This document shows positions 1 through 64,000 of a stretch of DNA of 64,000 nucleotides, piece after piece (the first letter of the stretch is position 1; every line of letters starts with the position of its first letter). Under the pieces are notes generated by a model. It ran no database searches. It was given only the letters and a program-made list of their open reading frames with translations, and had not been told where the DNA came from. This DNA is from Stackebrandtia nassauensis DSM 44728. GTDB taxonomy: Bacteria > Actinomycetota > Actinomycetes > Mycobacteriales > Micromonosporaceae. The position numbers and the translations under genes were made by a program. The stretch spans positions 806,001 to 870,000 of the forward strand of contig NC_013947.1 of NCBI RefSeq assembly GCF_000024545.1, given 5' to 3'.

Positions 1-1
1 C

Positions 2-895
2 GACGCCCAATGGGGATACTCGGTGAAGGCCGTGACCGCCTGCACCGTCATGATGCTGCCCCGGCAGTCCTTCCAGGACCTGATGGAGCAGTCGGAGGAC
101 CTGCGCGACCACATCGACGACTTCCGGGAGTTCACGCACCACCGGCACAACCAGCACGGCGAGGCCGAGGTCGCCGTGTCCGCCGGGCACAGCGGCGAGG
201 TCGAACTGCCGGGCACGTTCGTCGACTATGAACTGTCGCCCCGGGAGTACGAGCTCAGCGTCGCCCAGACCGTGCTGCGGGTGCACAGCCGGGTCGCCGA
301 CCTGTACAACGAGCCGATGAACCAGCTGGAGCAGCAGCTGCGGCTGACCATCGAGGCGCTGAAGGAGTGCCAGGAGAACGAACTCATCAACAACAAGGAG
401 TTCGGTCTGCTGCACAACGCCGACTTCAAGCAGCGCATCTCGACCCGCACCGGACCGCCGACCCCGGACGACCTCGACGAGCTGCTGTGCCGTCGCCGTC
501 GTACCAACGTGATGCTGGCGCACCCGCAGACCATCGCCGCCATGGGACGCGAGTGCAACAAACGCGGCATCTACCCGCAGAGCATCGACTTCCACGGGCA
601 CATGATGCCGACCTGGCGCGGCGTGCCGGTGCTGCCGTGCAACAAGATCCCCGTGACCGAGAACCGGATGAGCTCGATCATCGCGATGCGGCTCGGCGAG
701 GAGAGCCAGGGCGTCATCGGTCTGCACCAGACCGGCATCCCCGACGAGTACGAGCCGGGCCTTTCGGTGCGGTTCATGAACATCAACGAGAAGGCGATCA
801 TGTCCTACCTGGTCAGCGCCTACTACTCGGCGGCGGTGCTGGTGCCCGACGCGCTGGGTGTGCTGGAGAACGTCGAGATCGGACGGTTCGACTAG
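2..895 (+). CDS. Family 2B encapsulin shell protein, 5'-truncated by the window
   Basis: The frame is open from base 2, so the true start lies upstream; 297 residues are visible. The first ~20 ([21 protein letters not shown]) read like the end of a Crp-type cyclic-nucleotide-binding domain. After a polar linker comes an HK97-like shell fold, visible in segments such as [14 protein letters not shown], a long helix with [20 protein letters not shown], and [17 protein letters not shown], ending in [12 protein letters not shown]. Shell proteins with an inserted cNMP-binding domain are known as family 2B encapsulins; their cargo enzymes include polyprenyl transferases and terpene cyclases. The next gene is such a transferase, which supports the call. 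The protein would self-assemble into a cytosolic icosahedral compartment. The N-arm and most of the cNMP domain are outside the window, so ligand-binding residues cannot be assessed. Confidence 0.85.
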
Positions 896-907
896 TCCTG
901 GTCCGCA

Positions 908-944
908 GGCGCCGGTCCCGGCTGACAGAGTCGGGACCGGCGCC
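908..944 (+). terminator. Strong hairpin between shell and cargo genes
   Basis: A perfect 13-bp stem (908-920 with 932-944) and an 11-nt loop lie 12 nt after the shell stop codon and 33 nt before the prenyl synthase start. There is no clear T tract. It could be a partial terminator or an mRNA-processing/stability element that makes shell transcript more abundant than cargo transcript. Confidence 0.6.
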
Positions 945-977
945 GACCCCACATCCCACCTGAGCACGAAAGGCACC

Positions 978-2018
978 ATGGACACCATTGACGTGATCCC
1001 GGGCTCCCGGTCGGCGCGGGAGATCCTCAGCCACAGCCGCACCCTGGTCGATCCCGGTCTGCGAGCCGCCGTCGACACGCTTCCACCGCCCACGCGGCAC
1101 ATCGCCGGATACCACTTCGGATGGTGGGACGAGAACGCCGAGCCCGCCGAACACAAGGCGGGCAAGGCGATCCGTCCGGCGCTGGTGCTGTTGTGCGCCA
1201 GAGCGGTGGGTTCCTCCGACATCGAGGCGCTGCCCGCCGCGGTCGCCGTCGAACTGGTCCACAACTTCTCGCTGGTCCACGACGACGTCATCGACCGCGA
1301 CGTCACCCGCCGCCACCGGCCCACCGCCTGGAGCGTCTTCGGCGACGGCGCCGCGATCCTGGCCGGGGACGCGATGTCGACGCTGGCCTGCGCGGTGCTG
1401 GCCGACAGCGGTCACCCGGCGGCGATGGACGGCATCAAACTGGTCAACCGGGCGATCCAGGAACTCATCGACGGCCAGCACGCCGACGTCAGTTTCGAGA
1501 CCCGCGAACAGATCGATCCGCAGGAGTGCCGGGCCATGGCCGCCGCCAAGACCGGCGCGCTGCTGGGCTGCGCCTGCGCGATCGGCGCCCGCTTCGGCGG
1601 CGGCAGCCCCCATCAGGTGGAACGCCTGCGCGCCTTCGGAACCGACCTCGGGCTGGCATTCCAGCACGTCGACGACCTGCTCGGCATCTGGGGCGACCCG
1701 CAGGCCACCGGCAAACCGGTGTACTCGGATCTACGCAGCCGCAAGAAGTCGCTGCCGGTGGTGGCGGCGCTGGCCTCCGACTCCCCGGCCGCCGCCGCGC
1801 TGTCGAGCCTGTACTCGGGCACCGAACCGTTGCGGGACGAGGAGATCACCCGCGCCGCCGCGCTCATCGAGGAGGCGGGCGGTCGACAGTGGAGCAGCAC
1901 CGAGGCCGCCGGACTGCTCGACCGCGCCCTGGCGTCACTGGCCGAGGTCGGCGCCGAGGAGTCCGCCGCCAGCGACCTGACCACCCTCGCGCGGCTGGTC
2001 ACCCGGCGGGACCGCTGA
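978..2018 (+). CDS. trans-Polyprenyl diphosphate synthase, likely encapsulin cargo
   Basis: 346 residues; ATG at 978 has a GAAAGG ribosome site 7 nt upstream. It belongs to the isoprenyl synthase family (GPP/FPP/GGPP synthases) that condenses IPP with an allylic diphosphate. The first Asp-rich motif is in [10 protein letters not shown] and the second in [25 protein letters not shown] is the usual basic IPP-binding segment. The chain length of the product cannot be read from the sequence. About 40 residues precede the conserved core, including a hydrophilic leader ([17 protein letters not shown]) that could serve as an encapsulation segment. The stop overlaps the next start by one base (TGATG), so translation with ispH is probably coupled. 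Its position directly after a family 2B shell gene suggests it is packaged; that is inference from family precedent. Confidence 0.88.
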
Positions 2019-3454
2019 TGACCACTGAAGCGCGCACCGTGGTGCTGGCCTCGCCGCGTTCGTTCTGCGCCGGGGTGGAACGGGCCATCGAGATCGTCGA
2101 ACTGGCGCTGGAACGGTTCGGCGCCCCGATCTACGTCCGCAAGCAGATCGTCCACAACACCCACGTGGTGGCGCGGCTCGAGGGCGAGGGCGCGATCTTC
2201 GTCGACGACCTGGACGCGGTACCCGACGGGGCCTGCGTGGTGTTTTCCGCGCACGGGGTGGCCCCCAGCGTGCGGGCCGAGGCCGAGTCGCGGGGCCTGG
2301 ACGTCATCGACGCGACCTGTCCGCTGGTCGCCAAGGTGCACACCGAGGCCCGCCGGTTCGCCGAACGCGGCGACACGATCCTCCTCATCGGGCACTCCGG
2401 CCACGAGGAGGTCGAGGGCACCATGGGCGAGGCGGCGGGCATCCGGCTGGTCGAGTCGCTGGCCGATGTGGACTCGCTCACGGTCGAGGATCCGTCGAAA
2501 GTGGCCTATCTGACGCAGACGACGCTGTCGGTCGACGAGACCGCCGAGATCATCGCGGCGCTGCGCCGCCGGTTCCCGAAGCTGCGCGGCCCGGGCGGCG
2601 ACGACATCTGCTACGCCACCAGCAACCGGCAGGAGGCCATCGTGGAGGTGGCCCGGGAGGCCGACCTGGTGCTCGTGGTCGGCTCCCGCAACTCCTCCAA
2701 CTCCCGGCGGCTGACCGAGGTCGCCGCCACCGCCGGAACCCCGGCCCACCTGATCGAGGACGCGGGGCAGATCCGCACCGAATGGCTGACCGGGGCGCGG
2801 GTCATCGGGCTCAGCGCCGGGGCCTCGGCGCCGCCGCACCTGGTGGAGGCGGTGATCGCGCACCTGCGCGGTTTCGGGCCGGTCACCGTCACCGAACGGC
2901 ACACGGTGGAAGAGAACGTGACCTTCTCGCTGCCGCTGGTGGTGCGGCAGCCGTTAGGCGTGCTGCTCGCACCATTCCTTGAGCGACTTCGCCTCGGTGT
3001 CGACGAACTTGCGGATGGTGGCACCGGCCAGCAGCTTCGCCAGGAACGCCGTCGGACCGGCCAGGTCGAAGGTCAGCTCGACGACCGTGGTGCCGTCCGG
3101 GCCGGGTTTGGCGATGTGGTCGGCGCTCAGCCGCAGCCCGCCGGGATCGCTTGCCTTCCAGGTGAAGGACTCGCCCTCCTTCACCTCGGTGATGGTCCAG
3201 ACCCGGTCGCGCTGCTTGGGCTGGACCACCTCGGCGGTGTCGCCGACCCGCAGACCGTCCTGATGGGAGGGTTTCACGGACGTCACGGTCGGCGTCCACT
3301 TCGGCCAGTCCTCCAGGTCGGCGATCGTCCGCCAGACCAGGTCGACCGGCGCCTTGACGGCGAGAGTGACGTGGTGAAACATGGAGATTCCTCTCGGTCT
3401 TCGGTGATCACCATTATTCGACCACAATCACTTGGTCGCTTTTCGGGCATATGA
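2018..3454 (+). CDS. ispH: 4-Hydroxy-3-methylbut-2-enyl diphosphate reductase, with an abnormal 3' extension
   Basis: The last enzyme of the MEP pathway, a [4Fe-4S] protein making IPP and DMAPP. The three cluster cysteines are in [21 protein letters not shown] and [22 protein letters not shown] and [11 protein letters not shown] are also conserved. The family-like sequence ends near [15 protein letters not shown], about residue 312 (base 2953), where an IspH should stop. This frame has no stop there and runs on to 3454 antisense across the whole SRPBCC gene, adding ~165 low-complexity residues unlike IspH. A TAG sits one frame over at 2955-2957, so a one-base indel just before it would explain the oddity. 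The functional protein is probably bases 2018 to ~2957. It overlaps the prenyl synthase stop by one base and supplies that enzyme's substrates. Confidence 0.85.
2954..3382 (-). CDS. SRPBCC-family (START-like) protein
   Basis: 142 residues starting at [17 protein letters not shown], chosen because a GAGAGGAA ribosome site lies just upstream; an in-frame ATG 15 codons earlier lacks one. The order of elements fits the polyketide-cyclase/START-like helix-grip fold: a first strand with [19 protein letters not shown], then WTPTVTSVK, then alternating strands ([31 protein letters not shown]) and a C-terminal helix [21 protein letters not shown]. These proteins bind hydrophobic ligands; no catalytic set is recognisable and the ligand is unknown. 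It converges on ispH, and its stop codon (2954-2956) is exactly where IspH should end. Confidence 0.8.
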
Positions 3455-3548
3455 GGCAGCTTGTGGCCGTGTTGTAGTGATGTGATTGACCCGCGTAAAT
3501 GTCTCCACCATCCTGGGTAGCCTGCCTGAACCAATGGAGGTTTTACCC

Positions 3549-4340
3549 ATGTCGCGATTGCGTGCGATCGCCCGTCCTCGCTTCCGACTGTTGCTCGTGG
3601 CCGTCGTGGCCCTCGCCTCGATGCTGACTGCCGGAGTCGTGTGGGCCGAGTCCTCGGCCCAGGGCGACGGCTGTTACACCTGGAACCGCGATCTCGCGTC
3701 CGGCGCCACCGGCGACGACGTGAAGCAGCTGCAGATCCGGGTGTTCGGCTACCCCGAATACGGCAAGCAACTGGCCGTCGACGGCCAGTTCGGACCGGCG
3801 ACCACCGCGGCCGTCAAGCGGTTCCAGCAGGCCTATGGCCTGTCCCAGACCGGCAAGGGCGACGCGGCCACCTACGCGAAGTTCTACGAACTGCAGGACG
3901 ACGACTGCACCCCGATCCACTTCACCTACGCCGAACTCAACGACTGCAACTCCGACTGGTCCGGCGGCAAGGTCTCGGCGGCCGAGGCCAAGGCCAACGC
4001 GCTGCGGGTCATGTGGAGCCTGGAGGCGATGCGGCACGCGCTCGGTGACAAACCCATCACCGTCACCAGTGGATTCCGCAGCGTCCAGTGCAACAACAAC
4101 GCCGGCGGCGCATCGGACAGCCAGCACCTGTACGGCCGCTCGGCCGACTTGGGCGCCGGACCGCACTCGCTGTGCACCCTGGCGAAGGAGGCCCGCAGCC
4201 ACGGCTTCATGGGCATCTTCGGTCCCGGATACGACGGACACGACGACCACACCCACGCCGACATCCGCTCCACCCAGGCGTGGAGCGCACCCGACTGCGG
4301 TGTCCGCAAGATGGCCCCCGGAGCGGTGAAGCACCCCTAG
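3549..4340 (+). CDS. Secreted D-Ala-D-Ala carboxypeptidase (peptidoglycan-binding + peptidase M15)
   Basis: 263 residues; the ATG at 3549 has GGAGG 8 nt upstream. A signal peptide (basic MSRLRAIARPRFR, then a hydrophobic stretch and a cut near VWAES) directs export. Residues ~40-115 form a PG_binding_1 domain (GDDVKQLQIRVFGYP, VDGQFGPATTAAVKRFQQAYGL). The C-terminal half is a zinc peptidase of the M15 type: SQHLYGRSADLG supplies the first His and Asp, and HDDHTHADIR the HxH ligand. Cysteine pairs (DGCYTW, DDDC, NDC, VQCNNN, SLCTL, PDCG) suggest disulfides. Predicted role: trimming of D-Ala-terminated peptide stems in the cell wall. A strong terminator follows. Confidence 0.88.
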   Translation: MSRLRAIARPRFRLLLVAVVALASMLTAGVVWAESSAQGDGCYTWNRDLASGATGDDVKQLQIRVFGYPEYGKQLAVDGQFGPATTAAVKRFQQAYGLSQTGKGDAATYAKFYELQDDDCTPIHFTYAELNDCNSDWSGGKVSAAEAKANALRVMWSLEAMRHALGDKPITVTSGFRSVQCNNNAGGASDSQHLYGRSADLGAGPHSLCTLAKEARSHGFMGIFGPGYDGHDDHTHADIRSTQAWSAPDCGVRKMAPGAVKHP

Positions 4341-4362
4341 AACCCTTACCGCCGTATGGAAC

Positions 4363-4398
4363 GGATGGGCGCGCACCTGTCGAGGTGCGCGCCCATCC
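4363..4398. terminator. Bidirectional terminator hairpin
   Basis: A perfect 16-bp stem (4363-4378 with 4383-4398) with a GTCG tetraloop sits between the convergent carboxypeptidase and MarR genes. Confidence 0.8.
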
Positions 4399-4415
4399 AC
4401 GTTCGCTGACGGGGA

Positions 4416-4838
4416 TCACCTGGCGCGCAGGCGTTCCACCGCACCGGCCAGCTTCTCGTCGGCGGCGTGCTCGTCCAGCGTCCGCGACAGGGCGGCCAGA
4501 TAGGTGGGACGGGCATCGTCGCGGCGTTCGCGGCCGGCCTTCGTGATCACGGCGTACACGCAGCGCCGGTCGTGATCGCTGTGGCTGCGCTCGGCGAATC
4601 CGGCCTTCTCCAGCCGGTGCACCAGCCGCGACACCGAGCTTTGGTCCAGCCCGGTGCGGTCGGCCAGCTCCTGCATTCGGAGCCTGCCGCCGTCACTGAT
4701 CGCCAGGTGGCACAGCGCCCGGTACTCCGACAGTCCCAGCGAATGCCCGCGCTGCAGTGCATCGGCGAGTCGTTGCTCGACCCGACCGTGGAGAACGATG
4801 AGCGTGCTCCAGGTGTCGTTGTCGTCCTCGGGGGTCAT
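4416..4838 (-). CDS. MarR-family transcriptional regulator
   Basis: 140 residues with a winged-helix core: LSEYRALCHLAISDGGRLRMQELADRTG, recognition helix DQSSVSRLVHRLEKAGF, and wing ERSHSDHDRRCVYAVITKAG, which carries the family's DxRxxxV-like signature. Helices at both ends (WSTLIVLHGRVEQRLADAL and HAADEKLAGAVERLRAR) would form the dimer interface. MarR proteins usually repress a divergent gene and are released by phenolic or electrophilic ligands. The divergent neighbour is a RidA-family gene, and the shared 109-bp gap holds repeats suitable as an operator. Confidence 0.85.
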   Translation of the reverse strand: MTPEDDNDTWSTLIVLHGRVEQRLADALQRGHSLGLSEYRALCHLAISDGGRLRMQELADRTGLDQSSVSRLVHRLEKAGFAERSHSDHDRRCVYAVITKAGRERRDDARPTYLAALSRTLDEHAADEKLAGAVERLRAR

Positions 4839-4868
4839 GCCTGTCTCCTTCCGCTGTGGCCAAGGATA

Positions 4869-4919
4869 CTTGTATGAACATTGTTTGTACGCACAAGCAT
4901 GTTAATGTATGCGCAAGCA
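4869..4919. promoter_or_regulatory. Candidate MarR operator region with near-direct repeats
   Basis: The AT-rich gap between marR and ridA contains two 13-bp near-direct repeats, GTACGCACAAGCA (4887-4899) and GTATGCGCAAGCA (4907-4919), 20 bp apart start to start. There is also a loose inverted pair CTTGT (4869-4873) / ACAAG (4893-4897). Position and spacing fit regulator binding over the divergent promoters; binding is inferred. Confidence 0.45.
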
Positions 4920-4947
4920 AATAAAATTCCGACGGAGGGAACCAGCC

Positions 4948-5337
4948 ATGACCACGCGCACCCGGGTGACGATCCCCGACGACCACTACGAGCCCTACGC
5001 CATCTCGCAGGCCATCATCGCCGGTGACACCGTCTACGTCTCCGGCCAGGCCGCCATCGGCCCCGACGGGAAGACCGTCGGCGGCGACGACTTCGAGGCC
5101 CAGGCCCGCCAGGCCTTCGCCAACCTCGACACGGTGCTCACCGCGGCGGGTTCCAGCCTGGCCGACGTCGTCAAGGTCAACATCATGGTCACGGACATGA
5201 GCCACCTGGACACCATCGTCAAACTCCGCCGGGAGTACTTCGCCGAGCCCTACCCGGCCGACAACCTGCTTCAGGTCGCGGGCCTGGCCCAGCCCGACTG
5301 GCTCGTCGAGATCGACGCCGTCGCACTGGTGCGATGA
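4948..5337 (+). CDS. RidA/YjgF-family protein
   Basis: 129 residues from the ATG at 4948, preceded by CGGAGGGA. The Rid fold is visible: AISQAIIAGDTVYVSGQAAIGPDG, FEAQARQAFANLDTVLTAAGSSLADVVKVNIMVTD, and a C-terminal strand EIDAVALV. Archetypal RidA hydrolyses reactive enamine/imine intermediates using an Arg in a C-terminal CxR-type segment. Here that region reads NLLQVAGLAQPDWLVEID without the Arg, so the protein probably belongs to another Rid subfamily with a different substrate. Control by the divergent MarR protein is likely from layout. Confidence 0.85.
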   Translation: MTTRTRVTIPDDHYEPYAISQAIIAGDTVYVSGQAAIGPDGKTVGGDDFEAQARQAFANLDTVLTAAGSSLADVVKVNIMVTDMSHLDTIVKLRREYFAEPYPADNLLQVAGLAQPDWLVEIDAVALVR

Positions 5338-5339
5338 CA

Positions 5340-5374
5340 CGACGTCGGCCACCCGCGAGGGGTGGCCGACGTCG
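5340..5374. terminator. Bidirectional terminator hairpin
   Basis: A perfect 14-bp stem (5340-5353 with 5361-5374) begins 3 nt after the RidA stop and separates it from the convergent membrane-protein gene. Confidence 0.8.
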
Positions 5375-5386
5375 GGGTCGGGCGGG

Positions 5387-6052
5387 TCAGGACGCGTTCG
5401 GTTTCGGGTTCCGCCACAGGCTCACGGCCGCGAACACGGCCCACACGATCAGCGAGAACCGGCCCAGCGGCAGCAGCGCCGAGGCGTAGAACCACAGCAG
5501 CGAGCTGATCGACAGCACGGCGGGCACCGACGCGACCAGTCCGAAGATCCGCACGCCACGTCCCGTCATCGGTTCGGTGACCGAGGGCAGGCACAGCAGG
5601 CCGACGAACAGGCCCAGACACACGACGTGGATCACGCCGCCGGTCCAGAAGTTCCAGTCCCGCAGTGTTTCCACGGTGCCGGGCGCGGCGGTGGCGGCGA
5701 CCTGGCCCAGCACCACCGACAGCGTGCCGGAGACCGCCAGCGACAGTCCGGCGATCCAGCCCGCGACGACGCCGACGCGACCGCCGGGGGACCGCATGCC
5801 GAGCGCGGCCCGGCCGACCAGGAACAGCAGCGCCAGTCCGGCGAGCACGTTCGCGGTGCCCAGCACGGCCGAGGTGGCGGTGTTGGCGCTGAAGTACTCG
5901 ACGACCTCGGCCACCGGCGCGTCCGGAAGCGGGATCGAGCCGTTCTCCAGCGGCGCGCTGGCGAACTGCCCGCCGAGGAACAACGCGGCGAAACCCGCGC
6001 CGCCCCAGGACCACAGGCGCCGGTTCCTCGGGACTGATGGGTTGGTTGACAT
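5387..6052 (-). CDS. Membrane protein of unknown function (about six helices)
   Basis: 221 residues. Hydrophobic segments around WGGAGFAALFLGGQF, ATSAVLGTANVLAGLALLFLVG, VGVVAGWIAGLSLAVSGTLSVVLG, GGVIHVVCLGLFVGLLCL, IFGLVASVPAVLSISSLLWF and FSLIVWAVFAAVSLW predict six membrane spans, with a basic N-terminus and a short polar tail. No enzymatic or transporter motif is recognisable. The arrangement recalls small DUF-type actinobacterial integral membrane proteins. It converges with the RidA gene across a terminator and is divergent from the decayed DoxX-like gene. Confidence 0.75.
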   Translation of the reverse strand: MSTNPSVPRNRRLWSWGGAGFAALFLGGQFASAPLENGSIPLPDAPVAEVVEYFSANTATSAVLGTANVLAGLALLFLVGRAALGMRSPGGRVGVVAGWIAGLSLAVSGTLSVVLGQVAATAAPGTVETLRDWNFWTGGVIHVVCLGLFVGLLCLPSVTEPMTGRGVRIFGLVASVPAVLSISSLLWFYASALLPLGRFSLIVWAVFAAVSLWRNPKPNAS

Positions 6053-6284
6053 GGTGTGACTCCTCTGAGGGCGTTGTCAGTTGCGACGTTTCCCATCCTC
6101 GGGAGTTCGGGTGCCGGTGGCATCGGCTCGCGGGCGGCCGTGTGGGTACGCCGTCGGGAGCAACCACGGCGCCGCGTCACCCGGGTTCGGCGTAACCGAC
6201 AAGCCGCCCGCGGTCCGATGGCGACGGGCGCGAACCGGGTGAGGCTTTGGACGTACCGAACGGCACTACCCAAAGGAGACGACA

Positions 6285-6465
6285 ATGTCCACGCTGCCGA
6301 CATGCGAGGACATCGATGTCAACGGACAGGCGGCGAGCCCCGCAGAATTATTGCGGTGCAAGGCCGCCGACTGGCCGTTGAAACACAGCATCGACATCCT
6401 GCGGATCAGCCTCGGGCTGATTCATGGGATTCGGATCGGTCAACTTCTCGGTCCTGAAGGACTGA
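6285..6465 (+). pseudogene. Decayed remnant of a DoxX/DUF417-like membrane protein gene
   Basis: A good ribosome site (AAAGGAG) precedes the ATG at 6285. The first ~46 codons end in LKHSIDILRISLGLI, which resembles the start of DoxX/DUF417-type proteins, where F.GFG normally follows. The reading frame then becomes nonsense, but the +1 frame reads FMGFGSVNFSVLKD and stops at 6465, as if one base had been lost near 6420. The rest of such a gene (usually 140-190 residues) is not recognisable downstream. The original frame runs to 6674 as low-complexity Arg/Pro-rich sequence. I read this as a gene remnant, with limited certainty. Confidence 0.35.
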
Positions 6466-6794
6466 GCGTGCGGATAACGCCCGACCGGGTGCCGGGTGGG
6501 CTTCCGCATCTGGGACGCCATTGTTCGCGGCGTCCGGGACGCGTGACTGTCGCCCCGCATGCCGGGAATCGCACCCGGCAGGTCTTCGCGCTCCAACGTC
6601 GCGGGGAAACCGGGTCCACCGGCCAAGTGGCCGGGATTGTGCCTTCAGCGACTCGCACGAGACACACACGCTAACACACCGTACAAGTACTCTGCGTAGG
6701 GCCGCCAAGGCGCTGGGCGCCCGGCTGACCGCTACCCGGTGAACCCCGGTCGTGACGTCCGGCCACTGGGGACACTCCGGCGGCCGGACGTTCG

Positions 6795-7583
6795 TCATGC
6801 CGGTCCGCGCAGTGCCGCGGCGGTCTCGGCGTCGGCCGGGAAGAACGACTCGATGGCCAGCTCCGCGACCGTCACGTCCATGGGAGTGCCGAAGACCGTG
6901 GTGGTGCTGAAGAACGACAGCACCCCGGCCGCGGTCGTCACCCGCAGCGGCACCACCAGACTGTGCCCGGGCGCGTGGTCGACGCCGCCGGGATAGCCGC
7001 CCAGCTCGGTGCGCAGCCGCTCCAGTTCCGCGTCGCCGGTGGTGCGGATCTGATGGTCGAGCCGGGACAGGATGTGTCCCCGCCACTGCGGCAGGTTGCG
7101 GATGCGCGGTGCCATCCCGTCCGGGTGCAGACTCAGCCGCAGCACGTTGACCGGCGGCTCCAGCAGCGCCGCGTCGCAGCCCTCGGTGAGCGGGTCGATG
7201 GCGGCGTTGGCGTCCACCATGTTCCAGTGCCGGTCCACCACGACGGCCGGAAACGGCAGGTGCCCGTCCAGGATCTGGATCAGCGCTTGGCTGATGCTTC
7301 GCATCGACGGCTGCTCCAGTGAGGACTCGGTGAAGGCCGGGGCGTGGCCCGCCGCCAGCAGGATGTCGTTGCGGTGCCGCAGCGGGACGTCCAGCTCCTC
7401 GCACACCCGCAGGATCATCGACGCGGTCGGCCGCGACCGTCCGGTCTCGATGAAACTCAGGTGCCGGGTCGACACCCCGCACCGGATCGACAGCTGCTGC
7501 TGCGTCAGGTGGCGCTGGCCGCGCCAGTGCCGGATGAGTTCACCGGCGGGCGGGGTGGTGGCCGGTTCGGCGAGCTGGGTCAT
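6795..7583 (-). CDS. XRE-family regulator with MmyB-like ligand-binding domain
   Basis: 262 residues. The N-terminus (~15-75) is a Cro/C1-type helix-turn-helix: GELIRHWRGQRHLTQQQLSIRCGVSTRHLSFIETGRSRPTASMILRVCEELDVPLRHRNDILLAAGHAP. The C-terminal part (VVVDRHWNMVDANAAIDPLTEG, VNVLRLSLHPDGMAPRIRNLPQWRGHILSRL, then HSLVVPLRVTTAAGVLSFFSTTTVFGTPMDVTVAELAIESFFPAD) matches the MmyB-like domain of actinobacterial regulators, which often respond to small molecules. It is divergent from the NTF2-like/oxidoreductase pair and probably represses it; a palindrome lies in the gap. Confidence 0.85.
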   Translation of the reverse strand: MTQLAEPATTPPAGELIRHWRGQRHLTQQQLSIRCGVSTRHLSFIETGRSRPTASMILRVCEELDVPLRHRNDILLAAGHAPAFTESSLEQPSMRSISQALIQILDGHLPFPAVVVDRHWNMVDANAAIDPLTEGCDAALLEPPVNVLRLSLHPDGMAPRIRNLPQWRGHILSRLDHQIRTTGDAELERLRTELGGYPGGVDHAPGHSLVVPLRVTTAAGVLSFFSTTTVFGTPMDVTVAELAIESFFPADAETAAALRGPA

Positions 7584-7618
7584 GCGGGCAAGCCTACGAC
7601 CACGGGTAATGCCCGGCT

Positions 7619-7633
7619 TTACCTCTCAGGTAA
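7619..7633. promoter_or_regulatory. Candidate operator palindrome TTACCT-N3-AGGTAA
   Basis: A perfect 6-bp inverted repeat with a 3-bp spacer lies in the 127-bp gap between the XRE regulator and the divergent NTF2-like gene. A second GGTAAT half-site is at 7605-7610. Confidence 0.5.
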
Positions 7634-7710
7634 TCGACGGGACGCCACCTCGGGGACAAGCTGGTGTCGTTCCCGGAACCGACGGGACGACAACCCAAGG
7701 AGACCACGAC

Positions 7711-8073
7711 ATGTACGACTTCCACGCCATCGCCGCCAAGTACCTGGACGCCTTCAACGCCACCGACACCGACCGCCGCGCCGAACTGCTGGCCGAGGTG
7801 TTCACCAAGGACGTCAGCTACGTCGACCCGATGGCGGCCGTGACCGGCCACGAGGGACTGGACGCGTTCATCACCGGCGCCCACGGCCAGTTCCCCGGCT
7901 GGACGTTCTCGCTGGTGGGTGCCGTCGACGGCCACAACAACCAGGCCCGGTTCAGCTGGGGACTGGGCCCCGAGGGCGAGGAACCGCCGGTGCTGGGCTT
8001 CGACGTCGTCGTCCTCGACGCCGACGGCCGCGTGAAGTCCGTGCACGGTTTCCTGGACCGGGTGCCGGGGTAA
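7711..8073 (+). CDS. NTF2-like / SnoaL-like protein
   Basis: 120 residues; the ATG has AAGGAG 7 nt upstream. The cone-shaped NTF2-like fold is recognisable: an N-terminal helix YDFHAIAAKYLDAFNATDTDRRAELLAEVFTKDVSYVDPM, then GHEGLDAFITGAHGQFPGWTF, then strands LVGAVDGHNNQARFSWGLG and GFDVVVLDADGRVKSVHGFLD. Family members act as small isomerases, cyclases, hydrolases or ligand-binding proteins, so no reaction is assigned. It probably forms an operon with the oxidoreductase 11 nt downstream, under the divergent XRE regulator. Confidence 0.82.
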   Translation: MYDFHAIAAKYLDAFNATDTDRRAELLAEVFTKDVSYVDPMAAVTGHEGLDAFITGAHGQFPGWTFSLVGAVDGHNNQARFSWGLGPEGEEPPVLGFDVVVLDADGRVKSVHGFLDRVPG

Positions 8074-8084
8074 CCTCACCGCTC

Positions 8085-9065
8085 ATGACGACTCCGACGA
8101 TGCGAGCCGCCCGGTTGCGAGAGCCCGGTCCGGTGACGAACCTGGAACTTGTCGACCTCCCGGTGCCGGAACCGCGACCGGGCTGGGTTCGCGTCAAGGT
8201 GGAGGCCTTCGGCCTCAACCGTTCCGAACTCCACACCCGGCTGGGCCTGGCCGAGGGCGTCACCTTCCCGCGGGTGCTGGGCATCGAGTGCGTCGGCGTC
8301 GTGGACGCCGATCCGGACGGCGACCTGGAAGGCCGCCAGGTCGCCGCGATGATGGGGGACATGGGGCGCCGCTACGACGGCGGCTACGCCGAGTACACCG
8401 TCGTGCCGCGCTCCAATGTGGTCCCGTTCCGCTCCGCACTGCCGTGGGAGGTCATCGGCGCGGTCCCCGAGACCCTGCAGACGGCCTACGGTTCGCTCAC
8501 CACCGGCCTGGACCTGCACGCCGGGCAGACGCTGCTGATCCGGGGCGGCACCTCCGCCCTCGGCCTGGTCGCCGCGACGCTGGCCAAGGACATCGGCGCC
8601 ACGGTCCTGTCCACCACCCGTAACCCGGACCGGGCCGAGGCGCTGCTGCGGCAGGGCGTCGACCAGGCCGTCGTCGACGATGGACACATCGCGGACACGG
8701 TGCGCGGCCTGTGCCCCGGCGGGGTCGACGCCGCGCTGGAACTGGTCGGCACCCCGACGCTGCCGGACACGCTCGCGGCCACCCGGGTACACGGCACGGT
8801 GTGCTTCACCGGCATGCTGTCCAACGAGTGGATCGTCCCGAACTTCTATCCGATCGGGTACATCCCCAAAGGCGTGCGGCTCACCGGTTACGGCGGCGAG
8901 AGCGAGGACCTGCCCAGCGAGGTGCTCCAGGACCATCTGGACAAACTCGCCTCCGGCGCGGTCAACCCGGGACCGACACACGTGTACACACTGGACGACA
9001 TCCGGCGGGCGCACGACGACCTGGAACACAACCGAGTGTTCGGCAAACTCGTCGTGCGGCTCTAG
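8085..9065 (+). CDS. Zinc-independent quinone oxidoreductase-like MDR protein
   Basis: 326 residues, starting 11 nt after the NTF2-like gene. The GroES-like N-terminal domain shows MRAARLREPGPVTNLELVDLPVPEPRPGWVRVKVEAFGLNRSELHTRLG and VLGIECVGVV. The Rossmann NADP-binding segment is LLIRGGTSALGLVAATLAKDIGA followed by STTRNPDRAEALLRQGVD. The structural-zinc cysteine cluster of classical alcohol dehydrogenases is missing, which places it with quinone/enone reductases. The substrate is unknown. Its TAG overlaps the TAG of the convergent phosphosugar mutase in a shared CTAG. Confidence 0.85.
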   Translation: MTTPTMRAARLREPGPVTNLELVDLPVPEPRPGWVRVKVEAFGLNRSELHTRLGLAEGVTFPRVLGIECVGVVDADPDGDLEGRQVAAMMGDMGRRYDGGYAEYTVVPRSNVVPFRSALPWEVIGAVPETLQTAYGSLTTGLDLHAGQTLLIRGGTSALGLVAATLAKDIGATVLSTTRNPDRAEALLRQGVDQAVVDDGHIADTVRGLCPGGVDAALELVGTPTLPDTLAATRVHGTVCFTGMLSNEWIVPNFYPIGYIPKGVRLTGYGGESEDLPSEVLQDHLDKLASGAVNPGPTHVYTLDDIRRAHDDLEHNRVFGKLVVRL

Positions 9066-10723
9066 AGCCCGAGCGCCGCCGCGGTCTCGGTGCGCAGCGC
9101 CTCCAGGCACGCCGCCGCCCGCTCCCGGGCGGCGGGGATGTCGTCGTCGGCCACCGGCTCCACGAACTCCAGGTACGCCTTCAGCTTCGGCTCGGTTCCC
9201 GAGGGCCGCACCACGACCCGGGCGTTGGTGGTGCGCAGCGTGACCACGTCGGCCTCCGGCCGCAGGTCGACGTGCTCGGTGATCGGATCGTCCAAAAGGG
9301 TCTTCGGTGGGTTGGCGCGCAGCCGGGCCATGGCGTCGGCGATCTCGCGCAGGTCGTCCACCCGCACCGACAGCTGACTGGTGGCGTGGACGCCGAACTC
9401 GCGGGCCAGCTCGTCGAGCCGGTCGGGCAGGTTGTGCAGCTGGGCCCGCAGCCCGGCGGCCAGCTCGCAGGTCAACAGCGCCGCCGAGACGCCGTCCTTG
9501 TCGCGGACGTGCCCGGGGGCGACGCAGTAGCCGATGGCCTCCTCGTAGCCGAAGGCCAGGTCGTCGGCGGCCCGCACGATCCACTTGAACCCGGTCAGCG
9601 TCTCCTCGTACGCGACGCCCCTGGCCTCGCACAGTGCCCGCAGCATCGACGAGGACACGATCGTGGTGGCGTAGGTGCCGCCCCGGCCGCGCCGGATCAG
9701 GTGGTCGGCCAGCAGGATGCCCAGCTCGTCGCCGCGCAGTCCCCGCCAGCCCTTGGCGTCCTCGATGGCCACCGCGCACCGGTCGGCGTCCGGGTCCAGT
9801 GCGATGGCCAGGTCCGCCCCGGTGCGGCGCGCCAGCGCGATCAGCAGGTCCATCGCGCCGGGTTCCTCGGGGTTGGGGAAGGCGACGGTGGGGAAGTCCG
9901 GGTCGGGTTCGGCCTGCTCGGCCACCAGCGGCGGGGCCGCGAAACCGGCGCGCACCATGGCATCGCGCAGCGTCGCGCCGCCGACGCCGTGCATCGGGGT
10001 GGCCACGACGGACAGCGCCTTGGGGTTGTGCGGGTCGACGACCGCCGCCACCCCGTCCAGATAGGACTCGACTATGGACTCGCCCAGCCGCTCCCCGGCC
10101 TCGCCGAGCTTGATCTTCGACAGTGGACCGAGTTTCTCGATCGCGGACTCGATCTCGGCGTCCACGGGGGACACGATCTGCGCCCCGGCACCGCGCGGCC
10201 CACCCAGCGCCGCGCCCAGATAGACCTTGTAACCGTTGTCGGCGGGCGGATTGTGGCTGGCGGTGACCATGACACCGGCCACCGCGTCCAGGGCCCGCAC
10301 CGCGTGGGCCAGCACCGGCGTCGGCAGCGGCCGGGGCATGAGCAGCGCGCGCCGTCCGCTGCCGGTGACGACCCGGGCGGTCTCCTCGGCGAAGTCGGTG
10401 GAGCCGTACCGGGCGTCGAAGCCGATCACGACCGGACCGGCCGCGCCCTTGCCGTCCAACCAGGACACCAGTCCGGCGGCGGCCGCGCGCACCACCGCGC
10501 GGTTCATCCCGGCCGGGCCGGCGCGGACCGGGCCGCGCAGTCCGGCGGTGCCGAAGGTCAGCCGTCCGGAGAACCGGTCCGCCAGTTCCGGGTGGCTGGC
10601 GGGCAGTTCGTCGAGGAGCCGGTACAGCTCCTCCCGGCTGGCCGGATCCGGGTCATCGGTGATCCAGCGCAGCACGCGGGCCCGAAGCGATTCCAATGTG
10701 GTGGTGGCGGTCGGCTCTGGCAT
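9062..10723 (-). CDS. Phosphoglucomutase/phosphomannomutase-type hexose phosphate mutase
   Basis: 553 residues, the full length of actinobacterial phosphosugar mutases of the alpha-D-phosphohexomutase family. The four signature loops are present: the phosphoserine loop VMVTASHNPPADNGYKVY, the metal loop ALDPDADRCAVAI, the sugar loop GYEEAIGYCVAPGHVRDKDG, and the phosphate-binding loop VVRPSGTEPKLKAYLEF. LTFGTAGLRGPVRAG near the N-terminus is also typical. It interconverts hexose 1- and 6-phosphates, feeding glycogen, trehalose or cell-wall sugar pathways. The exact sugar cannot be told from sequence; the TFGTAG/EEAIGY pattern fits the broad PGM/PMM group. It converges on the oxidoreductase gene. 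Confidence 0.9.
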   Translation of the reverse strand: MPEPTATTTLESLRARVLRWITDDPDPASREELYRLLDELPASHPELADRFSGRLTFGTAGLRGPVRAGPAGMNRAVVRAAAAGLVSWLDGKGAAGPVVIGFDARYGSTDFAEETARVVTGSGRRALLMPRPLPTPVLAHAVRALDAVAGVMVTASHNPPADNGYKVYLGAALGGPRGAGAQIVSPVDAEIESAIEKLGPLSKIKLGEAGERLGESIVESYLDGVAAVVDPHNPKALSVVATPMHGVGGATLRDAMVRAGFAAPPLVAEQAEPDPDFPTVAFPNPEEPGAMDLLIALARRTGADLAIALDPDADRCAVAIEDAKGWRGLRGDELGILLADHLIRRGRGGTYATTIVSSSMLRALCEARGVAYEETLTGFKWIVRAADDLAFGYEEAIGYCVAPGHVRDKDGVSAALLTCELAAGLRAQLHNLPDRLDELAREFGVHATSQLSVRVDDLREIADAMARLRANPPKTLLDDPITEHVDLRPEADVVTLRTTNARVVVRPSGTEPKLKAYLEFVEPVADDDIPAARERAAACLEALRTETAAALGL

Positions 10724-10786
10724 GCGCTGATCTTCGCATAACGCCCCTACGCAGAGGCAGGACGCCCATCGTCGAACGTGACCATG

Positions 10787-12574
10787 TCAGAGGATCTTGT
10801 ACGTCTTCACCGCGTTCTCGAAGATCGGCAGACTGTCCTTCCACGTCTTCTGCGGCACCGACAGGTACACGTGGTACGAGGTCGAACCGTCGGAGGCGAT
10901 GAGCCACATCGCGTGCCGTTTCTGGCCGTCGCTGGAGCGCTCGGCGGTGTACTCCACCTGGTGCGCCTTCAGGTCACCCAGCTTCGCGGGCTTGGACTCC
11001 ACGGTCTCCAGGGTGCCGCTGACGAACTTGTCGCTCGACTTGAGGCCCTCGACGCCACCGGTCACGGCGGCCTTGGGGTCGGCCTCGTTGAGCACGTTGA
11101 GCCGCACCCACCGGTCGCCGTTGTCGGGGTCGGTGATGTCGAGGAAGGTCTGCTCCGGGTTGGACTTCTGCGCGGCCTTCCAGCCCTTGGGGATCTCGAC
11201 GGTGAACCGGCCGTCGGGGTCCTTGTAGAGCTCGGTCTCGAACGCGGCGTCCTGCTGGCTGTCGTCGCCGCTGTCGTCGGAGGGCGGTTCCTCACCGCTG
11301 CCGCCGAACATCATGAAGCCCAGCGTCCCGAGCAGCGCCAGCACCACCACGCCGATGCCGATGCCCAGCAGCATGCCGGTCTTCTTCTGCTGCTTGGGCG
11401 GCTGAGGGAACGGCTGGCCGGTCTGGTGGTAGTACGGGTCCACCGGCGGGGTGTACGGCTCCGCGGTGGCGGCGGCGTATCCGGCCGGGTAGCCCGGCGC
11501 CGCGGCGCCCGAGACCGGTCCGCCGGAGGTGGGGCCACCCGATACCGGGCCGAGTGGCGCGCCGGAGGCGGGCATCGCGGAGGTCGGTGCCGGGGACGTC
11601 GGCGGTGCCGAGACCGGGAAACCGCCGGGCGAGGCCGGTATGCCCGAGATCGGGCCGCCGGAGGTGGGAAGCACCCCGGTGGCGCCGTCGGCCGACAGCG
11701 GCCCCGACAGCAGGCCGGTGAGCGTGTTCCGGGTGTGCTGCACCGTGAACCGCTGCGTCGGGTCCTTGTCGAGCAGTCCGGCCAGCAGCGGCGCCAGCGG
11801 CCCGGCGTTGCGGGGCGCCTCGGGCGGGTCGTGGACGACGGCGTGCATGGTCGCGGTGGTGTCGCCCCGGTCGAAGGGCGGACGGCCCTCCAGCGCGGCG
11901 TACAGCGTCACGCCGAGCGAGAACAGGTCGCTGGGCGGTTCGGCGGGGCCGCCGATCGCCCGTTCGGGCGCGATGTAGTGCGCCGAACCCAGCACCATGC
12001 CCGGCGCGGTGTGTCCGGTTCCGGACGCCGAGGCCGCCGCCGCGCCGAAGTCGGACAGGACGCAGCGCCCGTCGGCGGAGATCATGACGTTGCCGGGCTT
12101 GATGTCGCGGTGCACGATGCCCGCCTCGTGCGCGGCCTCCAGCGCGCTGACCAGCGACAGCCCGATCTTGGCGACCACCCGCGGCGGCATCGGCCCGTCG
12201 GCGGAGATGATGTCGGCCAGGCTGCGGGCCTTGAGCAGCTCCATGACGATCCAGGGACGGCCGTCCTCGGTCACCACGTCGAAGACCCGCACCACCGAGG
12301 CGTGCGAGAGGCTGGCCGCGGCGCGCGCCTCGCGCAGCGTGCGGTCGCACAGCTGCTCGCGCTCGTCCGGCGGCAGATACGGCGGCAGGGTCACTTCCTT
12401 GACGGCCACGTCGCGCTGCAACAGGCGGTCATGGGCACGCCAAACCGTGCCGTGGCCACCGTCGCCGACCTTGGCGGTCAGCTCATAACGGTCGGCGATC
12501 ACGACACCGGGCTGTGCCACGCGCGGTGCTGTCTGCCCCTCGGGGGTCGCGGCGGCATCGGGCGGAAACGTCAC
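10787..12574 (-). CDS. Membrane Ser/Thr protein kinase (PknB-like)
   Basis: 595 residues from the GTG at 12574, chosen for the AAGGAGGAGG ribosome site 8 nt upstream; earlier in-frame starts lack one. The kinase domain (~25-285) is complete: VGDGGHGTVW, catalytic Lys in DVAVKEV, HRDIKPGN, SDFGAAAA and HYIAPERA, so it should be active. Next comes a Gly/Pro/Ser/Ala-rich linker with irregular SGGPxSG and PASG repeats, one membrane helix (GMLLGIGIGVVVLALLGTLGF), an acidic stretch, and a C-terminal extracytoplasmic domain (RFTVEIPKGWKAAQ... YHVYLSVPQKTWKDSLPIFENAVKTYKIL) lacking PASTA repeats. It probably senses an external signal. It is divergent from the mutase gene. Confidence 0.9.
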   Translation of the reverse strand: MTFPPDAAATPEGQTAPRVAQPGVVIADRYELTAKVGDGGHGTVWRAHDRLLQRDVAVKEVTLPPYLPPDEREQLCDRTLREARAAASLSHASVVRVFDVVTEDGRPWIVMELLKARSLADIISADGPMPPRVVAKIGLSLVSALEAAHEAGIVHRDIKPGNVMISADGRCVLSDFGAAAASASGTGHTAPGMVLGSAHYIAPERAIGGPAEPPSDLFSLGVTLYAALEGRPPFDRGDTTATMHAVVHDPPEAPRNAGPLAPLLAGLLDKDPTQRFTVQHTRNTLTGLLSGPLSADGATGVLPTSGGPISGIPASPGGFPVSAPPTSPAPTSAMPASGAPLGPVSGGPTSGGPVSGAAAPGYPAGYAAATAEPYTPPVDPYYHQTGQPFPQPPKQQKKTGMLLGIGIGVVVLALLGTLGFMMFGGSGEEPPSDDSGDDSQQDAAFETELYKDPDGRFTVEIPKGWKAAQKSNPEQTFLDITDPDNGDRWVRLNVLNEADPKAAVTGGVEGLKSSDKFVSGTLETVESKPAKLGDLKAHQVEYTAERSSDGQKRHAMWLIASDGSTSYHVYLSVPQKTWKDSLPIFENAVKTYKIL

Positions 12575-12764
12575 GGGGGTGTCCTCCTCCTTAACCGTCC
12601 CAGTGTTACAAGGAATCCTGAGATCGGCGACCCGTCGATCGGACCAATTCCTCACGGTGCCCAGACGGTGACGAATGGTGCGTATGACGCACACGGGGCG
12701 TGAGATATCCGGCAGGCTCCCGGCGAGCCGACACGCGTCACAACCGTCCGCATACGATCGAGGC

Positions 12765-14345
<1,581 letters not shown>

Positions 14346-14740
14346 GGACTAATTCCAGTCCCATTTCCTCTTAGTGTGTGGCGGTTCGGTCACTGATAAT
14401 GGGATAGGGGCGGATTCTATTTCACTGAATCGTCGTTTTTGACGGGCGATTACCCACCGTAAGAGTGAAACGGTGTCGCGTCATATCTGACCGTGGTCAT
14501 CGTCTCACCTGAAAGGCGCCTGTTAGGGGCCGTAACTTCAGTCCGATCGGTGCGTTATAGGAGGTGTGGGACGTGATGTCGGCTTCGGTTCGTCGTGGGC
14601 TGCGGACGCGCATACGCTCCGCCGAAGGCAGAAATAGGCCACAGAAGACAGTCACGGTGGTTGGCCATCGTGAGTCTCACGGGTTTAGGCTGGCCGACGT
14701 TCGCGATATCGGAAAATCTCAAAGTGAAAGCTATGAGGCG
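14346..14740. other. Non-coding gap upstream of the M20 gene
   Basis: This ~395-bp stretch has lower GC than its surroundings and no convincing gene. It contains a perfect AGGAGG (14559-14564) followed by GTG/ATG at 14573/14576 in frame with the M20 gene. The intervening codons (rare AGA, ATA, AAT and low third-position GC) do not look coding. Confidence 0.5.
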
Positions 14741-16015
14741 ATGACGACTCTGACCGCTCATTCCATGCCAGGGGATCCCATGCCGGCTGATCCCAGGCCG
14801 TCGAGCCACCATGCAGGGCAGGATGACTTCCTCCCCGCCATGCTCGACGGCTGGCTAACGGAAAACGGGTCCGAGCTCGTACAGATTCGTCGTCACCTGC
14901 ACATGAACCCGGAACTGTCCGGATACGAACACGCCACCACGGCACTGATGGCCGAGAAACTGGCCGCCGAGGGCCTCAAGCCCCGGCTGATCCCCGGCGG
15001 CAACGGCCTCACCTGTGACATCGGTGAGGGTGAATCGGGCCGCATCGTGGCCCTGCGCGGCGACATGGACGCGCTGCCGATCCAGGACCCGAAGGACGTC
15101 CCTTACCGCTCAACGGTTCCCGGTGCCTGCCACGCGTGCGGGCACGACGTCCACACCACCGTCCTGCTCGGCGCGGGCCGGGTGCTGGCCGAACTGGACC
15201 GCCGTGGCGAACTGCCCGGCCGGGTCCGGCTGGTGTTCCAGCCCAGCGAGGAGAAGTTCCCCTCCGGGGCGCCGCAGATGATGCGCGCCGGGGCGCTGGA
15301 CGGCGTCTCCTCGATCTTCGCGTTCCACTGCGACCCCAGGCTTCCCACCGGGATGGTCGGGGTCCGCTCCGGTCCGCTGACCGCCGCCAGCGACATGCTG
15401 GAGGTGCGGCTGACCGGCCGCGGCGGCCACACCTCGCGGCCGCACCTGACCACCGACCTGGTGCACGCGCTGTCGCGCGTCGTCGTGGACGTCCCGGCGC
15501 TGCTGGACCGCAGGCTCGACCCGCGAACCGGTGTCGCGCTGGTGTTCGGCGCCATCGAGGCCGGTTCGGCCGCCAACGCGATCCCGCGTGAGGGCCGGGT
15601 GCTGGGCACCGTGCGCATGCTCGACCGCGACGCGTGGAAGACCGTCCCGGACATGGTCACCCAGATCATCGAGGACGTGGTCAGACCCACCGGCGCCGAA
15701 GCCGAGATCACCTACACCCGGGGCGTTCCGCCGGTCATCAACGACCGGGTCGCCACCGCCATGTTCGCGGGCGCGGCCTCGGCCGCGCTCGGCGAGTCGG
15801 CCGTCGTCGAGACGCCGGTCAGCATGGGCGGCGAGGACTTCTCCTGGTACCTGGAACAGGTTCCCGGCGCCATGGCCCGGCTGGGTGTCGGCCGTCCCGG
15901 CGAACACCTGGACCTGCACCAGGGCAGCTTCGACGTGGACGAGAAGGCGATCGCGCACGGCGTGCGGGTGCTGGTCCACACCGCGCTGGCGGCGAGCGCC
16001 TCAGCGGCTTTCTAG
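14741..16015 (+). CDS. M20-family amidohydrolase (HipO/IAA-amidohydrolase type)
   Basis: 424 residues from the ATG at 14741; a start at 14576 would add 55 residues and has a better ribosome site, but codon use there looks non-coding. M20D metal-site motifs are in order: IRRHLHMNPELSGYE, ALRGDMDALPIQD, GACHACGHDVHTTVLLGAG, LVFQPSEEKFPSGA, the lid/dimerisation domain with GRGGHTSRPHLTTDLVHAL, GSAANAIPREGRVLGTVRML, MGGEDFSWYLEQVPG and HLDLHQGSFDVDE. These enzymes cleave N-acyl or N-aminoacyl amides with two metal ions; the substrate here is unknown. No signal peptide is seen. A hairpin follows the stop. Confidence 0.85.
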   Translation: MTTLTAHSMPGDPMPADPRPSSHHAGQDDFLPAMLDGWLTENGSELVQIRRHLHMNPELSGYEHATTALMAEKLAAEGLKPRLIPGGNGLTCDIGEGESGRIVALRGDMDALPIQDPKDVPYRSTVPGACHACGHDVHTTVLLGAGRVLAELDRRGELPGRVRLVFQPSEEKFPSGAPQMMRAGALDGVSSIFAFHCDPRLPTGMVGVRSGPLTAASDMLEVRLTGRGGHTSRPHLTTDLVHALSRVVVDVPALLDRRLDPRTGVALVFGAIEAGSAANAIPREGRVLGTVRMLDRDAWKTVPDMVTQIIEDVVRPTGAEAEITYTRGVPPVINDRVATAMFAGAASAALGESAVVETPVSMGGEDFSWYLEQVPGAMARLGVGRPGEHLDLHQGSFDVDEKAIAHGVRVLVHTALAASASAAF

Positions 16016-16024
16016 AACCTGTCC

Positions 16025-16059
16025 ATCGGCCGGTGCCCTCACACGGGGTACCGGCCGAT
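16025..16059 (+). terminator. Terminator hairpin after the M20 gene
   Basis: A 10-bp stem (16025-16034 with 16050-16059) extended by imperfect inner pairs lies 10 nt beyond the M20 stop codon and is followed by TTCCTGTCT. Confidence 0.65.
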
Positions 16060-16213
16060 TCCTGTCTCGACCCGGCGCGCACGGCCGCCCGCGCAGCCGT
16101 GGCCGCCCTGCCGTTCTGCTGGTGAACTGCCGCCCTTTTGCCTACAGCGCAAGGGGTTCCGCCGGGTACCGTCTCTCCTCGACAGGCAAGGTCAACATCT
16201 CATGGAGGTTCGC

Positions 16214-17725
16214 ATGACCATGTGGACGAAGGCGCGTGTCGGATTCGGCGCGCTGGCCGCTGGGCTGGCTACGGTCATGCTCGCCACGACGGCGGCCGCG
16301 GCGCCCACCCCCGGCGCGCCGGGGGTGGGCGATCCGTACTACCCGGGCGCCGGGAACGGCGGGTACAACGTCGGTCACTACGACATCAGGCTGACCTACC
16401 AGCCGAAGACGGACGAACTGTCCGGGCAGACCACCATCAAGGCGACCGCGACCCAGGATCTTTCCCGTTTCAACCTGGACTTCGGCCTGACCGTCAGCGC
16501 GATCACGGTCAATGACGCCGCCGCGGAGTTCGCCACCGACCCGGCCGACCCCAGCGAGCTGATCGTGACGCCGAGCAGCCCGGTCGCGAAGGGCCAGTCG
16601 CTTCGCGTGCTCGTGAAGTACTCCGGCATTCCGTCCACCGTCGTGATCGAGGGGCGGTACACCGCCTGGACGCGTACGGCCACGGGTGGCTTCGCGGTGA
16701 GTCAGCCCCGGGTCGCCGAGTGGTGGTTCCCGTCCAGCGACCATCCGTCCGACAAGGCCACCTTCGCCGTGTCGGCCGAAGTGCCCGACGGCACCTCCGC
16801 ACTGTCCAACGGTGTCCTGGCCGGAAAGGACGACGAACGCCCCGGCTGGACCAGATGGAACTGGAAGAGCAAGTACCCGATGGCGACCTACCTCGCGTTC
16901 ATCGCGCTGGGCGAGTACGAGGTGCACCAGTCGACCTGGCGGGGCAAGCCGTACATCACGGCGTACGACGAGTCGCTGAAGCCGGAATGGCTGGCGACGG
17001 CCAAGGAGCAGATCGGAACCACACCGGAGGTCACCGACTTCCTCAGCGACAAGTTCGGTCCCTACCCGTTCGAGGCGATCGGCGGCGTGGCCGTCAACGG
17101 CATCGGGTACGCGATCGAGAACCAGACCCGCCCGGCCTACGGCACCTCCTTCTGGGACCTTCCCGAGCCCGGCTGGGTGATCGCGCACGAGCAGGCACAC
17201 CAATGGTTCGGCGACTCGGTGTCAGTGGCCGACTGGAGCCACATGTGGCTCAACGAGGGCTTCGCGACGTACGCGGAATGGCTGTGGTCGGAAGAGCGTG
17301 GCCTCGGTACGGCCGACCAGCTGGCCCAGGCGTTCTACGAGAAGTACCCCGCCGACGACCCGTTCTGGCAGGTCGTCGTCGCCGACCCGAAGAAGATCTT
17401 CGAGTCCGCGGTGTATGAGCGGGGAGCCATGGCGCTGCACGCCCTGCGCGGCGAGGTCGGCGACCGGAAGTTCTTCGAGATCCTGCGGAGCTGGCACAAG
17501 CTCAAGAAGGGCGGCAACGCCACCACCGCCGAGTTCATCGCCCGCGCCGAACGTGTCGCCGGCGAACAACTCGACGAGCTCTTCGAGACCTGGATCTATG
17601 CCAAGGGCAAGCCGGCGACGAGTCCGAACGGGGCCGATGTCCAGGTGAAGGGCGAACCGAAGTCCTTTGACGGGATGGTGAAACTCCACAAGCATTTCGT
17701 CGAGCACGGCCACGGCCAGCACTGA
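16214..17725 (+). CDS. Secreted M1-family zinc metallopeptidase
   Basis: 503 residues from the ATG at 16214 (GGAGG at 16204-16208; an ATG at 16202 overlaps that site). A signal peptide (basic MTMWTKAR, hydrophobic core, cut near AAAAPTPG) predicts secretion. The N-terminal saddle domain is followed by the gluzincin domain: the exopeptidase-type GYAIENQ segment, zinc motif HEQAHQWFGDSV, and the third ligand in NEGFATYAE 18 residues later. The catalytic Tyr is probably in SAVYERGAMALHALR. It lacks the large C-terminal helical domain of aminopeptidase N, like other short secreted actinobacterial M1 enzymes, and ends in a His-rich tail (KHFVEHGHGQH). Likely role: extracellular peptide breakdown. 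Confidence 0.9.
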   Translation: MTMWTKARVGFGALAAGLATVMLATTAAAAPTPGAPGVGDPYYPGAGNGGYNVGHYDIRLTYQPKTDELSGQTTIKATATQDLSRFNLDFGLTVSAITVNDAAAEFATDPADPSELIVTPSSPVAKGQSLRVLVKYSGIPSTVVIEGRYTAWTRTATGGFAVSQPRVAEWWFPSSDHPSDKATFAVSAEVPDGTSALSNGVLAGKDDERPGWTRWNWKSKYPMATYLAFIALGEYEVHQSTWRGKPYITAYDESLKPEWLATAKEQIGTTPEVTDFLSDKFGPYPFEAIGGVAVNGIGYAIENQTRPAYGTSFWDLPEPGWVIAHEQAHQWFGDSVSVADWSHMWLNEGFATYAEWLWSEERGLGTADQLAQAFYEKYPADDPFWQVVVADPKKIFESAVYERGAMALHALRGEVGDRKFFEILRSWHKLKKGGNATTAEFIARAERVAGEQLDELFETWIYAKGKPATSPNGADVQVKGEPKSFDGMVKLHKHFVEHGHGQH

Positions 17726-17735
17726 GCGCTTAACG

Positions 17736-17769
17736 ACGGGTCGGCACCCCTTCGGGGGTGTCGGCCCGT
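17736..17769. terminator. Bidirectional terminator hairpin with TTCG loop
   Basis: A 15-bp stem with two G:U pairs (17736-17750 with 17755-17769) and a TTCG tetraloop lies 10 nt after the M1 peptidase stop and before the convergent GGCT-like gene. Confidence 0.8.
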
Positions 17770-17789
17770 TTCACGTGTCGGGGGGTGGG

Positions 17790-18239
17790 TCAGCCTGGCG
17801 CGCAGGGTCGCTTGCGCAGCGCGGCGACGTAGTCCTCCGGGGCTCCGGCCTTCTCGGCGGCGGCGGCCAGCTCGGCCAGGTACCACACGCTGGGCAGACC
17901 GCCCTCGTAACCGTTGAACACGTACATCCACACCGCGACGTCACCGTCGAGGGTGGCGGCGGTGGTGTGAATCCGGCGATACATGCCGCCGTTGGCGCCC
18001 TCCAACTCGTCGAGCGTCTCCACGTCGGCGGTCGGATCGACGTCGTACAAGGCGACGAAGGTGCGATCCCCCTCGGCTTCGACGGCGGTGGCGACGGCGG
18101 ACTCCCAGCCCAGCTCGCGCCCTCCGAAGGTCAATCTCCAGCCCTCAAGCCAGCCGGTACCCACCAGTGGGGACCTCGGGCACGTGGCCCGCATTCGTCC
18201 GGGGTCGAGGTTCGAACCATAGGCGGCATACAGCGGCAC
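17790..18239 (-). CDS. Gamma-glutamylcyclotransferase-like protein
   Basis: 149 residues from the GTG at 18239, chosen because the family begins with the dinucleotide-like loop YAAYGSNLD. Other GGCT-fold marks are GRMRATCPRSPLVGTGWLEGWRLTFGG and ALYDVDPTADVETLDELEGANGGMYRR, where the acidic residue of DELEG is the expected catalytic Glu. No ribosome site precedes the start and the sequence upstream is AT-rich (CTATCGTTCTATA), so the message may be leaderless. Family members cyclise gamma-glutamyl amines with release of 5-oxoproline; the substrate is not assigned. Divergent from lpdA. Confidence 0.8.
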   Translation of the reverse strand: MPLYAAYGSNLDPGRMRATCPRSPLVGTGWLEGWRLTFGGRELGWESAVATAVEAEGDRTFVALYDVDPTADVETLDELEGANGGMYRRIHTTAATLDGDVAVWMYVFNGYEGGLPSVWYLAELAAAAEKAGAPEDYVAALRKRPCAPG

Positions 18240-18310
18240 TATAGAACGATAGCGTGAGGGACAATCACTGCGCAGCCGTTGTCGCAAATACGGAAAGCCC
18301 GAGGTAAATC

Positions 18311-19702
18311 GTGCCGAGCATCGTGATCATCGGTGGAGGTCCCGCCGGATATGAGGCCGCCCTCGTCGCGGCGCAACTGGACGCCGATGTCACCCTCATC
18401 GAGGAGACCGGCGCGGGTGGCGCCTGCGTGCTGAGCGACTGCGTACCCTCCAAGACCTTCATCGCCTCCTCGACGGCGCGCACCAGCATCGACCGGGCCG
18501 AACGCCTCGGCGTGTCGGCCAAGGACGTCACGGTGGACGCGCAGCTCGTGCACGACCGGGTGAAGATGCTGGCGCTGCAACAGTCGGGGGACATCTGCAA
18601 CAAGCTCGTCAAGTCCGGGGTGGAGTACATCACCGGCCGGGCCCGGCTGACCGGCGTCACCGAGGGCTTCAACCACAAGGTCGAGATCCTGCCGGTCGAC
18701 GGCGAGGCCTACGAGGTCGACGCCACCGTGGTGTTGTTGGCCACCGGCGCCACCCCCCGGGTGCTGCGCGACGCCCGCCCGGACGGCGAACGCGTCCTGT
18801 CGTGGCGCCAGGTCTACGACCTGGAGGAGCTGCCCGAGAAACTGATCGTGGTCGGTTCGGGTGTCACCGGCGCCGAGTTCGCCTCGGCCTACCTGGCGAT
18901 GGGCGTCGACGTCACCCTGGTGTCCTCAAGGGAGCACGTGCTGCCGCACGAGGACACCGACGCGGCCATGGCCATCGAGTCGGTGTTCCGGGAACGCGGC
19001 ATGACCATCGTGCCCAACGCCCGCGCCCTGAAGGTGTGCGCCGAGGGCGACGGCGTCGTCGCCGAACTGGCCGACGGCCAGCGGCTCACCGGAACCCACG
19101 CGCTCATGACCGTCGGCTCGGTCCCCAACACGGCGGGCCTGGGCCTGGCGGCGGCCGGGGTCACCTGCAACGATTGGGGTTTCGTCGAGACCGACCGGGT
19201 CTCCCGCACCAACGTGCCCGGCGTCTACGCGGCCGGTGACGTCACCGGCGTCCAGATGCTCGCCTCGGTCGCGGCCATGCAGGGCCGCATCGCCATGTGG
19301 CACGCCCTCGGCGAGACCGTCAAACCGCTGCAACTCCAGACCGTGGCCGCCAACGTGTTCACCGACCCGGAACTGGCCACCGTCGGCGCCACCCAGGCCG
19401 ATGTGGACTCCGGCAAGGTCCCGGCCCGCTCGGTCACCCTCCCGCTGGAGGGCAACCCGCGCGCCAAGATGTCGGGCTTCGCCGACGGCTTCGTGAAACT
19501 GTTCTGCCGCCCGGCCTCCGGCCTGGTGGTCGGCGGCGTCGTGGTGGCGCCCAAGGCCAGCGAACTGATCCTGCCGATCTCACTGGCGATCCAGAACCAC
19601 CTCACGGTCGAGGAACTGGCCCGCACCGTCACGATCTACCCGTCCATGTCCGGCTCGCTGGCCGAGGCGGCCCGCCAGCTGATGCAGCACGAGTTCGAGT
19701 AG
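18311..19702 (+). CDS. lpdA: FAD-dependent NAD(P)H-quinone dehydrogenase, LpdA type
   Basis: 463 residues of the pyridine nucleotide-disulfide oxidoreductase fold: FAD loop VIIGGGPAGYEAALVAAQL, NAD(P) loop LIVVGSGVTGAEFASAYLAMG, second FAD segment NVPGVYAAGDVTG, and the dimerisation domain from ~residue 340. It has a CxxxxC pair (C39, C44 in ACVLSDCVPSK) but lacks the C-terminal catalytic His of true lipoamide dehydrogenases: the usual HPxxSE-like segment reads IYPSMSGSLAEA. That is the pattern of Mycobacterium Rv3303c/LpdA, a quinone reductase rather than a disulfide reductase. Proposed role: redox protection. Only 7 nt separate it from convergent guaB1. Confidence 0.88.
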   Translation: MPSIVIIGGGPAGYEAALVAAQLDADVTLIEETGAGGACVLSDCVPSKTFIASSTARTSIDRAERLGVSAKDVTVDAQLVHDRVKMLALQQSGDICNKLVKSGVEYITGRARLTGVTEGFNHKVEILPVDGEAYEVDATVVLLATGATPRVLRDARPDGERVLSWRQVYDLEELPEKLIVVGSGVTGAEFASAYLAMGVDVTLVSSREHVLPHEDTDAAMAIESVFRERGMTIVPNARALKVCAEGDGVVAELADGQRLTGTHALMTVGSVPNTAGLGLAAAGVTCNDWGFVETDRVSRTNVPGVYAAGDVTGVQMLASVAAMQGRIAMWHALGETVKPLQLQTVAANVFTDPELATVGATQADVDSGKVPARSVTLPLEGNPRAKMSGFADGFVKLFCRPASGLVVGGVVVAPKASELILPISLAIQNHLTVEELARTVTIYPSMSGSLAEAARQLMQHEFE

Positions 19703-19709
19703 GCGGCGC

Positions 19710-21155
<1,446 letters not shown>

Positions 21156-21239
21156 CTAGGTTCTGTTTCGTGGGTGTTGGCTGAGCGGCCGAGCGAGTCT
21201 AGCCGATCCGGCGCCTCGATCGGCGAATCGCGATGAGGG

Positions 21240-21896
21240 GTGAGCGCGGCTACTTTTGTGCGCATGGTTCGCGATCGTTCCGACAGGCCGAGCAGCGACG
21301 CGGAGCGTGTGCGCGTGAGCACCCGGGGATCCCAGGCTCGGCTGGTGATCGTCTCAGTCCTCCTGCCCCTGCTCGTCGGGGGCTTCGTCCTGCAGGCATC
21401 GGAGCCCCTGGAGACCTGGGACAGTGCCCCTTTCGCGATAGCGGTACTGCTTGGGCTGTTCGCGATCCTCGTATTGGCGGGGAAGCTGTCGCTCATCATC
21501 ATGAACGGACTCGTGCCGGGCCTGGAGCAGGCCGGGCGGGTGCTCGCGATCGACGTCCCCGGCATCTGGTACATCCAGAAGCGACGACGGATATTGCTGC
21601 CGTGGCAGGACATCGCGGGCGTCGGGTTCACCGAGGATCCCGACAACAAGTTCAACTTCATCATCGAGATCTACCCGCGCGACGCGGATCGATGCGGTGA
21701 GGAGGAACTGCTGCGACAGTGGATGGTCGACGGTGCGATCTCGCACCACGGCATGCCGTCGCAGCGGCTCGCGTTCCCGCCCATGCGTCTGGATCCCATC
21801 CGCGACAAGGTCTCACCGGCGGTCAGGGCGTATGCGCGGCGTTCGTGGGTCGGCGGCAGGCCGTACGCCAGTTCGCAGCGCATACCCGGTTCCTGA
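21240..21896 (+). CDS. Hypothetical membrane protein with two helices
   Basis: 218 residues from the GTG at 21240, or 210 from the ATG at 21264; neither has a clear ribosome site. After a charged N-terminus come two hydrophobic spans (LVIVSVLLPLLVGGFVL and FAIAVLLGLFAILVLAGKLSLIIMNG), then a soluble part with GIWYIQKRRRILLPWQDIAGVGFTEDP and FIIEIYPRDA. The latter has the strand pattern of PH-like domains in membrane-anchored YdbT/PH proteins, but similarity is weak and no function is assigned. It is divergent from guaB1 and converges on the carboxylase gene, sharing a hairpin with it. Confidence 0.7.
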   Translation: MSAATFVRMVRDRSDRPSSDAERVRVSTRGSQARLVIVSVLLPLLVGGFVLQASEPLETWDSAPFAIAVLLGLFAILVLAGKLSLIIMNGLVPGLEQAGRVLAIDVPGIWYIQKRRRILLPWQDIAGVGFTEDPDNKFNFIIEIYPRDADRCGEEELLRQWMVDGAISHHGMPSQRLAFPPMRLDPIRDKVSPAVRAYARRSWVGGRPYASSQRIPGS

Positions 21897-21912
21897 CCGG
21901 CGAGCGGTCAGG
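21892..21912. terminator. Short hairpin carrying both convergent stop codons
   Basis: An 8-bp perfect stem (21892-21899 with 21905-21912) with a GCGAG loop contains the TGA of the upstream gene and the TGA of the minus-strand carboxylase gene. A compact convergent terminator is plausible. Confidence 0.5.
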
Positions 21913-23656
21913 CCTTGATCTCGCAGATGGCCGCTCCGGCGGAGACGACGTCGCCGACCGTGGCGTCCAGGCCGGTGACGGTGCCCGCCTTGTGGGCCGT
22001 CAGCGGCTGTTCCATCTTCATCGCCTCCAGCACCACGATGGTGTCGCCCTCGGCGACGGTCTGGCCCTCGGCGACTTCGATCTTGACGACAGTGCCCTGC
22101 ATCGGGGAGACCAGGGCGTCGCCACCGGCAGCCGCGGCGCTGGCGCGTTTGGTGCCGCGTTTGGGGGCCTTCTTGGTGCCGCCGGACGCGGCCGGGGCCG
22201 CTCCCAGACCGGCGGGGAGCCGGACCTCGAGGCGTTTGCCGCCGACCTCGACCACGACGGTGTCGCGTTCTCCGGGTTCGGGGAGTTCGGTGGCACCGGC
22301 GAAGGGTTCGACGGTGTTGGTCCACTCCGTCTCGATCCAGCGGGTGTGGACGGTGAACGGTTCGCTGGTGAACGCGGGGTCGTCGAGGACTGCGCGGTGG
22401 AACGGGAGCGCGGTGGCCATGCCGTCGACCACCATTTCGGACAGTACTCGGCGGGAGCGTTCGATGGCCTCGGCGCGGGTGGCGCCGGTGACGATGACCT
22501 TGGCCAGCAGGGAGTCGAAGTTGCCGTCGATGACGGCTCCGGTGTCGATGCCGGTGTCGACCCGCACGCCCGGGCCGGAGGGCAGCCGGAGTTCGGTGAC
22601 GGCGCCGGGGGCGGGCAGGAAGTTGCGGCCTGGGTCCTCGCCGTTGATGCGGAACTCGATGGAGTGGCCGCGCGGGGTGGGGTCTTCGGTGAGGGCCAGT
22701 TGTTCGCCGCGGGCGATGCGGAACTGTTCCCGCACCAGGTCCAGACCGGTGGTCTCCTCGGAGACGGGGTGTTCGACCTGGAGCCGGGTGTTGACCTCCA
22801 GGAACGAGATGGTGCCGTCGGCGCCGACGAGGAACTCGACGGTCCCGGCGCCGTGGTACTCGGCCTCGCGGCAGATGGCCTTGGCGGAGTCGTGGATGCG
22901 CTGCCGCTGCTCGTCGGTCAGGAAGGGCGCCGGGGCTTCCTCGACCAGCTTCTGGTGGCGGCGTTGCAGGGAGCAGTCGCGGGTGCCGACCACGATGACC
23001 TGGCCGTGCGTGTCGGCCAGCACCTGCGCCTCGACGTGGCGGGGTTTGTCCAGGTAGCGCTCAACGAAGCACTCGCCGCGACCGAAGGACGCCACCGCCT
23101 CGCGGACCGCCGAGTCGTAGAGGTTCGCGATCTCGTCGCGGTCGCGGGCCACCTTCAGGCCCCGGCCGCCGCCGCCGAAGGCGGCCTTGATGGCGATCGG
23201 CAGGCCGTGCTCGTCGGCGAAGGCGATCACCTCGTCGGGGCCCGAGACCGGTTCGGACGTGCCGGGCACCAGCGGGGCTCCGGCGCGGGCGGCGATGTGG
23301 CGGGCGGTGACCTTGTCGCCGAGGTCGCGGATGGATCGCGGCGTGGGGCCGATCCAGGTCAGGCCCGCGTCGATGACGGCCTGCGCGAAGTCGGCGTTCT
23401 CGGACAGGAAGCCGTAGCCGGGGTGCACCGCGTCGGCACCGGAGCGGGCGGCGACGTCGAGCAGCTTGTCGAAGCGCAGGTAGGTCTCGGCGGCGGTCAG
23501 GCCGTCCAGGGCGTAGGACTCGTCGGCGAGTCTGGCGTGCAGCGCGTCGCGATCGGAGTCGGAGTAGACGGCGACGCTGGCCATCCCCTCGTCGCGGCAG
23601 GCACGGATGACCCGCACCGCGATCTCGCCTCGGTTGGCTATCAACACCTTGCGCAC
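21908..23656 (-). CDS. Acyl-CoA carboxylase alpha chain (biotin carboxylase + BCCP fusion)
   Basis: 582 residues from the GTG at 23656, which has AGGAGG 7 nt upstream. The biotin carboxylase part (~1-445) starts with [20 protein letters not shown] and has ATP-grasp marks [81 protein letters not shown] and [12 protein letters not shown] linker rich in Lys and Ala ([19 protein letters not shown]) leads to the biotinyl domain, with the biotinylated Lys in [10 protein letters not shown]. It pairs with a carboxyltransferase (PccB here) and an epsilon subunit (AccE here) to carboxylate propionyl- or acetyl-CoA. BirA at 31.5 kb would attach the biotin. Confidence 0.92.
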
Positions 23657-23761
23657 TGACTCTCCTCCTGAATAAGCCCGCAAGGAGTCTAGTCGTCGTT
23701 AAGACTGCGACAAGCGTCGATGGAGCGGTGAGTGACGACACACGGCTCAAGGACTGGACAG

Positions 23762-23778
23762 ATACCCCTAGGGGGTAT
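23762..23778. promoter_or_regulatory. CsoR-type copper operator
   Basis: ATACCCC-TA-GGGGGTAT is a near-perfect palindrome (one extra G on the right) just upstream of the DUF4396 start. CsoR/FrmR-family repressors are known to bind G/C-tract palindromes of this ATACCCC..GGGGTAT form and release them with Cu(I). No csoR gene is in the window. Confidence 0.7.
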
Positions 23779-23790
23779 ATGTTCTTGGGC

Positions 23791-24291
23791 ATGAGCCACT
23801 CGCACGAACACCACAGCACCGACGCCCACGCCCAGCACGCCCACCACGGACACGGCCCCGTCTCGTGGAAGATGGCCGCCGTCGCCACTCTGCACTGCCT
23901 CACCGGCTGCGCCATCGGCGAGGTCCTCGGCATGGTCATCGGCACCGCCCTCGGCTGGGGCAACGCCCCGACCATGGTGCTGGCCATCGTCCTGGCCTTC
24001 GTCTTCGGCTACAGCCTCACCATGTTCGGCGTCCGCAAGGCCGGTCTGGGTCTGGCGGGCATGATCAAGGTCGCGCTGGCCGCCGACACCGTGTCCATCA
24101 TCGTGATGGAGATCGCCGACAACGGGATGCTGCTGATCATCCCCGGCGCCATGGACGCCCACCTCGACAGCGGGCTGTTCTGGGGAGCGCTGGCCGTCGC
24201 CTTCCTGGTCGCCTTCGTCATCACGACGCCGGTCAACAAGTGGCTGATCGGCAAGGGCAAGGGACACGCCGTCGTCCACGGCATGCACTGA
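23791..24291 (+). CDS. DUF4396 membrane protein with His-rich N-terminus, probably copper-related
   Basis: 166 residues from the ATG at 23791; starts at 23779 or 23728 (GTG) are possible but would place the operator inside the message. The first 25 residues are extremely His-rich (MSHSHEHHSTDAHAQHAHHGHG). Then come WKMAAVATLHCLTGCAIGEVLGMVIG, the DUF4396 signature with an HCxxGC cluster, and about four membrane helices (APTMVLAIVLAFVFGYSLTM, GLAGMIKVALAADTVSIIVMEIADNGMLL, FWGALAVAFLVAFVITTPVNKWLIG). His and Cys content plus the CsoR-like operator point to copper handling (uptake, export or sequestration). The family has no established function, so this is inference. A strong terminator follows. 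Confidence 0.8.
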   Translation: MSHSHEHHSTDAHAQHAHHGHGPVSWKMAAVATLHCLTGCAIGEVLGMVIGTALGWGNAPTMVLAIVLAFVFGYSLTMFGVRKAGLGLAGMIKVALAADTVSIIVMEIADNGMLLIIPGAMDAHLDSGLFWGALAVAFLVAFVITTPVNKWLIGKGKGHAVVHGMH

Positions 24292-24302
24292 CGATCACGC
24301 GC

Positions 24303-24336
24303 ACGGCCCCGGAAGTCACGCGACTTCCGGGGCCGT
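24303..24336. terminator. Bidirectional terminator hairpin
   Basis: A perfect 15-bp stem (24303-24317 with 24322-24336), an ACGC loop and a following TTT lie between the convergent DUF4396 and PadR genes. Confidence 0.85.
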
Positions 24337-24340
24337 TTCG

Positions 24341-25009
24341 CTACCGCGACTGGCGTTTCGGTCGCGGCTTGCCGTTGGCGTCGAGGGTGCTGATGTGTTC
24401 CTTCCACATCCGGACGGTTTCCTCGCTGACGTGGGACTCGGAGCCGGTGACCAGCTCGCCGGACTCGATGCGGTCCGCGGTGCGCTCACACCAGGCCCGG
24501 CTCAGTTCCATGACGTCGCGGATCAGTTCGGTCGACGCGGCGACGTGGGGTGGGATGAACGAGTCGTGATCGCGAGGGTCGTCGCTCTGCATCTGGTACA
24601 GCACGCCGACCCGGTCGATCTCGTCGCGCAGTTTCGCGGCCCGGTTGCGCAGCATCGCCGCCGCCTCCCGGGGGCCCAGCACCGGCAGGAAGCTCCACGC
24701 GACGAAGAACGGGTCGGTGGGACGGTCGAAGCCCCACAGTTTGTCGCGCAGCAGCGTCTGGAATTCTTGTTCTCCCTTGGCGGTGACACGGTACGTCGTC
24801 CGCGCCGGACGGTTGTCGACCTGCTCGGTCGCGACGACCTCCAGGCAGCCGTCGGCGGCCAGCTTCTTCAGGCCGTGGTAGATCGAGCCGGGTTTGAGCC
24901 CGCCCCACTCGTCCACCTTCCAGGACATGAGCTCGCGCCGCACGTCGTAACCGTGCACCGGCTGTAGCCAGCGCACCAGGCCCAGGATGAGAAGTCGGCT
25001 CGTCCACAT
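24341..25009 (-). CDS. PadR-family transcriptional regulator
   Basis: 222 residues from the ATG at 25009 (MWTSRLLILGLVRWLQPVHGYDVRRELMSW), the usual PadR beginning; the upstream in-frame ATG adds 32 unrelated residues. The winged helix continues with EWGGLKPGSIYHGLKKLAADGCLEVVATEQVDNRPARTTYRVTAKGEQEFQTLL. The C-terminal helices (GPREAAAMLRNRAAKLRDEIDRVGVLYQM; FIPPHVAASTELIRDVMELSRAWCERTADRIE) form the dimerisation/ligand domain. PadR proteins commonly repress adjacent multidrug transporter genes and respond to the drug. The divergent ABC exporter pair is the expected target. Confidence 0.88.
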   Translation of the reverse strand: MWTSRLLILGLVRWLQPVHGYDVRRELMSWKVDEWGGLKPGSIYHGLKKLAADGCLEVVATEQVDNRPARTTYRVTAKGEQEFQTLLRDKLWGFDRPTDPFFVAWSFLPVLGPREAAAMLRNRAAKLRDEIDRVGVLYQMQSDDPRDHDSFIPPHVAASTELIRDVMELSRAWCERTADRIESGELVTGSESHVSEETVRMWKEHISTLDANGKPRPKRQSR

Positions 25010-25089
25010 CCCTGAATGATAGTTCACGTTGACTAATGCTGCTGTGTCAGGTCGCGGCGTGTTCAGTCCATCTCTGCTGGTAAACAAGC

Positions 25090-25111
25090 AATTAGTTGGC
25101 GCCAATTAATT
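25090..25111. promoter_or_regulatory. Candidate PadR operator palindrome
   Basis: A 22-bp inverted repeat, AATTAGTTGGC (25090-25100) and GCCAATTAATT (25101-25111), pairs at 10 of 11 positions in the 193-bp gap between padR and the ABC exporter genes. Confidence 0.55.
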
Positions 25112-25202
25112 CGGGTTGAATAATGTCGGCACCTTGATGTACTGTCGATCTCGATCGATATGACGTCTCAATGATGTCAGATACCAAGGGAGAACAACCC
25201 CG

Positions 25203-26177
25203 ATGCTCATCGAAACCGCGGGCCTACGGAAGACCTTCCGCAACCGCCAGAAGAAAGAGGTGGTCGAGGCCGTGCGCGGCGTCGACCTCGCCGTGAAGGA
25301 AGGCGAGATCTTCGGCTTCCTCGGCCCCAACGGCGCGGGCAAGACCACGACCCTGCGCATGCTGTCCACGCTGCTGGAACCCAGCGGCGGCACCGCCGTT
25401 GTCGCGGGCTTCGACCTGCGCAAACAACCCGTGAAGGTGCGTCGCGCCATCGGTTACGTCGGGCAGTCCGGCGGCACCTGGGGAGAGGTGTCGGCCCGCG
25501 AGGAACTCGTCATGCAGGGCAAGCTCTACGAGATGCCCAAGTCCGAGTGCAAGACCCGGGCGCAGGAGGTCATCGAGGCCTTCGAGATGACCGAGTTCGC
25601 CGACCGCAAGTGCAAGACCTACTCGGGCGGACAGCGTCGTCGTCTCGACGTCGCGCTGGGAACCGTCCACCGGCCCAAACTGCTGTTCCTGGACGAACCC
25701 ACCACCGGCCTGGACCCGCAGTCGCGGGCCCACATGTGGGACGAGGTCCGCAAGCTGCGGGAACGCGGCACCTCGATCTTCCTGACCACGCACTACCTCG
25801 ACGAGGCCGACGCCCTGTGCGACCGGCTGGCCATCATCGACCACGGCGAGATCGTCACCGAGGGGACCCCGCTGGCGCTCAAACGCCAGATCGCCGGGGA
25901 CATCGTTGCCATCGGCGTCAACGGTGACGCCACCCGGGCCCGGGAACTGCTGGACGCCAAGGAGTTCGTGCGCGAGGTGGAGGCCGGGGAACCCGACCAG
26001 GCCACCGGCTCGGTGACGTTGCGGCTGTTCGTCGAGGACGGTTCGGCGGCGGTGCCTGAGATCCTGCGCACCCTGGACGCGGCGGACATCGCCCCGTCGT
26101 CCATCGAGCTGCACCGTCCGAGCCTGGACGACGTGTTCCTGAAGCAGACCGGCCGGTCCCTCAGAGAGAACGACTAA
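25203..26177 (+). CDS. DrrA-like ABC transporter ATP-binding protein
   Basis: 324 residues; the ATG has AAGGGAG upstream. The nucleotide-binding domain has Walker A in GPNGAGKTTTLRML, a Q-loop in YVGQSGGTW, signature TYSGGQRRRLDVAL, Walker B in LLFLDEPTTGLDP, and switch His in TTHYLDEADALCDR. The C-terminal ~90 residues (GDIVAIGVNGDATRARELL... ELHRPSLDDVFLKQTGRSL) match the DUF4162-type tail of daunorubicin-resistance ATPases. With the permease 11 nt downstream it forms an exporter for drugs or lipids. The divergent PadR gene probably controls it. Confidence 0.9.
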   Translation: MLIETAGLRKTFRNRQKKEVVEAVRGVDLAVKEGEIFGFLGPNGAGKTTTLRMLSTLLEPSGGTAVVAGFDLRKQPVKVRRAIGYVGQSGGTWGEVSAREELVMQGKLYEMPKSECKTRAQEVIEAFEMTEFADRKCKTYSGGQRRRLDVALGTVHRPKLLFLDEPTTGLDPQSRAHMWDEVRKLRERGTSIFLTTHYLDEADALCDRLAIIDHGEIVTEGTPLALKRQIAGDIVAIGVNGDATRARELLDAKEFVREVEAGEPDQATGSVTLRLFVEDGSAAVPEILRTLDAADIAPSSIELHRPSLDDVFLKQTGRSLREND

Positions 26178-26188
26178 GGAGCACAACC

Positions 26189-26953
26189 ATGAAGCTTGTT
26201 CGTGACACCTGGCTGATCTACAGCCGCCAGATGAGCCTGGTGCTGAGGCAGCCGACCTGGATCTTCATCATGCTGATCCAGCCGCTCTACTACCTTGTCC
26301 TGTTCGGACCGCTGCTGAAGCAGATGCCCACCGAGCAGATGGGCTTCGAATACGGCGCGATGGAGACCTTCGTGCCCGGCCTGGTCATCATGATGGCCAT
26401 GTTCGGGACGCTGTTCTCCGGCTTCGGGCTGATCGCCGAGATCCGTGAGGGCGTCATCGAACGCATGCGGGTCACGCCGGTCTCCCGGCTGGCGCTGCTG
26501 CTGGGCCGCTCGCTGCGCGACGTGTCCACGCTCATCTTCCAGGCGGTGGTGCTGGTGCTGCTGTCCTCGCTGATCGCCGACCTGACGATCAACTGGGGCG
26601 GTCTGGGCCTGATGCTGCTGATCGTGCTGGCCATCGGACTGGGACTGTCGGCCGCCTCGTACGGGGTGGCGATCGTGCTCAAGAGCGAGGACGCGCTGGC
26701 GCCGCTGCTCAACACGATCACCCAGCCCGTGCTGCTGCTGAGCGGGATCATGCTGCCGCTGACGGTTGCCCCCGACTGGCTCAAGACGCTGGCCAACTTC
26801 AACCCGTTCACCTACGCGGTCGACGCCGCGCGGGCGCTGTTCAACGGCGACCTGAACGACGCGGTGATCTGGCAGGCCGGGGTGCTGCTCGGCGCGCTGA
26901 CCATCCTGCTGGTCTTCTGGTCCGGACGAAAGTTCGCGAAGTCGACGTCCTGA
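26189..26953 (+). CDS. ABC-2 type (DrrB-like) transporter permease
   Basis: 254 residues with six predicted membrane spans: LRQPTWIFIMLIQPLYYLVLFGPLL, FVPGLVIMMAMFGTLFSGFGLIAEI, DVSTLIFQAVVLVLLSSLI, GLGLMLLIVLAIGLGLSAASYGVAIVL, APLLNTITQPVLLLSGIMLPL and WQAGVLLGALTILLVFWSGRKF. The coupling motif EIREGVIERMRVTPVSRLALLLGRSLRD is typical of ABC-2 permeases. It pairs with the preceding ATPase. The exported substrate is unknown, though the PadR neighbour suggests a toxic small molecule. Confidence 0.9.
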   Translation: MKLVRDTWLIYSRQMSLVLRQPTWIFIMLIQPLYYLVLFGPLLKQMPTEQMGFEYGAMETFVPGLVIMMAMFGTLFSGFGLIAEIREGVIERMRVTPVSRLALLLGRSLRDVSTLIFQAVVLVLLSSLIADLTINWGGLGLMLLIVLAIGLGLSAASYGVAIVLKSEDALAPLLNTITQPVLLLSGIMLPLTVAPDWLKTLANFNPFTYAVDAARALFNGDLNDAVIWQAGVLLGALTILLVFWSGRKFAKSTS

Positions 26954-26965
26954 CGGCGAGACGAC

Positions 26966-26997
26966 GGAAGCCGGACGCCTTGTGGCGTCCGGCTTCC
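26966..26997. terminator. Bidirectional terminator hairpin
   Basis: A perfect 14-bp stem (26966-26979 with 26984-26997) with a TTGT loop lies between the exporter operon and the convergent DUF397 gene. Confidence 0.85.
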
Positions 26998-27016
26998 CTC
27001 ACGTCTGGGATGTCGA

Positions 27017-27337
27017 CTACTTCTCGTCCTCGGCCGCCAGTCGGGCCTCTTCCTCTTCGGCGGCCTTGCGGGCGTCCTCTTCCAGTACCTCGATGTCGAA
27101 CTCGCCGTCCTTCACACCCTCAACAAAGGCATCCCATTCCGCGGGGGTGTAGATGAGGATGGTGCCGTCCGGCTCCTCGGCGTAACGCAGCGCCACCAGG
27201 CCGTTGTCGGCGAAGCCGATCTCCAGCTTGCCCGGGGAGCCGTCCAGGTTGGTGGTGCGCTGCCACTTGGCCGTCGCGGTGTCGAACTGGCCCTTGAGCG
27301 GGTGTTCCCGCACGGTGTCGTTCGCGTTGTCGTTCAC
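27017..27337 (-). CDS. DUF397-domain protein
   Basis: 106 residues from the GTG at 27337. The DUF397-like core is WQRTTNLDGSPGKLEIGF, GLVALRYAEEPDGTILIYTPAEWDAFVEGVKDGEFD. A highly acidic, Glu/Ala-rich tail follows (EVLEEDARKAAEEEEARLAAEDEK), probably helical or disordered. DUF397 proteins are actinobacterial and are usually encoded beside an XRE-type regulator, with which they are thought to form developmental regulatory pairs. Here no such regulator is adjacent; the neighbour 59 nt upstream on the same strand is maf. The canonical CVEVA Cys segment is replaced by LEIGF. Confidence 0.75.
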   Translation of the reverse strand: MNDNANDTVREHPLKGQFDTATAKWQRTTNLDGSPGKLEIGFADNGLVALRYAEEPDGTILIYTPAEWDAFVEGVKDGEFDIEVLEEDARKAAEEEEARLAAEDEK

Positions 27338-27396
27338 GTCGTTGTGCTCCCTACCGGTGGTTGTTACACGGATTAACGATAGGAGTGCCAGCCAGG

Positions 27397-27996
27397 TCAC
27401 GCACTTTCAGTGCGCCACAACGAGGAGATCGGTACACCCCACGCGGTGAACATCTGCCGCAGCAGCGGCGGCGAGACGCCCACGACGGTGCCGTGGTCGC
27501 CCTCGATGCGCTCCACGAACGGCGCGCCCAGGCCGTCGATGGTGAAGGCCCCCGCGACCCGCATCGGTTCGCCCGAGTCCACGTAGGCGGCGATCTCGGT
27601 GTCGGTGACGTCGGCGAAGTGCACGGTGGTCGACGAGGAGCGGATGTGGCGCCGCTGCTTGGCCGTGTCGATCAGACAGTGTCCGGTATGGAGCACGCCG
27701 GACTTGCCGCGCATCGCCTTCCAGCGCGACACCGCGGTCTCGGCGTCCTCGGCCTTGCCGTAGGTCTGGCCGTTGAACTCCAGCACCGAGTCGCAGCCCA
27801 GGACGTAGGCGTCCTCGGTGAGGGTGGCGGCGACCGCCTTGGCTTTGAGTTTCGCCAGGGCGCGGCACAGCCGACCCGGCGACTCCTCCTCGATGGTCGA
27901 CTCGTCGACGCCCGAGACGATGACCTCGGGATCGAAACCGATACCACGCAATACAGTCAGGCGAGCCGGTGAGGCGGAGGCCAGAATAAACCGCAT
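27397..27996 (-). CDS. maf: Maf-family nucleotide pyrophosphatase
   Basis: 199 residues, normal for Maf. Motifs are present: the N-terminal FILASASPARLTVLRGIGFDPEV phosphate loop, SGVDES, VLGCDSVLEFNGQTYGKAEDAETA with the metal-binding Asp, and GAFTIDGLGAPFVERIEGDHGTVVGVS. Maf proteins hydrolyse non-canonical or modified NTPs to monophosphates and pyrophosphate, serving nucleotide-pool cleaning and cell-division control. The QTYGKAEDA and GAF segments fit the YhdE/Maf group, but the preferred nucleotide cannot be fixed. It is divergent from the secreted protein gene. Confidence 0.88.
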   Translation of the reverse strand: MRFILASASPARLTVLRGIGFDPEVIVSGVDESTIEEESPGRLCRALAKLKAKAVAATLTEDAYVLGCDSVLEFNGQTYGKAEDAETAVSRWKAMRGKSGVLHTGHCLIDTAKQRRHIRSSSTTVHFADVTDTEIAAYVDSGEPMRVAGAFTIDGLGAPFVERIEGDHGTVVGVSPPLLRQMFTAWGVPISSLWRTESA

Positions 27997-28167
27997 GGGC
28001 GGAGCTTATTGCCGCCACCGGGGTCCTGTCCACCGGGTCGGGGCGCGGTCGCGTCGGTCTCGAAGTCCGATATGTGGATGTGGCGTGCGTCACTCGACGT
28101 CAACCGGGTGAGGCGGCTCAGTGGTCTGGTCAGGGACATATCCCTCAATTCCCTGAAAAGGACCGGC

Positions 28168-28560
28168 ATGAAGACTTTTCGCAACAAAGCGCTCCTGGGT
28201 GTAGCCGTGGTCGCGGCGATCGCGGCCGGCACCATCGGCTTCACCGCCAACGCCGACAGCGTCGAGGCCAAGGCCACGCCCATCCACACCAAGGACGGGC
28301 ACGGGAGCATCACCTTCTACAAGAGCACCGACAACTTCGTCGTCAAGGACCACAAGAAGGACGGCCGCGGAGTCCGCGCGATCTACACCATCGGCGGACA
28401 GGGCAGCGACTACATGTACAACACCAAGGGCGCCAACACCTCGGCGAAGTACAACCGGAACTTCCAGGAAGGCACCAAGCTGAAGATCCAGATCTGTCTC
28501 ACCAAGAACGGGACCCCGATCGGCAGCACGTGCAGCGACTGGAAGTCACGCACCGCCTGA
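28168..28560 (+). CDS. Small secreted protein of unknown function
   Basis: 130 residues; the ATG has GAAAAGGA 6 nt upstream. A signal peptide (MKTFRNK, hydrophobic ALLGVAVVAAIAAGTIGF, cut near ANADS) predicts export. The mature ~100 residues are Lys/Gly/Thr-rich with one pair of cysteines (IQICLTKNGTPIGSTCSDW) near the C-terminus, likely a disulfide. Strand-like repeats such as GSITFYKSTDNFVVKDHKKDGRGVRAIYTI suggest a small beta-sandwich. I do not recognise a family. A terminator hairpin follows the stop. Confidence 0.72.
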   Translation: MKTFRNKALLGVAVVAAIAAGTIGFTANADSVEAKATPIHTKDGHGSITFYKSTDNFVVKDHKKDGRGVRAIYTIGGQGSDYMYNTKGANTSAKYNRNFQEGTKLKIQICLTKNGTPIGSTCSDWKSRTA

Positions 28561-28569
28561 TCGCGGAGT

Positions 28570-28593
28570 GGGGAACGCCGACCGGTGTTCCCC
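28570..28593. terminator. Hairpin between secreted-protein gene and accE
   Basis: A 10-bp stem with one G:U pair (28570-28579 with 28584-28593) and GACC loop lies between two convergent genes. Confidence 0.65.
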
Positions 28594-28612
28594 ACGGCTT
28601 CGCCGTTCGCGG

Positions 28613-28792
28613 CTACCGGGGCAGGGAGCTGCTCCGCCAGTCGCGATCGGCGCCCAGCCGCCGGGCCGGGTCCCGCCAGGCGGAGATCCGCCGGGGCACG
28701 GCGGTGGCCGCCGCGGGCCGCGCCCGCAGCGCGAGCACCAGCGCGGCGATCTCGGCCTCGTCCGGATTACCCGCCGTGACGGTGATCTCCAC
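28613..28792 (-). CDS. Acyl-CoA carboxylase epsilon subunit (59 residues)
   Basis: A very short gene, GTG at 28792 to TAG at 28613-28615, starting 5 nt after the NYN gene's stop. The protein starts VEITVTAGNPDEAEIAALVLAL and ends in ISAWRDPARRLGADRDWRSSSLPR. The opening GNPxxxEhAALhhhh helix and the closing W...W..S.LPR pattern match actinobacterial AccE/PccE epsilon subunits, which bind the carboxyltransferase and stimulate the holoenzyme. Downstream position from pccB on the same strand supports it. Its small size makes it easy to miss in gene calling. Confidence 0.8.
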   Translation of the reverse strand: MEITVTAGNPDEAEIAALVLALRARPAAATAVPRRISAWRDPARRLGADRDWRSSSLPR

Positions 28793-28796
28793 TGTC

Positions 28797-29804
28797 CTAC
28801 CCCTCGATGTCGAACTCTCGGTTGACGCGTTCCCAGAAGCCGTCTCGTACCCAGATACGGGCCCCGGGGTGTTCGCGCAGCGAGTATCCCAGTTCCTTCT
28901 CGGCCTCGACCAGCAGCTCCTTGTCGATGACGGTCGGCAGTGTCGGGCCGGGCAGCAGGTCGGCGATGTTCTCGCGGCCCCGGGTGAGGATCCACTTGTG
29001 GGCGACGTACTCGCCGATGCCGGTGACGGTGTCCTGCCCGAACTTGTCGCCGGTGGTCGAGCGCACGAACGACGGCCGCGCCATCTCGGCCTCCTCCAGC
29101 GCGTCGGCGGCGCTCATCGTCACGGCCACCGAGTGGCGGCCGCCGAACACCGAGGCGGGGGAGGGCTGCTGGGGCTCCGGCTCGGCCATGGGAGCCCCGA
29201 CGATCTTGGCCGAGGCCGCCGCGGCGGTGCCCAGCTTCGTGAAGTACGGCTTGCAGAACTCGGCGGAGATCTCGTCGAGGGTGTCGGCCTCCCACAGCAG
29301 CCGCTCGGCCTGGTTGGTGCCGTAGGGCGGCTCGACACCCCACACGTGCACCCGGACGCCGTAGGCCTGCGCGATCTCAACGGCGGGGACCATGTCCTCG
29401 TCCCCGGCCAGCAGGATGGCCTCGCTGATCGCACCGTGCCGGGCCAGCTGTTCCAAGTCGGTGCGGATCATGGCGTCCACACCCTTTTGCTGCCCGCGCG
29501 AGTTGAGGTTGCCCAGCCGGACCTTCACCAACGCCATGGCCGCGATGACGCGCTGGTCAACGGTGGGCACCCGGTCGCGGGCGGCGTCGAACCAATAGAC
29601 GCGCAACAACTCGCCACCGGGCAACTGGTCGGCAGCCCTGGTGATGAGGGTGTTGATCAGCTTCTCGGCATCCACTTTGTACTCGCGGCGCGAGGTGGCG
29701 CCCAACAGCACTTCGGCGGCGGCGGCGTACAAATACCCCACGTCGATCAGCATCGCGTAGCGGCGGGCGACGACCGGGGAACAATCAGAGCGGACGAGTG
29801 ACAT
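28797..29804 (-). CDS. NYN-domain (PIN-like) putative ribonuclease
   Basis: 335 residues from the ATG at 29804 with GGAG 5 nt upstream. The N-terminal ~190 residues form an NYN/LabA-like domain: YAMLIDVGYLYAAAAEVLLG with the first acidic residue, RVYWFDAARD, QQKGVDAMIRTDLEQLARHG with the second, and AILLAGDEDMVPAVEIAQAYGVRVHVWGVEP with the third and fourth. These acidic residues form a metal-dependent RNase site in PIN-fold enzymes. The C-terminal ~130 residues (KWILTRGRENIADLLPGPTLPTVIDKELLVEAEKELGY) resemble a winged-helix segment. It lies between pccB and accE, an arrangement implying shared expression; the RNA target is unknown. Confidence 0.82.
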   Translation of the reverse strand: MSLVRSDCSPVVARRYAMLIDVGYLYAAAAEVLLGATSRREYKVDAEKLINTLITRAADQLPGGELLRVYWFDAARDRVPTVDQRVIAAMALVKVRLGNLNSRGQQKGVDAMIRTDLEQLARHGAISEAILLAGDEDMVPAVEIAQAYGVRVHVWGVEPPYGTNQAERLLWEADTLDEISAEFCKPYFTKLGTAAAASAKIVGAPMAEPEPQQPSPASVFGGRHSVAVTMSAADALEEAEMARPSFVRSTTGDKFGQDTVTGIGEYVAHKWILTRGRENIADLLPGPTLPTVIDKELLVEAEKELGYSLREHPGARIWVRDGFWERVNREFDIEG

Positions 29805-29900
29805 AGAAACTCCAATGTAGATAAACGTATGGCCGCGATCGCTCGCGCCGCCATGGCGGCGAAGATCACATGCCAATAACGAAACTACCGGAGCCGCCTA

Positions 29901-31475
29901 TTACAGCGGGATGTTCCCGTGCTTCTTCGGCGGGAGCGACTCACGTTTGGAGCGCAGCAGCCGCAGTCCCTTGGTGAGTTCGGCCCGGGTCGCCGAGGGG
30001 GCGATGACCCCGTCGATGAAGCCGCGTTCGGCTGCCACGTAAGGGTTCGCGAGCGTGTCCTCGTAGTCGGTGATCAGCTCGGCGCGCCGGGCGGTGGCGT
30101 CCTCGGCCTCGGCCAGTTCGCGCCGGTAGAGGATGTTGACCGCGCCCTGCGCGCCCATGACCGCGATCTGGGCGGTGGGCCAGGCGAAGTTGAGGTCGGC
30201 GCCCAGGTGCTTGGAACCCATGACGTCGTAGGCGCCGCCGTATGCCTTGCGGGTGATGACGGTCAGTTTCGGGACGGTGGCCTCGGCGTAGGCGTACAGC
30301 AGTTTGGCGCCGCGCCGGATGATGCCGTTGTACTCCTGGTCGGTGCCCGGCAGGAAGCCGGGGACGTCGACGAAGGTGACGATCGGGATGTTGAAGGCGT
30401 CGCAGGTGCGCACGAACCGGGCCGCCTTCTCGGAGGCGTCGATGTCGAGACAGCCCGCGAAGTGCATCGGCTGGTTGGCGACGACGCCGACGCTGTGGCC
30501 CTCGATGCGGCCGAAGCCGGTGATGATGTTCTGGGCGAACAGCGGCTGGGTCTCGCAGAACTCGGCGTCGTCCAGGACGGCGGTGATCACCGCGTGCATG
30601 TCGTAGGGCTGGTTGGCCGAGTCGGGGACGATCGTGTCCAGCGCCGTGTCCTCGTCGGTGGCCTCGAGACTGGCGTCGGCCTCGTAGACGGGGGCCTCGT
30701 CCATGTTGTTGCCGGGCAGGTAGGTCAGCAGGCTCTTGACGTACTCGATCGCGTCGTCCTCGTCGGCGGCCAGGTAGTGGGCGTTGCCGGAGGTGGCGTT
30801 GTGGGTGCGGGCCCCGCCCAGTTCCTCCATGCCGACGTCCTCGCCGGTGACGGTCTTGATGACGTCGGGTCCGGTGATGAACATGTGCGAGGTCTGGTCG
30901 ACCATGACGGTGAAGTCGGTGATGGCGGGGGAGTAGACCGCGCCGCCGGCGCACGGGCCCATGACCAGCGAGATCTGCGGGATCACCCCGGAGGCGCGGA
31001 CGTTGCGGAAGAAGATCTCGCCGTACAGGCCCAGCGAGACCACGCCCTCCTGGATCCGGGCGCCGCCGGAGTCGTTGATGCCGATGATGGGGCGGCCGGT
31101 CTTGAGCGCCAGGTCCATCACCTTGACGATCTTCTCGCCGAAGACCTCGCCCAGTGAGCCGCCGAAGACGGTGAAGTCCTGTGCGAAGACACACACCTCG
31201 CGGCCGTCGACGGTGCCGTAACCGGTGACGACGCCGTCGCCGTAGGGCCGGTTGGCGTCCAGGCCGAAGTTGGTGGAACGGTGCCGGGCCATCTCGTCCA
31301 GCTCCACAAAGGAACCCTCGTCGAGCAGCATCTCGATGCGTTCCCGGGCGGTCTTCTTGCCCTTGGCGTGCTGCTTGTCGACGGCTCGGGCGCTGCCCGC
31401 GTGCAGGGCGGCCTCGCGGCGGGCGGCCAGATCGGCCAGCTTTCCGGCGGTGGTGTGTATATCGATGTCCGACAC
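29901..31475 (-). CDS. pccB: Propionyl-/acyl-CoA carboxylase carboxyltransferase beta subunit
   Basis: 524 residues from the GTG at 31475; longer in-frame starts add unrelated sequence. Crotonase-fold carboxyltransferase halves are visible: [32 protein letters not shown], oxyanion segments [16 protein letters not shown] and [16 protein letters not shown], then in the second half [59 protein letters not shown] and [16 protein letters not shown]. The Asp in the second-half segment that discriminates acyl-CoA length lies within [12 protein letters not shown], so propionyl-CoA is preferred by analogy with PccB/AccB. The product, (S)-methylmalonyl-CoA, feeds the mutase. Divergent birA and following accE fit one pathway. 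Confidence 0.92.
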
Positions 31476-31549
31476 GACAGCAGATCGTACCCGCCCTTGA
31501 AAGCGCGTTAAGTTAAGAGCGTACAAGTGCATCGTCGGCGGGAGCGCCA

Positions 31550-32341
31550 ATGGAACGGAAGCCCCTGGATGCCGCGCGGTTGCGGCGGTGGTGTCGCGAC
31601 AGCCGCATGTGGGATTCCATCGAAGTACTCGAAACAGTTGATTCAACGAACTCGCTGCTGGCGAAGCGGGCCGCTCAGGGTGCCCATGCGGGGAGCGTGC
31701 TCGTCGCCGAGAAGCAGACGGCCGGACGCGGACGGCTGTCCCGCAGTTGGGAGTCGCCGCCCCACGCGGGGCTGGCGGTGTCGATGCTGCTGCGGCCCGA
31801 GGTGCCGACCGCCCGCTGGAGCTGGCTGCCGCTGCTGGCCGGGGTGGCGACCTGTCAGACCATTGTGGATCTGTGTGGCGTGCCCGCGGCCCTCAAATGG
31901 CCCAACGACGTCCTGGTCGGCGCCCGGCTGGACAAGTGCTCCGGCATCCTGGCCGAGATCGCCGCCGGAGGCGTCGTGCTGGGCATCGGCCTGAACGTGA
32001 CCCTGGCCCGCGAGGAGCTGCCGCGCGCCGACACCACCTCGCTGGCGCTGGCCGGGGCCGTGGAGACCGACCGCGGCACGCTGCTGGAGGGTCTGCTGGA
32101 ACGCATCGCCGCCTGGTACGCCAACTGGCGCGCCACCGAGGGCGACCCGCAGGCCAGCGGACTGGCCGACGCCTACACGCTGCGCTGCCACACGCTGGGG
32201 CTCAACGTCACGGTGTCGCTTCCGGACGGTGCGGTGATCACCGGTGTAGCGTCCGCAATAGACGCCGACGGCCGGTTGTGCGTCGAAACCGAGGACGGAC
32301 CCGTGGCGGTGGCGGCGGGGGACGTATACCACGTACGTTAG
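31550..32341 (+). CDS. birA: Biotin-[acetyl-CoA-carboxylase] ligase
   Basis: 263 residues of the catalytic type without the N-terminal DNA-binding domain (class I). Signature segments: [54 protein letters not shown] with the GRGR biotinoyl-AMP loop, [23 protein letters not shown], and [14 protein letters not shown]. The C-terminal SH3-like cap is [53 protein letters not shown]. It biotinylates the carboxylase alpha chain at 21.9-23.7 kb. It is divergent from pccB across 74 bp holding a TTAAGTTAA palindrome. Confidence 0.9.
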
Positions 32342-32362
32342 ACGACATTGGGAGGTGGTCGG

Positions 32363-33376
32363 ATGCCTGATGAGGAGCATCACTCGCTGGGCGCCCTGGG
32401 GTTGAGCCCCCAGGCCGAGGACGTCTACCGCGCCCTGTTGTCGCTGCCCAGCGCCGACATCCCGACGCTGGCCTGCCGGCTCGACCTGCCGTGCGAGACC
32501 GTCGCGGCGATCATGCCCCGGCTGCTGGACCGGGACCTGGCCCGCATGCTCACCGACGACCAGTACGCCGCCAACCCACCCGAGCTGTCCATAGTGGCGC
32601 TGCTCGGTGAGCGGGTCGAACTGCTGCGTCGCACCTACGCCGCCGTCGGCCCGCTGGAACGCGTCTACCGCCAGACCCGCCGCCACGAGGGCGATGTCCC
32701 CGGCACCGAGACCGTCCGCGGCCTGGCCGCGATCCGCTCCCGGCTGGACCAGCTCAACCTGCGGGCCCGCGACGAGGTCCGGATGTTCATGCGGCACCCG
32801 CTCATCACCAACGACGCCGGCGGCAGCGTCCGCGACCCGGCCCCCAACCCGCACGCCCGCTACCGCACCCTCTACGAGAAGGCGCTGCTGGACGACAGCG
32901 CGGTGGTCGAACTGATCCGCCGCTCCGTCGAACGCGGCTTCCAGGTCCGCTTCGCCGCAACCCTGCCGGTCAAACTCGCCATCGCCGACGACAACCTCGC
33001 CCTCATCATGACCGCGGAATCCGGCGGACTGCGCCCCCACGACGGCGCCCACCCGATCGCGCTGTTCACCGAACACCCGGCCCTGGTCACCATGGCCGTC
33101 GGCCTGTTCGAGCAGGTGTGGTCCACCGCCGTCCCGGCCCCGGCACTCGACGACGGCGCCCTGACCCGCACCCCGCAGTCCGGCGGCCCCTCCGACCCCG
33201 ACGACCGGCTGCTGCTGTCGCTTCTGCTTGCGGGCCTTACCGACCAGACCATCGCGGCCCGGCTGGGAGTCGGCCTGCGCACGGTACAGCGCCGGGTCCG
33301 CGACCTCATGGACGCCGCCAATGTGGACACGCGTATCCAGCTGGGCTGGCAGGCCTCGCGCAAGGGCTGGATTTGA
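32363..33376 (+). CDS. LuxR-type HTH regulator with TrmB-like N-terminus
   Basis: 337 residues; the ATG has GGGAGG 8 nt upstream. The N-terminal third (SLGALGLSPQAEDVYRALLSLPSADIPTLACRLDLPCETVAAIMPRLLDRDLARML) is a winged helix like TrmB regulators. The C-terminus (DDRLLLSLLLAGLTDQTIAARLGVGLRTVQRRVRDLMDAANVDTRIQLGWQASRKGWI) is a LuxR/GerE helix-turn-helix. The middle has phospholipase-D-like features common in these actinobacterial 'helix-turn-helix transcriptional regulators' of unknown target. No receiver domain is present, so it is probably ligand controlled. It follows birA by 21 nt and may be co-transcribed. Confidence 0.82.
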   Translation: MPDEEHHSLGALGLSPQAEDVYRALLSLPSADIPTLACRLDLPCETVAAIMPRLLDRDLARMLTDDQYAANPPELSIVALLGERVELLRRTYAAVGPLERVYRQTRRHEGDVPGTETVRGLAAIRSRLDQLNLRARDEVRMFMRHPLITNDAGGSVRDPAPNPHARYRTLYEKALLDDSAVVELIRRSVERGFQVRFAATLPVKLAIADDNLALIMTAESGGLRPHDGAHPIALFTEHPALVTMAVGLFEQVWSTAVPAPALDDGALTRTPQSGGPSDPDDRLLLSLLLAGLTDQTIAARLGVGLRTVQRRVRDLMDAANVDTRIQLGWQASRKGWI

Positions 33377-33412
33377 CCTGGTCGAGCCGTGTCGATGCGG
33401 TAACTTCTGGTC

Positions 33413-33940
33413 ATGGGGTTTCCGGACAATCTGCTGGCTGAGGACGAGGAAGTCGTCCTGCACATGCATCCACACTGGAAAGAACTGATCGGCCCGGTCT
33501 TCTGGTTCATCGTCTTCGCGCTGGTCGCCGTGTTCGGCTACACGGCCATTCCCGACGATTGGGGTTCCTGGGTTCCCATCGCCCGCTGGATCATCGTCGC
33601 GCTGGCCGTCATCGCGATCATCTGGCTGTCGATAACGCCGTGGGTGGTGTGGGGGACCAGCCACTACGTCTTCACCACCCACCGGCTGCTGTTGCGCACC
33701 GGCCTGCTCACCCGCAAGGGCCGCGACATCCCGTACGCCCGCGTCAACGACGTGTCCTTCGAGCAGGGCGTGATCCAGCGGATGTTCCGGCTGGGGACGC
33801 TGATGGTGCAGTCGGCCAGCGAACAGGGCGCGGTGGTGTTCAAGGACATGCCGAAGGTCGAGATGGTTCAGTCCACCTTGTACAAGCTGGTGGAGGAGGA
33901 CCGCAACCGCCGCACGGGTGTCGACGACGGCGGGGTCTGA
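33413..33940 (+). CDS. PH (bPH2)-domain membrane protein
   Basis: 175 residues. Two hydrophobic spans (LIGPVFWFIVFALVAVFGYTAI and WIIVALAVIAIIWLSITPWVVW) follow a short cytosolic segment (MGFPDNLLAEDEEVVLHMHPHWKE). A bacterial PH domain then starts: SHYVFTTHRLLLRTGLLTRKGRDIPYARVNDVSFEQGVIQRMFRLGTLMVQSASEQGAVVFKDMPKVEMVQSTLYKLVEE. This is the usual YdbS/YdbT-like layout found near the birA/accessory genes of actinobacteria; the function is unknown. The 3' end overlaps the convergent SARP gene by 73 bp. Confidence 0.85.
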   Translation: MGFPDNLLAEDEEVVLHMHPHWKELIGPVFWFIVFALVAVFGYTAIPDDWGSWVPIARWIIVALAVIAIIWLSITPWVVWGTSHYVFTTHRLLLRTGLLTRKGRDIPYARVNDVSFEQGVIQRMFRLGTLMVQSASEQGAVVFKDMPKVEMVQSTLYKLVEEDRNRRTGVDDGGV

Positions 33941-36900
33941 GGTAAGTCGGACGGCGGGCTGTCGAGCTGGCGGCGGAGTTCTTCGGCCTCGGGGACTCTC
34001 AGGCGGGTGAAGAGGTCCAGGGCCTCGGCCCGGAAACCGCGCGCCGTCTCGGTCTCGGCGAGGTCGTCGTGGATCTCGGCCAGATCGCGCAACACGCGAG
34101 CCAGCCCCAGCGGCCGGGGAATGCTCGCGAACAGCTCCTTCGCCGCCATGCCGCACTCGATCGCCTCGGCGTGACGACCCCGCCGGAAGTGGAGCTCCGC
34201 CAGTCGCGCCAACGCCTCCGCGCGCTGTGGCCCGCTGGAGTCGCGAGCCGTCTCCGCCAGCGACGGCACCAGTTCCTCCGCCTTCTGTGCCGTGCCCGAC
34301 GCGCAGTGCAGTGCCGCGAGCTCGAAAACGGCGTCCTTCTCCTGTTTGGACAGCTGGTGTCGCCGGGCCAGCTCCAGCGCGCGGGTCGCGTCGGCCAGGG
34401 CGTTGGTGAGATCACCGGCCCGGCGCCGGATCTCGGCCCGCAGTCGCAACGCGATGCTCTCGCTGCGCGGCTGCGAGCGTTGACCGGCGAGTCGCAGGCC
34501 CGCCTCGATCTCGGCGAGCGCTTCGCCGTACCGGCCCAGATTCATATGGATCTGGGCCTTGATCCGGTGGACGGCCCCGAGGACGAGATCGTTCGCGTCG
34601 ATACCGGGCATGTGCCGGATCCGCTCGACGAGCGTGGTGGCGTCCGCGTACCGCCCCAGGCCACAGTAGAGATTGACCAGGTTCAGGCCCCGGTTCGGCG
34701 CGCCCGCCGCCGCCTGGCTGACGGCGACCTCCAGCGCTTCCCGTTGCAGCGGTTCGGCTTTGCGGTAGTCGCCGTGGGCGGCGTAGTGCAGTCCCAGATT
34801 CGCCCGGGCGGTGCCCAGGGCGTCCCCGTCGTGGCTCATGGCGTTGGCCAGGGATTCGAGCCCGAACTCGACGGCGGTGCCGGTGTCGCCCTTCGCCCAG
34901 GCCAGCACGGCCAGGGCGTCGGCGGCCCGATGCACGGACAGTGGTTCGCCGAGGCTCTTGGCCAGCGCGTACGCGGCGTCGAGGTGGGCTCGCATTCCGG
35001 CGAGGTCGCGACCGGCGTTGACGTGCTGCGCGAACACACTCGGCAGCATCAGGCACCGGGGGTGGTGCCGCCAGGTCTGGAACGTCGCGACGAGATTGGG
35101 GTAGTCCTCGGCCCGGGGCGTCCGGCGGTTGTCGTAGTACCACTGGACGACCCGATCCGCGACCGCGTCGCGCTCGGCGTCGTCCAGTGTGTTCTCCGCC
35201 TGCTGCCGCGCGTACTCCCGGACCAGGTCGTGGAACCGGAACCGCCGCGCCTGATACCGCTCGACGAGATTGCCGGTCTCCAGGGTGCGCGTCAACCGAC
35301 GACAGTCCGCCTCCGGCAGGTCCGCGACGGCGATCGCGAGCTCCTCGCCGAAATCGTCACCGGGTATCCAGCCCAGCCGCGCGAACAGCCGCTGAGCCTC
35401 GGGTGACAGCGCCCGAAAGGACTGCGCGAACACCGACGCCACCGCGGAGTCCGGGTCCCCCTCGATCGACAGCAACTCCAGCCGGTTGGGACCCGCCAGT
35501 TCCCGGACGTACTCGCTGAGTTCCACATGCGAGTTCACGGCGAGGTTCGCCCCCGCGATCCGCAACGCCAACGGCAGGTCCGCGCACAGTTCCGCGAGCC
35601 GATGTGCCGCCGCAGCGTCGGCGTGCAACCGCCGCGCACCCACCAGGTTGCCCAGCACCTCCAGGGATTCCGTCCGCGACATGGTGTCCACACCGATCAG
35701 CTCGGCGCCGTGCAGCGCCGTCAGACCCGTGATCCGGTTGCGGCTGGTCACCAGCGTGACGTTGCCGCCGCTGCCGGGAAGCAGCGGGCGCACCTGTTCC
35801 AGGTCGACGGCGTTGTCGAGCAGGACCAGCATCCGGCGCCCGTCCAGCAGCGATCGGTACAGCGAGGCGGCGGCTTCCACATCGGACGGGACCGCGCCGC
35901 CGGTCACCCCCAGTGCCGCGAGGAACCGGGTCAGGGCGTCGTACGGGGTCAGCGGTTCGGCGCGGTCGAACGCGCGCAGGTTGACGTACAGCTGTCCGTC
36001 GGGGAACCGGTCCCGGTTGTGGTGCGCCCAGTGGATCGCCAGCGCCGTCTTCCCGGCGCCGCCGGTTCCCGACACCGTGGACAGCAGGGCGGTGTTGTCT
36101 CCCTTGGCGATCAGCGCGTCCAGCCGCGCCAGTTGTTCCTGTCGGCCGACGAACTCGCCGATGGCGGCGGGCAGCTGGGCGGGCACCAGCCTCGGGGCGG
36201 CGGCCGGGGACGCGGGCACGGCCACCGGTGCCGCCGCGTCCAGCCGCGGGTCCTCCCGCAGGATCGCGGTGTGCAGCTCGCGCAGTGCCGGTCCGACGGT
36301 GATACCCAGTTCGTCCAGGAGCCGTCGCCGGATGTCGTCGAAGACCCGCAGCGCGTCGGGCGTGCGCCCCTGCCGGTGCAGCACCCGCATGTACAGGCCC
36401 GTCAGGCGCTGCCGGTACGGATGCAGCCGGGCCAGCTCGCCCAGTTCGCCGACCGGCACCGGTTCGCCGAGTTCCAGCTCCACATCGATCAGTTCCTCCC
36501 GGGCGGCCAGCCAGGCTTCCTCCAGCCGCTGGGCCCGGGAGCGCAGTTCGCGTCCCGGCAACCCGGCGAGGGCCTCGCCGCGCCACAGCGCCAACGCGTC
36601 CCGCAACGAGGTCAGTGCCGCGTCGGAGTCGCCGCCCGCACGCTGCCGAGCCGCCTCGGCGACGGTCGTCTCGAAGTCGCGGGCGTCGACGGTGACGTCG
36701 TCAAGGCGCAGCCGGTAGCCGTCGCCGACCGTTTCGATGAGGGTGCCGTCCAGTACCTGGCGCAACGCCGAGACGGCGTTCTGGATCTGTCGCTTGGCCG
36801 AAGCCGGTGGTTCACAGTCCCACACGCCGGTGATCAGTGCCGGTCGCGCGACGACGTTGCCGGCGTGCAGCGCCAGGACGGCCAGCAGCCGGGGGTGGAT

Positions 36901-36969
36901 CCGGCCCCGGATCGGCACCGGTGTGCCGTCCCGCAGTACCTCCAGGGGACCGAGCAACCGAACTTCCAC
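33868..36969 (-). CDS. SARP-type regulator with NB-ARC and TPR domains (downstream member of tandem pair)
   Basis: 1033 residues from the GTG at 36969 (AGGAG 8 nt upstream); the frame stays open far upstream inside the neighbour but that is shadow. OmpR-type DNA-binding domain VRLLGPLEVLRDGTPVPIRGRIHPRLLAVLALHAGNVV, with VWDCEPPASAKRQIQNAVSALRQ, then the BTAD helices (to ~250). NB-ARC ATPase has GTGGAGKTALAIHWAH as Walker A and LVLLDNAVDLEQ near Walker B. The last ~400 residues are TPR-like helices. This is the AfsR-like architecture. It starts 40 nt after the stop of its paralogue, suggesting one operon. Its C-terminus overlaps the PH-domain gene. Confidence 0.88.
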   Translation of the reverse strand: MEVRLLGPLEVLRDGTPVPIRGRIHPRLLAVLALHAGNVVARPALITGVWDCEPPASAKRQIQNAVSALRQVLDGTLIETVGDGYRLRLDDVTVDARDFETTVAEAARQRAGGDSDAALTSLRDALALWRGEALAGLPGRELRSRAQRLEEAWLAAREELIDVELELGEPVPVGELGELARLHPYRQRLTGLYMRVLHRQGRTPDALRVFDDIRRRLLDELGITVGPALRELHTAILREDPRLDAAAPVAVPASPAAAPRLVPAQLPAAIGEFVGRQEQLARLDALIAKGDNTALLSTVSGTGGAGKTALAIHWAHHNRDRFPDGQLYVNLRAFDRAEPLTPYDALTRFLAALGVTGGAVPSDVEAAASLYRSLLDGRRMLVLLDNAVDLEQVRPLLPGSGGNVTLVTSRNRITGLTALHGAELIGVDTMSRTESLEVLGNLVGARRLHADAAAAHRLAELCADLPLALRIAGANLAVNSHVELSEYVRELAGPNRLELLSIEGDPDSAVASVFAQSFRALSPEAQRLFARLGWIPGDDFGEELAIAVADLPEADCRRLTRTLETGNLVERYQARRFRFHDLVREYARQQAENTLDDAERDAVADRVVQWYYDNRRTPRAEDYPNLVATFQTWRHHPRCLMLPSVFAQHVNAGRDLAGMRAHLDAAYALAKSLGEPLSVHRAADALAVLAWAKGDTGTAVEFGLESLANAMSHDGDALGTARANLGLHYAAHGDYRKAEPLQREALEVAVSQAAAGAPNRGLNLVNLYCGLGRYADATTLVERIRHMPGIDANDLVLGAVHRIKAQIHMNLGRYGEALAEIEAGLRLAGQRSQPRSESIALRLRAEIRRRAGDLTNALADATRALELARRHQLSKQEKDAVFELAALHCASGTAQKAEELVPSLAETARDSSGPQRAEALARLAELHFRRGRHAEAIECGMAAKELFASIPRPLGLARVLRDLAEIHDDLAETETARGFRAEALDLFTRLRVPEAEELRRQLDSPPSDLPQTPPSSTPVRRLRSSSTSLYKVD

Positions 36970-37009
36970 GATGGTCTCCTGGTGGTGGCTGGTGGATCCA
37001 CGATCCACA

Positions 37010-40000
37010 CTAGCCGGTCGACATGCCGATCCTGGTGGCCTTTTCGGACAGACCCAGCGCGGCGAAGCCGCGGCGGGCCTCGTCGCGGTGCCGTTCGGCG
37101 GTCTCGGTGTCGCCCAGTCGTTCGTGGGCCTCGGCGAGGGTGACCAGACAGCGGGCCAGCCGCAGCGGGTTCTTGGTGACGGTGAAGACGGTGCGGGCCT
37201 GTTCGGCCGCCGCGATCGCCGCCCGGTAGTCACCGAGGCCGATGTGGACCTTGGCGCTGAGGGCCGCCCACTGGGCCCGGTCGTCGCGTTCGAAGGTGTC
37301 GGCGCCGGACTCGGCGAGCTCCTCGACGTAGGCCAGTCCGCGTTCGTGGTCGCCGAGCTGGCAGCACAGTTCGATCTGCGCGAACCGCGCGTACCAGGCC
37401 CACACCAGGATGCCGTTGCGGTGCGACAGCTCCCAGCTGTCGGCGAGGTCCTGCTCGGCCGCCTCGACGCGGCCGGAACGCAGCTGCAACTGGCCCCGAA
37501 GCCACAGCACCCGTTCGCGGATGAAGTCGGAACCGGTGCGCTGCCACCATTGCCCGATCGCCTCCAGCAGCGGCCAGGCCGCCTCGACGCGATCCATGTC
37601 GTTGTACAGCCGGGCGAGCTTGAACCGGGCGGTGACCCGGCGGGGATCGTCGTCGTCGCAGGTGTCGGCGAGCCGCATCGCCTGAACGAAGCAGGTCTCG
37701 GCATCGGCGAACCGGCCGCTGCTGCGATAGGCGGCGCCCAGGAAGATGCGGTCGTGGAAGATCCGGCCGATGTCGCCGTCGGCCTCGGCGATGGCGAGGG
37801 TCTCGCGGGACAGGGCCGCCGACTCCTCGTAGTAGGAGTTGAACAGCAGCAGCGCCGCCAGCCCGCTGCGCAACCGGCCGTCGGCGTCGCCGTCGGGAAG
37901 CCCCCGGGCGATCGCGACCGCTTTCCGTCCACAGGTGAGCGCGGTGAGGTGGTCGCCGGAGTTGGAGTGGACGAAGGCCATCGCGTCGTACATCTGGCTC
38001 AGCGCCCCGGCGTCCCCGGAGTCCTTGGCGAGCGCCAGTCCGGTCTCGACGTGCGGACGCAGGCCCGCCAGGCTGTGCCCGTACCGCAGGAAGTCCGGCA
38101 GCATCCGGGCCAGCCGCCAGGCGTCGGGGTGGTCCTGCCAGGCCTTGAACGCCGCGATGACGTTGCCGGGGTCGGCGCTGACCTGCTCGAAGGAGCTGGC
38201 GTACCAGTCGATCGCGGCGGTGCGGGCCTCGGCCGCCTCGGCCGGGTCGAGTGTGGATTCGGCCTGCTGGCGGGCGTACAGCCGCACCAGGTCGTGGAAC
38301 CGGTACAGCCCGGGGCGATGCCGTTCGATGAGGTGGGCGCTTTCCAGCCGTCCCAACAGTTCCCGGTTGACGGTCTCGGACAGGTCCGCGGTGCCGCGCG
38401 ACAGGTCCTCGGGGATCTCGTCGCCGGGGATGAGGCCCAGCCGCAGGAACAGCCGCCGGGTGTCCTCGTCGAGGGCGCGCGCGGAGCGTTCGAAGACGGT
38501 GGCGACGGTGGCGTTGGGATCGCCGTCGACGGTGAGCAGGCCGAGCCGGTCGGAACCGGAGTGTTCGGCCGCGAACTCCGCGACCGTCGAATAGGGACGA
38601 CCGGCGAGGTTGGCGCCGACGATGCGCAGCGCCAGCGGCAGACCGCCGCACCGGGAGACGAGTTCGGCGGTGGCCGCCGGGTCCTCGGCCAGCCGGTCGT
38701 CGGGGACCAGTGTGGACAACAGGGCCAGCGCGTCGGTCTCGTCGAGCGTGTCCAGCGAGATGGCGGTGGCGCCGTGGGCGGCCAGCTCGGTGAGCCGATG
38801 GCGGCTGGTCACCAGGGTCACGGTCCCGGGTTCGTTGGGCAGCAACGGTTCCACCTGGGCCGCGTCGCGGGCGTTGTCCAACAGCAGCAGCATCCGGCGC
38901 CCGGTCAACAGCGACCGGAACAGCGCGGCGGCGGCGTCCAGCTCGGCGGGGACGGCGTCGGCGGGTTGCCCCAGCGCGGGCAGCAGCCGGGTCAGCGCGT
39001 CCTGCGGCGACAGCGGGGCGTCGGCGTCGAACCCGCGCAGGTTGAGGTACAGCTGGCCGTCGGGGAACCGGTCGCGGTTGCGGTGGGCCCAGTGGACGGC
39101 CAGCGCGGTCTTGCCGCTGCCGCCGCAACCGGTGATGGTCGCCAGGACCGAGTCGTCGCCGAGCGCGTCCAGGGCCCGCAGCTGTGAGGTGCGGCCGGTG
39201 AACCCGGCCAGCGCCGCCGGGAGCTGCGCCGGGGCGAACTCCGGCCGGGTGGCGCCGCGGGACGCCGGTGCCGGGGTGCCGGTGACGTCCAGTTCCGGGT
39301 CCTCGCGCAGGATCGCGGCGTAGCGTTCCCGCAGCGCCGGACCGGGTTCGACGCCCAGGTCGCGGCTGAGCCGCTGCCGCATCCGGGTGTGGACCTCCAG
39401 GGCCTCGGGCGCCCGGCCCTCGCGGTACAGCGCCAGCATCAACAGCGCGGCCAGCCGCTGCCGGTACGGGTTCTCGGTGAGCAGCTGCCGCAGTTCACCG
39501 ACCGGGACCCGTTGTCCCAGTTCGAGTTCGAGTTCGACGCGTTCCTCGAAGGCGGCCAGCCGGTCCTCGCCGAGCCGCCGGGCGCCGCGTTCCAGCACCT
39601 GCCCGCCCATGCCCGCCAGGGCGTGTCCGCGCCACAGCGCCAGTGCCTCGCGCAGTCGTTCCAGGGCCGCGACGGGGTCGCCGTCCTCCCGCAGCTGCCG
39701 GGCCCGCCGCACCCCGGCGGCGAATCGTCCGGCGTCGACGGTCTCGGCGGGAACCGCGAGCCGGTAGCCCTCGGCCACGGCCTCGACGGTCCGCTCGCCC
39801 AGGACGGCGCGCAGCGCCGAGACGGTGTTCTGCACCTGCCGCCGGGCGGTGACCGGCGGGTCCTCCCACAGGGCTTCCACCAAAGTGGATATCGGTACCA
39901 CGTGTCCGGCCTCCAGGGCCAGGACGGCCAGCAGCCTCGGCGCGATGCGGCCGCGGATAGCGAGCGGCGCACCGTCGCGTATCACCTCGGGCGCACCGAG

Positions 40001-40015
40001 AATCCGAAACTCCAT
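37010..40015 (-). CDS. SARP-type regulator with NB-ARC and TPR domains (upstream member of tandem pair)
   Basis: 1001 residues. SARP DNA-binding domain EFRILGAPEVIRDGAPLAIRGRIAPRLLAVLALEAGHVV with WEDPPVTARRQVQNTVSALRAVLG, BTAD region to ~255, NB-ARC ATPase with Walker A ITGCGGSGKTALAVHWAH and Walker B-like RRMLLLLDNARDAAQV, helical middle LPLALRIVGANLAG, then TPR-like repeats to the end (DDPRRVTARFKLARLYNDMDRVEAAWPLLEAIGQWW...). It is very similar along its whole length to the next gene on the strand, consistent with a tandem duplication. No biosynthetic cluster adjoins, so the regulon is unknown. The promoter must lie in 40016-40156, upstream of the ATG at 40015. Confidence 0.9.
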   Translation of the reverse strand: MEFRILGAPEVIRDGAPLAIRGRIAPRLLAVLALEAGHVVPISTLVEALWEDPPVTARRQVQNTVSALRAVLGERTVEAVAEGYRLAVPAETVDAGRFAAGVRRARQLREDGDPVAALERLREALALWRGHALAGMGGQVLERGARRLGEDRLAAFEERVELELELGQRVPVGELRQLLTENPYRQRLAALLMLALYREGRAPEALEVHTRMRQRLSRDLGVEPGPALRERYAAILREDPELDVTGTPAPASRGATRPEFAPAQLPAALAGFTGRTSQLRALDALGDDSVLATITGCGGSGKTALAVHWAHRNRDRFPDGQLYLNLRGFDADAPLSPQDALTRLLPALGQPADAVPAELDAAAALFRSLLTGRRMLLLLDNARDAAQVEPLLPNEPGTVTLVTSRHRLTELAAHGATAISLDTLDETDALALLSTLVPDDRLAEDPAATAELVSRCGGLPLALRIVGANLAGRPYSTVAEFAAEHSGSDRLGLLTVDGDPNATVATVFERSARALDEDTRRLFLRLGLIPGDEIPEDLSRGTADLSETVNRELLGRLESAHLIERHRPGLYRFHDLVRLYARQQAESTLDPAEAAEARTAAIDWYASSFEQVSADPGNVIAAFKAWQDHPDAWRLARMLPDFLRYGHSLAGLRPHVETGLALAKDSGDAGALSQMYDAMAFVHSNSGDHLTALTCGRKAVAIARGLPDGDADGRLRSGLAALLLFNSYYEESAALSRETLAIAEADGDIGRIFHDRIFLGAAYRSSGRFADAETCFVQAMRLADTCDDDDPRRVTARFKLARLYNDMDRVEAAWPLLEAIGQWWQRTGSDFIRERVLWLRGQLQLRSGRVEAAEQDLADSWELSHRNGILVWAWYARFAQIELCCQLGDHERGLAYVEELAESGADTFERDDRAQWAALSAKVHIGLGDYRAAIAAAEQARTVFTVTKNPLRLARCLVTLAEAHERLGDTETAERHRDEARRGFAALGLSEKATRIGMSTG

Positions 40016-40156
40016 TATGGCAATTCACTCCCATGTGGTGGTTGTCGTCACCGTTGTCGTACCGGGCTGGCGGGGCAAGTCTGCCGGGCCGACACGTCCG
40101 GACCCGGGCCCTGACTCAGGGTTGGCATGAACTCAGGATGGCCATACCGGGCATGG

Positions 40157-41431
40157 TCAGCCCGCCAGCGTCGCCGCGATATCACCGCCCCAGGCCAGCA
40201 GCCGTTCGTCGTCCCCGGTCCGGGCAGCACAGTGGAATCCCAGCGGCAGGTCGGGGGCCGGGGCCGGGACGCTCAGGCTCGGCATCCCGGTCAGGCTCCA
40301 CGGAATCGACATGATCGAGTTCCCGGTACTGGCCAGCCCGACCGGCGCGGTGTCGGTCGCCGAGGGCCCGATCCAGATGTCCACACCCGACCGCTCCATC
40401 ATGTCGCGGATCTGGTCGTGGATCGCGGTGCGCAGCTTCAGGGCCAGCTGGTGTTTGTCCTCGTCGATGTCGCGGCCCTCCAGCACCGACTGCGCCGACT
40501 TCGGCTGGTACAGCGCGCGATAGCTGTCGAACCACGCGGCGTGGACGATCGCGCTCTCGTAGCGCTGGATCGTGAACAGCACCGCCCGGATCCGGGGGAA
40601 GTCGGTCACGGCCCGGCCCGGGACCACCCGGTACCCGGCGGCCTTCAGCTTCGCGACATGCTCGGCGAACCTGGCCAACGTCGGTTTGCTGGCGCACTCG
40701 AGGTACTCGTCGGCCGGAATCCCCAGCACCGGCAGCTCGTCGACGGCGCGGGGACTCCACTCGTCACACAGCACTTCGGACGCGATCGCCGCGCCGGCCA
40801 CGTCGGTGGTGAGGATGCCGATCGTGTCGAGGCTGGGCGCGTTGGCGATGACCCCGTCGACCGGGATCCGGCCGTGACTGGGCTTGAAACCGACGATCCC
40901 GCAGTAGGCGGCGGGCCGGATCGTGGAGGACACCGTCTGGGTCCCGATCGACAGCCGCACCTGCCCGGCCGCCACCGCCGCCGCCGAACCGCTGCTCGAC
41001 CCGCCGGGGGTGTGCGTCGGGTTGTGCGGGTTGCGGGTCGGCCCGGGCGCCGAGATCGCGAACTCGGCGCAGGTGTTCTTCCCCGCGATCAGGGCCCCCG
41101 CCCCGACCAGCCGGTCGACCAGTGTCGCCTGGGCTCCGGCCAGTGCCTCGGCGGGAACCTTCGAACCGGCCCGGGTCTCGAGGCCGTCGACGTGGATCAC
41201 GTCCTTGACGCCCACCGGAACCCCGTACAGGGCGGGCCGGTCCGCGGGCTCACCCCACCGCTCCTCGGTGGCCTGGGCCTCGGCCAGCAGCCTGCCGCGC
41301 CGGTCCGGCTCGGACTCGAAGGCGAAGATCTCGGCGTCGGTCGCCTCGATGCGGTCACACGTGTACTCGGCTTCGGCCACGGCGTCCCTGGGCGTGGCGT
41401 CCAGTGGCCGCAAGCGGACAAGTTCCGTCAT
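40157..41431 (-). CDS. Amidase-signature family hydrolase
   Basis: 424 residues. The amidase-signature triad is seen: catalytic Lys in LYGVPVGVKDVIHVDG, cis-Ser region in GGSSSGSAAAVAAGQ, and the nucleophilic Ser in TQTVSSTIRPAAYCGIVGFKPSHGRI (usual DGGGSIRxPA altered to TVSSTIRPAA). The C-terminal half (SALTGMPSLSVPAPAPDLPLGFH-like segment: WSLTGMPSLSVPAPAPDLPLGFHC) completes the fold. Targets could be small amides, urea-like compounds, or amidated peptides; none can be assigned. No signal peptide. It lies between the M6 protease and the SARP genes on the same strand, ending 141 bp before the SARP start. Confidence 0.88.
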   Translation of the reverse strand: MTELVRLRPLDATPRDAVAEAEYTCDRIEATDAEIFAFESEPDRRGRLLAEAQATEERWGEPADRPALYGVPVGVKDVIHVDGLETRAGSKVPAEALAGAQATLVDRLVGAGALIAGKNTCAEFAISAPGPTRNPHNPTHTPGGSSSGSAAAVAAGQVRLSIGTQTVSSTIRPAAYCGIVGFKPSHGRIPVDGVIANAPSLDTIGILTTDVAGAAIASEVLCDEWSPRAVDELPVLGIPADEYLECASKPTLARFAEHVAKLKAAGYRVVPGRAVTDFPRIRAVLFTIQRYESAIVHAAWFDSYRALYQPKSAQSVLEGRDIDEDKHQLALKLRTAIHDQIRDMMERSGVDIWIGPSATDTAPVGLASTGNSIMSIPWSLTGMPSLSVPAPAPDLPLGFHCAARTGDDERLLAWGGDIAATLAG

Positions 41432-41468
41432 GCGTTCAGAACTTACCGGTAACCCGCCCCACCTGGAA

Positions 41469-41500
41469 GGGGCCGAAGCGGCAACTGTCGCTTCGGCCCC
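41469..41500 (-). terminator. Terminator hairpin after the M6 protease gene
   Basis: A perfect 12-bp stem (41469-41480 with 41489-41500) and an 8-nt loop follow the minus-strand M6 stop at 41514. Confidence 0.75.
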
Positions 41501-41513
41501 CGAAGGTGATCGG

Positions 41514-43748
41514 CTACTTGCGGGTCACCTTGATGACCAGCTGGGACTTGCCGTCCTTGACGATCGTGATCTTCACACCGGTACCGGCGACCTTGACCGA
41601 GTTGCTCGGCAGCTTGGCCGTCCAGTACGCGTTCTTGTCCGAGTCGTCGAAGACGCTGACGCCCTTGAGCGACTTGAAGGTCGTCTTCGCGCCGTCCTTG
41701 TGCAGCGTCATCTTGTCGGTCTTCGACTTCGAGAACGTCGCGTCGAAACTCTGGTGCGTGTTGGGGAGGTCCTTGCCGTCCTTCCACTTCAGCGGTTTCG
41801 CGTGCGCGTCGACCGGCAGGGCCAGTCCGCCGCCCTCGTGCTCACCGACGTTGTTGTCGTCGAAGGAGGTGTTCACGTACCAGATCAGCATGCCGTCCTG
41901 GTACGGGTAGCGCTCCACCCAGTTCGGTTTCTTCTCACCGAAACCGAAGTTGTACGGACCGACCTTGAGCGTCTTGTCGTAGCTGACGTAGCGCCGGTTC
42001 TCGGCCAGGTAGAAGCGGGCGTGACGGTAGACCTCGGTGCCGTCGGTGCGGTTCCAGCCCAACGCCTCCCAGTCGCCGTCGGGGGACTCGACGTCGTCGA
42101 GCCACACCTGCTTGCCGTCGACCTTCAGCGCGACGTCGTCCAGGAAGACGCCCTGGCCGTGCGTGGCCGCGTCGGACGTGTAGTGGAAACGGACCTTGAT
42201 CCGCTTGCCGACGTACTCCGCCAGATCGGTGGAGATGTCGATGTACTTCTTGGACTGTCCATCGTAGGTCTTGCCGACCTTCGTCCACTTGCCGCCGTTG
42301 TCGGTGGAGACCTCGGCGAAGAAGAAGTCGTAGCCCTTCTCGGTGTCCAGGAACGCCTTCGTGGCCAGCTCGGCGGATTTCTCCGCGTCGGTCAGGTCGA
42401 CCTCGCGGGTCAGGGTGGCGTTGATCTTGTCGCCGTCGCCCGACATCCACTCGTGCTTTCCGCTGGCGGGCTTGGGGTACTTGACGGTCTCCTTGGCGTC
42501 GGGAAGGTTCACCTTCGTGGCCTCGGCCAGGTCGCCGCTGTCACCGGCCGCGCCCAGTTCGCTCTGGTGGCTCTTGTCGTCGAGCGCGACCTCGTCGTAG
42601 TCCAGCCAGCCCAGGAAGTACTTCTCCCACGGGCCCATGAAACCGGGCTTGTCGCCGATGACGTCCTTGCTCTCGCTGAGCCAGGAACCGCCCGACATCA
42701 GCGACCAGCGGCCGGTGTTGTTGGCGGCGCCTTCGGTGGCGTACAGGTCGGGCAGACCGAGGTCGTGACCGAACTCGTGGCAGAACACGCCCAGGCCACC
42801 GCTTTCGGGCTCGGTGGTGTAGTCGCCGACCCAGATGCCGCTGTCGCCGACCGGCGCACCGGACTGCGGGTTGTCCTCCGGACCCGGCAGGTCCGTGGTG
42901 GCGTAGGAACGGTGCGACCAGATGGCGTCCTCGCCCTGCGCGCCGCCACCGGCCTCCTCGCCGATGCCCGCGTGGATGATCTGGATGTGGTCGACGTAGC
43001 CGTCGGCCTCGTCGAAGTTCCCGTCACCGTCGAAGTCGTAGCGGTCCTGCTGGTCGTACTTCGACAGGTACCGCTTGACCTCCTCGGGGGACTTGCCCGA
43101 CTTGATCTGCGCGTCGTACCAGGCTTTCGCGCTGTCCTGGACGAAGGCCGGGTACGCCTCGTCCTCGACGCCGTTCTTGCCGTAGCGGGCCTCGTTGTAC
43201 GGGACCGTGACCCAGTCCTGCACCTCACCGTCCACGGTGTACTTCCCGCCGGACTGCTTGGTGTAGAAGTCGGGCATGGAGTTCTCGGCCTCGAACAGCA
43301 TGTTCTGGTAGTAGTCCCGGCTGAAGTCCTTGGTCCACAGTGACGAGTTGTCCGTGGCCCGGTCCGGCTCGGGGATCTGGTTCTTGGAGGGGCCGGCCTC
43401 ACCACCGGCCTCGCCGATCTTGTCGCCGAACTCCACCAGCAGCGTCAGGATCTGGTCGGTACCGGTGGTCGCGGTGTCGGCGTACTCGTCGTCGTCGAGT
43501 TTGACCGCGCCGCTCTTGTCCGCCTTCGCGGAACCGGTGGCCACTTCCTCCAGCGCCTGGCGGCGCTTGGCCTCCTGGTCCGACTGTTGCGGGCTCAGCG
43601 GCAGTTCCTCGCCCACGGGGGTCGTCGACTTGTTCGTCGCGGTTCGGTCGGGTGCCGGGTCCGCCGAGACCGTCGCGGTGGTGACTCCGGCGGCCAGCAG
43701 TGCCGCCACCGCCGCCACGGACACCGCTTTGTAGCGTGCCTTGAACAT
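41514..43748 (-). CDS. Secreted M6-family (immune inhibitor A-like) metalloprotease
   Basis: 744 residues. A signal peptide (MFKARYK, hydrophobic AVSVAAVAALLAAGVTTATV, cut near SADPA) is followed by a propeptide-like acidic region. The catalytic domain has the zinc motif FCHEFGHDLGLPD, preceded by Asp-rich calcium-site-like segments (DFDGDGNFDEADGYVDHIQ). Downstream NTGRWSLMSGGSWL provides the Met-turn of the metzincin-like fold. The C-terminal half has beta-sandwich segments (DISTDLAEYVGKRIKVRFHYTSDAATHGQGVFLDDVALKVDG) like MAM/immune-inhibitor tails, perhaps substrate-binding. Known relatives degrade host or environmental proteins, including antibacterial peptides. A terminator follows. Confidence 0.9.
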   Translation of the reverse strand: MFKARYKAVSVAAVAALLAAGVTTATVSADPAPDRTATNKSTTPVGEELPLSPQQSDQEAKRRQALEEVATGSAKADKSGAVKLDDDEYADTATTGTDQILTLLVEFGDKIGEAGGEAGPSKNQIPEPDRATDNSSLWTKDFSRDYYQNMLFEAENSMPDFYTKQSGGKYTVDGEVQDWVTVPYNEARYGKNGVEDEAYPAFVQDSAKAWYDAQIKSGKSPEEVKRYLSKYDQQDRYDFDGDGNFDEADGYVDHIQIIHAGIGEEAGGGAQGEDAIWSHRSYATTDLPGPEDNPQSGAPVGDSGIWVGDYTTEPESGGLGVFCHEFGHDLGLPDLYATEGAANNTGRWSLMSGGSWLSESKDVIGDKPGFMGPWEKYFLGWLDYDEVALDDKSHQSELGAAGDSGDLAEATKVNLPDAKETVKYPKPASGKHEWMSGDGDKINATLTREVDLTDAEKSAELATKAFLDTEKGYDFFFAEVSTDNGGKWTKVGKTYDGQSKKYIDISTDLAEYVGKRIKVRFHYTSDAATHGQGVFLDDVALKVDGKQVWLDDVESPDGDWEALGWNRTDGTEVYRHARFYLAENRRYVSYDKTLKVGPYNFGFGEKKPNWVERYPYQDGMLIWYVNTSFDDNNVGEHEGGGLALPVDAHAKPLKWKDGKDLPNTHQSFDATFSKSKTDKMTLHKDGAKTTFKSLKGVSVFDDSDKNAYWTAKLPSNSVKVAGTGVKITIVKDGKSQLVIKVTRK

Positions 43749-43915
43749 ATGGGGGTTTGCCTCTCACGGGGGATGGGGGTGAAGATCACTCAACAACCTG
43801 CCGTGCCGTTCAGATCGGCAGCAATGTCCGAACGGTCAGAAGTCCACCGTCGGCGCAGGGTATGGCGGGGTACCGCGGGTGGGAGCGGTCAGGTTTGTTT
43901 GACGTTACGCAATCG

Positions 43916-44401
43916 TTACGTCCGCTGTGGACCGCGCATGCCGAACCAGCCGCGGAAGCGCATGCTCAGCACCGCGGTCTCGCGGTTCGCGGCGGCCAGG
44001 ACGCCCGACAGCTTCACCGTTCCCAGCCCGGGGCGGGACTGCGAGGGGGAGCGGTCCAGGACGGTGAGCCGTCCGGTGAGTTCGTCGCCCGCGTAGACCG
44101 GGGCCAGCCAGCGCAGTTCCTCGAGGCCGGGGGAGGCGTCGGCGGCGGCCCGGGACAGGACGGCGTCGGTGTACATACGCATGAACAGCGACGCGGTGAA
44201 CCAGCCGCTGGCCGTCACGGCGCCGAAGGACCCGGCGGCGGCCAGCTCGTCGTCGAGGTGATACCACTGTGGATCGAAGCGTCCGGCGAAACCGCGCATC
44301 TCGGTGTCGTCGACGGTGGTGGAGCCGAGGTCGAACTCGCGGCCGATCGTGAAGTCCTCGTAGAAGATCGTCGCCGTCTCACCGGTACCCGAGCGCCACA
44401 T
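43916..44401 (-). CDS. MaoC-like hotdog-fold dehydratase
   Basis: 161 residues: ATIFYEDFTIGREFDLGSTTVDDTEMRGFAGRFDPQWYHLDDELAAAGSFGAVTASGWFTASLFMRMY is the MaoC hotdog helix region, with the catalytic pair expected at the Asp in RFDPQ and the His in WYHLD. The second half (LEELRWLAPVYAGDELTGRLTVLDRSPSQSRPGLGTVKLSGVLAAANRETAVLSMRF) is the beta-sheet of the fold. Such enzymes hydrate enoyl-CoAs or act on related thioesters; the substrate is unknown. It ends 168 nt before the M6 gene and follows two GtrA genes on the same strand. Confidence 0.85.
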   Translation of the reverse strand: MWRSGTGETATIFYEDFTIGREFDLGSTTVDDTEMRGFAGRFDPQWYHLDDELAAAGSFGAVTASGWFTASLFMRMYTDAVLSRAAADASPGLEELRWLAPVYAGDELTGRLTVLDRSPSQSRPGLGTVKLSGVLAAANRETAVLSMRFRGWFGMRGPQRT

Positions 44402-44424
44402 TCAAGCCATGCTACGGCCGCCGG

Positions 44425-44934
44425 TCACTTGGCGACGGCGGGTTCGAGCTCCTCGGCGTCGAGGGTGGCGGCCTTCTTGGCCGAGGCCTTGAACACGAAG
44501 CTGCGGTAGGCCCAGAACCGGAACAGGGTGGCGATGACCAGCCCGGAGAACTTGGCGATGTTGAAGGCGGCCACATCGGTGTGCTCGTCGAAGTGCATGC
44601 CGTAGCGGGCCACCGCCAGGATGATCGACTCGATGAGGAAACCGATGAGGTTGAAGACGAAGAACAGCGTGTACTCACGCTTCAGCGAGGTTTTCGGCAG
44701 GTGGCGGTAGGTCCAGTGCCGGTTCATGAAATAGGAGCAGGTCGTGGCCACCACCGTGGCCGCCACGTTGGCCTTGAGCGGGCCGATGCTCAGCAGCACA
44801 TTGAAGATGAGCATCGTGACGGCGGTGTTGACCAGTCCGATGCTTCCGAATTTGAGGACCTCTTCGGCCAGGGCCCGCCAGCGTCGGGGCAGCCGGTTGA
44901 GAAAACGCACCGGGCCACTGTACGTGTCGTACAT
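44425..44934 (-). CDS. GtrA-family membrane protein (second of a tandem pair)
   Basis: 169 residues with four membrane spans: LKFGSIGLVNTAVTMLIFNVLLSIG, NVAATVVATTCSYFMNRHWTYRHL, FFVFNLIGFLIESIILAVARYGM and NIAKFSGLVIATLFRFWAYRSFVF. The conserved MNRHWTYR and FRFWAYRSFVF segments are the GtrA signature. Family members move undecaprenyl-phosphate-linked sugars across the membrane in polysaccharide glycosylation, often with a glycosyltransferase. No glycosyltransferase gene is adjacent. It lies 33 nt downstream of the other GtrA gene and 23 nt upstream of the MaoC gene. Confidence 0.88.
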   Translation of the reverse strand: MYDTYSGPVRFLNRLPRRWRALAEEVLKFGSIGLVNTAVTMLIFNVLLSIGPLKANVAATVVATTCSYFMNRHWTYRHLPKTSLKREYTLFFVFNLIGFLIESIILAVARYGMHFDEHTDVAAFNIAKFSGLVIATLFRFWAYRSFVFKASAKKAATLDAEELEPAVAK

Positions 44935-44966
44935 GGCAACGCCAGGCCTAACAAGTGAACGTCAAC

Positions 44967-45449
44967 CTATCGGCCGGTGTCGGAAAACACCCAGGTCCGA
45001 TAGGAGTAGAACCGGAACGCGGCGGCGGTTCCGACGCCGATCACGTTGGCGACCAGGTTCAGCGCGATGGGGTTGTCCAATACGGACGGCCAGATGCCGT
45101 TGGCCCATTCGTAGGCCCACACCCACAACAGGTTGATGCCCAGTCCGATGGTGTTGAACAGGAAGTACCACAGGTACTCCCGGTGCAGCCGGGACCGCGG
45201 CCGGTGCCGCCAGGTCCAGAACCGGTTGCCGACGAAGGCGATCGTGGCGGCGACGCACGTCGAGAAGGTCTTGGCGGGCAGCGCCTCCCAGGCCCACAGG
45301 TAGACCGCCGCGTTGAACAGCGCCAGGTCGAAGGAGTAGGCGACCGCGCCGACGCCCATGAACTTGCCGACCTCGTGGAACAGGTGCGCGAAACGGCGGT
45401 ACAGCCGGGGCGGCGCGCTCTCGCGCGCGGCCGACTCCTGCGCAACCAC
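44967..45449 (-). CDS. GtrA-family membrane protein (first of a tandem pair)
   Basis: 160 residues. A basic cytosolic N-terminus is followed by four spans: GKFMGVGAVAYSFDLALFNAAVYLW, TFSTCVAATIAFVGNRFWTWRH, LWYFLFNTIGLGINLLWVWAYEW and ALNLVANVIGVGTAAAFRFYSYRTWVF. GNRFWTWRHR and FRFYSYRTWVF are the GtrA signature segments. It is clearly related to the next gene but diverged, so the pair is probably an old duplication or a heteromer rather than a recent copy. The gene starts 118 nt after the sigma/anti-sigma fusion's stop on the same strand. Confidence 0.88.
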   Translation of the reverse strand: MVAQESAARESAPPRLYRRFAHLFHEVGKFMGVGAVAYSFDLALFNAAVYLWAWEALPAKTFSTCVAATIAFVGNRFWTWRHRPRSRLHREYLWYFLFNTIGLGINLLWVWAYEWANGIWPSVLDNPIALNLVANVIGVGTAAAFRFYSYRTWVFSDTGR

Positions 45450-45566
45450 GCCAATGACCTCCGTTCAACCTCGCGTCCCTGGCTGTACATGTTACGGACG
45501 CGCGGAGGCCATCACGCGTGGCAGGTCGCGATTGTTTTTCTCCTGTAACACTTCCACGCCTGGGCG

Positions 45567-48062
45567 TCAGGGCGGCGGCGTCGACAGCGCCAGCACCCCG
45601 ATCTCCAGCGGATCGGAGCCGGTGAAGATGGTCGCGTGGGCGTCGTCGCCGTGCGATGCCTCGGCGGTGCCGACATCGACCCCGAAGGTGTTCCAGTCCG
45701 CGCCCTCCAGTGCCGACTCCGAGACGCCGTGGGCGAAGTTCCCGGCGTCGCCGACGGTGGTGCCGTTGATGGCGAAGTTGTCGCCGGCGAGGGTGCGGTC
45801 GCCGTCCCACACCGTGTAGGCCAGCTGGCTCTCGCCCGCGCCCGGCAGCGACACCGACAGGGTGTCCTCGGCGCGCGGCTGCGCCAGGCCCTCGTACACG
45901 GCGGTCTCGCGCGGGCCCGCGCCCGGCAGCTGGTAGACGGCGGTGATGCTCCAGCCCGCGTACTTGAAGATGCCCTTGGGCAGGGCGTGTTTGTCGGCGG
46001 CGACGTAGTACTCGCCCGAGCCCCACACCATGCCGGTGATGTCGGCGACCGACTGCTTGACCGGGCGTTCGATGCCGGAGAACTGGCGTTGCGCGCCGAC
46101 GTTCTGCCAGCCGCCGCCCGGGGTGGAGATCTTGACGTCGGGCATGGCGTGGTGGCCCGAGGCGGTCCAGTGCAGCCCCGCCCACAGCACCTTGGCGCCG
46201 GCGGGGATGTTCAGCCGGGCGCCGCTGACCGCGTTGCCGCCGTCCAGCCCGCCCGGATGGTCCTCGGCGGCGTAGCTCTTCATCACCGAGGTGTGGTTGT
46301 CGGCCGCCGCGTGACGGCAGTGCTTCTTGGGGACGCAGGTCAGCAGGGTGTTCCCGGCCGAGGCGACCCCGGTCGCGTCGTGGGAGGCGTAGGCGGTGCG
46401 CATCCCGACCGGCGCCACCGGCACCCGCAGCGTCTTGGTGCCCTTGAGGTTGTCCGACACCACCGACACGTCGATGTCGTGGAAGCCGGTCACCTCGGGG
46501 GCGACGTCCAGCGGGATCTGGGCGGTGGTCGACTGGCCCGGCTTGAGTTCGGCGCGCACACAGGTCAGCTCGCCCTCGCCGGGCTGGCAGCTCCAGCCGT
46601 CCCCGGCGTCGCCGCCGGGGGAGGAGATGCCCTCGCCGAACGACAGCGTCAGCGTCATGACGTCCTCGGGTTCGGTGAGCAGCCGCGGGTTGAACCCGGT
46701 GACCAGGTTCTCGGTCGTGGGTCCGGCGGCGGCGAGCCTGCCGGTCGTCGGCCCGGCCGAACCGGACTCGGTGGTCTGCTTCGGGGCGGTGACGGTGATC
46801 GGCAGCGTCCCGGTGCCGCCCGCGGTCAGGTCGGCGCTGGTCAGGTCGGTGCCGACGGAGAACTTCGTCGGACGGGCGGGCGGGTCGGGCTCGTCCTCCT
46901 CGTCCTTCTGCTTTTCCTTCTCCTCGTCGCTGGGCTGGTCGTCGGGGGCGTCGTCGGAGGGTTCGTCCTGCTCGTCCTCGTCCTGTTCCTGCTCGTCCTC
47001 GACGGGCGGTTCCTGCGCCTGCGCGGGCGGCTCCGGCGGCGGCGTGGTGTTGTTGGCGACCAGGATCAGCGCCAGGATTCCCGCGACGGCGGCGGTGCCA
47101 CCGGCGATCGCGGCGCCCTTGCCGCCCATCTGCTGGATGCCGCGCCGCGCCCAGTTGACCGGACGCCAGATCCAGCCGAAGGTGCTCTTGACCCACACGC
47201 CGACGCCGCCGAACCAACCGGCAAGCACGGCGCTTTTGAGGGCGGTGCCGCCCAGGTAGGCCGGGGCCGCGAGGCCCAGGATGACCGGTGCCAGCACCCC
47301 GCGCATGCCCGAGTTGACCTCGGCCAGCTCGACGAACAGCAGCTTGCAGGCGGTGCACTCCTCAAGGTGGTCGTCCACCTTGGTCTCGTCGCGGTTCGAC
47401 AGCCCGCCCCGGACCCGGGCGCCGAGCCGGTCGGCGGTCCAGCGGCAGGTCGCGCCGGGCGAGTCGGCGATGTGCTCCTGCAGGTACATCTGCCGAAGCC
47501 GCTCCCGGGCGCGGTAGGCCAGGGCCGAGACCCCGTTGGGGGACAGGCCCAGCAGCGGCGCCACCTCGGCGGCGGACTCACCCTCGACCTCGGTGTGCCA
47601 CAGCACCACCTGCCAGCGCTCCGGCAGCCGGTGGAAGGCGCGGGCCGCGTAGCGGCGTTCCTGCCCGGCCACGGCGGTGTCGACGAAGTCCTCGCCCGGG
47701 TCGTGCCGGGTCATGTCGTCGGTGAACTCGACCTTCTTGTCGCGCCGGGTGCGGTCGTAGAAGGTGTTGCGCAGCGTCGTCAGCAGGTACGCGCGGAAGG
47801 CCAGGTCCGGGCCGCGCCCGGCCCGCAGGGTCGCCAGCACCTTGGCGAAGGTCTCCGAGGTCAGGTCGTCGGCTTCGGCCGCGTCCCGGGCCAGGATCCG
47901 GCCCAGTTTGCGGGCGGCGTGGACGTGCCGCTCGTACAGCTGCCCGTACGCCGTGGTGTCGCCGCTTCGGGTGGCGGCGATGAGCTCGGCGTCGCTGGGC
48001 TGCTCGACGGGGCCTGTGTCGCCGGAGGGGCGGGGCTCGCCGGGTGGCTGGGCGCTTCCCAT
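45567..48062 (-). CDS. ECF sigma factor fused to zinc-finger anti-sigma, membrane helix and extracytoplasmic domain
   Basis: 831 residues. Region 2 lies at ~25-105 (DAELIAATRSGDTTAYGQLYERHVHAARKLGRI, DDLTSETFAKVLATLRAG, FRAYLLTTLRNTFYDRTRR) and region 4 at ~135-195 (FHRLPERWQVVLWHTEVEGESAAEVAPLLGLSPNGVSALAYRARERLRQMYL). A zf-HC2-like anti-sigma motif follows (DHLEECTACK, H232, C236, C239). Then hydrophobic segments (~258-295), a membrane helix at ~317-337 (IAGGTAAVAGILALILVAN), an acidic/Pro/Glu linker, and a ~450-residue exported domain with paired Cys and beta-sandwich-like segments. This resembles ECF sigma groups with fused C-terminal zinc finger and membrane part. It would tether the sigma factor to the membrane and release or activate it on an external signal. 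Confidence 0.85.
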   Translation of the reverse strand: MGSAQPPGEPRPSGDTGPVEQPSDAELIAATRSGDTTAYGQLYERHVHAARKLGRILARDAAEADDLTSETFAKVLATLRAGRGPDLAFRAYLLTTLRNTFYDRTRRDKKVEFTDDMTRHDPGEDFVDTAVAGQERRYAARAFHRLPERWQVVLWHTEVEGESAAEVAPLLGLSPNGVSALAYRARERLRQMYLQEHIADSPGATCRWTADRLGARVRGGLSNRDETKVDDHLEECTACKLLFVELAEVNSGMRGVLAPVILGLAAPAYLGGTALKSAVLAGWFGGVGVWVKSTFGWIWRPVNWARRGIQQMGGKGAAIAGGTAAVAGILALILVANNTTPPPEPPAQAQEPPVEDEQEQDEDEQDEPSDDAPDDQPSDEEKEKQKDEEDEPDPPARPTKFSVGTDLTSADLTAGGTGTLPITVTAPKQTTESGSAGPTTGRLAAAGPTTENLVTGFNPRLLTEPEDVMTLTLSFGEGISSPGGDAGDGWSCQPGEGELTCVRAELKPGQSTTAQIPLDVAPEVTGFHDIDVSVVSDNLKGTKTLRVPVAPVGMRTAYASHDATGVASAGNTLLTCVPKKHCRHAAADNHTSVMKSYAAEDHPGGLDGGNAVSGARLNIPAGAKVLWAGLHWTASGHHAMPDVKISTPGGGWQNVGAQRQFSGIERPVKQSVADITGMVWGSGEYYVAADKHALPKGIFKYAGWSITAVYQLPGAGPRETAVYEGLAQPRAEDTLSVSLPGAGESQLAYTVWDGDRTLAGDNFAINGTTVGDAGNFAHGVSESALEGADWNTFGVDVGTAEASHGDDAHATIFTGSDPLEIGVLALSTPPP

Positions 48063-48235
48063 TGTCGGTGCGGTCTTTCAGGTGTGACGATCCCCACGGG
48101 AACCTGTTCAGATATGGGCAGTAACTCACATTAGAGCAAAGCGCGTCATTGTGGTTGTCATTGGACGTCTCCGGAGCGTCGGAAGGTTGACACTCACCCT
48201 TTCGTGTCCTGGCACTCCTCACCCTTGGGACGTTT

Positions 48236-48664
48236 ATGAAAACCGATCGATGGTTCCACTGTAGTCGGACCGTGGCCGCCTCCGGCGACGCGCTGACCCT
48301 GCTGCGGGAGCGGCTGGACTGCCTGTACGCGGCCGGGGACGCCGACGGTTACTCGCTCGTCGTGGTGGCGCTGGCGCCCGAGGCCGGGGGCTTCGACAGG
48401 CTGGCGATGCGGCTGAGTTACGCCCGCATCCTCAGCGAGGCGACCGGTGTGCCCGCCGCCATGACCGGCGCCGCGCTGGCCGTGGCGCTCATCAACCGGG
48501 ACCGCAACCTGTCGGCGACCCTGGCGATGCTGCGGATGCGGCTCGGCCGCGCCACCACCACCGGCCGTCCGCCCCGGGTGTGGCTGGAACGACTGCCCGC
48601 CGAACTGCCGATGGCCTACGAACTGCTCGATGAACTGTCCGAGTTAAGCACGTCACAGCACTAG
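48236..48664 (+). CDS. Hypothetical protein with degenerate GGDEF-like pattern
   Basis: 142 residues. The middle (LLRERLDCLYAAGDADGYSLVVVALAPEAGGFDRLAMRLSYARILSEATGV, then ALAVALINRDRNLSATLAMLRMRLGRA) follows the strand/helix order of the GGDEF-like fold, but the GGDEF signature itself is absent, so it cannot make cyclic-di-GMP. The assignment to that fold is weak. A TTGACA-like hexamer (48187-48192) lies upstream. It is divergent from the sigma/anti-sigma fusion and 3 nt upstream of purK, so it may be the first gene of the purK-purE operon. Confidence 0.6.
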   Translation: MKTDRWFHCSRTVAASGDALTLLRERLDCLYAAGDADGYSLVVVALAPEAGGFDRLAMRLSYARILSEATGVPAAMTGAALAVALINRDRNLSATLAMLRMRLGRATTTGRPPRVWLERLPAELPMAYELLDELSELSTSQH

Positions 48665-48667
48665 GCT

Positions 48668-49828
48668 GTGCGCGTGGATTCACGCACCCAACTGCCGGTC
48701 GTCGGCATGGTCGGCGGCGGACAACTCGCCCGCATGACCCATCAGGCCGCCATCTCCCTGGGCCAGTCGCTGCGGGTGCTCGCCGCCTCCGCCGACGACG
48801 GCGCCGCCATCGTCTCCACCGACGTCCACGTCGGTTCGCACACCGACGTGGAGGCGCTGCGCGGCTTCGCCAAGGAGTGCGATGTCCTCACCTTCGACCA
48901 CGAGCACGTGCCCGGCGACCTGCTGCGCACGCTGCGAAGCGAGGGCGTCGTGGTGCGTCCGGCGCCCGAGGCCCTGCGGTACGCGCAGGACAAGCAGGCG
49001 ATGCGCGAACACCTGGGCGGACTGGGACTGCCGGTGCCGCGCTGGGCCCCGATCGACTCGGTCGCGGCGCTGGCGGACTTCGGGGTGCCGTGCGTCGTCA
49101 AGACCGCCACCGGCGGCTACGACGGCAAGGGCGTGTTCTACGTCGACGCCCCCGAACAGATCACCGAACTCCTCGACGCCGGAGCCGTCCTCATCGCCGA
49201 GGAGCGGGTGCGGCTGCGCCGCGAACTGGCCGCCCTGGTCGCGGGTTCCCCCGGCGGCGAACTGGCCAGCTACCCGATCGTGGAGACCGTGCAGCGCGAC
49301 GGCATCTGCACCGAGGTCATCGCTCCCGCCCCGGGACTGTCCGAAGTGCTGGCCGAACAGGCCCGCGAGCTGGCCCGCCGCGTCGCCACCGAACTGGGCG
49401 TCACCGGCCTGCTCGCGGTCGAGCTGTTCGAGACCGACGACGGCCTGGTCGTCAACGAACTCGCGATGCGCCCCCACAACAGTGGACATTGGACTATCGA
49501 GGGTGCCCGCACCTCCCAGTTCGAGCAGCACCTGCGCGCCGTCCTGGACTACCCGCTCGGCGAGACCGCCCCGACGGCGCCGGTGACCGTCATGGCCAAT
49601 GTGCTCGGTGGCGCGCCCGGCGGCTCCCGTCTGGACGAACGCCTGCAGTCCATGCTGGCCGACGACCCCGGAGCCCGGGTTCACCTGTACGGCAAGCAGG
49701 TTCGGCCCGGCCGCAAGATCGGCCACGTCACGGTGCTGGGCGACGACGTTGAAACGGTCCGGCGACGCGCGAGGCGGGCCGCGGCCTGGCTGCGCGACGG
49801 CGACCCCGAGGCAGGAGAAGAAGCGTGA
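48668..49828 (+). CDS. purK: 5-(Carboxyamino)imidazole ribonucleotide synthase
   Basis: 386 residues from a GTG. ATP-grasp features in order: [186 protein letters not shown]. It carboxylates AIR to N5-CAIR with ATP and bicarbonate in purine biosynthesis. It overlaps purE by four bases, so the two are translationally coupled. Confidence 0.94.
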
Positions 49829-50382
49829 CCGACAACCAGCCCCTGGTGGGCGTCATCATGGGCAGCGACTCCGACTGGCCCACCATGAAAGCCGCCGTCG
49901 AGATGCTCGACCACTTCGGCGTCGCCCACGAGGTCCGGGTGGTCTCGGCCCACCGCACCCCGCACGCCATGCTCACCTACGCGGACGAAGCCGCCGCCCG
50001 GGGCCTGCGCGTCATCATCGCGGGAGCCGGGGGCGCGGCCCACCTGCCCGGCATGGTCGCCTCGGCCACCCCGCTGCCCGTCATCGGCGTCCCGGTACCC
50101 CTCAAACACCTGGACGGCATGGACTCCCTGCTGTCCATAGTGCAGATGCCCGGCGGCATCCCGGTGGCGACGGTCTCGGTGGCCGGAGCCAAGAACGCGG
50201 GCCTGCTCGCGGTCCGCGTCCTCGGCGTCGCCGACCCCGCCCTACGCCTCGCGATGTCCGACTACCAACGCGAACTGGTCGACATGGTCGCCGACAAGAA
50301 CACCCGGCTCCAGGAAACCGTCGCGAACGACTCGGCCGCCAAACCGGGCGGCGGCTTCGGTTTCGTCCCAGGCAACGGCTAG
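49825..50382 (+). CDS. purE: N5-carboxyaminoimidazole ribonucleotide mutase
   Basis: 185 residues; its GTG overlaps the purK stop (GTGA). Class I PurE motifs: [43 protein letters not shown] with the active-site Asp and [56 protein letters not shown] and [13 protein letters not shown]. It rearranges N5-CAIR to CAIR. A C-terminal extension of ~25 residues ([29 protein letters not shown]) is longer than in most PurE proteins. Confidence 0.94.
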
Positions 50383-50416
50383 ATTCGCCCTCCCGTCCAC
50401 ACCGGAGGAGCTATCC

Positions 50417-50704
50417 ATGGTCATCGTCGCGGGACAACTCACCGTCGCCCCCTCACAACTTGAGTCCTACCTCGCCAGCTGCGTCAGCGTCGTCGAACAA
50501 GCCCGCCGCGCCCCGGGCTGCCTCGACTTCACCATCGCCGCCGACCCCCTCGACCCCGGCCGCGTCAACGTCTACGAACGCTGGGAATCCCGCGAAGCGG
50601 TGGAAGCGTTCCGCGGCAGCGGCCCCAGCGACGAACAGGCCGCCACGATCCTGGGCGCCTCGGTCGCCGAGTACGACATCGCCGCCACCCGCTCACTGAC
50701 CTGA
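50417..50704 (+). CDS. Antibiotic biosynthesis monooxygenase (ABM)-domain protein
   Basis: 95 residues; GGAGGAG lies upstream of the ATG. The dimeric alpha/beta barrel is visible: VIVAGQLTVAPSQLESYLASCVSVVEQARRAPGCLDFTIAADPLDPGRVNVYERWESREAVEAFRG, with conserved GCLDF and YERW. Members are cofactor-free monooxygenases or heme-degrading or quinone-binding proteins; the substrate is not assigned. Follows purE by 34 nt on the same strand and may be read with it; converges on the GNAT gene. Confidence 0.85.
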   Translation: MVIVAGQLTVAPSQLESYLASCVSVVEQARRAPGCLDFTIAADPLDPGRVNVYERWESREAVEAFRGSGPSDEQAATILGASVAEYDIAATRSLT

Positions 50705-50711
50705 CCCCGGC

Positions 50712-51233
50712 TCACGGCCGCAGGCCGCGGCTGAACCAGTCGTGCGGTTTCCCGTCTGAGTCCGGGTGCCGTCCGGTGTACTCGAAACCGCATCGACGCG
50801 CTACCGCCGCCGATCGCGGATTGTCCGTGGCGGTGCGGATGATCGCCTCGTTCGCGCCCTCGGCCGCCGCGTAGGAGCACACCAGCTCGACCGCGCGACT
50901 GACCAGCCCGCGGCCCCGCCATCGCGGATACAAGCCGTACGCGATGTTGGCCTGGCCCTCGGTCAGTTCCGGTTGTTCGAACTGCACGTCGATGGTCCCG
51001 ACCAGGATCGGTTCGGGTGCCTCCAGGTGGATCCCGAAATGCCGCAACGGACCGGCGATCGTCCACTGCCGCTGAACGTGCTGGAAGTACGCCGCGAGCC
51101 GTTCCGGACTGCCGGGCCCGCCGCTGAGCCAACGCTCCATATCGGCGTCCTCACCCGCCAGATGCGCCGCGGCGTCGCAGCGGTGGAACGGCGTCAGGAT
51201 GATCACGCCGTCGGACAGACTCACCTCGGTCAT
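50712..51233 (-). CDS. GNAT-family N-acetyltransferase
   Basis: 173 residues from the ATG at 51233 (MTEVSLSDGVIILTPFHRCD); an in-frame ATG 44 codons earlier adds a Cys/Arg-rich stretch without family features. The GNAT fold shows GIHLEAPEPILVGTIDVQFEQPELTEGQANIAYGLYPRWRGRGLVSRAVELVCSYAAAEGANEAIIRTATDNPRSAAVARRCGFEYTGRH, with the acetyl-CoA pyrophosphate loop RWRGRGLVSRA. It matches the RimJ/RimL-like subgroup acting on amino groups; the target is unknown. It is divergent from the hydrolase/tautomerase pair. Confidence 0.85.
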   Translation of the reverse strand: MTEVSLSDGVIILTPFHRCDAAAHLAGEDADMERWLSGGPGSPERLAAYFQHVQRQWTIAGPLRHFGIHLEAPEPILVGTIDVQFEQPELTEGQANIAYGLYPRWRGRGLVSRAVELVCSYAAAEGANEAIIRTATDNPRSAAVARRCGFEYTGRHPDSDGKPHDWFSRGLRP

Positions 51234-51351
51234 GGGGCCACTATCGGGGCGCAGGTCACAGTGACACAAGCGAATATCGCCGCTATCGTTTCTGCAGCGT
51301 CGCGTGCCGGTGGCGGACGGATCGTCAGGCATGGAGGCGCCGGACTGAAAG

Positions 51352-52140
51352 GTGGCTGTCGCCATCTCCGCTTCTCAACCAACAATTTCAGAACGCATCA
51401 CGGTTTATCCGGCCGACGACCGTTTCACCGGTCCCCGGCCATCCGTTCTCGTCCTCCCCGGCGGCCGGTATCGGGAACTTCCGCCGCATGAGGGGGAGGG
51501 CTACGCTCGCTGGCTCTCCAGCATCGGGCTGCACGCCTTCGTACTGGCGTACCGGCTGTTGCCCGAACAGTTTCCGGCTCCGTTGGAGGACGCCCGGGCC
51601 GCTCTGGGCCACATCAGGGGTGGTGAGCACGGGCTCGATGTCGGTTCCGTCGGTGTCATCGGTTCCAGTGCCGGTGGACATCTGGCGGGCCTGCTCATGA
51701 CCGGCACGGTCTTGTCGACAGAGGATGGTGTGGTCGAGCCGCCCCGGCCCGACTTCGCGATCCTCGCCTATGCCCTGGCCGACTTCGATCTGTTGCCGCC
51801 GGTGGCGGTCGAAGGGCTGTTGGGCGATCTCATGTTCCTGAAGGACGAGTTGTCGCCCGCCAAGCACGTGGACTCGACGGTGTGTCCCACGTTCGTGTGG
51901 GCGACGTCGGAGGATCCGCCGGGGCTGCCCAACGCTCTGGAGTGGACCCGGGTGCTGGCCGAGGCCGGGGTTCCCGTGGAGCTTCACGTTCTTCCGCGTG
52001 GGGGCCATGGCATCGGGCTGGCCGACGGTGTCGAGTACGGCGGGCAGGGTCACGTGTTCATCAAGCGCGATGCTCACACGGCGACGTGGACCGACTCGTG
52101 TGAGCGGTGGTTGCGCCATGAGGGCGTTCTGACGACATAG
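51352..52140 (+). CDS. Alpha/beta-hydrolase (esterase-like)
   Basis: 262 residues from a GTG. It is related to the HSL/BD-FAE-like esterases: PSVLVLPGGRYRELPPHEGEGYARWLSSIGLHAFVLAYRLLPEQFPAPLEDARAALGHIRG, with nucleophile elbow VGVIGSSAGGHLAG, probable Asp in WATSEDPPGLPNALEWTRVLAEAGVPVELHVLPRGGHGIGLADG and the catalytic His in that segment (GGHGIGL). No signal peptide. It shares the direction of the tautomerase 15 nt downstream and so is probably co-transcribed with it; a common substrate is possible but not shown. Confidence 0.85.
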   Translation: MAVAISASQPTISERITVYPADDRFTGPRPSVLVLPGGRYRELPPHEGEGYARWLSSIGLHAFVLAYRLLPEQFPAPLEDARAALGHIRGGEHGLDVGSVGVIGSSAGGHLAGLLMTGTVLSTEDGVVEPPRPDFAILAYALADFDLLPPVAVEGLLGDLMFLKDELSPAKHVDSTVCPTFVWATSEDPPGLPNALEWTRVLAEAGVPVELHVLPRGGHGIGLADGVEYGGQGHVFIKRDAHTATWTDSCERWLRHEGVLTT

Positions 52141-52155
52141 AGGGAAGGACTTCGC

Positions 52156-52551
52156 ATGCCGACGACACTCGTCGAGGTTCGCCGCCAGTACTCCCAGGCG
52201 GAGGAGGTGGGCATCATCGACGCCGTTCACGACGCGCTGGTGTCCGCTTTCGAGATTCCGGTCGAGGACAGGAACGTGCGGCTCATCGTGCATGAGCCGC
52301 ACCGGTTCGCGTGTTCGCCGAGGCACACGCTGCCGGAGTTCTACACGCTCGTATCGGTCGACTGCTTCGCGGGCCGGTCGGTGCGGGCCAAGCGGAAGCT
52401 GTACACCGAGATCGTCGATCGGTTGGCGCCGTTCGGGATCCCGCGTGATCACGTGACGATCAACCTGCGGGAGAGCCCCACGGAGAACTGGGGGTACGCG
52501 GGCGGGAAGGCCGCCTGCGACATGGACCTCGGGTTCGACGTGAACGTCTAG
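52156..52551 (+). CDS. Tautomerase-family protein
   Basis: 131 residues. The initiator Met is followed directly by Pro (MPTTLVEVRRQYSQAEEVGIIDAVHDALVSAF), and Pro-2 is the catalytic base of this superfamily after Met removal. The body is one long chain covering two beta-alpha-beta units (IPVEDRNVRLIVHEPHRFACSP... SVDCFAGRSVRAKRKLYTEIVDRLAPFGIPRDHVTINLRESPTENWGYAGG), as in MSAD/YusQ-like members. It probably acts on small oxo-acids, with no named substrate. It ends at a strong terminator. Confidence 0.88.
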   Translation: MPTTLVEVRRQYSQAEEVGIIDAVHDALVSAFEIPVEDRNVRLIVHEPHRFACSPRHTLPEFYTLVSVDCFAGRSVRAKRKLYTEIVDRLAPFGIPRDHVTINLRESPTENWGYAGGKAACDMDLGFDVNV

Positions 52552-52556
52552 GACGA

Positions 52557-52588
52557 CGAGAGCGACGCGCCCACGCGCGTCGCTCTCG
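52557..52588. terminator. Bidirectional terminator hairpin
   Basis: A perfect 13-bp stem (52557-52569 with 52576-52588), loop CCCACG, lies between the convergent tautomerase and ABC permease genes. Confidence 0.85.
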
Positions 52589-52600
52589 GGTTCTTCGGGG

Positions 52601-53425
52601 TCACACGACGTCGCGGCGTCGCAGCAGCACGCCACTGAGGACACCGAACAGCAGCAGGTAGCCGCAGATGACGGTCAGCGCGTGGCCGTCGGAGACCAGT
52701 TCGGCGACGCCGGGGGTGTTCGGGTTGGCGCCCAGCGATTCCACCAGGGAACCGGCGACCGGGCCCGGCAGCCATTCCTGGGCGTCGGCGATCCAGTCGA
52801 TCAGCGGGGCGGCGATCGAGACGAGCAGGTTCTGGACGGCGAGCATCCACACCAGACCGATACCGACGGCCACCGCGACACCGCGGGTGGTCACCGCCAG
52901 GGTGACTCCCATCATCGTCCACATCATCGCGATCAGCCAGCCGCCGCCCAGACCCAGTGCGACGTCGGCGAAGGCGGGCCAGTCCATGGCCTGGTCCTCG
53001 ACCGAGGCGATGATGGCGCTGGCCGCCGCGCTGGTGGCGATGCCCGACGCGACCAGGACCAGGTTGGCGACGGTGAGGGCGGCGAGCTTGCCGGAGAAGA
53101 CCGTCAGCCGGGACGGGCCCTGGGTGAGGACGGTCTTCCAGGTGCCCCAGCCGTACTCGTTGCCGATGGCCAGGGCGCCGAGGATCAGGCTGATGGCGCC
53201 GGTGAAGAACGGCAGCCCGCCGATCGAGTTGCCGACGAACTCGGCCGGTAGCAGGGCTTCCAGGCCCCGGTCGGCGCTGGGGATGTCGCTGTCGCCGCCC
53301 ACGTAGCCCGCGTAGGGGACCAGGTAGGCGAAGGTCAGGCCCAGGACCAGGGCGATGGCGAGCATGAACCAGTTCGCCCCGCGCCGGACCATCTTGTGCA
53401 GTTCCGCTTTGGTACTAGCCCACAT
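52601..53425 (-). CDS. ABC-2 type transporter permease
   Basis: 274 residues. A cytosolic lead (MWASTKAELHKMVRRGANW) precedes about six spans: FMLAIALVLGLTFAYLVPYA, GLPFFTGAISLILGALAIGNE, KLAALTVANLVLVASGIATSAAASAIIA, VALGLGGGWLIAMMWTMMGVTLAVTTRGVAVAVGIGLVWMLAVQNLLVSIAAPLIDWI and ALTVICGYLLLFGVLSGVLLRRRDVV. The GNEYGWGTWKTVLTQGPSRLTVFSGKL segment is the usual ABC-2 coupling region. The start overlaps the ATPase stop by 11 nt, a clear operon. The exported substrate is unknown. Confidence 0.88.
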   Translation of the reverse strand: MWASTKAELHKMVRRGANWFMLAIALVLGLTFAYLVPYAGYVGGDSDIPSADRGLEALLPAEFVGNSIGGLPFFTGAISLILGALAIGNEYGWGTWKTVLTQGPSRLTVFSGKLAALTVANLVLVASGIATSAAASAIIASVEDQAMDWPAFADVALGLGGGWLIAMMWTMMGVTLAVTTRGVAVAVGIGLVWMLAVQNLLVSIAAPLIDWIADAQEWLPGPVAGSLVESLGANPNTPGVAELVSDGHALTVICGYLLLFGVLSGVLLRRRDVV

Positions 53426-54320
53426 GGGACAGTTCCTCTCCTGTGAGTTCGAAAAAGATGTCTTCGAGGTCGCGCTCGTGCGAGCGCAGTTCCGACACGG
53501 CCACGTCGGCCTTGACGAGTTCGGCGTTGAGCCAGGGCGTCTGGTCGGCTTCGACCGCGAGTTCGAGGTGGTTGTCGACGACGCGCACCGCCTCGACGCC
53601 CAGCAGTTCGCGGGCCACGGACGCGGCCTTGTCCAGCGGGGTGGCGGTGACACGGACGTGCTGGGCGGCGCGTAGGTCGGCCACCGTGCTCTCGGTGATG
53701 AGGCGGCCGCCGGACACGATGCCGACCCGGTCGCAGATCTGCTGCACCTCGCCGAGCAGGTGGCTGGACAGCAGCACCGTGCAGCCCGCGGAACCGAGGC
53801 CGCGGATCAGGGTGCGCATGTCGGCCATTCCCTGCGGATCGAGGCCGTTGGTGGGTTCGTCCAGAATGAGCAGTTGCGGTTCCTTCAGCAGCGCGGCGGC
53901 CACACCGAGGCGCTGTTTCATCCCGAGGGAGTAGGTGGAGTAGCGGTCCTTGCCGCGCTGGGCCAGATCGACGAGTTCGAGCACTTCGGACACCCGGGAG
54001 TCGGGGACGCCCGCGTACTTGGCCATGACCCGCAGGTTGGAACGGCCCGACAGGTACGGGTAGAAGCTGGGGCCCTCGATGAGGGCGCCGACCCGGGACA
54101 GGTGGTCGGCGGTACCGGGCTTGCGGCCCAGCACGGTCGCGGTGCCGGAGCTGGCCTTGATGAGGCCGAGCAGCATCCGCAGCGTCGTGGTCTTCCCGGC
54201 GCCGTTGGGGCCGAGGAAGCCGTAGACCTCGCCGGGGCGGACGGTGAGGTCCAGGGCGTCCACGGCGGTTATGGGCCCGTACTTCTTGGTGAGTTTCCTG
54301 GTTTCGACTGGGAGATTCAT
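53415..54320 (-). CDS. ABC transporter ATP-binding protein
   Basis: 301 residues from the ATG at 54320. Walker A in GPNGAGKTTTLRMLLGLI, signature TYSLGMKQRLGVAAALL, Walker B in LLILDEPTNGLDP and switch His in LLSSHLLGEVQQICDRVGIV. The C-terminal extension (RVTATPLDKAASVARELLGVEAVRVVDNHLELAVEADQTPWLNAELVKADVAVSELRSHERDLEDIFFELTGEEL) is typical of bacitracin/CcmA-like exporters. It forms an exporter with the permease that follows by overlap. It is divergent from the kinase-like WD40 gene. Confidence 0.9.
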   Translation of the reverse strand: MNLPVETRKLTKKYGPITAVDALDLTVRPGEVYGFLGPNGAGKTTTLRMLLGLIKASSGTATVLGRKPGTADHLSRVGALIEGPSFYPYLSGRSNLRVMAKYAGVPDSRVSEVLELVDLAQRGKDRYSTYSLGMKQRLGVAAALLKEPQLLILDEPTNGLDPQGMADMRTLIRGLGSAGCTVLLSSHLLGEVQQICDRVGIVSGGRLITESTVADLRAAQHVRVTATPLDKAASVARELLGVEAVRVVDNHLELAVEADQTPWLNAELVKADVAVSELRSHERDLEDIFFELTGEELSHVG

Positions 54321-54373
54321 GTCGCCAAGGCTTCCGGTTCCGAAGCGCCCCGGCATCGGCCGACGGAGGTCTC

Positions 54374-56383
54374 ATGGGTTACCCCGACGGGAGTACTTTG
54401 GGGGGAAGTATCTCGGCTGGGTGGTGGCCAATGCAGCCCCTCGAAGACGGTGACCCGGAACGGATCGGCCGGTTTCGGTTGGAATCTCGGCTGGGCTCGG
54501 GCGGGACGTTTCTGGGGCTTTCCGAGGGTGGCCGCACGGTCGTGGTGAAGCTGCTCGATGCCGGTGCCGCCGCTGCGCCGGGGCTGCGGGAACGGTTGTC
54601 GGCGATGCGGGGCGTCGGCGGATTCGCACTGCCGCAACTGATCGACGTCGACCTGGACGCCTCGCCGCCGTGGCTGGCCACGGCCTACGTTCCGGGGCCG
54701 AGTCTGTCGGCGGTTGTCGATGAGCGCGGTCCGCTGCCGGAAACCGAGGTCGCGGCACTGGGAGCGGCGCTGGCCGAAGCGTTGGACGCGATGCACCAGT
54801 ATGGACTCGCGCACGGCGATCTCAAGCCCGGCAACGTGATCATGGCGTCCGACGGTCCCCGGCTCGTCGACGTCGGTGTCGCCGTGGCCGACGCCTCACC
54901 CGCCGCCGACGTGTTCGCGCTGGGCCGAGTGCTGACCTTCGCCGCCACCGCGACGGATCCGGTCGCGGCCGAGGCGCCGTGGCCGGACGGCATCGACGGC
55001 GAGCTGCGCGAGGTGCTGGCCGCGTGCCTGGCGCGCGATCCGCGTGAGCGGCCCGGTGCCGTGGAGGTACTGGAGCGACTGGCGAACCACCGCGCGACCG
55101 GCGCGGAGTCGCTGTCGGTCACATCGTTGACATCAACCGAAAGTCGGCCGACGCCGCGCTCCGGACGACGGCTGCTCGGACGCGGCGGGCCCGGCACCGG
55201 CGGCCTACGGCTTCGCCGCCGCACCATCCTGATGGGCGGGGCCGCGATCCTGGCCGCGACGGCGGTACCGGCGGCGCTGGCGTACTGGCCGAGCCCACGC
55301 GGACAGCGACTCACCGGCATGGCCGTCACCTCGGTGGCGTTCTCGCCAACCGGCGACATCGTGGCCGGAGGTGGCGGCAACGAGAACCGCCCCGAAGGCG
55401 ACGGTCGCCTGTGGAACCCGGACACCGGCCGCGAGCTCGGGGTCATGGACGGCCGTGGCATCAGCGGCGTCGCCTTCAGCGCCGACGGCGGGGTGCTGGC
55501 CACCAGCGGACCCCGGGGCGCCCGGATCCGGGACCCCGACACCGGCGAGACGATCGCGATGTTCGACGTGTCCGCGCGCGAGAACGTCAACGAGGAGGTC
55601 TGGGCGGTGGCGTTGAGCGCCGACGCGAAACGGCTCGCGGTCGGCGGCCGCACCCTCGACGAGATCGAGACCGTATGCGTGGTCTGGAACGTCTCGGGAA
55701 CCGAGCGGATCGCGTCCCTCACCACCACCGACATCCACTGTGTCCGATCGGTGGCGCTGAGCCCGGACGGCCGGTGCGCCGCCCTGGCGGGAGTGGCGCG
55801 CGGCTCGGGAACCGCGAACAAGGCAAACTACGCGATGGAGAACGGCGCCGGTTGCTGGCTGTGGGGGCTGGAGTCCGGCAACGCGTGGGGCCTGCGGAAA
55901 GGCGAACTGCGGGTCGTCTACAGCGGCGGCTACGCCAACGCGGTCGCGTTCGGGCCCGACGGCGACACGCTGGCCGTGGCCAGCCGCGACTCCGGCTGCC
56001 GACTGTGGACACCGGAGTCCGAGCGCGCGGCGGTGACGTACACGACCGATCCGGTCAGCGGCATCGCCTTCAGCCCCGACGGCGCGGTGCTGGCGACGGC
56101 GGGCACCGGCGTCGCCTTCGGCATGGACCGCTTCGGCCGCTTCGAAGTCGAGGGCGGCCCGGCCGAGGCCGCCGACGGTCCCGGCAAGCAGGTCTCGGGC
56201 GCGGGCATCCGCCTGTGGAACACGACCTCCGGGGACCACCTCGACACCGTCACCGAGGACTACGCCACCAGTGTCGCCTTCGGACCCGACGGCCGCACGA
56301 TCCTCGGTTCGGGCGGCGACGGCGGCACGGACACGGCCACCGGCTGCTGGCTGTGGCCGATCGGCTTAGTCGGCGCCCAATAG
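54374..56383 (+). CDS. Degenerate Ser/Thr kinase-like protein fused to WD40 repeats
   Basis: 669 residues; the ATG has GGAGG 5 nt upstream. The kinase-like half (~30-245) keeps GSGGTFLGL, Lys59 in VVVKLLDAG and HGDLKPGNV (HGD instead of HRD), but DFG is replaced by DVG (VDVGVAVADAS) and the activation segment and APE motif are essentially missing: only ~10 residues separate DVG from the F-helix (ADVFALGRVL). It therefore looks like a pseudokinase or an atypical kinase. A membrane helix (~285-305, ILMGGAAILAATAVPAALAYW) follows. The C-terminal half has WD40/YVTN-like repeats such as SVAFSPTGDIVAGGG, GVAFSADGGVLATSG and SVAFGPDGRTILGSGG, predicted extracytoplasmic. It overlaps the next gene's end by 18 nt. 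Confidence 0.8.
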   Translation: MGYPDGSTLGGSISAGWWPMQPLEDGDPERIGRFRLESRLGSGGTFLGLSEGGRTVVVKLLDAGAAAAPGLRERLSAMRGVGGFALPQLIDVDLDASPPWLATAYVPGPSLSAVVDERGPLPETEVAALGAALAEALDAMHQYGLAHGDLKPGNVIMASDGPRLVDVGVAVADASPAADVFALGRVLTFAATATDPVAAEAPWPDGIDGELREVLAACLARDPRERPGAVEVLERLANHRATGAESLSVTSLTSTESRPTPRSGRRLLGRGGPGTGGLRLRRRTILMGGAAILAATAVPAALAYWPSPRGQRLTGMAVTSVAFSPTGDIVAGGGGNENRPEGDGRLWNPDTGRELGVMDGRGISGVAFSADGGVLATSGPRGARIRDPDTGETIAMFDVSARENVNEEVWAVALSADAKRLAVGGRTLDEIETVCVVWNVSGTERIASLTTTDIHCVRSVALSPDGRCAALAGVARGSGTANKANYAMENGAGCWLWGLESGNAWGLRKGELRVVYSGGYANAVAFGPDGDTLAVASRDSGCRLWTPESERAAVTYTTDPVSGIAFSPDGAVLATAGTGVAFGMDRFGRFEVEGGPAEAADGPGKQVSGAGIRLWNTTSGDHLDTVTEDYATSVAFGPDGRTILGSGGDGGTDTATGCWLWPIGLVGAQ

Positions 56384-57205
56384 CCAGTCGAGTGTGGAAG
56401 GTGTGGCCCGGAAGTGTCCGGCGTGACCGGCGTCCGGCTCGCGCACCAGCGTCGCGTCGGGGATCCGAGCGGCCAGCCAGTCGCTGTGGGCCGGGGGCAC
56501 CAACGTGTCGCGCTCGCCGTGCCACAGCCGGACCGGGACGGTGATGTCGGCCGGGTCGAAGCCCCAGGGGAGTGCGTACAGGGCCAGTTCGTCGTCGATC
56601 CAGCCGTCCTGGCCGTTGCGGAACGCCTCGGCGAACGCCGCCTGCATCATCGACGCCACGGCGGGTTCGGCGATGACGGCCTGCTCGGCCTCGGGCAGCA
56701 GGTCCTTCAGGTTCGGGCCGGACGCGGCCGCCAAGTGCGCGGTGAGCACCTCGCGGCCCTGCGCGGCGGCCGTCGCGCTGTCGCGGTTGCCCTGGTACAT
56801 GTCGGCGGTCCAGTCCAGACCCTCGGCGTCACGCGGGGCGGTGCACGCCAGCACCGCGACCCGCGACACTCGCTCCGGGTAGGCGGCGGCGAAGGCCAGG
56901 GCGTGCGGGCCGCCGCCCGACACCCCGTACACCCCGAACCGCTCCAGTTCGAGAGCGTCGGCGATCGCGGCCATGTCGGCGGCGACATCGGCGACCCGAC
57001 GGCCCGGGTTGGCGGTGGAGTAGCCGTAACCCGGACGGTCGAAGGTGATCTGGCGGATCCCGCGTTCGGTGAACGCCTCGTCGTACGGGTACCGCGCCAG
57101 CCGGCTCACGGGGGTGCCGTGCGCGTACAGCAGCGGCGTGCCGCCGGGGACTCCCCATTCCTCGACGGCCAGCGTGCGGCCGTCACGGGTCTTGATCTCT
57201 CGCAT
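56366..57205 (-). CDS. Alpha/beta-hydrolase
   Basis: 279 residues. Fold marks: LLYAHGTPVSRLARYPYDEAF with the oxyanion HG, nucleophile elbow YGVSGGGPHALAFAAAYPERV, Asp in LWHGERDTLVPPAHSDWLAARIPDA and His in PDAGHAGHF. It fits the broad alpha/beta-hydrolase group (haloperoxidase/esterase-like); the substrate is unknown. It converges on the kinase-like gene with an 18-bp overlap, and its upstream side is the repeat-rich gap. Confidence 0.85.
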   Translation of the reverse strand: MREIKTRDGRTLAVEEWGVPGGTPLLYAHGTPVSRLARYPYDEAFTERGIRQITFDRPGYGYSTANPGRRVADVAADMAAIADALELERFGVYGVSGGGPHALAFAAAYPERVSRVAVLACTAPRDAEGLDWTADMYQGNRDSATAAAQGREVLTAHLAAASGPNLKDLLPEAEQAVIAEPAVASMMQAAFAEAFRNGQDGWIDDELALYALPWGFDPADITVPVRLWHGERDTLVPPAHSDWLAARIPDATLVREPDAGHAGHFRATPSTLDWLLGAD

Positions 57206-57235
57206 GGCGCAACGCTAAGCGCCGAACCCGGGGCC

Positions 57236-57270
57236 GCCCATTGTTTCTGCCAGCGGCAGAAACAATGGGC
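57236..57270. repeat. Perfect 16-bp inverted repeat with 3-nt loop
   Basis: 57236-57251 pairs perfectly with 57255-57270 around AGC. It lies between the hydrolase start and the 8-bp repeat array, on the upstream side of the hydrolase, so it is not a terminator for it; a hairpin or cruciform is plausible. Confidence 0.7.
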
Positions 57271-57357
57271 TGGGCGGCTGGGCGGCTGGGCGGCTGGGCG
57301 GCTGGGCGGCTGGGCGGCTGGGCGGCTGGGCGGCTGGGCGGCTGGGCGGCTGGGCGG
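57268..57357. repeat. Tandem array of GGCTGGGC (about 11 copies)
   Basis: The octamer repeats every 8 bp from 57268 to about 57355 without visible interruption. Eight is not a multiple of three, so any coding use would change frame; the array is likely length-variable by slipped-strand pairing. Confidence 0.85.
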
Positions 57358-57381
57358 CCGTTGCCGGGGCCTGCCGCCCGG

Positions 57382-57553
57382 CTCAGCTTGGCGGCGGGGC
57401 TGGGCGCAGGTGGCGGGTCACCAGCTCAGCTTGGGGGCGGGGCTGGGCGCAGGTGGCGGGTCACCAGCTCAGCTTGGCGGCGGGGCTGGGCGCAGGTGGC
57501 GGGTCACCAGCTCAGCTTGGCGGCGGGGCTGGCCGCAGGTGGCGGGTCAGCAG
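57382..57553. repeat. Four 43-bp tandem units derived from the TetR gene's 3' end
   Basis: Units start at 57382, 57425, 57468 and 57511, each opening CTCAGCTTGG. The last unit is the actual end of the minus-strand TetR gene (residues LTRHLRPAPPPS and stop). The other three are downstream copies, each with the stop codon. Confidence 0.85.
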
Positions 57554-58135
57554 CTCGCTGATGCGCTGCTGGGTTGTCGCGGCGTCGAAGCCGTCGGGGT
57601 CGCGGGCCACGAAGTGATGGGTCAGCGACTCCACTGTGGCCACCACGAGGTCGGCGGCCTCGTCCGGATCCTCGACGTCGAATCGCCCGTCGCCGCGCAG
57701 CCGCTCGGCGATGGTCGCGGCGATCGCGGATTCCGCCGCCCGCAACCGGTCCAGCAGCTCTGGAGTGCGGGGTGCCTCGTCGAACAGGACCTTGTGGAGC
57801 CTCGGGTTGGCGGCGTGCCCGTCGATGACGGCGGCGATCACGCCGTCCAGCCAGTCCTCGCCCGCCTCGGCCAGCACCGCCCGGATCGCGTCGGTGGCCG
57901 CCTCCAGGTGGGCCTGACTGAGCGCCAGCAACACCGCGTCCTTGTTCGGAAAGTACTGGTACAGCGAACCGATGGAGATCCTCGCCGCGGCGGCGATGCG
58001 GTCGGTGGTCCCGGCGGCGTAACCGTGGCTGGCGAAAACCTGAGCCGCCGCGGCCAGGATCCGGTCCCGGGTGAGCCGGGCGCGGTGCTGCGACGGGTTC
58101 TTCCTGGGCTGGAACCGACCGGACTTGGCTCCCAT
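57512..58135 (-). CDS. TetR-family transcriptional regulator
   Basis: 207 residues from the ATG at 58135, with GGAGG 5 nt upstream; the earlier in-frame ATG lacks one. The N-terminal helix-turn-helix is RARLTRDRILAAAAQVFASHGYAAGTTDRIAAAARISIGSLYQYFPNKDAVLLAL. The C-terminal ligand domain (AHLEAATDAIRAVLAEAGEDWLDGVIAAVIDGHAANPRLHKVLFDEAPRTPELLDRL...) belongs to the general TetR_C type. The last residues (LRPAPPPS) are encoded in the repeated 43-bp unit. It is divergent from the HXXEE gene, which is its likely target. Confidence 0.88.
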   Translation of the reverse strand: MGAKSGRFQPRKNPSQHRARLTRDRILAAAAQVFASHGYAAGTTDRIAAAARISIGSLYQYFPNKDAVLLALSQAHLEAATDAIRAVLAEAGEDWLDGVIAAVIDGHAANPRLHKVLFDEAPRTPELLDRLRAAESAIAATIAERLRGDGRFDVEDPDEAADLVVATVESLTHHFVARDPDGFDAATTQQRISELLTRHLRPAPPPS

Positions 58136-58183
58136 GTGGACCTCCAAATGCGAGTACACAAAGCGAGGAAATACTCATATTCT

Positions 58184-58194
58184 TGGTACTACCA
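58184..58194. promoter_or_regulatory. Candidate TetR operator palindrome
   Basis: TGGTA-C-TACCA is a perfect odd palindrome in the 81-bp gap between the TetR start and the HXXEE gene. A GAGTA/TACTC pair (58152-58156 and 58172-58176) flanks it nearer the TetR gene. Confidence 0.4.
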
Positions 58195-58216
58195 GTGTAA
58201 ACACCCAGGAGGAACC

Positions 58217-58711
58217 TTGTCCCACCCCATGACCGCACCCCGCGACCACGGCTGGATCCCGCGAGCCGACCGCCGGTGGCTGCTGCTGCCGTACGCGGTA
58301 TTCATCGTCCACACCACCGAGGAGATGCCCGGCTTCGCCGCCTGGGCCACCCGGCACTTCGCGCACAAGACCACCGAGATCTTCGCCCTCAGCCACATCC
58401 CGCTGATCCTGCTGGTGCTGGCCGCCGGGTGGCTGGCGGCCCGGCCCGGCACCCACCGCGTCGCGGTGCTGTGGACGGCGGCCTTCGCCTGGCAGTTCGT
58501 CGTCAACGCCGCGTTCCACCTGACCACGGCCGCGATCTACGGCGAGTACTCGCCCGGCATGGTCACCGCCGCGACCGTCGCGATCCCGGCCGCCGGGTAC
58601 TTCTTCGTCCGGCTGCGAGCCGACCGGCTGCTGCGCCGGGGCGAACTGGTCACCGCGCTGCTGCTGGGAACCGCGATCGCCGCGCTGGCCATCGGGGTGC
58701 TGTTCGTCTAG
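58217..58711 (+). CDS. HXXEE-domain membrane protein
   Basis: 164 residues from the TTG at 58217, which has AGGAGG (58207-58212) at good spacing; the in-frame ATG at 58229 is the alternative. The HXXEE motif is in [17 protein letters not shown]. Four to five hydrophobic spans follow: [69 protein letters not shown] and [22 protein letters not shown]. The family's function is unknown. Divergence from a TetR gene suggests inducible expression. Its stop overlaps the convergent desulfhydrase-like stop by 4 nt. Confidence 0.82.
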
Positions 58712-59808
58712 ACCGTCCAGCGGCCCGACGCGAAGAACTCCGTCACCGTCTCGGTGTGCGGCCGCAGGTCCAGGCCCTGCCCGGCGACCCACGCGTCGTC
58801 GAAGTAACTGTGGACATAGCGGTCCCCGGAGTCGCACAGCAGCGTCACCACACTGCCGGTCTCGCCGCGCTGCCGCATCTCGGCGATCAGCGCGAAGGCC
58901 GCGTACAGGTTGGTCCCCGTCGAGCCGCCCACCTTGCGGCCCAGCAGTTTCGACGCCTCGCGGGCGATCGCGATCGAGGCTGCGTCGGGGACCTTCACCA
59001 TCCGGTCCACCACACTGGGCAGAAAGGACGGTTCGACGTGCGGACGGCCGATGCCCTCGATGCGGGAACCGCCGCACACGTAGGCGCTCTCGTCGTTGTC
59101 GCGCCAGCCGGAGAAGAACGCCGAGTTCTCCGGGTCCACAACGCACAGTTTTGTCGAGTGGCGCTGGTACCGGATGTAGCGGCCGATGGTGGCGCTGGTG
59201 CCGCCGGTGCCCGCGCCCACGACGACCCAGGCCGGGATCGGGTGCGGTTCGGCGGCCATCTGCTGGTAGATCGACTCGGCGATGTTGTTGTTGCCGCGCC
59301 AGTCGGTGGCCCGCTCGGCGTAGGTGAACTGGTCCATGTAGTGGCCGCCCTGCTGCGCGGCCAGGGCGCGGGCGGTGGCGACCACCTGGGTCGGGTCGTC
59401 CACCAGATGGCAGCTGCCGCCGGTGAACTCGATCAGCGAGATCTTCTCGCGGCTGGTGGAGGCGGGCATGACCGCGATGAACGGCAGCCCCAGCATCCGC
59501 GCGAAGTACGCCTCACTCACCGCTGTGGAGCCGCTGGACGCCTCGATGATCGGGGTGCCCTCGGTGATCCAGCCGTTGCACAACGCGTACAGGAACAGCG
59601 ATCGCGCCAGCCGGTGCTTGAGACTGCCGGTGGGGTGGACCGACTCGTCCTTGAGATACAGATCGACACCGAAGTCGCCGAACAGCGGGAACGGCAGCAG
59701 ATGGGTGTCGGCGCTGCGGTTGGCGTCGGCGGCCACGGCCGCGATCGCCTCGTTGACCCAGGCCCGGGTCTTGTCGCAACATCGGTCGAGACTGTCCACG
59801 GTTGGCAC
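58708..59808 (-). CDS. PLP-dependent cysteine synthase/desulfhydrase-like enzyme (Cds1 type)
   Basis: 366 residues from the GTG at 59808 (GGGGG about 6 nt upstream); a GTG at 59820 is possible. Fold type II PLP enzyme: Lys in [18 protein letters not shown] as Schiff-base residue, [32 protein letters not shown] as the substrate loop, [17 protein letters not shown] as the phosphate loop, [12 protein letters not shown] near the end. The order of [15 protein letters not shown] and [12 protein letters not shown] matches mycobacterial L-cysteine desulfhydrase Cds1 better than CysK. It would release H2S from cysteine or make cysteine; direction is not decided by sequence. It follows the Lrp gene by 54 nt on the same strand. 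Confidence 0.85.
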
Positions 59809-59862
59809 CCTAGCCCCCACACGGCCGGACGGGAAGCCGACGGGCGACGCCGGTGACGTGGG

Positions 59863-60321
59863 CTATGGCTCGCCGTCGAGCCGGGTGTGGGGCCGGGCCT
59901 CCCATTTCGTCGACAGCGCGACGGTGGTGCGGGTGCCGCCGACTCCCGGCAGCCGGTTGAGCCGGTTGACCAGGTGTTCCAGCTCGGCCATCTCGCCGAC
60001 CCGCACCTTCAGCAGGTACGACTCCTGACCGGCCATGAAGTAACAGGACTCGACCTCGTGGATCTCCTCGATGGCCTCGGCGACGTCGGAGTACTCGGCG
60101 CCGGCGGTGGTGACGATGCCGATCAGCGCCGTGATGCCCAGCCCGACGGCGTCCGGATTGACCTCGGCGCGATAGGCGGTGATGACCCCGTTGCGTTCCA
60201 GTTTGGCGACCCGCTCCTGCACCGAGGGGGAGGTCAGGCCCACCTGGCGCGCCATCTCCGCGTAGGAGCGGCGGGCGTTTTCTTGGAGCAACTGTACGAT
60301 CCGGCGGTCAATATCGTCCAT
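59863..60321 (-). CDS. Lrp/AsnC-family transcriptional regulator
   Basis: 152 residues. N-terminal helix-turn-helix: MDDIDRRIVQLLQENARRSYAEMARQVGLTSPSVQERVAKLERNGVITAYRAEVNPDAVGL. The C-terminal RAM domain (ALIGIVTTAGAEYSDVAEAIEEIHEVESCYFMAGQESYLLKVRVGEMAELEHLVNRLNRLPGVGGTRTTVALSTKWE) senses amino acids. The desulfhydrase-like gene lies 54 nt downstream on the same strand, suggesting cysteine-responsive control, as for other Lrp/desulfhydrase pairs. A target cannot be proven here. Confidence 0.88.
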   Translation of the reverse strand: MDDIDRRIVQLLQENARRSYAEMARQVGLTSPSVQERVAKLERNGVITAYRAEVNPDAVGLGITALIGIVTTAGAEYSDVAEAIEEIHEVESCYFMAGQESYLLKVRVGEMAELEHLVNRLNRLPGVGGTRTTVALSTKWEARPHTRLDGEP

Positions 60322-60449
60322 CCGGTGAGCCTAACCTGGCCGAAAGATGTCCATGATCACCTGGCGTAATGCCCCGTTTGGTGCTCTAATGGGGTCATAC
60401 GTGCCTACCAGGGCATACACAGGAAAAACATGCACAAGGGGCGCTGGTC

Positions 60450-60647
60450 ATGGACAACGATCGACTGTTGACTCCCGGCGAGGTGGCCGCGTTGTTTCGC
60501 GTCGATCCCAAGACCGTGACCCGCTGGGCCGCCGCGGGACGCATCGGCAGCATCCGCACACCCGGGGGGCATCGCCGGTTCCGGGAATCCGAGGTCCGGG
60601 CACTGTTGCAGGGGGAACTCGGGGACTCGTCCGCACTGGACCACTAA
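60450..60647 (+). CDS. bldC: BldC developmental regulator
   Basis: 65 residues. MerR-like winged helix without an effector domain: LLTPGEVAALFRVDPKTVTRWAAAGRIGSIRTPGGHRRFRESEVRALL, the conserved BldC core including RTPGGHRRF. BldC is known in Streptomyces to bind DNA cooperatively and delay development. AAGGGG lies upstream of the ATG. The divergent Lrp gene starts 129 nt away. Strong marker of a morphologically complex or related actinobacterium. Confidence 0.93.
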   Translation: MDNDRLLTPGEVAALFRVDPKTVTRWAAAGRIGSIRTPGGHRRFRESEVRALLQGELGDSSALDH

Positions 60648-60660
60648 CCGCTGCCGCCGC

Positions 60661-60737
60661 GAAGCGATGGCCGCAGTGTGTCTTGCTGCCGCAAGACCAC
60701 TTCGCTTCCTTCATCTTCCTGGGGGCGGAGCCCCCAG
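60661..60737. terminator. Compound hairpin region between bldC and ubiX
   Basis: Three structured elements follow bldC: an outer pair GAAGCGA (60661-60667) / TCGCTTC (60702-60708), an inner stem GTCTTGC (60680-60686) / GCAAGAC (60691-60697), and an 8-bp GC-rich hairpin CTGGGGGC (60719-60726) / GCCCCCAG (60730-60737). They lie between convergent genes and probably end transcription both ways. The last hairpin is inside the ubiX 3' end. Confidence 0.65.
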
Positions 60738-61352
60738 ACCCCCGCCCAGTTCGCCGCGCCAGCGCGTGTACAGCGTGTGCGGCACTTCGATGGCGTCCAG
60801 GACCCGGCCCGCGACGAAATCCACCAGCTGCTGCACGTCGGTGGCGCCCGCGTAGAAGCCCGGACTGGCCGGAAGCACCACCGCGCCCGCGTCGTGCAGC
60901 GACAGCAGATGTTGCAGATGGCTGCGTGACACCGGGGTCTCGCGCGGCACCACCACGACTGGCCGCCGCTCCTTGAGGTTCACGTCGGCGGCGCGTTGCA
61001 GCAGGTCCTTGGACAAGCCGATGGCGATACCGGCGCAGGCCGCCGTCGAGGCCGGGACCACGACCATGCCCTTGACCCGGTAGGAACCGCTGGACGGACC
61101 GGCCGCCAGGTCACCGGCGGGCCAGTACGCGATATCGGCCTCGCCCACTTCCCGGCCCAGCCAGCGGGCCAGGTCGTCCTTCCAGTGCGCGTCGCGGAAC
61201 GACTCGCCGGTCTCGTCCAAAATGGTGAGACGCGCGGCCCGGGACACCACCAGGTCCACCGACTCACCGGCGTCCAGCAGCCCCGACATCACGGCCCGGG
61301 CGTACGGCGTGCCCGAGGCACCCGACACCCCCACCACCCATGGACAACGCAT
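60711..61352 (-). CDS. ubiX: Flavin prenyltransferase
   Basis: 213 residues. UbiX/Pad1 features: WVVGVSGASGTPYARAVMSGLLDAGESVDLVVSRAARLTI with the flavin phosphate loop, VVPASTAACAGIAIGLSKDLLQRAADVNLKERRPVVVVPRETPVSRSHLQHLLSLHDAGAVVLPASPGFY and DFVAGRVLDAIEVPHTLYTRW. It prenylates FMN with dimethylallyl phosphate to make prFMN, the cofactor of UbiD decarboxylases; ubiD is 1.4 kb away. The last residues (GGGLGAPPPGR) are encoded by the terminal hairpin. Confidence 0.92.
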   Translation of the reverse strand: MRCPWVVGVSGASGTPYARAVMSGLLDAGESVDLVVSRAARLTILDETGESFRDAHWKDDLARWLGREVGEADIAYWPAGDLAAGPSSGSYRVKGMVVVPASTAACAGIAIGLSKDLLQRAADVNLKERRPVVVVPRETPVSRSHLQHLLSLHDAGAVVLPASPGFYAGATDVQQLVDFVAGRVLDAIEVPHTLYTRWRGELGGGLGAPPPGR

Positions 61353-61444
61353 GCCTCAAGGGTGCCTCACCGAACGTTCGGGTGAACCGGCACCCGGTCT
61401 GTGTTCCTGCTCCTAGAATCGCTTCCGGGGACTGGGGGGTTCGC

Positions 61445-62701
61445 ATGATGGATCACGCGCGCACGCACACGTATCCCGAATCGGGGGTTCCGGACCCGGA
61501 CGCGGCACCGCCGCCGCCCGCCGAGATCCTGGCCGTCCCCACCGACGGGCTCGGCGCGGGACCCAGCGAACCCAAGCGGGTCATCGTCATCGGCGCCGGG
61601 ATCGCCGGACTGGCCGCGGCCTTCGAACTGGCCCGGGCCGGACACCAGCCGATCGTCCTGGAGGCCCGCGACCGGGTCGGCGGCCGGATCCACACGATCC
61701 GGGACTTCGCCCCCGGCCTGTACGCCGAGGCCGGTGCGACCCGGATCCCCCACACGCACGCGCTGACGCTTCGCTACTGCGAGCTGTTCCACCTGAAGCT
61801 GCGCCCCTTCGTCATGGGCAACCCACGGGCGCTGGCGCACCGGGACGGCCGGACCGTGACGATGGCCGAGGCGGAACGCGGCGACGGCCGGGACTGGGCG
61901 CAGACCGCCGCCGGGGACGCGCGGGAGATCGAGGGCGGCACCGACCGGCTCGTCCGGGCCTTCTTCCACAAGGTGTCCCGGCACGTGCGCATGGGCGCCG
62001 AGGTGTTGGCGATCGAGCAGGACGAGGAGGTCGTGTCGGTGCACTTCCGCACCCACGCGGGCCGGTTCACCGTCCACGGCGACCACGCCGTGTGCACACT
62101 GCCGCTGCCGGTGATGTCCAACGTGGATATCAACCTGTCGCCCGACAAACGCCGCGCCGTCCGGGAGGTGCACTACAACCCCGCCACCGCGGTCCTGCTG
62201 CAAGTGCGGCACCGGTTCTGGGAACACCCGAAGTACGACATCGTCGGCGGCACCACCGTGACCGACCTGTCGATCCGCCGGATCGTCTACCCGTCCTATT
62301 CGGACCCCGCCACGCCGCGCGGCATCCTGCTGGCCTCGTACACCTGGGGACCCGACGCGCTGCGCTGGGCGTCGATGGACCCCGACACCCGCGTCGAACG
62401 CGCCATCGCCGACGTCGCGCGGATCCACCCCGAGATCGTCGAGGAGTTCGAACTGGGCGTCAGCGAGGACTGGCTGAACGACCGGCACGCCGCGGGCGCC
62501 CTCGCCCAGTTCGAACCCGGCCAGCTGACCCGGCTGTACCCGCACCTCGTCGCCCCCGAGGGCCGGATCCACTTCGCGGGCGAACACTGTTCCCGCCACC
62601 ACGGCTGGATCCAGGGAGCCCTGGAATCGGCGCTGCGGGTCGCGGGCGAGATTCACAGGGCGCCAGTGGCGGCCTCAGCGCGGGCGGGCCGGTCAGGTTA
62701 G
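61445..62701 (+). CDS. Flavin-dependent amine oxidase
   Basis: 418 residues from the ATG at 61445; the frame is open earlier, but that overlaps the divergent ubiX promoter. After a Pro-rich leader (~35 residues) comes the FAD-binding segment KRVIVIGAGIAGLAAAFELARAGHQPIVLEARDRVGGRIHTIRDF, then YAEAGATRIPHTHALTLRYCELFHLKLRPF. C-terminal HFAGEHCSRHHGWIQGALESALRVAGEI completes the amine-oxidase fold. Such enzymes oxidise monoamines, L-amino acids or protoporphyrinogen-like molecules; the substrate is not evident. It lies 8 nt upstream of ubiD, so the three genes may act together. Confidence 0.88.
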   Translation: MMDHARTHTYPESGVPDPDAAPPPPAEILAVPTDGLGAGPSEPKRVIVIGAGIAGLAAAFELARAGHQPIVLEARDRVGGRIHTIRDFAPGLYAEAGATRIPHTHALTLRYCELFHLKLRPFVMGNPRALAHRDGRTVTMAEAERGDGRDWAQTAAGDAREIEGGTDRLVRAFFHKVSRHVRMGAEVLAIEQDEEVVSVHFRTHAGRFTVHGDHAVCTLPLPVMSNVDINLSPDKRRAVREVHYNPATAVLLQVRHRFWEHPKYDIVGGTTVTDLSIRRIVYPSYSDPATPRGILLASYTWGPDALRWASMDPDTRVERAIADVARIHPEIVEEFELGVSEDWLNDRHAAGALAQFEPGQLTRLYPHLVAPEGRIHFAGEHCSRHHGWIQGALESALRVAGEIHRAPVAASARAGRSG

Positions 62702-62709
62702 ATGGGGGC

Positions 62710-64000
62710 GTGGCAGCGAAATTTCCCTACGGCGATCTCGGCGAGTTCCTCGCGGCTCTGGAGGCCGACGGCGACCTCAAGCGCGTGACCGCGCCGGTCG
62801 ACACGAACCTGGAGATCAGTGAGATCACCCAGCGGGTGGTCCGCGAAGGCGGCCCGGCGCTGCTGTTCGAGAACCCCACCCGCGGTGACATGCCGATCGC
62901 CATCAACCTGTTCGGCACCCCGCAGCGGATGGCCAAGGCGCTGGGCGTCAACGACCTGGACGAGGTCGGCGCCCGCATCGGTGCGCTGGTCAAGCCGGAA
63001 CTGCCGGTGGGCTTCGCCGGGATCCGCGAGGGACTGGGCAAGCTGATGCAGCTCAAGTCCCTGCCGCCCAAGAAGGTCCGCTCGGCGCCGTGCCAGCAGG
63101 TCGTCTACAAGGGCAAGGACGTAGACCTCAACCGGCTGCCCGGCTTGCAGACCTGGCCCGGAGACGGCGGCATCTTCCACAACTTCGGGCTGACCCACAC
63201 CAAGCACCCCGAGACCGGGAAACGCAATCTGGGCCTGTATCGCTTGCAGCAGCACGACAGCAAGACCCTGGGCATGCACTGGCAGATCCACAAGGACTCC
63301 ACCGCCCACCACGCCGTGGCCGAACGGCGCGGCGAGCGGCTGCCGGTGGCGGTCGCCATCGGCGCCGACCCGGTGGTGAACTACGCCGCGGGCGCGCCAC
63401 TGCCTGGCGACATCGACGAGTACCTGTTCGCGGGTTTCCTGCGCGGCGAACGCGTCGAGATGGTCGACTGCCTGACGGTGCCGTTGCAGGTGCCCGCCAA
63501 CGCGCAGATCATCCTGGAGGGCTATGTGGAGCCCGGCGAGCGGCTGCCGGAGGGACCCTTCGGCGACCACACCGGCTTCTACACCCCGATCGAGCCGTTC
63601 CCGGTGCTGCACATCGAATGCATGACCACCCGGCGCGACCCGGTCTACCACTCGATCATCACCTCCAAACCGCCGCAGGAGGACTACGGTCTCGGCAAGG
63701 CGACCGAGCGGATCTTCCTGCCGCTGCTGAAACTGCTGATCCCCGACATCGTCGACTACAACATGCCCGAGCCGGGCGTCTTCCACAACTGCGTCATCGT
63801 GTCGATCCGCAAGCGCTACCCCAAGCACGCGCAGAAGATCATGAACGCGATCTGGGGCGCCCACCTGCTGTCCCTGGCCAAGCTGATCGTGGTGGTGGAC
63901 GAGGACTGCGACGTCCACGACCTCAACGAGGTCGCCTGGCGCGCGTTCGGCAACGTCGACTACAGCCGCGACCTCGTGGTCACCGAGGGACCGGTCGACC
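62710..64000 (+). CDS. ubiD: UbiD-family decarboxylase, 3'-truncated by the window
   Basis: 430 residues are visible from the GTG at 62710, so the last part of a ~480-500-residue protein is missing. The frame is open to the window end. Features: GDLGEFLAALEADGDLKRVTAPVDTNLEISEI, PALLFENPTRGDMPIAINLFGTPQRMAKALG, TKHPETGKRNLGLYRLQQHDSKTLGMHWQIHKDSTAHHAVAE, VAVAIGADPVVNYAAGAPLPGDIDEYLFAGFLRGE, EPGERLPEGPFGDHTGFYTPIEPFPVLHIECMTTRRDPVYHSIITSKPPQED. The EGPFGDHTG Glu region and Arg residues form the prFMN active site. It needs UbiX. Typical substrates are 4-hydroxybenzoate-type acids; menaquinone-pathway decarboxylation is one possibility. Confidence 0.92.
   Translation, partial: MAAKFPYGDLGEFLAALEADGDLKRVTAPVDTNLEISEITQRVVREGGPALLFENPTRGDMPIAINLFGTPQRMAKALGVNDLDEVGARIGALVKPELPVGFAGIREGLGKLMQLKSLPPKKVRSAPCQQVVYKGKDVDLNRLPGLQTWPGDGGIFHNFGLTHTKHPETGKRNLGLYRLQQHDSKTLGMHWQIHKDSTAHHAVAERRGERLPVAVAIGADPVVNYAAGAPLPGDIDEYLFAGFLRGERVEMVDCLTVPLQVPANAQIILEGYVEPGERLPEGPFGDHTGFYTPIEPFPVLHIECMTTRRDPVYHSIITSKPPQEDYGLGKATERIFLPLLKLLIPDIVDYNMPEPGVFHNCVIVSIRKRYPKHAQKIMNAIWGAHLLSLAKLIVVVDEDCDVHDLNEVAWRAFGNVDYSRDLVVTEGPVD

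Follow-up and report, generated by a model that had tools for sequence, protein, structure and literature searches.

A gene for an encapsulin, a protein shell of viral origin, a gene for a polyprenyl diphosphate synthase and an extra copy of ispH stand side by side in the soil bacterium Stackebrandtia nassauensis DSM 44728, and their arrangement raises the question of whether the synthase is enclosed by the shell and what part the neighbouring IspH would play in supplying it. The genes lie at the start of the window, the 64,000-nucleotide stretch that was analysed, which comprises bases 806001–870000 of a single-contig genome of 6,841,557 bp, the size published for the type strain LLR-40K-21 (PMC3035245). 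The reading favoured here, to which a probability of about 0.7 is given, is that of a single-shell Family 2B operon of the polyprenyl-transferase (PT) type with a dedicated IspH paralogue, where the synthase is the probable cargo, IspH a cytosolic supplier and the cNMP-like domain of the shell serves another ligand. The shell would self-assemble into an HK97-fold compartment in which the synthase, as cargo, would turn IPP and DMAPP into a prenyl diphosphate, most likely geranylgeranyl diphosphate. IspH would remain in the cytosol and raise the supply of IPP and DMAPP when the operon is on, the extra gene copy being observed and its role presumed, and the cNMP-like domain would gate or dock a ligand other than a cyclic nucleotide.

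Gene layout and the shell protein

The sequence upstream of the window edge was read from the same genome to recover the missing 5' part of the shell gene. All three genes were confirmed on one strand in the order shell, synthase, IspH (Table 1), as the first-pass annotation of the window had described them, including the TGATG overlap of synthase and ispH, where one base is shared. A chance origin of the three gene calls is excluded by their matches to three curated models and by the recurrence of the triad. The first-pass annotation had also proposed that a terpene cyclase be sought upstream of the window; none was found there, the upstream neighbours of the shell gene being a beta-helix protein (L005:10113-11294) and an epimerase-type protein. 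Across the whole genome PF19086 terpene-synthase matches occur only at 1.20 Mb (two-domain) and 2.11 Mb (2-MIB-type), so that no PF19086-type cyclase stands beside the window locus. A search of the available literature for an encapsulin study in Stackebrandtia found none.

Table 1. Features of the shell, synthase and ispH locus, in window positions unless another coordinate system is named.
Feature	Position	Strand	Basis or remark
Family 2B shell gene, C-terminal 297 codons and stop	2..895	+	Profiles, structure alignment
Full shell gene, likely extent	Genome C1:805492-806895 = L005:11492-12895	+	ATG of MPDISTM; start lies 508 bases before the window
cNMP-binding-like insertion domain of the shell, end	2..91	+	P0001 residues 160-247, mostly upstream of the window; phosphate-binding Arg absent, invariant Trp instead
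SrpI-like HK97-fold shell domain	134..886	+	P0001 residues 262-512; diagnostic motif 1 RRRR, Enc2-like
Polyprenyl diphosphate synthase, Family 2 encapsulin cargo type, 346 aa	978..2018	+	Curated and Pfam profiles
First 12 codons of the synthase	978..1013	+	Sole disordered, poorly conserved N-terminal stretch; only N-terminal room for a flexible loading peptide
ispH (lytB), 313 aa IspH-homologous	2018..2956	+	Start within the synthase stop (TGATG); in-frame stop absent at end
Continuation of the ispH frame to the first in-frame stop	2957..3454	+	Not coding-like; antisense to the next gene
SRPBCC gene (polyketide cyclase/dehydrase-like), convergent; operon boundary	2954..3427	-	Antisense to the ispH frame extension

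The full-length shell protein matched the NCBIfam model encap_f2b with 780.5 bits (cut-off 400) and the Pfam families SrpI-like (PF19307) and cNMP_binding (PF00027) with 466 and 64.7 bits, the cNMP-binding-like insertion separating the SrpI-like domain from the N-terminal arm region. Near end-to-end alignments were obtained with three solved Family 2B shells (9bix, 9bhu and 9bje); that with 9bix covers query residues 55–511, starts at 9bix residue 20 and includes the N-arm. The likeliest start is the ATG at L005:11492, from which the protein begins MPDISTMSEQEQQAQSLSTAAARNLATTTKSTPQMQ... These matches bear out the initial assignment to Family 2B HK97-like shells with a cNMP-like domain, and the N-arm and complete cNMP domain expected upstream of the window are both present, together with an N-terminal extension. 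The window shell is a complete Family 2B encapsulin, cut only by the window edge.

Alignment of 163 shells revealed that motif 1 tells the two shells of a pair apart in all the two-shell loci aligned: it reads, for example, TVKD or LVKE in the first shell and RRRx in the second, with the form TRRK in the second shell of five cyanobacterial loci. Shells from single-shell loci nearly always carried RRRx or MRRx. The motif 1 of the window shell is RRRR, and its motif 2 looks Enc1-like. In Streptomyces lydicus the RRRK shell protein assembles alone and its partner does not (PMC12407261), which makes self-assembly of the window shell as a single shell a fair expectation; this motif and the close full-length match to solved shells suggest that it would form an HK97-fold compartment. 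The window shell thus resembles Sl-Enc1 and Sl-Enc2 of S. lydicus (PMC12407261) in shell family and domain order and carries the motif 1 of Sl-Enc2, the lone-assembling component. It differs in that its locus has one shell gene instead of two and its motif 2 is Enc1-like, while the S. lydicus cargo is a xylulose kinase. One single shell among those aligned, L139 (LVKD), lacks a motif 1 of the second type.

The presence of a cNMP-like domain had led to the suggestion that a cyclic nucleotide gates access to the compartment. Within the stretch of the phosphate-binding cassette a Trp occupies one fixed position in 163/163 aligned shells; the position before it is Arg in only four of the 163, and the window shell reads Gln-Trp. 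When cyclic-nucleotide domains of kinases were aligned with the shells, their Arg fell on the position just before the shell Trp, and in the E. coli CRP cassette, which is one residue longer, the Arg would fall on the Trp itself. The window shell therefore lacks the phosphate-binding Arg of a functional cyclic-nucleotide-binding domain. In a studied Family 2B shell the cNMP-like domain was reported in 2025 to bind no cyclic nucleotide, and another ligand was suggested (PMC12407261). Because the Arg is missing, the Trp is invariant and the studied domain does not bind, opening or closing of the pores by a cyclic nucleotide is very unlikely despite the Pfam cNMP_binding match of 64.7 bits, and a gate or docking domain for another ligand is the more likely role.

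The polyprenyl diphosphate synthase

The synthase matched f2_encap_cargo4 (NF041169), the model of Family 2 encapsulin polyprenyl-transferase cargo, with 479.6 bits (cut-off 450) and Pfam polyprenyl_synt with 196 bits. Its start is backed by an upstream AAAGG and by relatives, and its aspartate-rich motifs are DDVID and DDLLGIWGD. The closest solved structure is 3nf2 from Streptomyces coelicolor, with 48% identity and a TM-score of 0.92–0.94, to which the N-terminal region can be aligned from query residue 15; the solved relatives that follow include several archaeal-type C20 (geranylgeranyl) synthases. The DDxxD motif contains no insertion and is preceded at five residues by a Phe, a combination that is typical of such archaeal-type C20 synthases. 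By these motif rules the enzyme would use IPP and DMAPP to build a prenyl diphosphate of short to medium length, most likely geranylgeranyl diphosphate.

The N-terminus is where a loading peptide had been anticipated. In the 2021 encapsulin survey PT cargo was described as having an N-terminal domain that is disordered over 50 to 100 residues, and as having no conserved motif (PMC8346489). Such a domain, usual for the class and not a strict requirement, is absent from the window synthase, and no long N-terminal loading domain was seen in its AlphaFold2 model or in the 28 aligned synthases. The model, for which 28 shell-linked relatives served as the alignment, had a mean pLDDT of 91.9; residues 1–10 averaged 43, disorder was limited to residues 1 to about 11, and helices at 13–32 and 37–46 had pLDDT values above 90. 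The mean share of the commonest residue per column rose from 0.43 (residues 1–12) to 0.64 (13–24), 0.72 (25–58) and 0.75 (catalytic part). In the window synthase and its close relatives the residues ahead of the Pfam domain are well conserved and for the most part ordered; they are therefore part of the enzyme, and the room left for a flexible loading peptide is about 12 residues. Residues 1–12 are poorly conserved. This short, mostly ordered N-terminus is a modest addition to what was known.

Synthases were scored in the shell neighbourhoods, with the start codons of relatives chosen by rule. Among 16 shell-less genomes only two had a synthase match over 115 bits, one of them at a contig end; the other synthases there matched only from about residue 54 on, apart from one matching from residue 16 and one from 38. 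The synthase subfamily, N-terminal region included, occurs almost exclusively in genomes that have a shell. The curated-model match and the conserved linkage to the shell support the earlier proposal that the synthase is the probable cargo.

IspH and the recurrence of the triad

IspH matched TIGR00216 with 312.7 bits (cut-off 187.9) and Pfam LYTB with 317.5 bits, and its three cluster cysteines, in SFCAGV, DATCPLV and ICYATSNRQ, aligned with those of solved IspH structures. Identification of the third gene as a linked precursor enzyme is supported by these profiles and by its recurrent linkage. The end assigned to it at 2957 was incorrect: the TAG at 2955–2957 is out of frame, and the frame stays open for about 165 codons past 2956, antisense to the SRPBCC gene. 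Third-position GC is 0.61 in this extension compared to 0.94 in ispH, and the window frame lacks a stop at the point where related IspHs end, that of Stackebrandtia albiflava among them. Either the stop was lost or one base of the sequence is wrong.

Recurrence was examined by a scan with the shell, which gave 80 named loci picked by similarity to the window shell, and by a search of 150 genomes of the same order. Shell, synthase and IspH occurred together in 20/42 loci with shell and synthase, a proportion that counts one genome twice (L100/L133, with a partial synthase match) and is no unbiased frequency, since resemblance to the window shell decided which 80 named loci were included. When the order was sampled evenly, a linked IspH was present in 11/16 genomes having shell and synthase together. 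The triad was found in S. albiflava, Kibdelosporangium, Saccharopolyspora, Micromonospora, Fodinicola and many genomes of the same order. Homologous loci thus do link the three genes, and the description of the locus as unusual is not borne out, precursor genes having been reported beside such operons in 2021 (PMC8346489).

The synthase lies directly downstream of the shell in most loci. Some loci extend to DXS, or to DXS and IspG (Kibdelosporangium, G083, G090), others add a 2-MIB-type terpene cyclase and a methyltransferase (Micromonospora L104, G004), and L142, L144 and L145 add two-domain terpene cyclases. In many loci, including that of Catellatospora, neither a cyclase nor a precursor gene was recognised near shell and synthase. 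The identities of DXS, IspG, cyclases and methyltransferases were checked by Pfam, and the 2-MIB-type cyclase also passes the NCBI Family 2 cargo model for terpene cyclases. Of the forms that include IspH, the window locus is the smallest in a series that runs from shell and PT through the addition of IspH, then of DXS and IspG, to that of a terpene cyclase. It is therefore a tractable system for testing whether prenyl synthases of Family 2B are encapsulated and which product they make. A record titled Rhodococcus rhodnii NRRL B-16535 (L062) contained a locus almost identical to that of Kibdelosporangium aridum and is probably a mislabelled genome.

All 11 genomes of the order sample with the triad carry at least one further IspH elsewhere, and all five with shell and synthase and no linked IspH carry a single IspH. 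In a tree of 42 IspH sequences, 13 housekeeping-type IspHs and two Planotetraspora copies lie behind a branch with support of 100/100. The window IspH pairs with the S. albiflava copy (98/96) on the other side of this branch, where most of the linked copies and a small number of unlinked extras also fall. Copy counts and tree identify the linked IspH as an added, separate lineage: it is a surplus paralogue that falls outside the clade of housekeeping IspHs, a result new in this analysis and a modest addition to the known Family 2B picture. The lineage provides a genetic handle on whether compartments bring their own precursor supply. More tentatively, the lineage may have evolved together with Family 2B encapsulins, joined in the fuller loci by DXS and IspG, as a source of substrate for an encapsulated prenyl synthase. 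Cells with a shell would then have a second supply line that serves the compartment and is regulated separately.

Alternative readings and related systems

Three observations count against the favoured operon reading: about half of the shell and synthase loci have no IspH, the synthase N-terminus has no long disordered domain, and genome G021 carries a PT-IspH-DXS-IspG run (L201) with no Family 2B shell anywhere in the genome. The last of these means that the precursor genes may belong to terpenoid production generally and not to the compartment, and IspH may go with the synthase or with terpenoid supply instead of the shell. A second shell-less genome, G056, has IspG, IspH and DXS together. 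The G021 synthase is of the same subfamily by best match and shares precursor genes with the window locus; it scores 391 bits, below the cargo cut-off of 450. The G021 run offers a natural control against which the role of the shell can be judged.

The strongest alternative is that synthase and IspH are an independent cassette for terpenoid precursors. It would sit beside the shell because both serve one product, with the synthase working in the cytosol and the shell holding another enzyme encoded elsewhere, for example a terpene cyclase. In addition to the G021 run and the short disordered N-terminus, this is consistent with the lack of a cyclase in the window locus of a genome that has both a two-domain (1.20 Mb) and a 2-MIB-type (2.11 Mb) terpene synthase, and with the conserved motif GPTGLGT having been reported for terpene-cyclase cargo and none for synthases (PMC8346489). 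It does not readily account for a synthase subfamily nearly confined to genomes with Family 2B shells, for the position of the synthase directly downstream of the shell in most loci, or for the many loci, such as that of Catellatospora, in which neither cyclase nor precursor gene was recognised near shell and synthase. This explanation is considered possible and distinctly the less probable of the two.

Enclosure of IspH itself, which would place the final MEP-pathway step in the lumen alongside the synthase, is improbable. The TGATG coupling to the synthase and the distinct lineage of linked IspHs would fit such a role; however, the linked IspHs of the relatives checked are of ordinary length (about 308–314 aa) and carry no extra tail for targeting, the in-frame extension of the window copy does not look like coding sequence, and the spacing between synthase and IspH is not conserved, varying from overlap to about 750 bases. 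IspH also depends on an iron-sulphur cluster and on electrons from a donor protein, requirements that a closed shell would hinder. That IspH is a chance neighbour, as its absence from roughly half of the shell and synthase loci might suggest, is refuted by recurrence of the adjacency across many genera, for the most part with gene order preserved, and at two loci of the S. nassauensis genome; with one to four IspH copies in about 7 Mb, adjacency by chance would be expected in well under 1%.

When the locus was compared with known systems, the closest were the PT-type Family 2B operons, of which the 2021 survey counted about 900, 'often' with precursor genes (Nat Commun 2021, PMC8346489). Shared features are the cNMP-like insertion in the shell, the synthase directly downstream, terpenoid precursor genes nearby and occurrence in Actinobacteria. 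The differences are a single shell, IspH as the only precursor gene, and a synthase N-terminus that is short and mostly ordered helix where 50–100 disordered residues were reported. Linkage of precursor genes to PT-type operons was thus already reported in general terms, and IspH is not named in the main text of the survey (PMC8346489). As the arrangement recurs in many related bacteria, the window locus represents no new system but cleanly exemplifies one already known.

Encapsulin loci for 2-methylisoborneol comprise a shell, an MIB synthase and a GPP methyltransferase. The window locus has a shell of the same family and, unlike them, neither cyclase nor methyltransferase. A second Family 2B locus of the S. 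nassauensis genome (L130 6962-19707; genome 2.109–2.122 Mb) is of this kind, with a GPP methyltransferase, a 2-MIB-synthase-type cyclase and two shells followed by a convergent IspG-DXS-IspH-PT run; DXS and IspG each have a further copy elsewhere in the genome. The whole-genome search reported one TGA inside the match to the second shell of this locus, and the frame is nonetheless open over 455 codons. Near the same locus, L130 18826-19707 (minus strand) encodes a highly diverged IspH-like protein (35% identity, about 141 bits), which formed an extremely long branch on the IspH tree.
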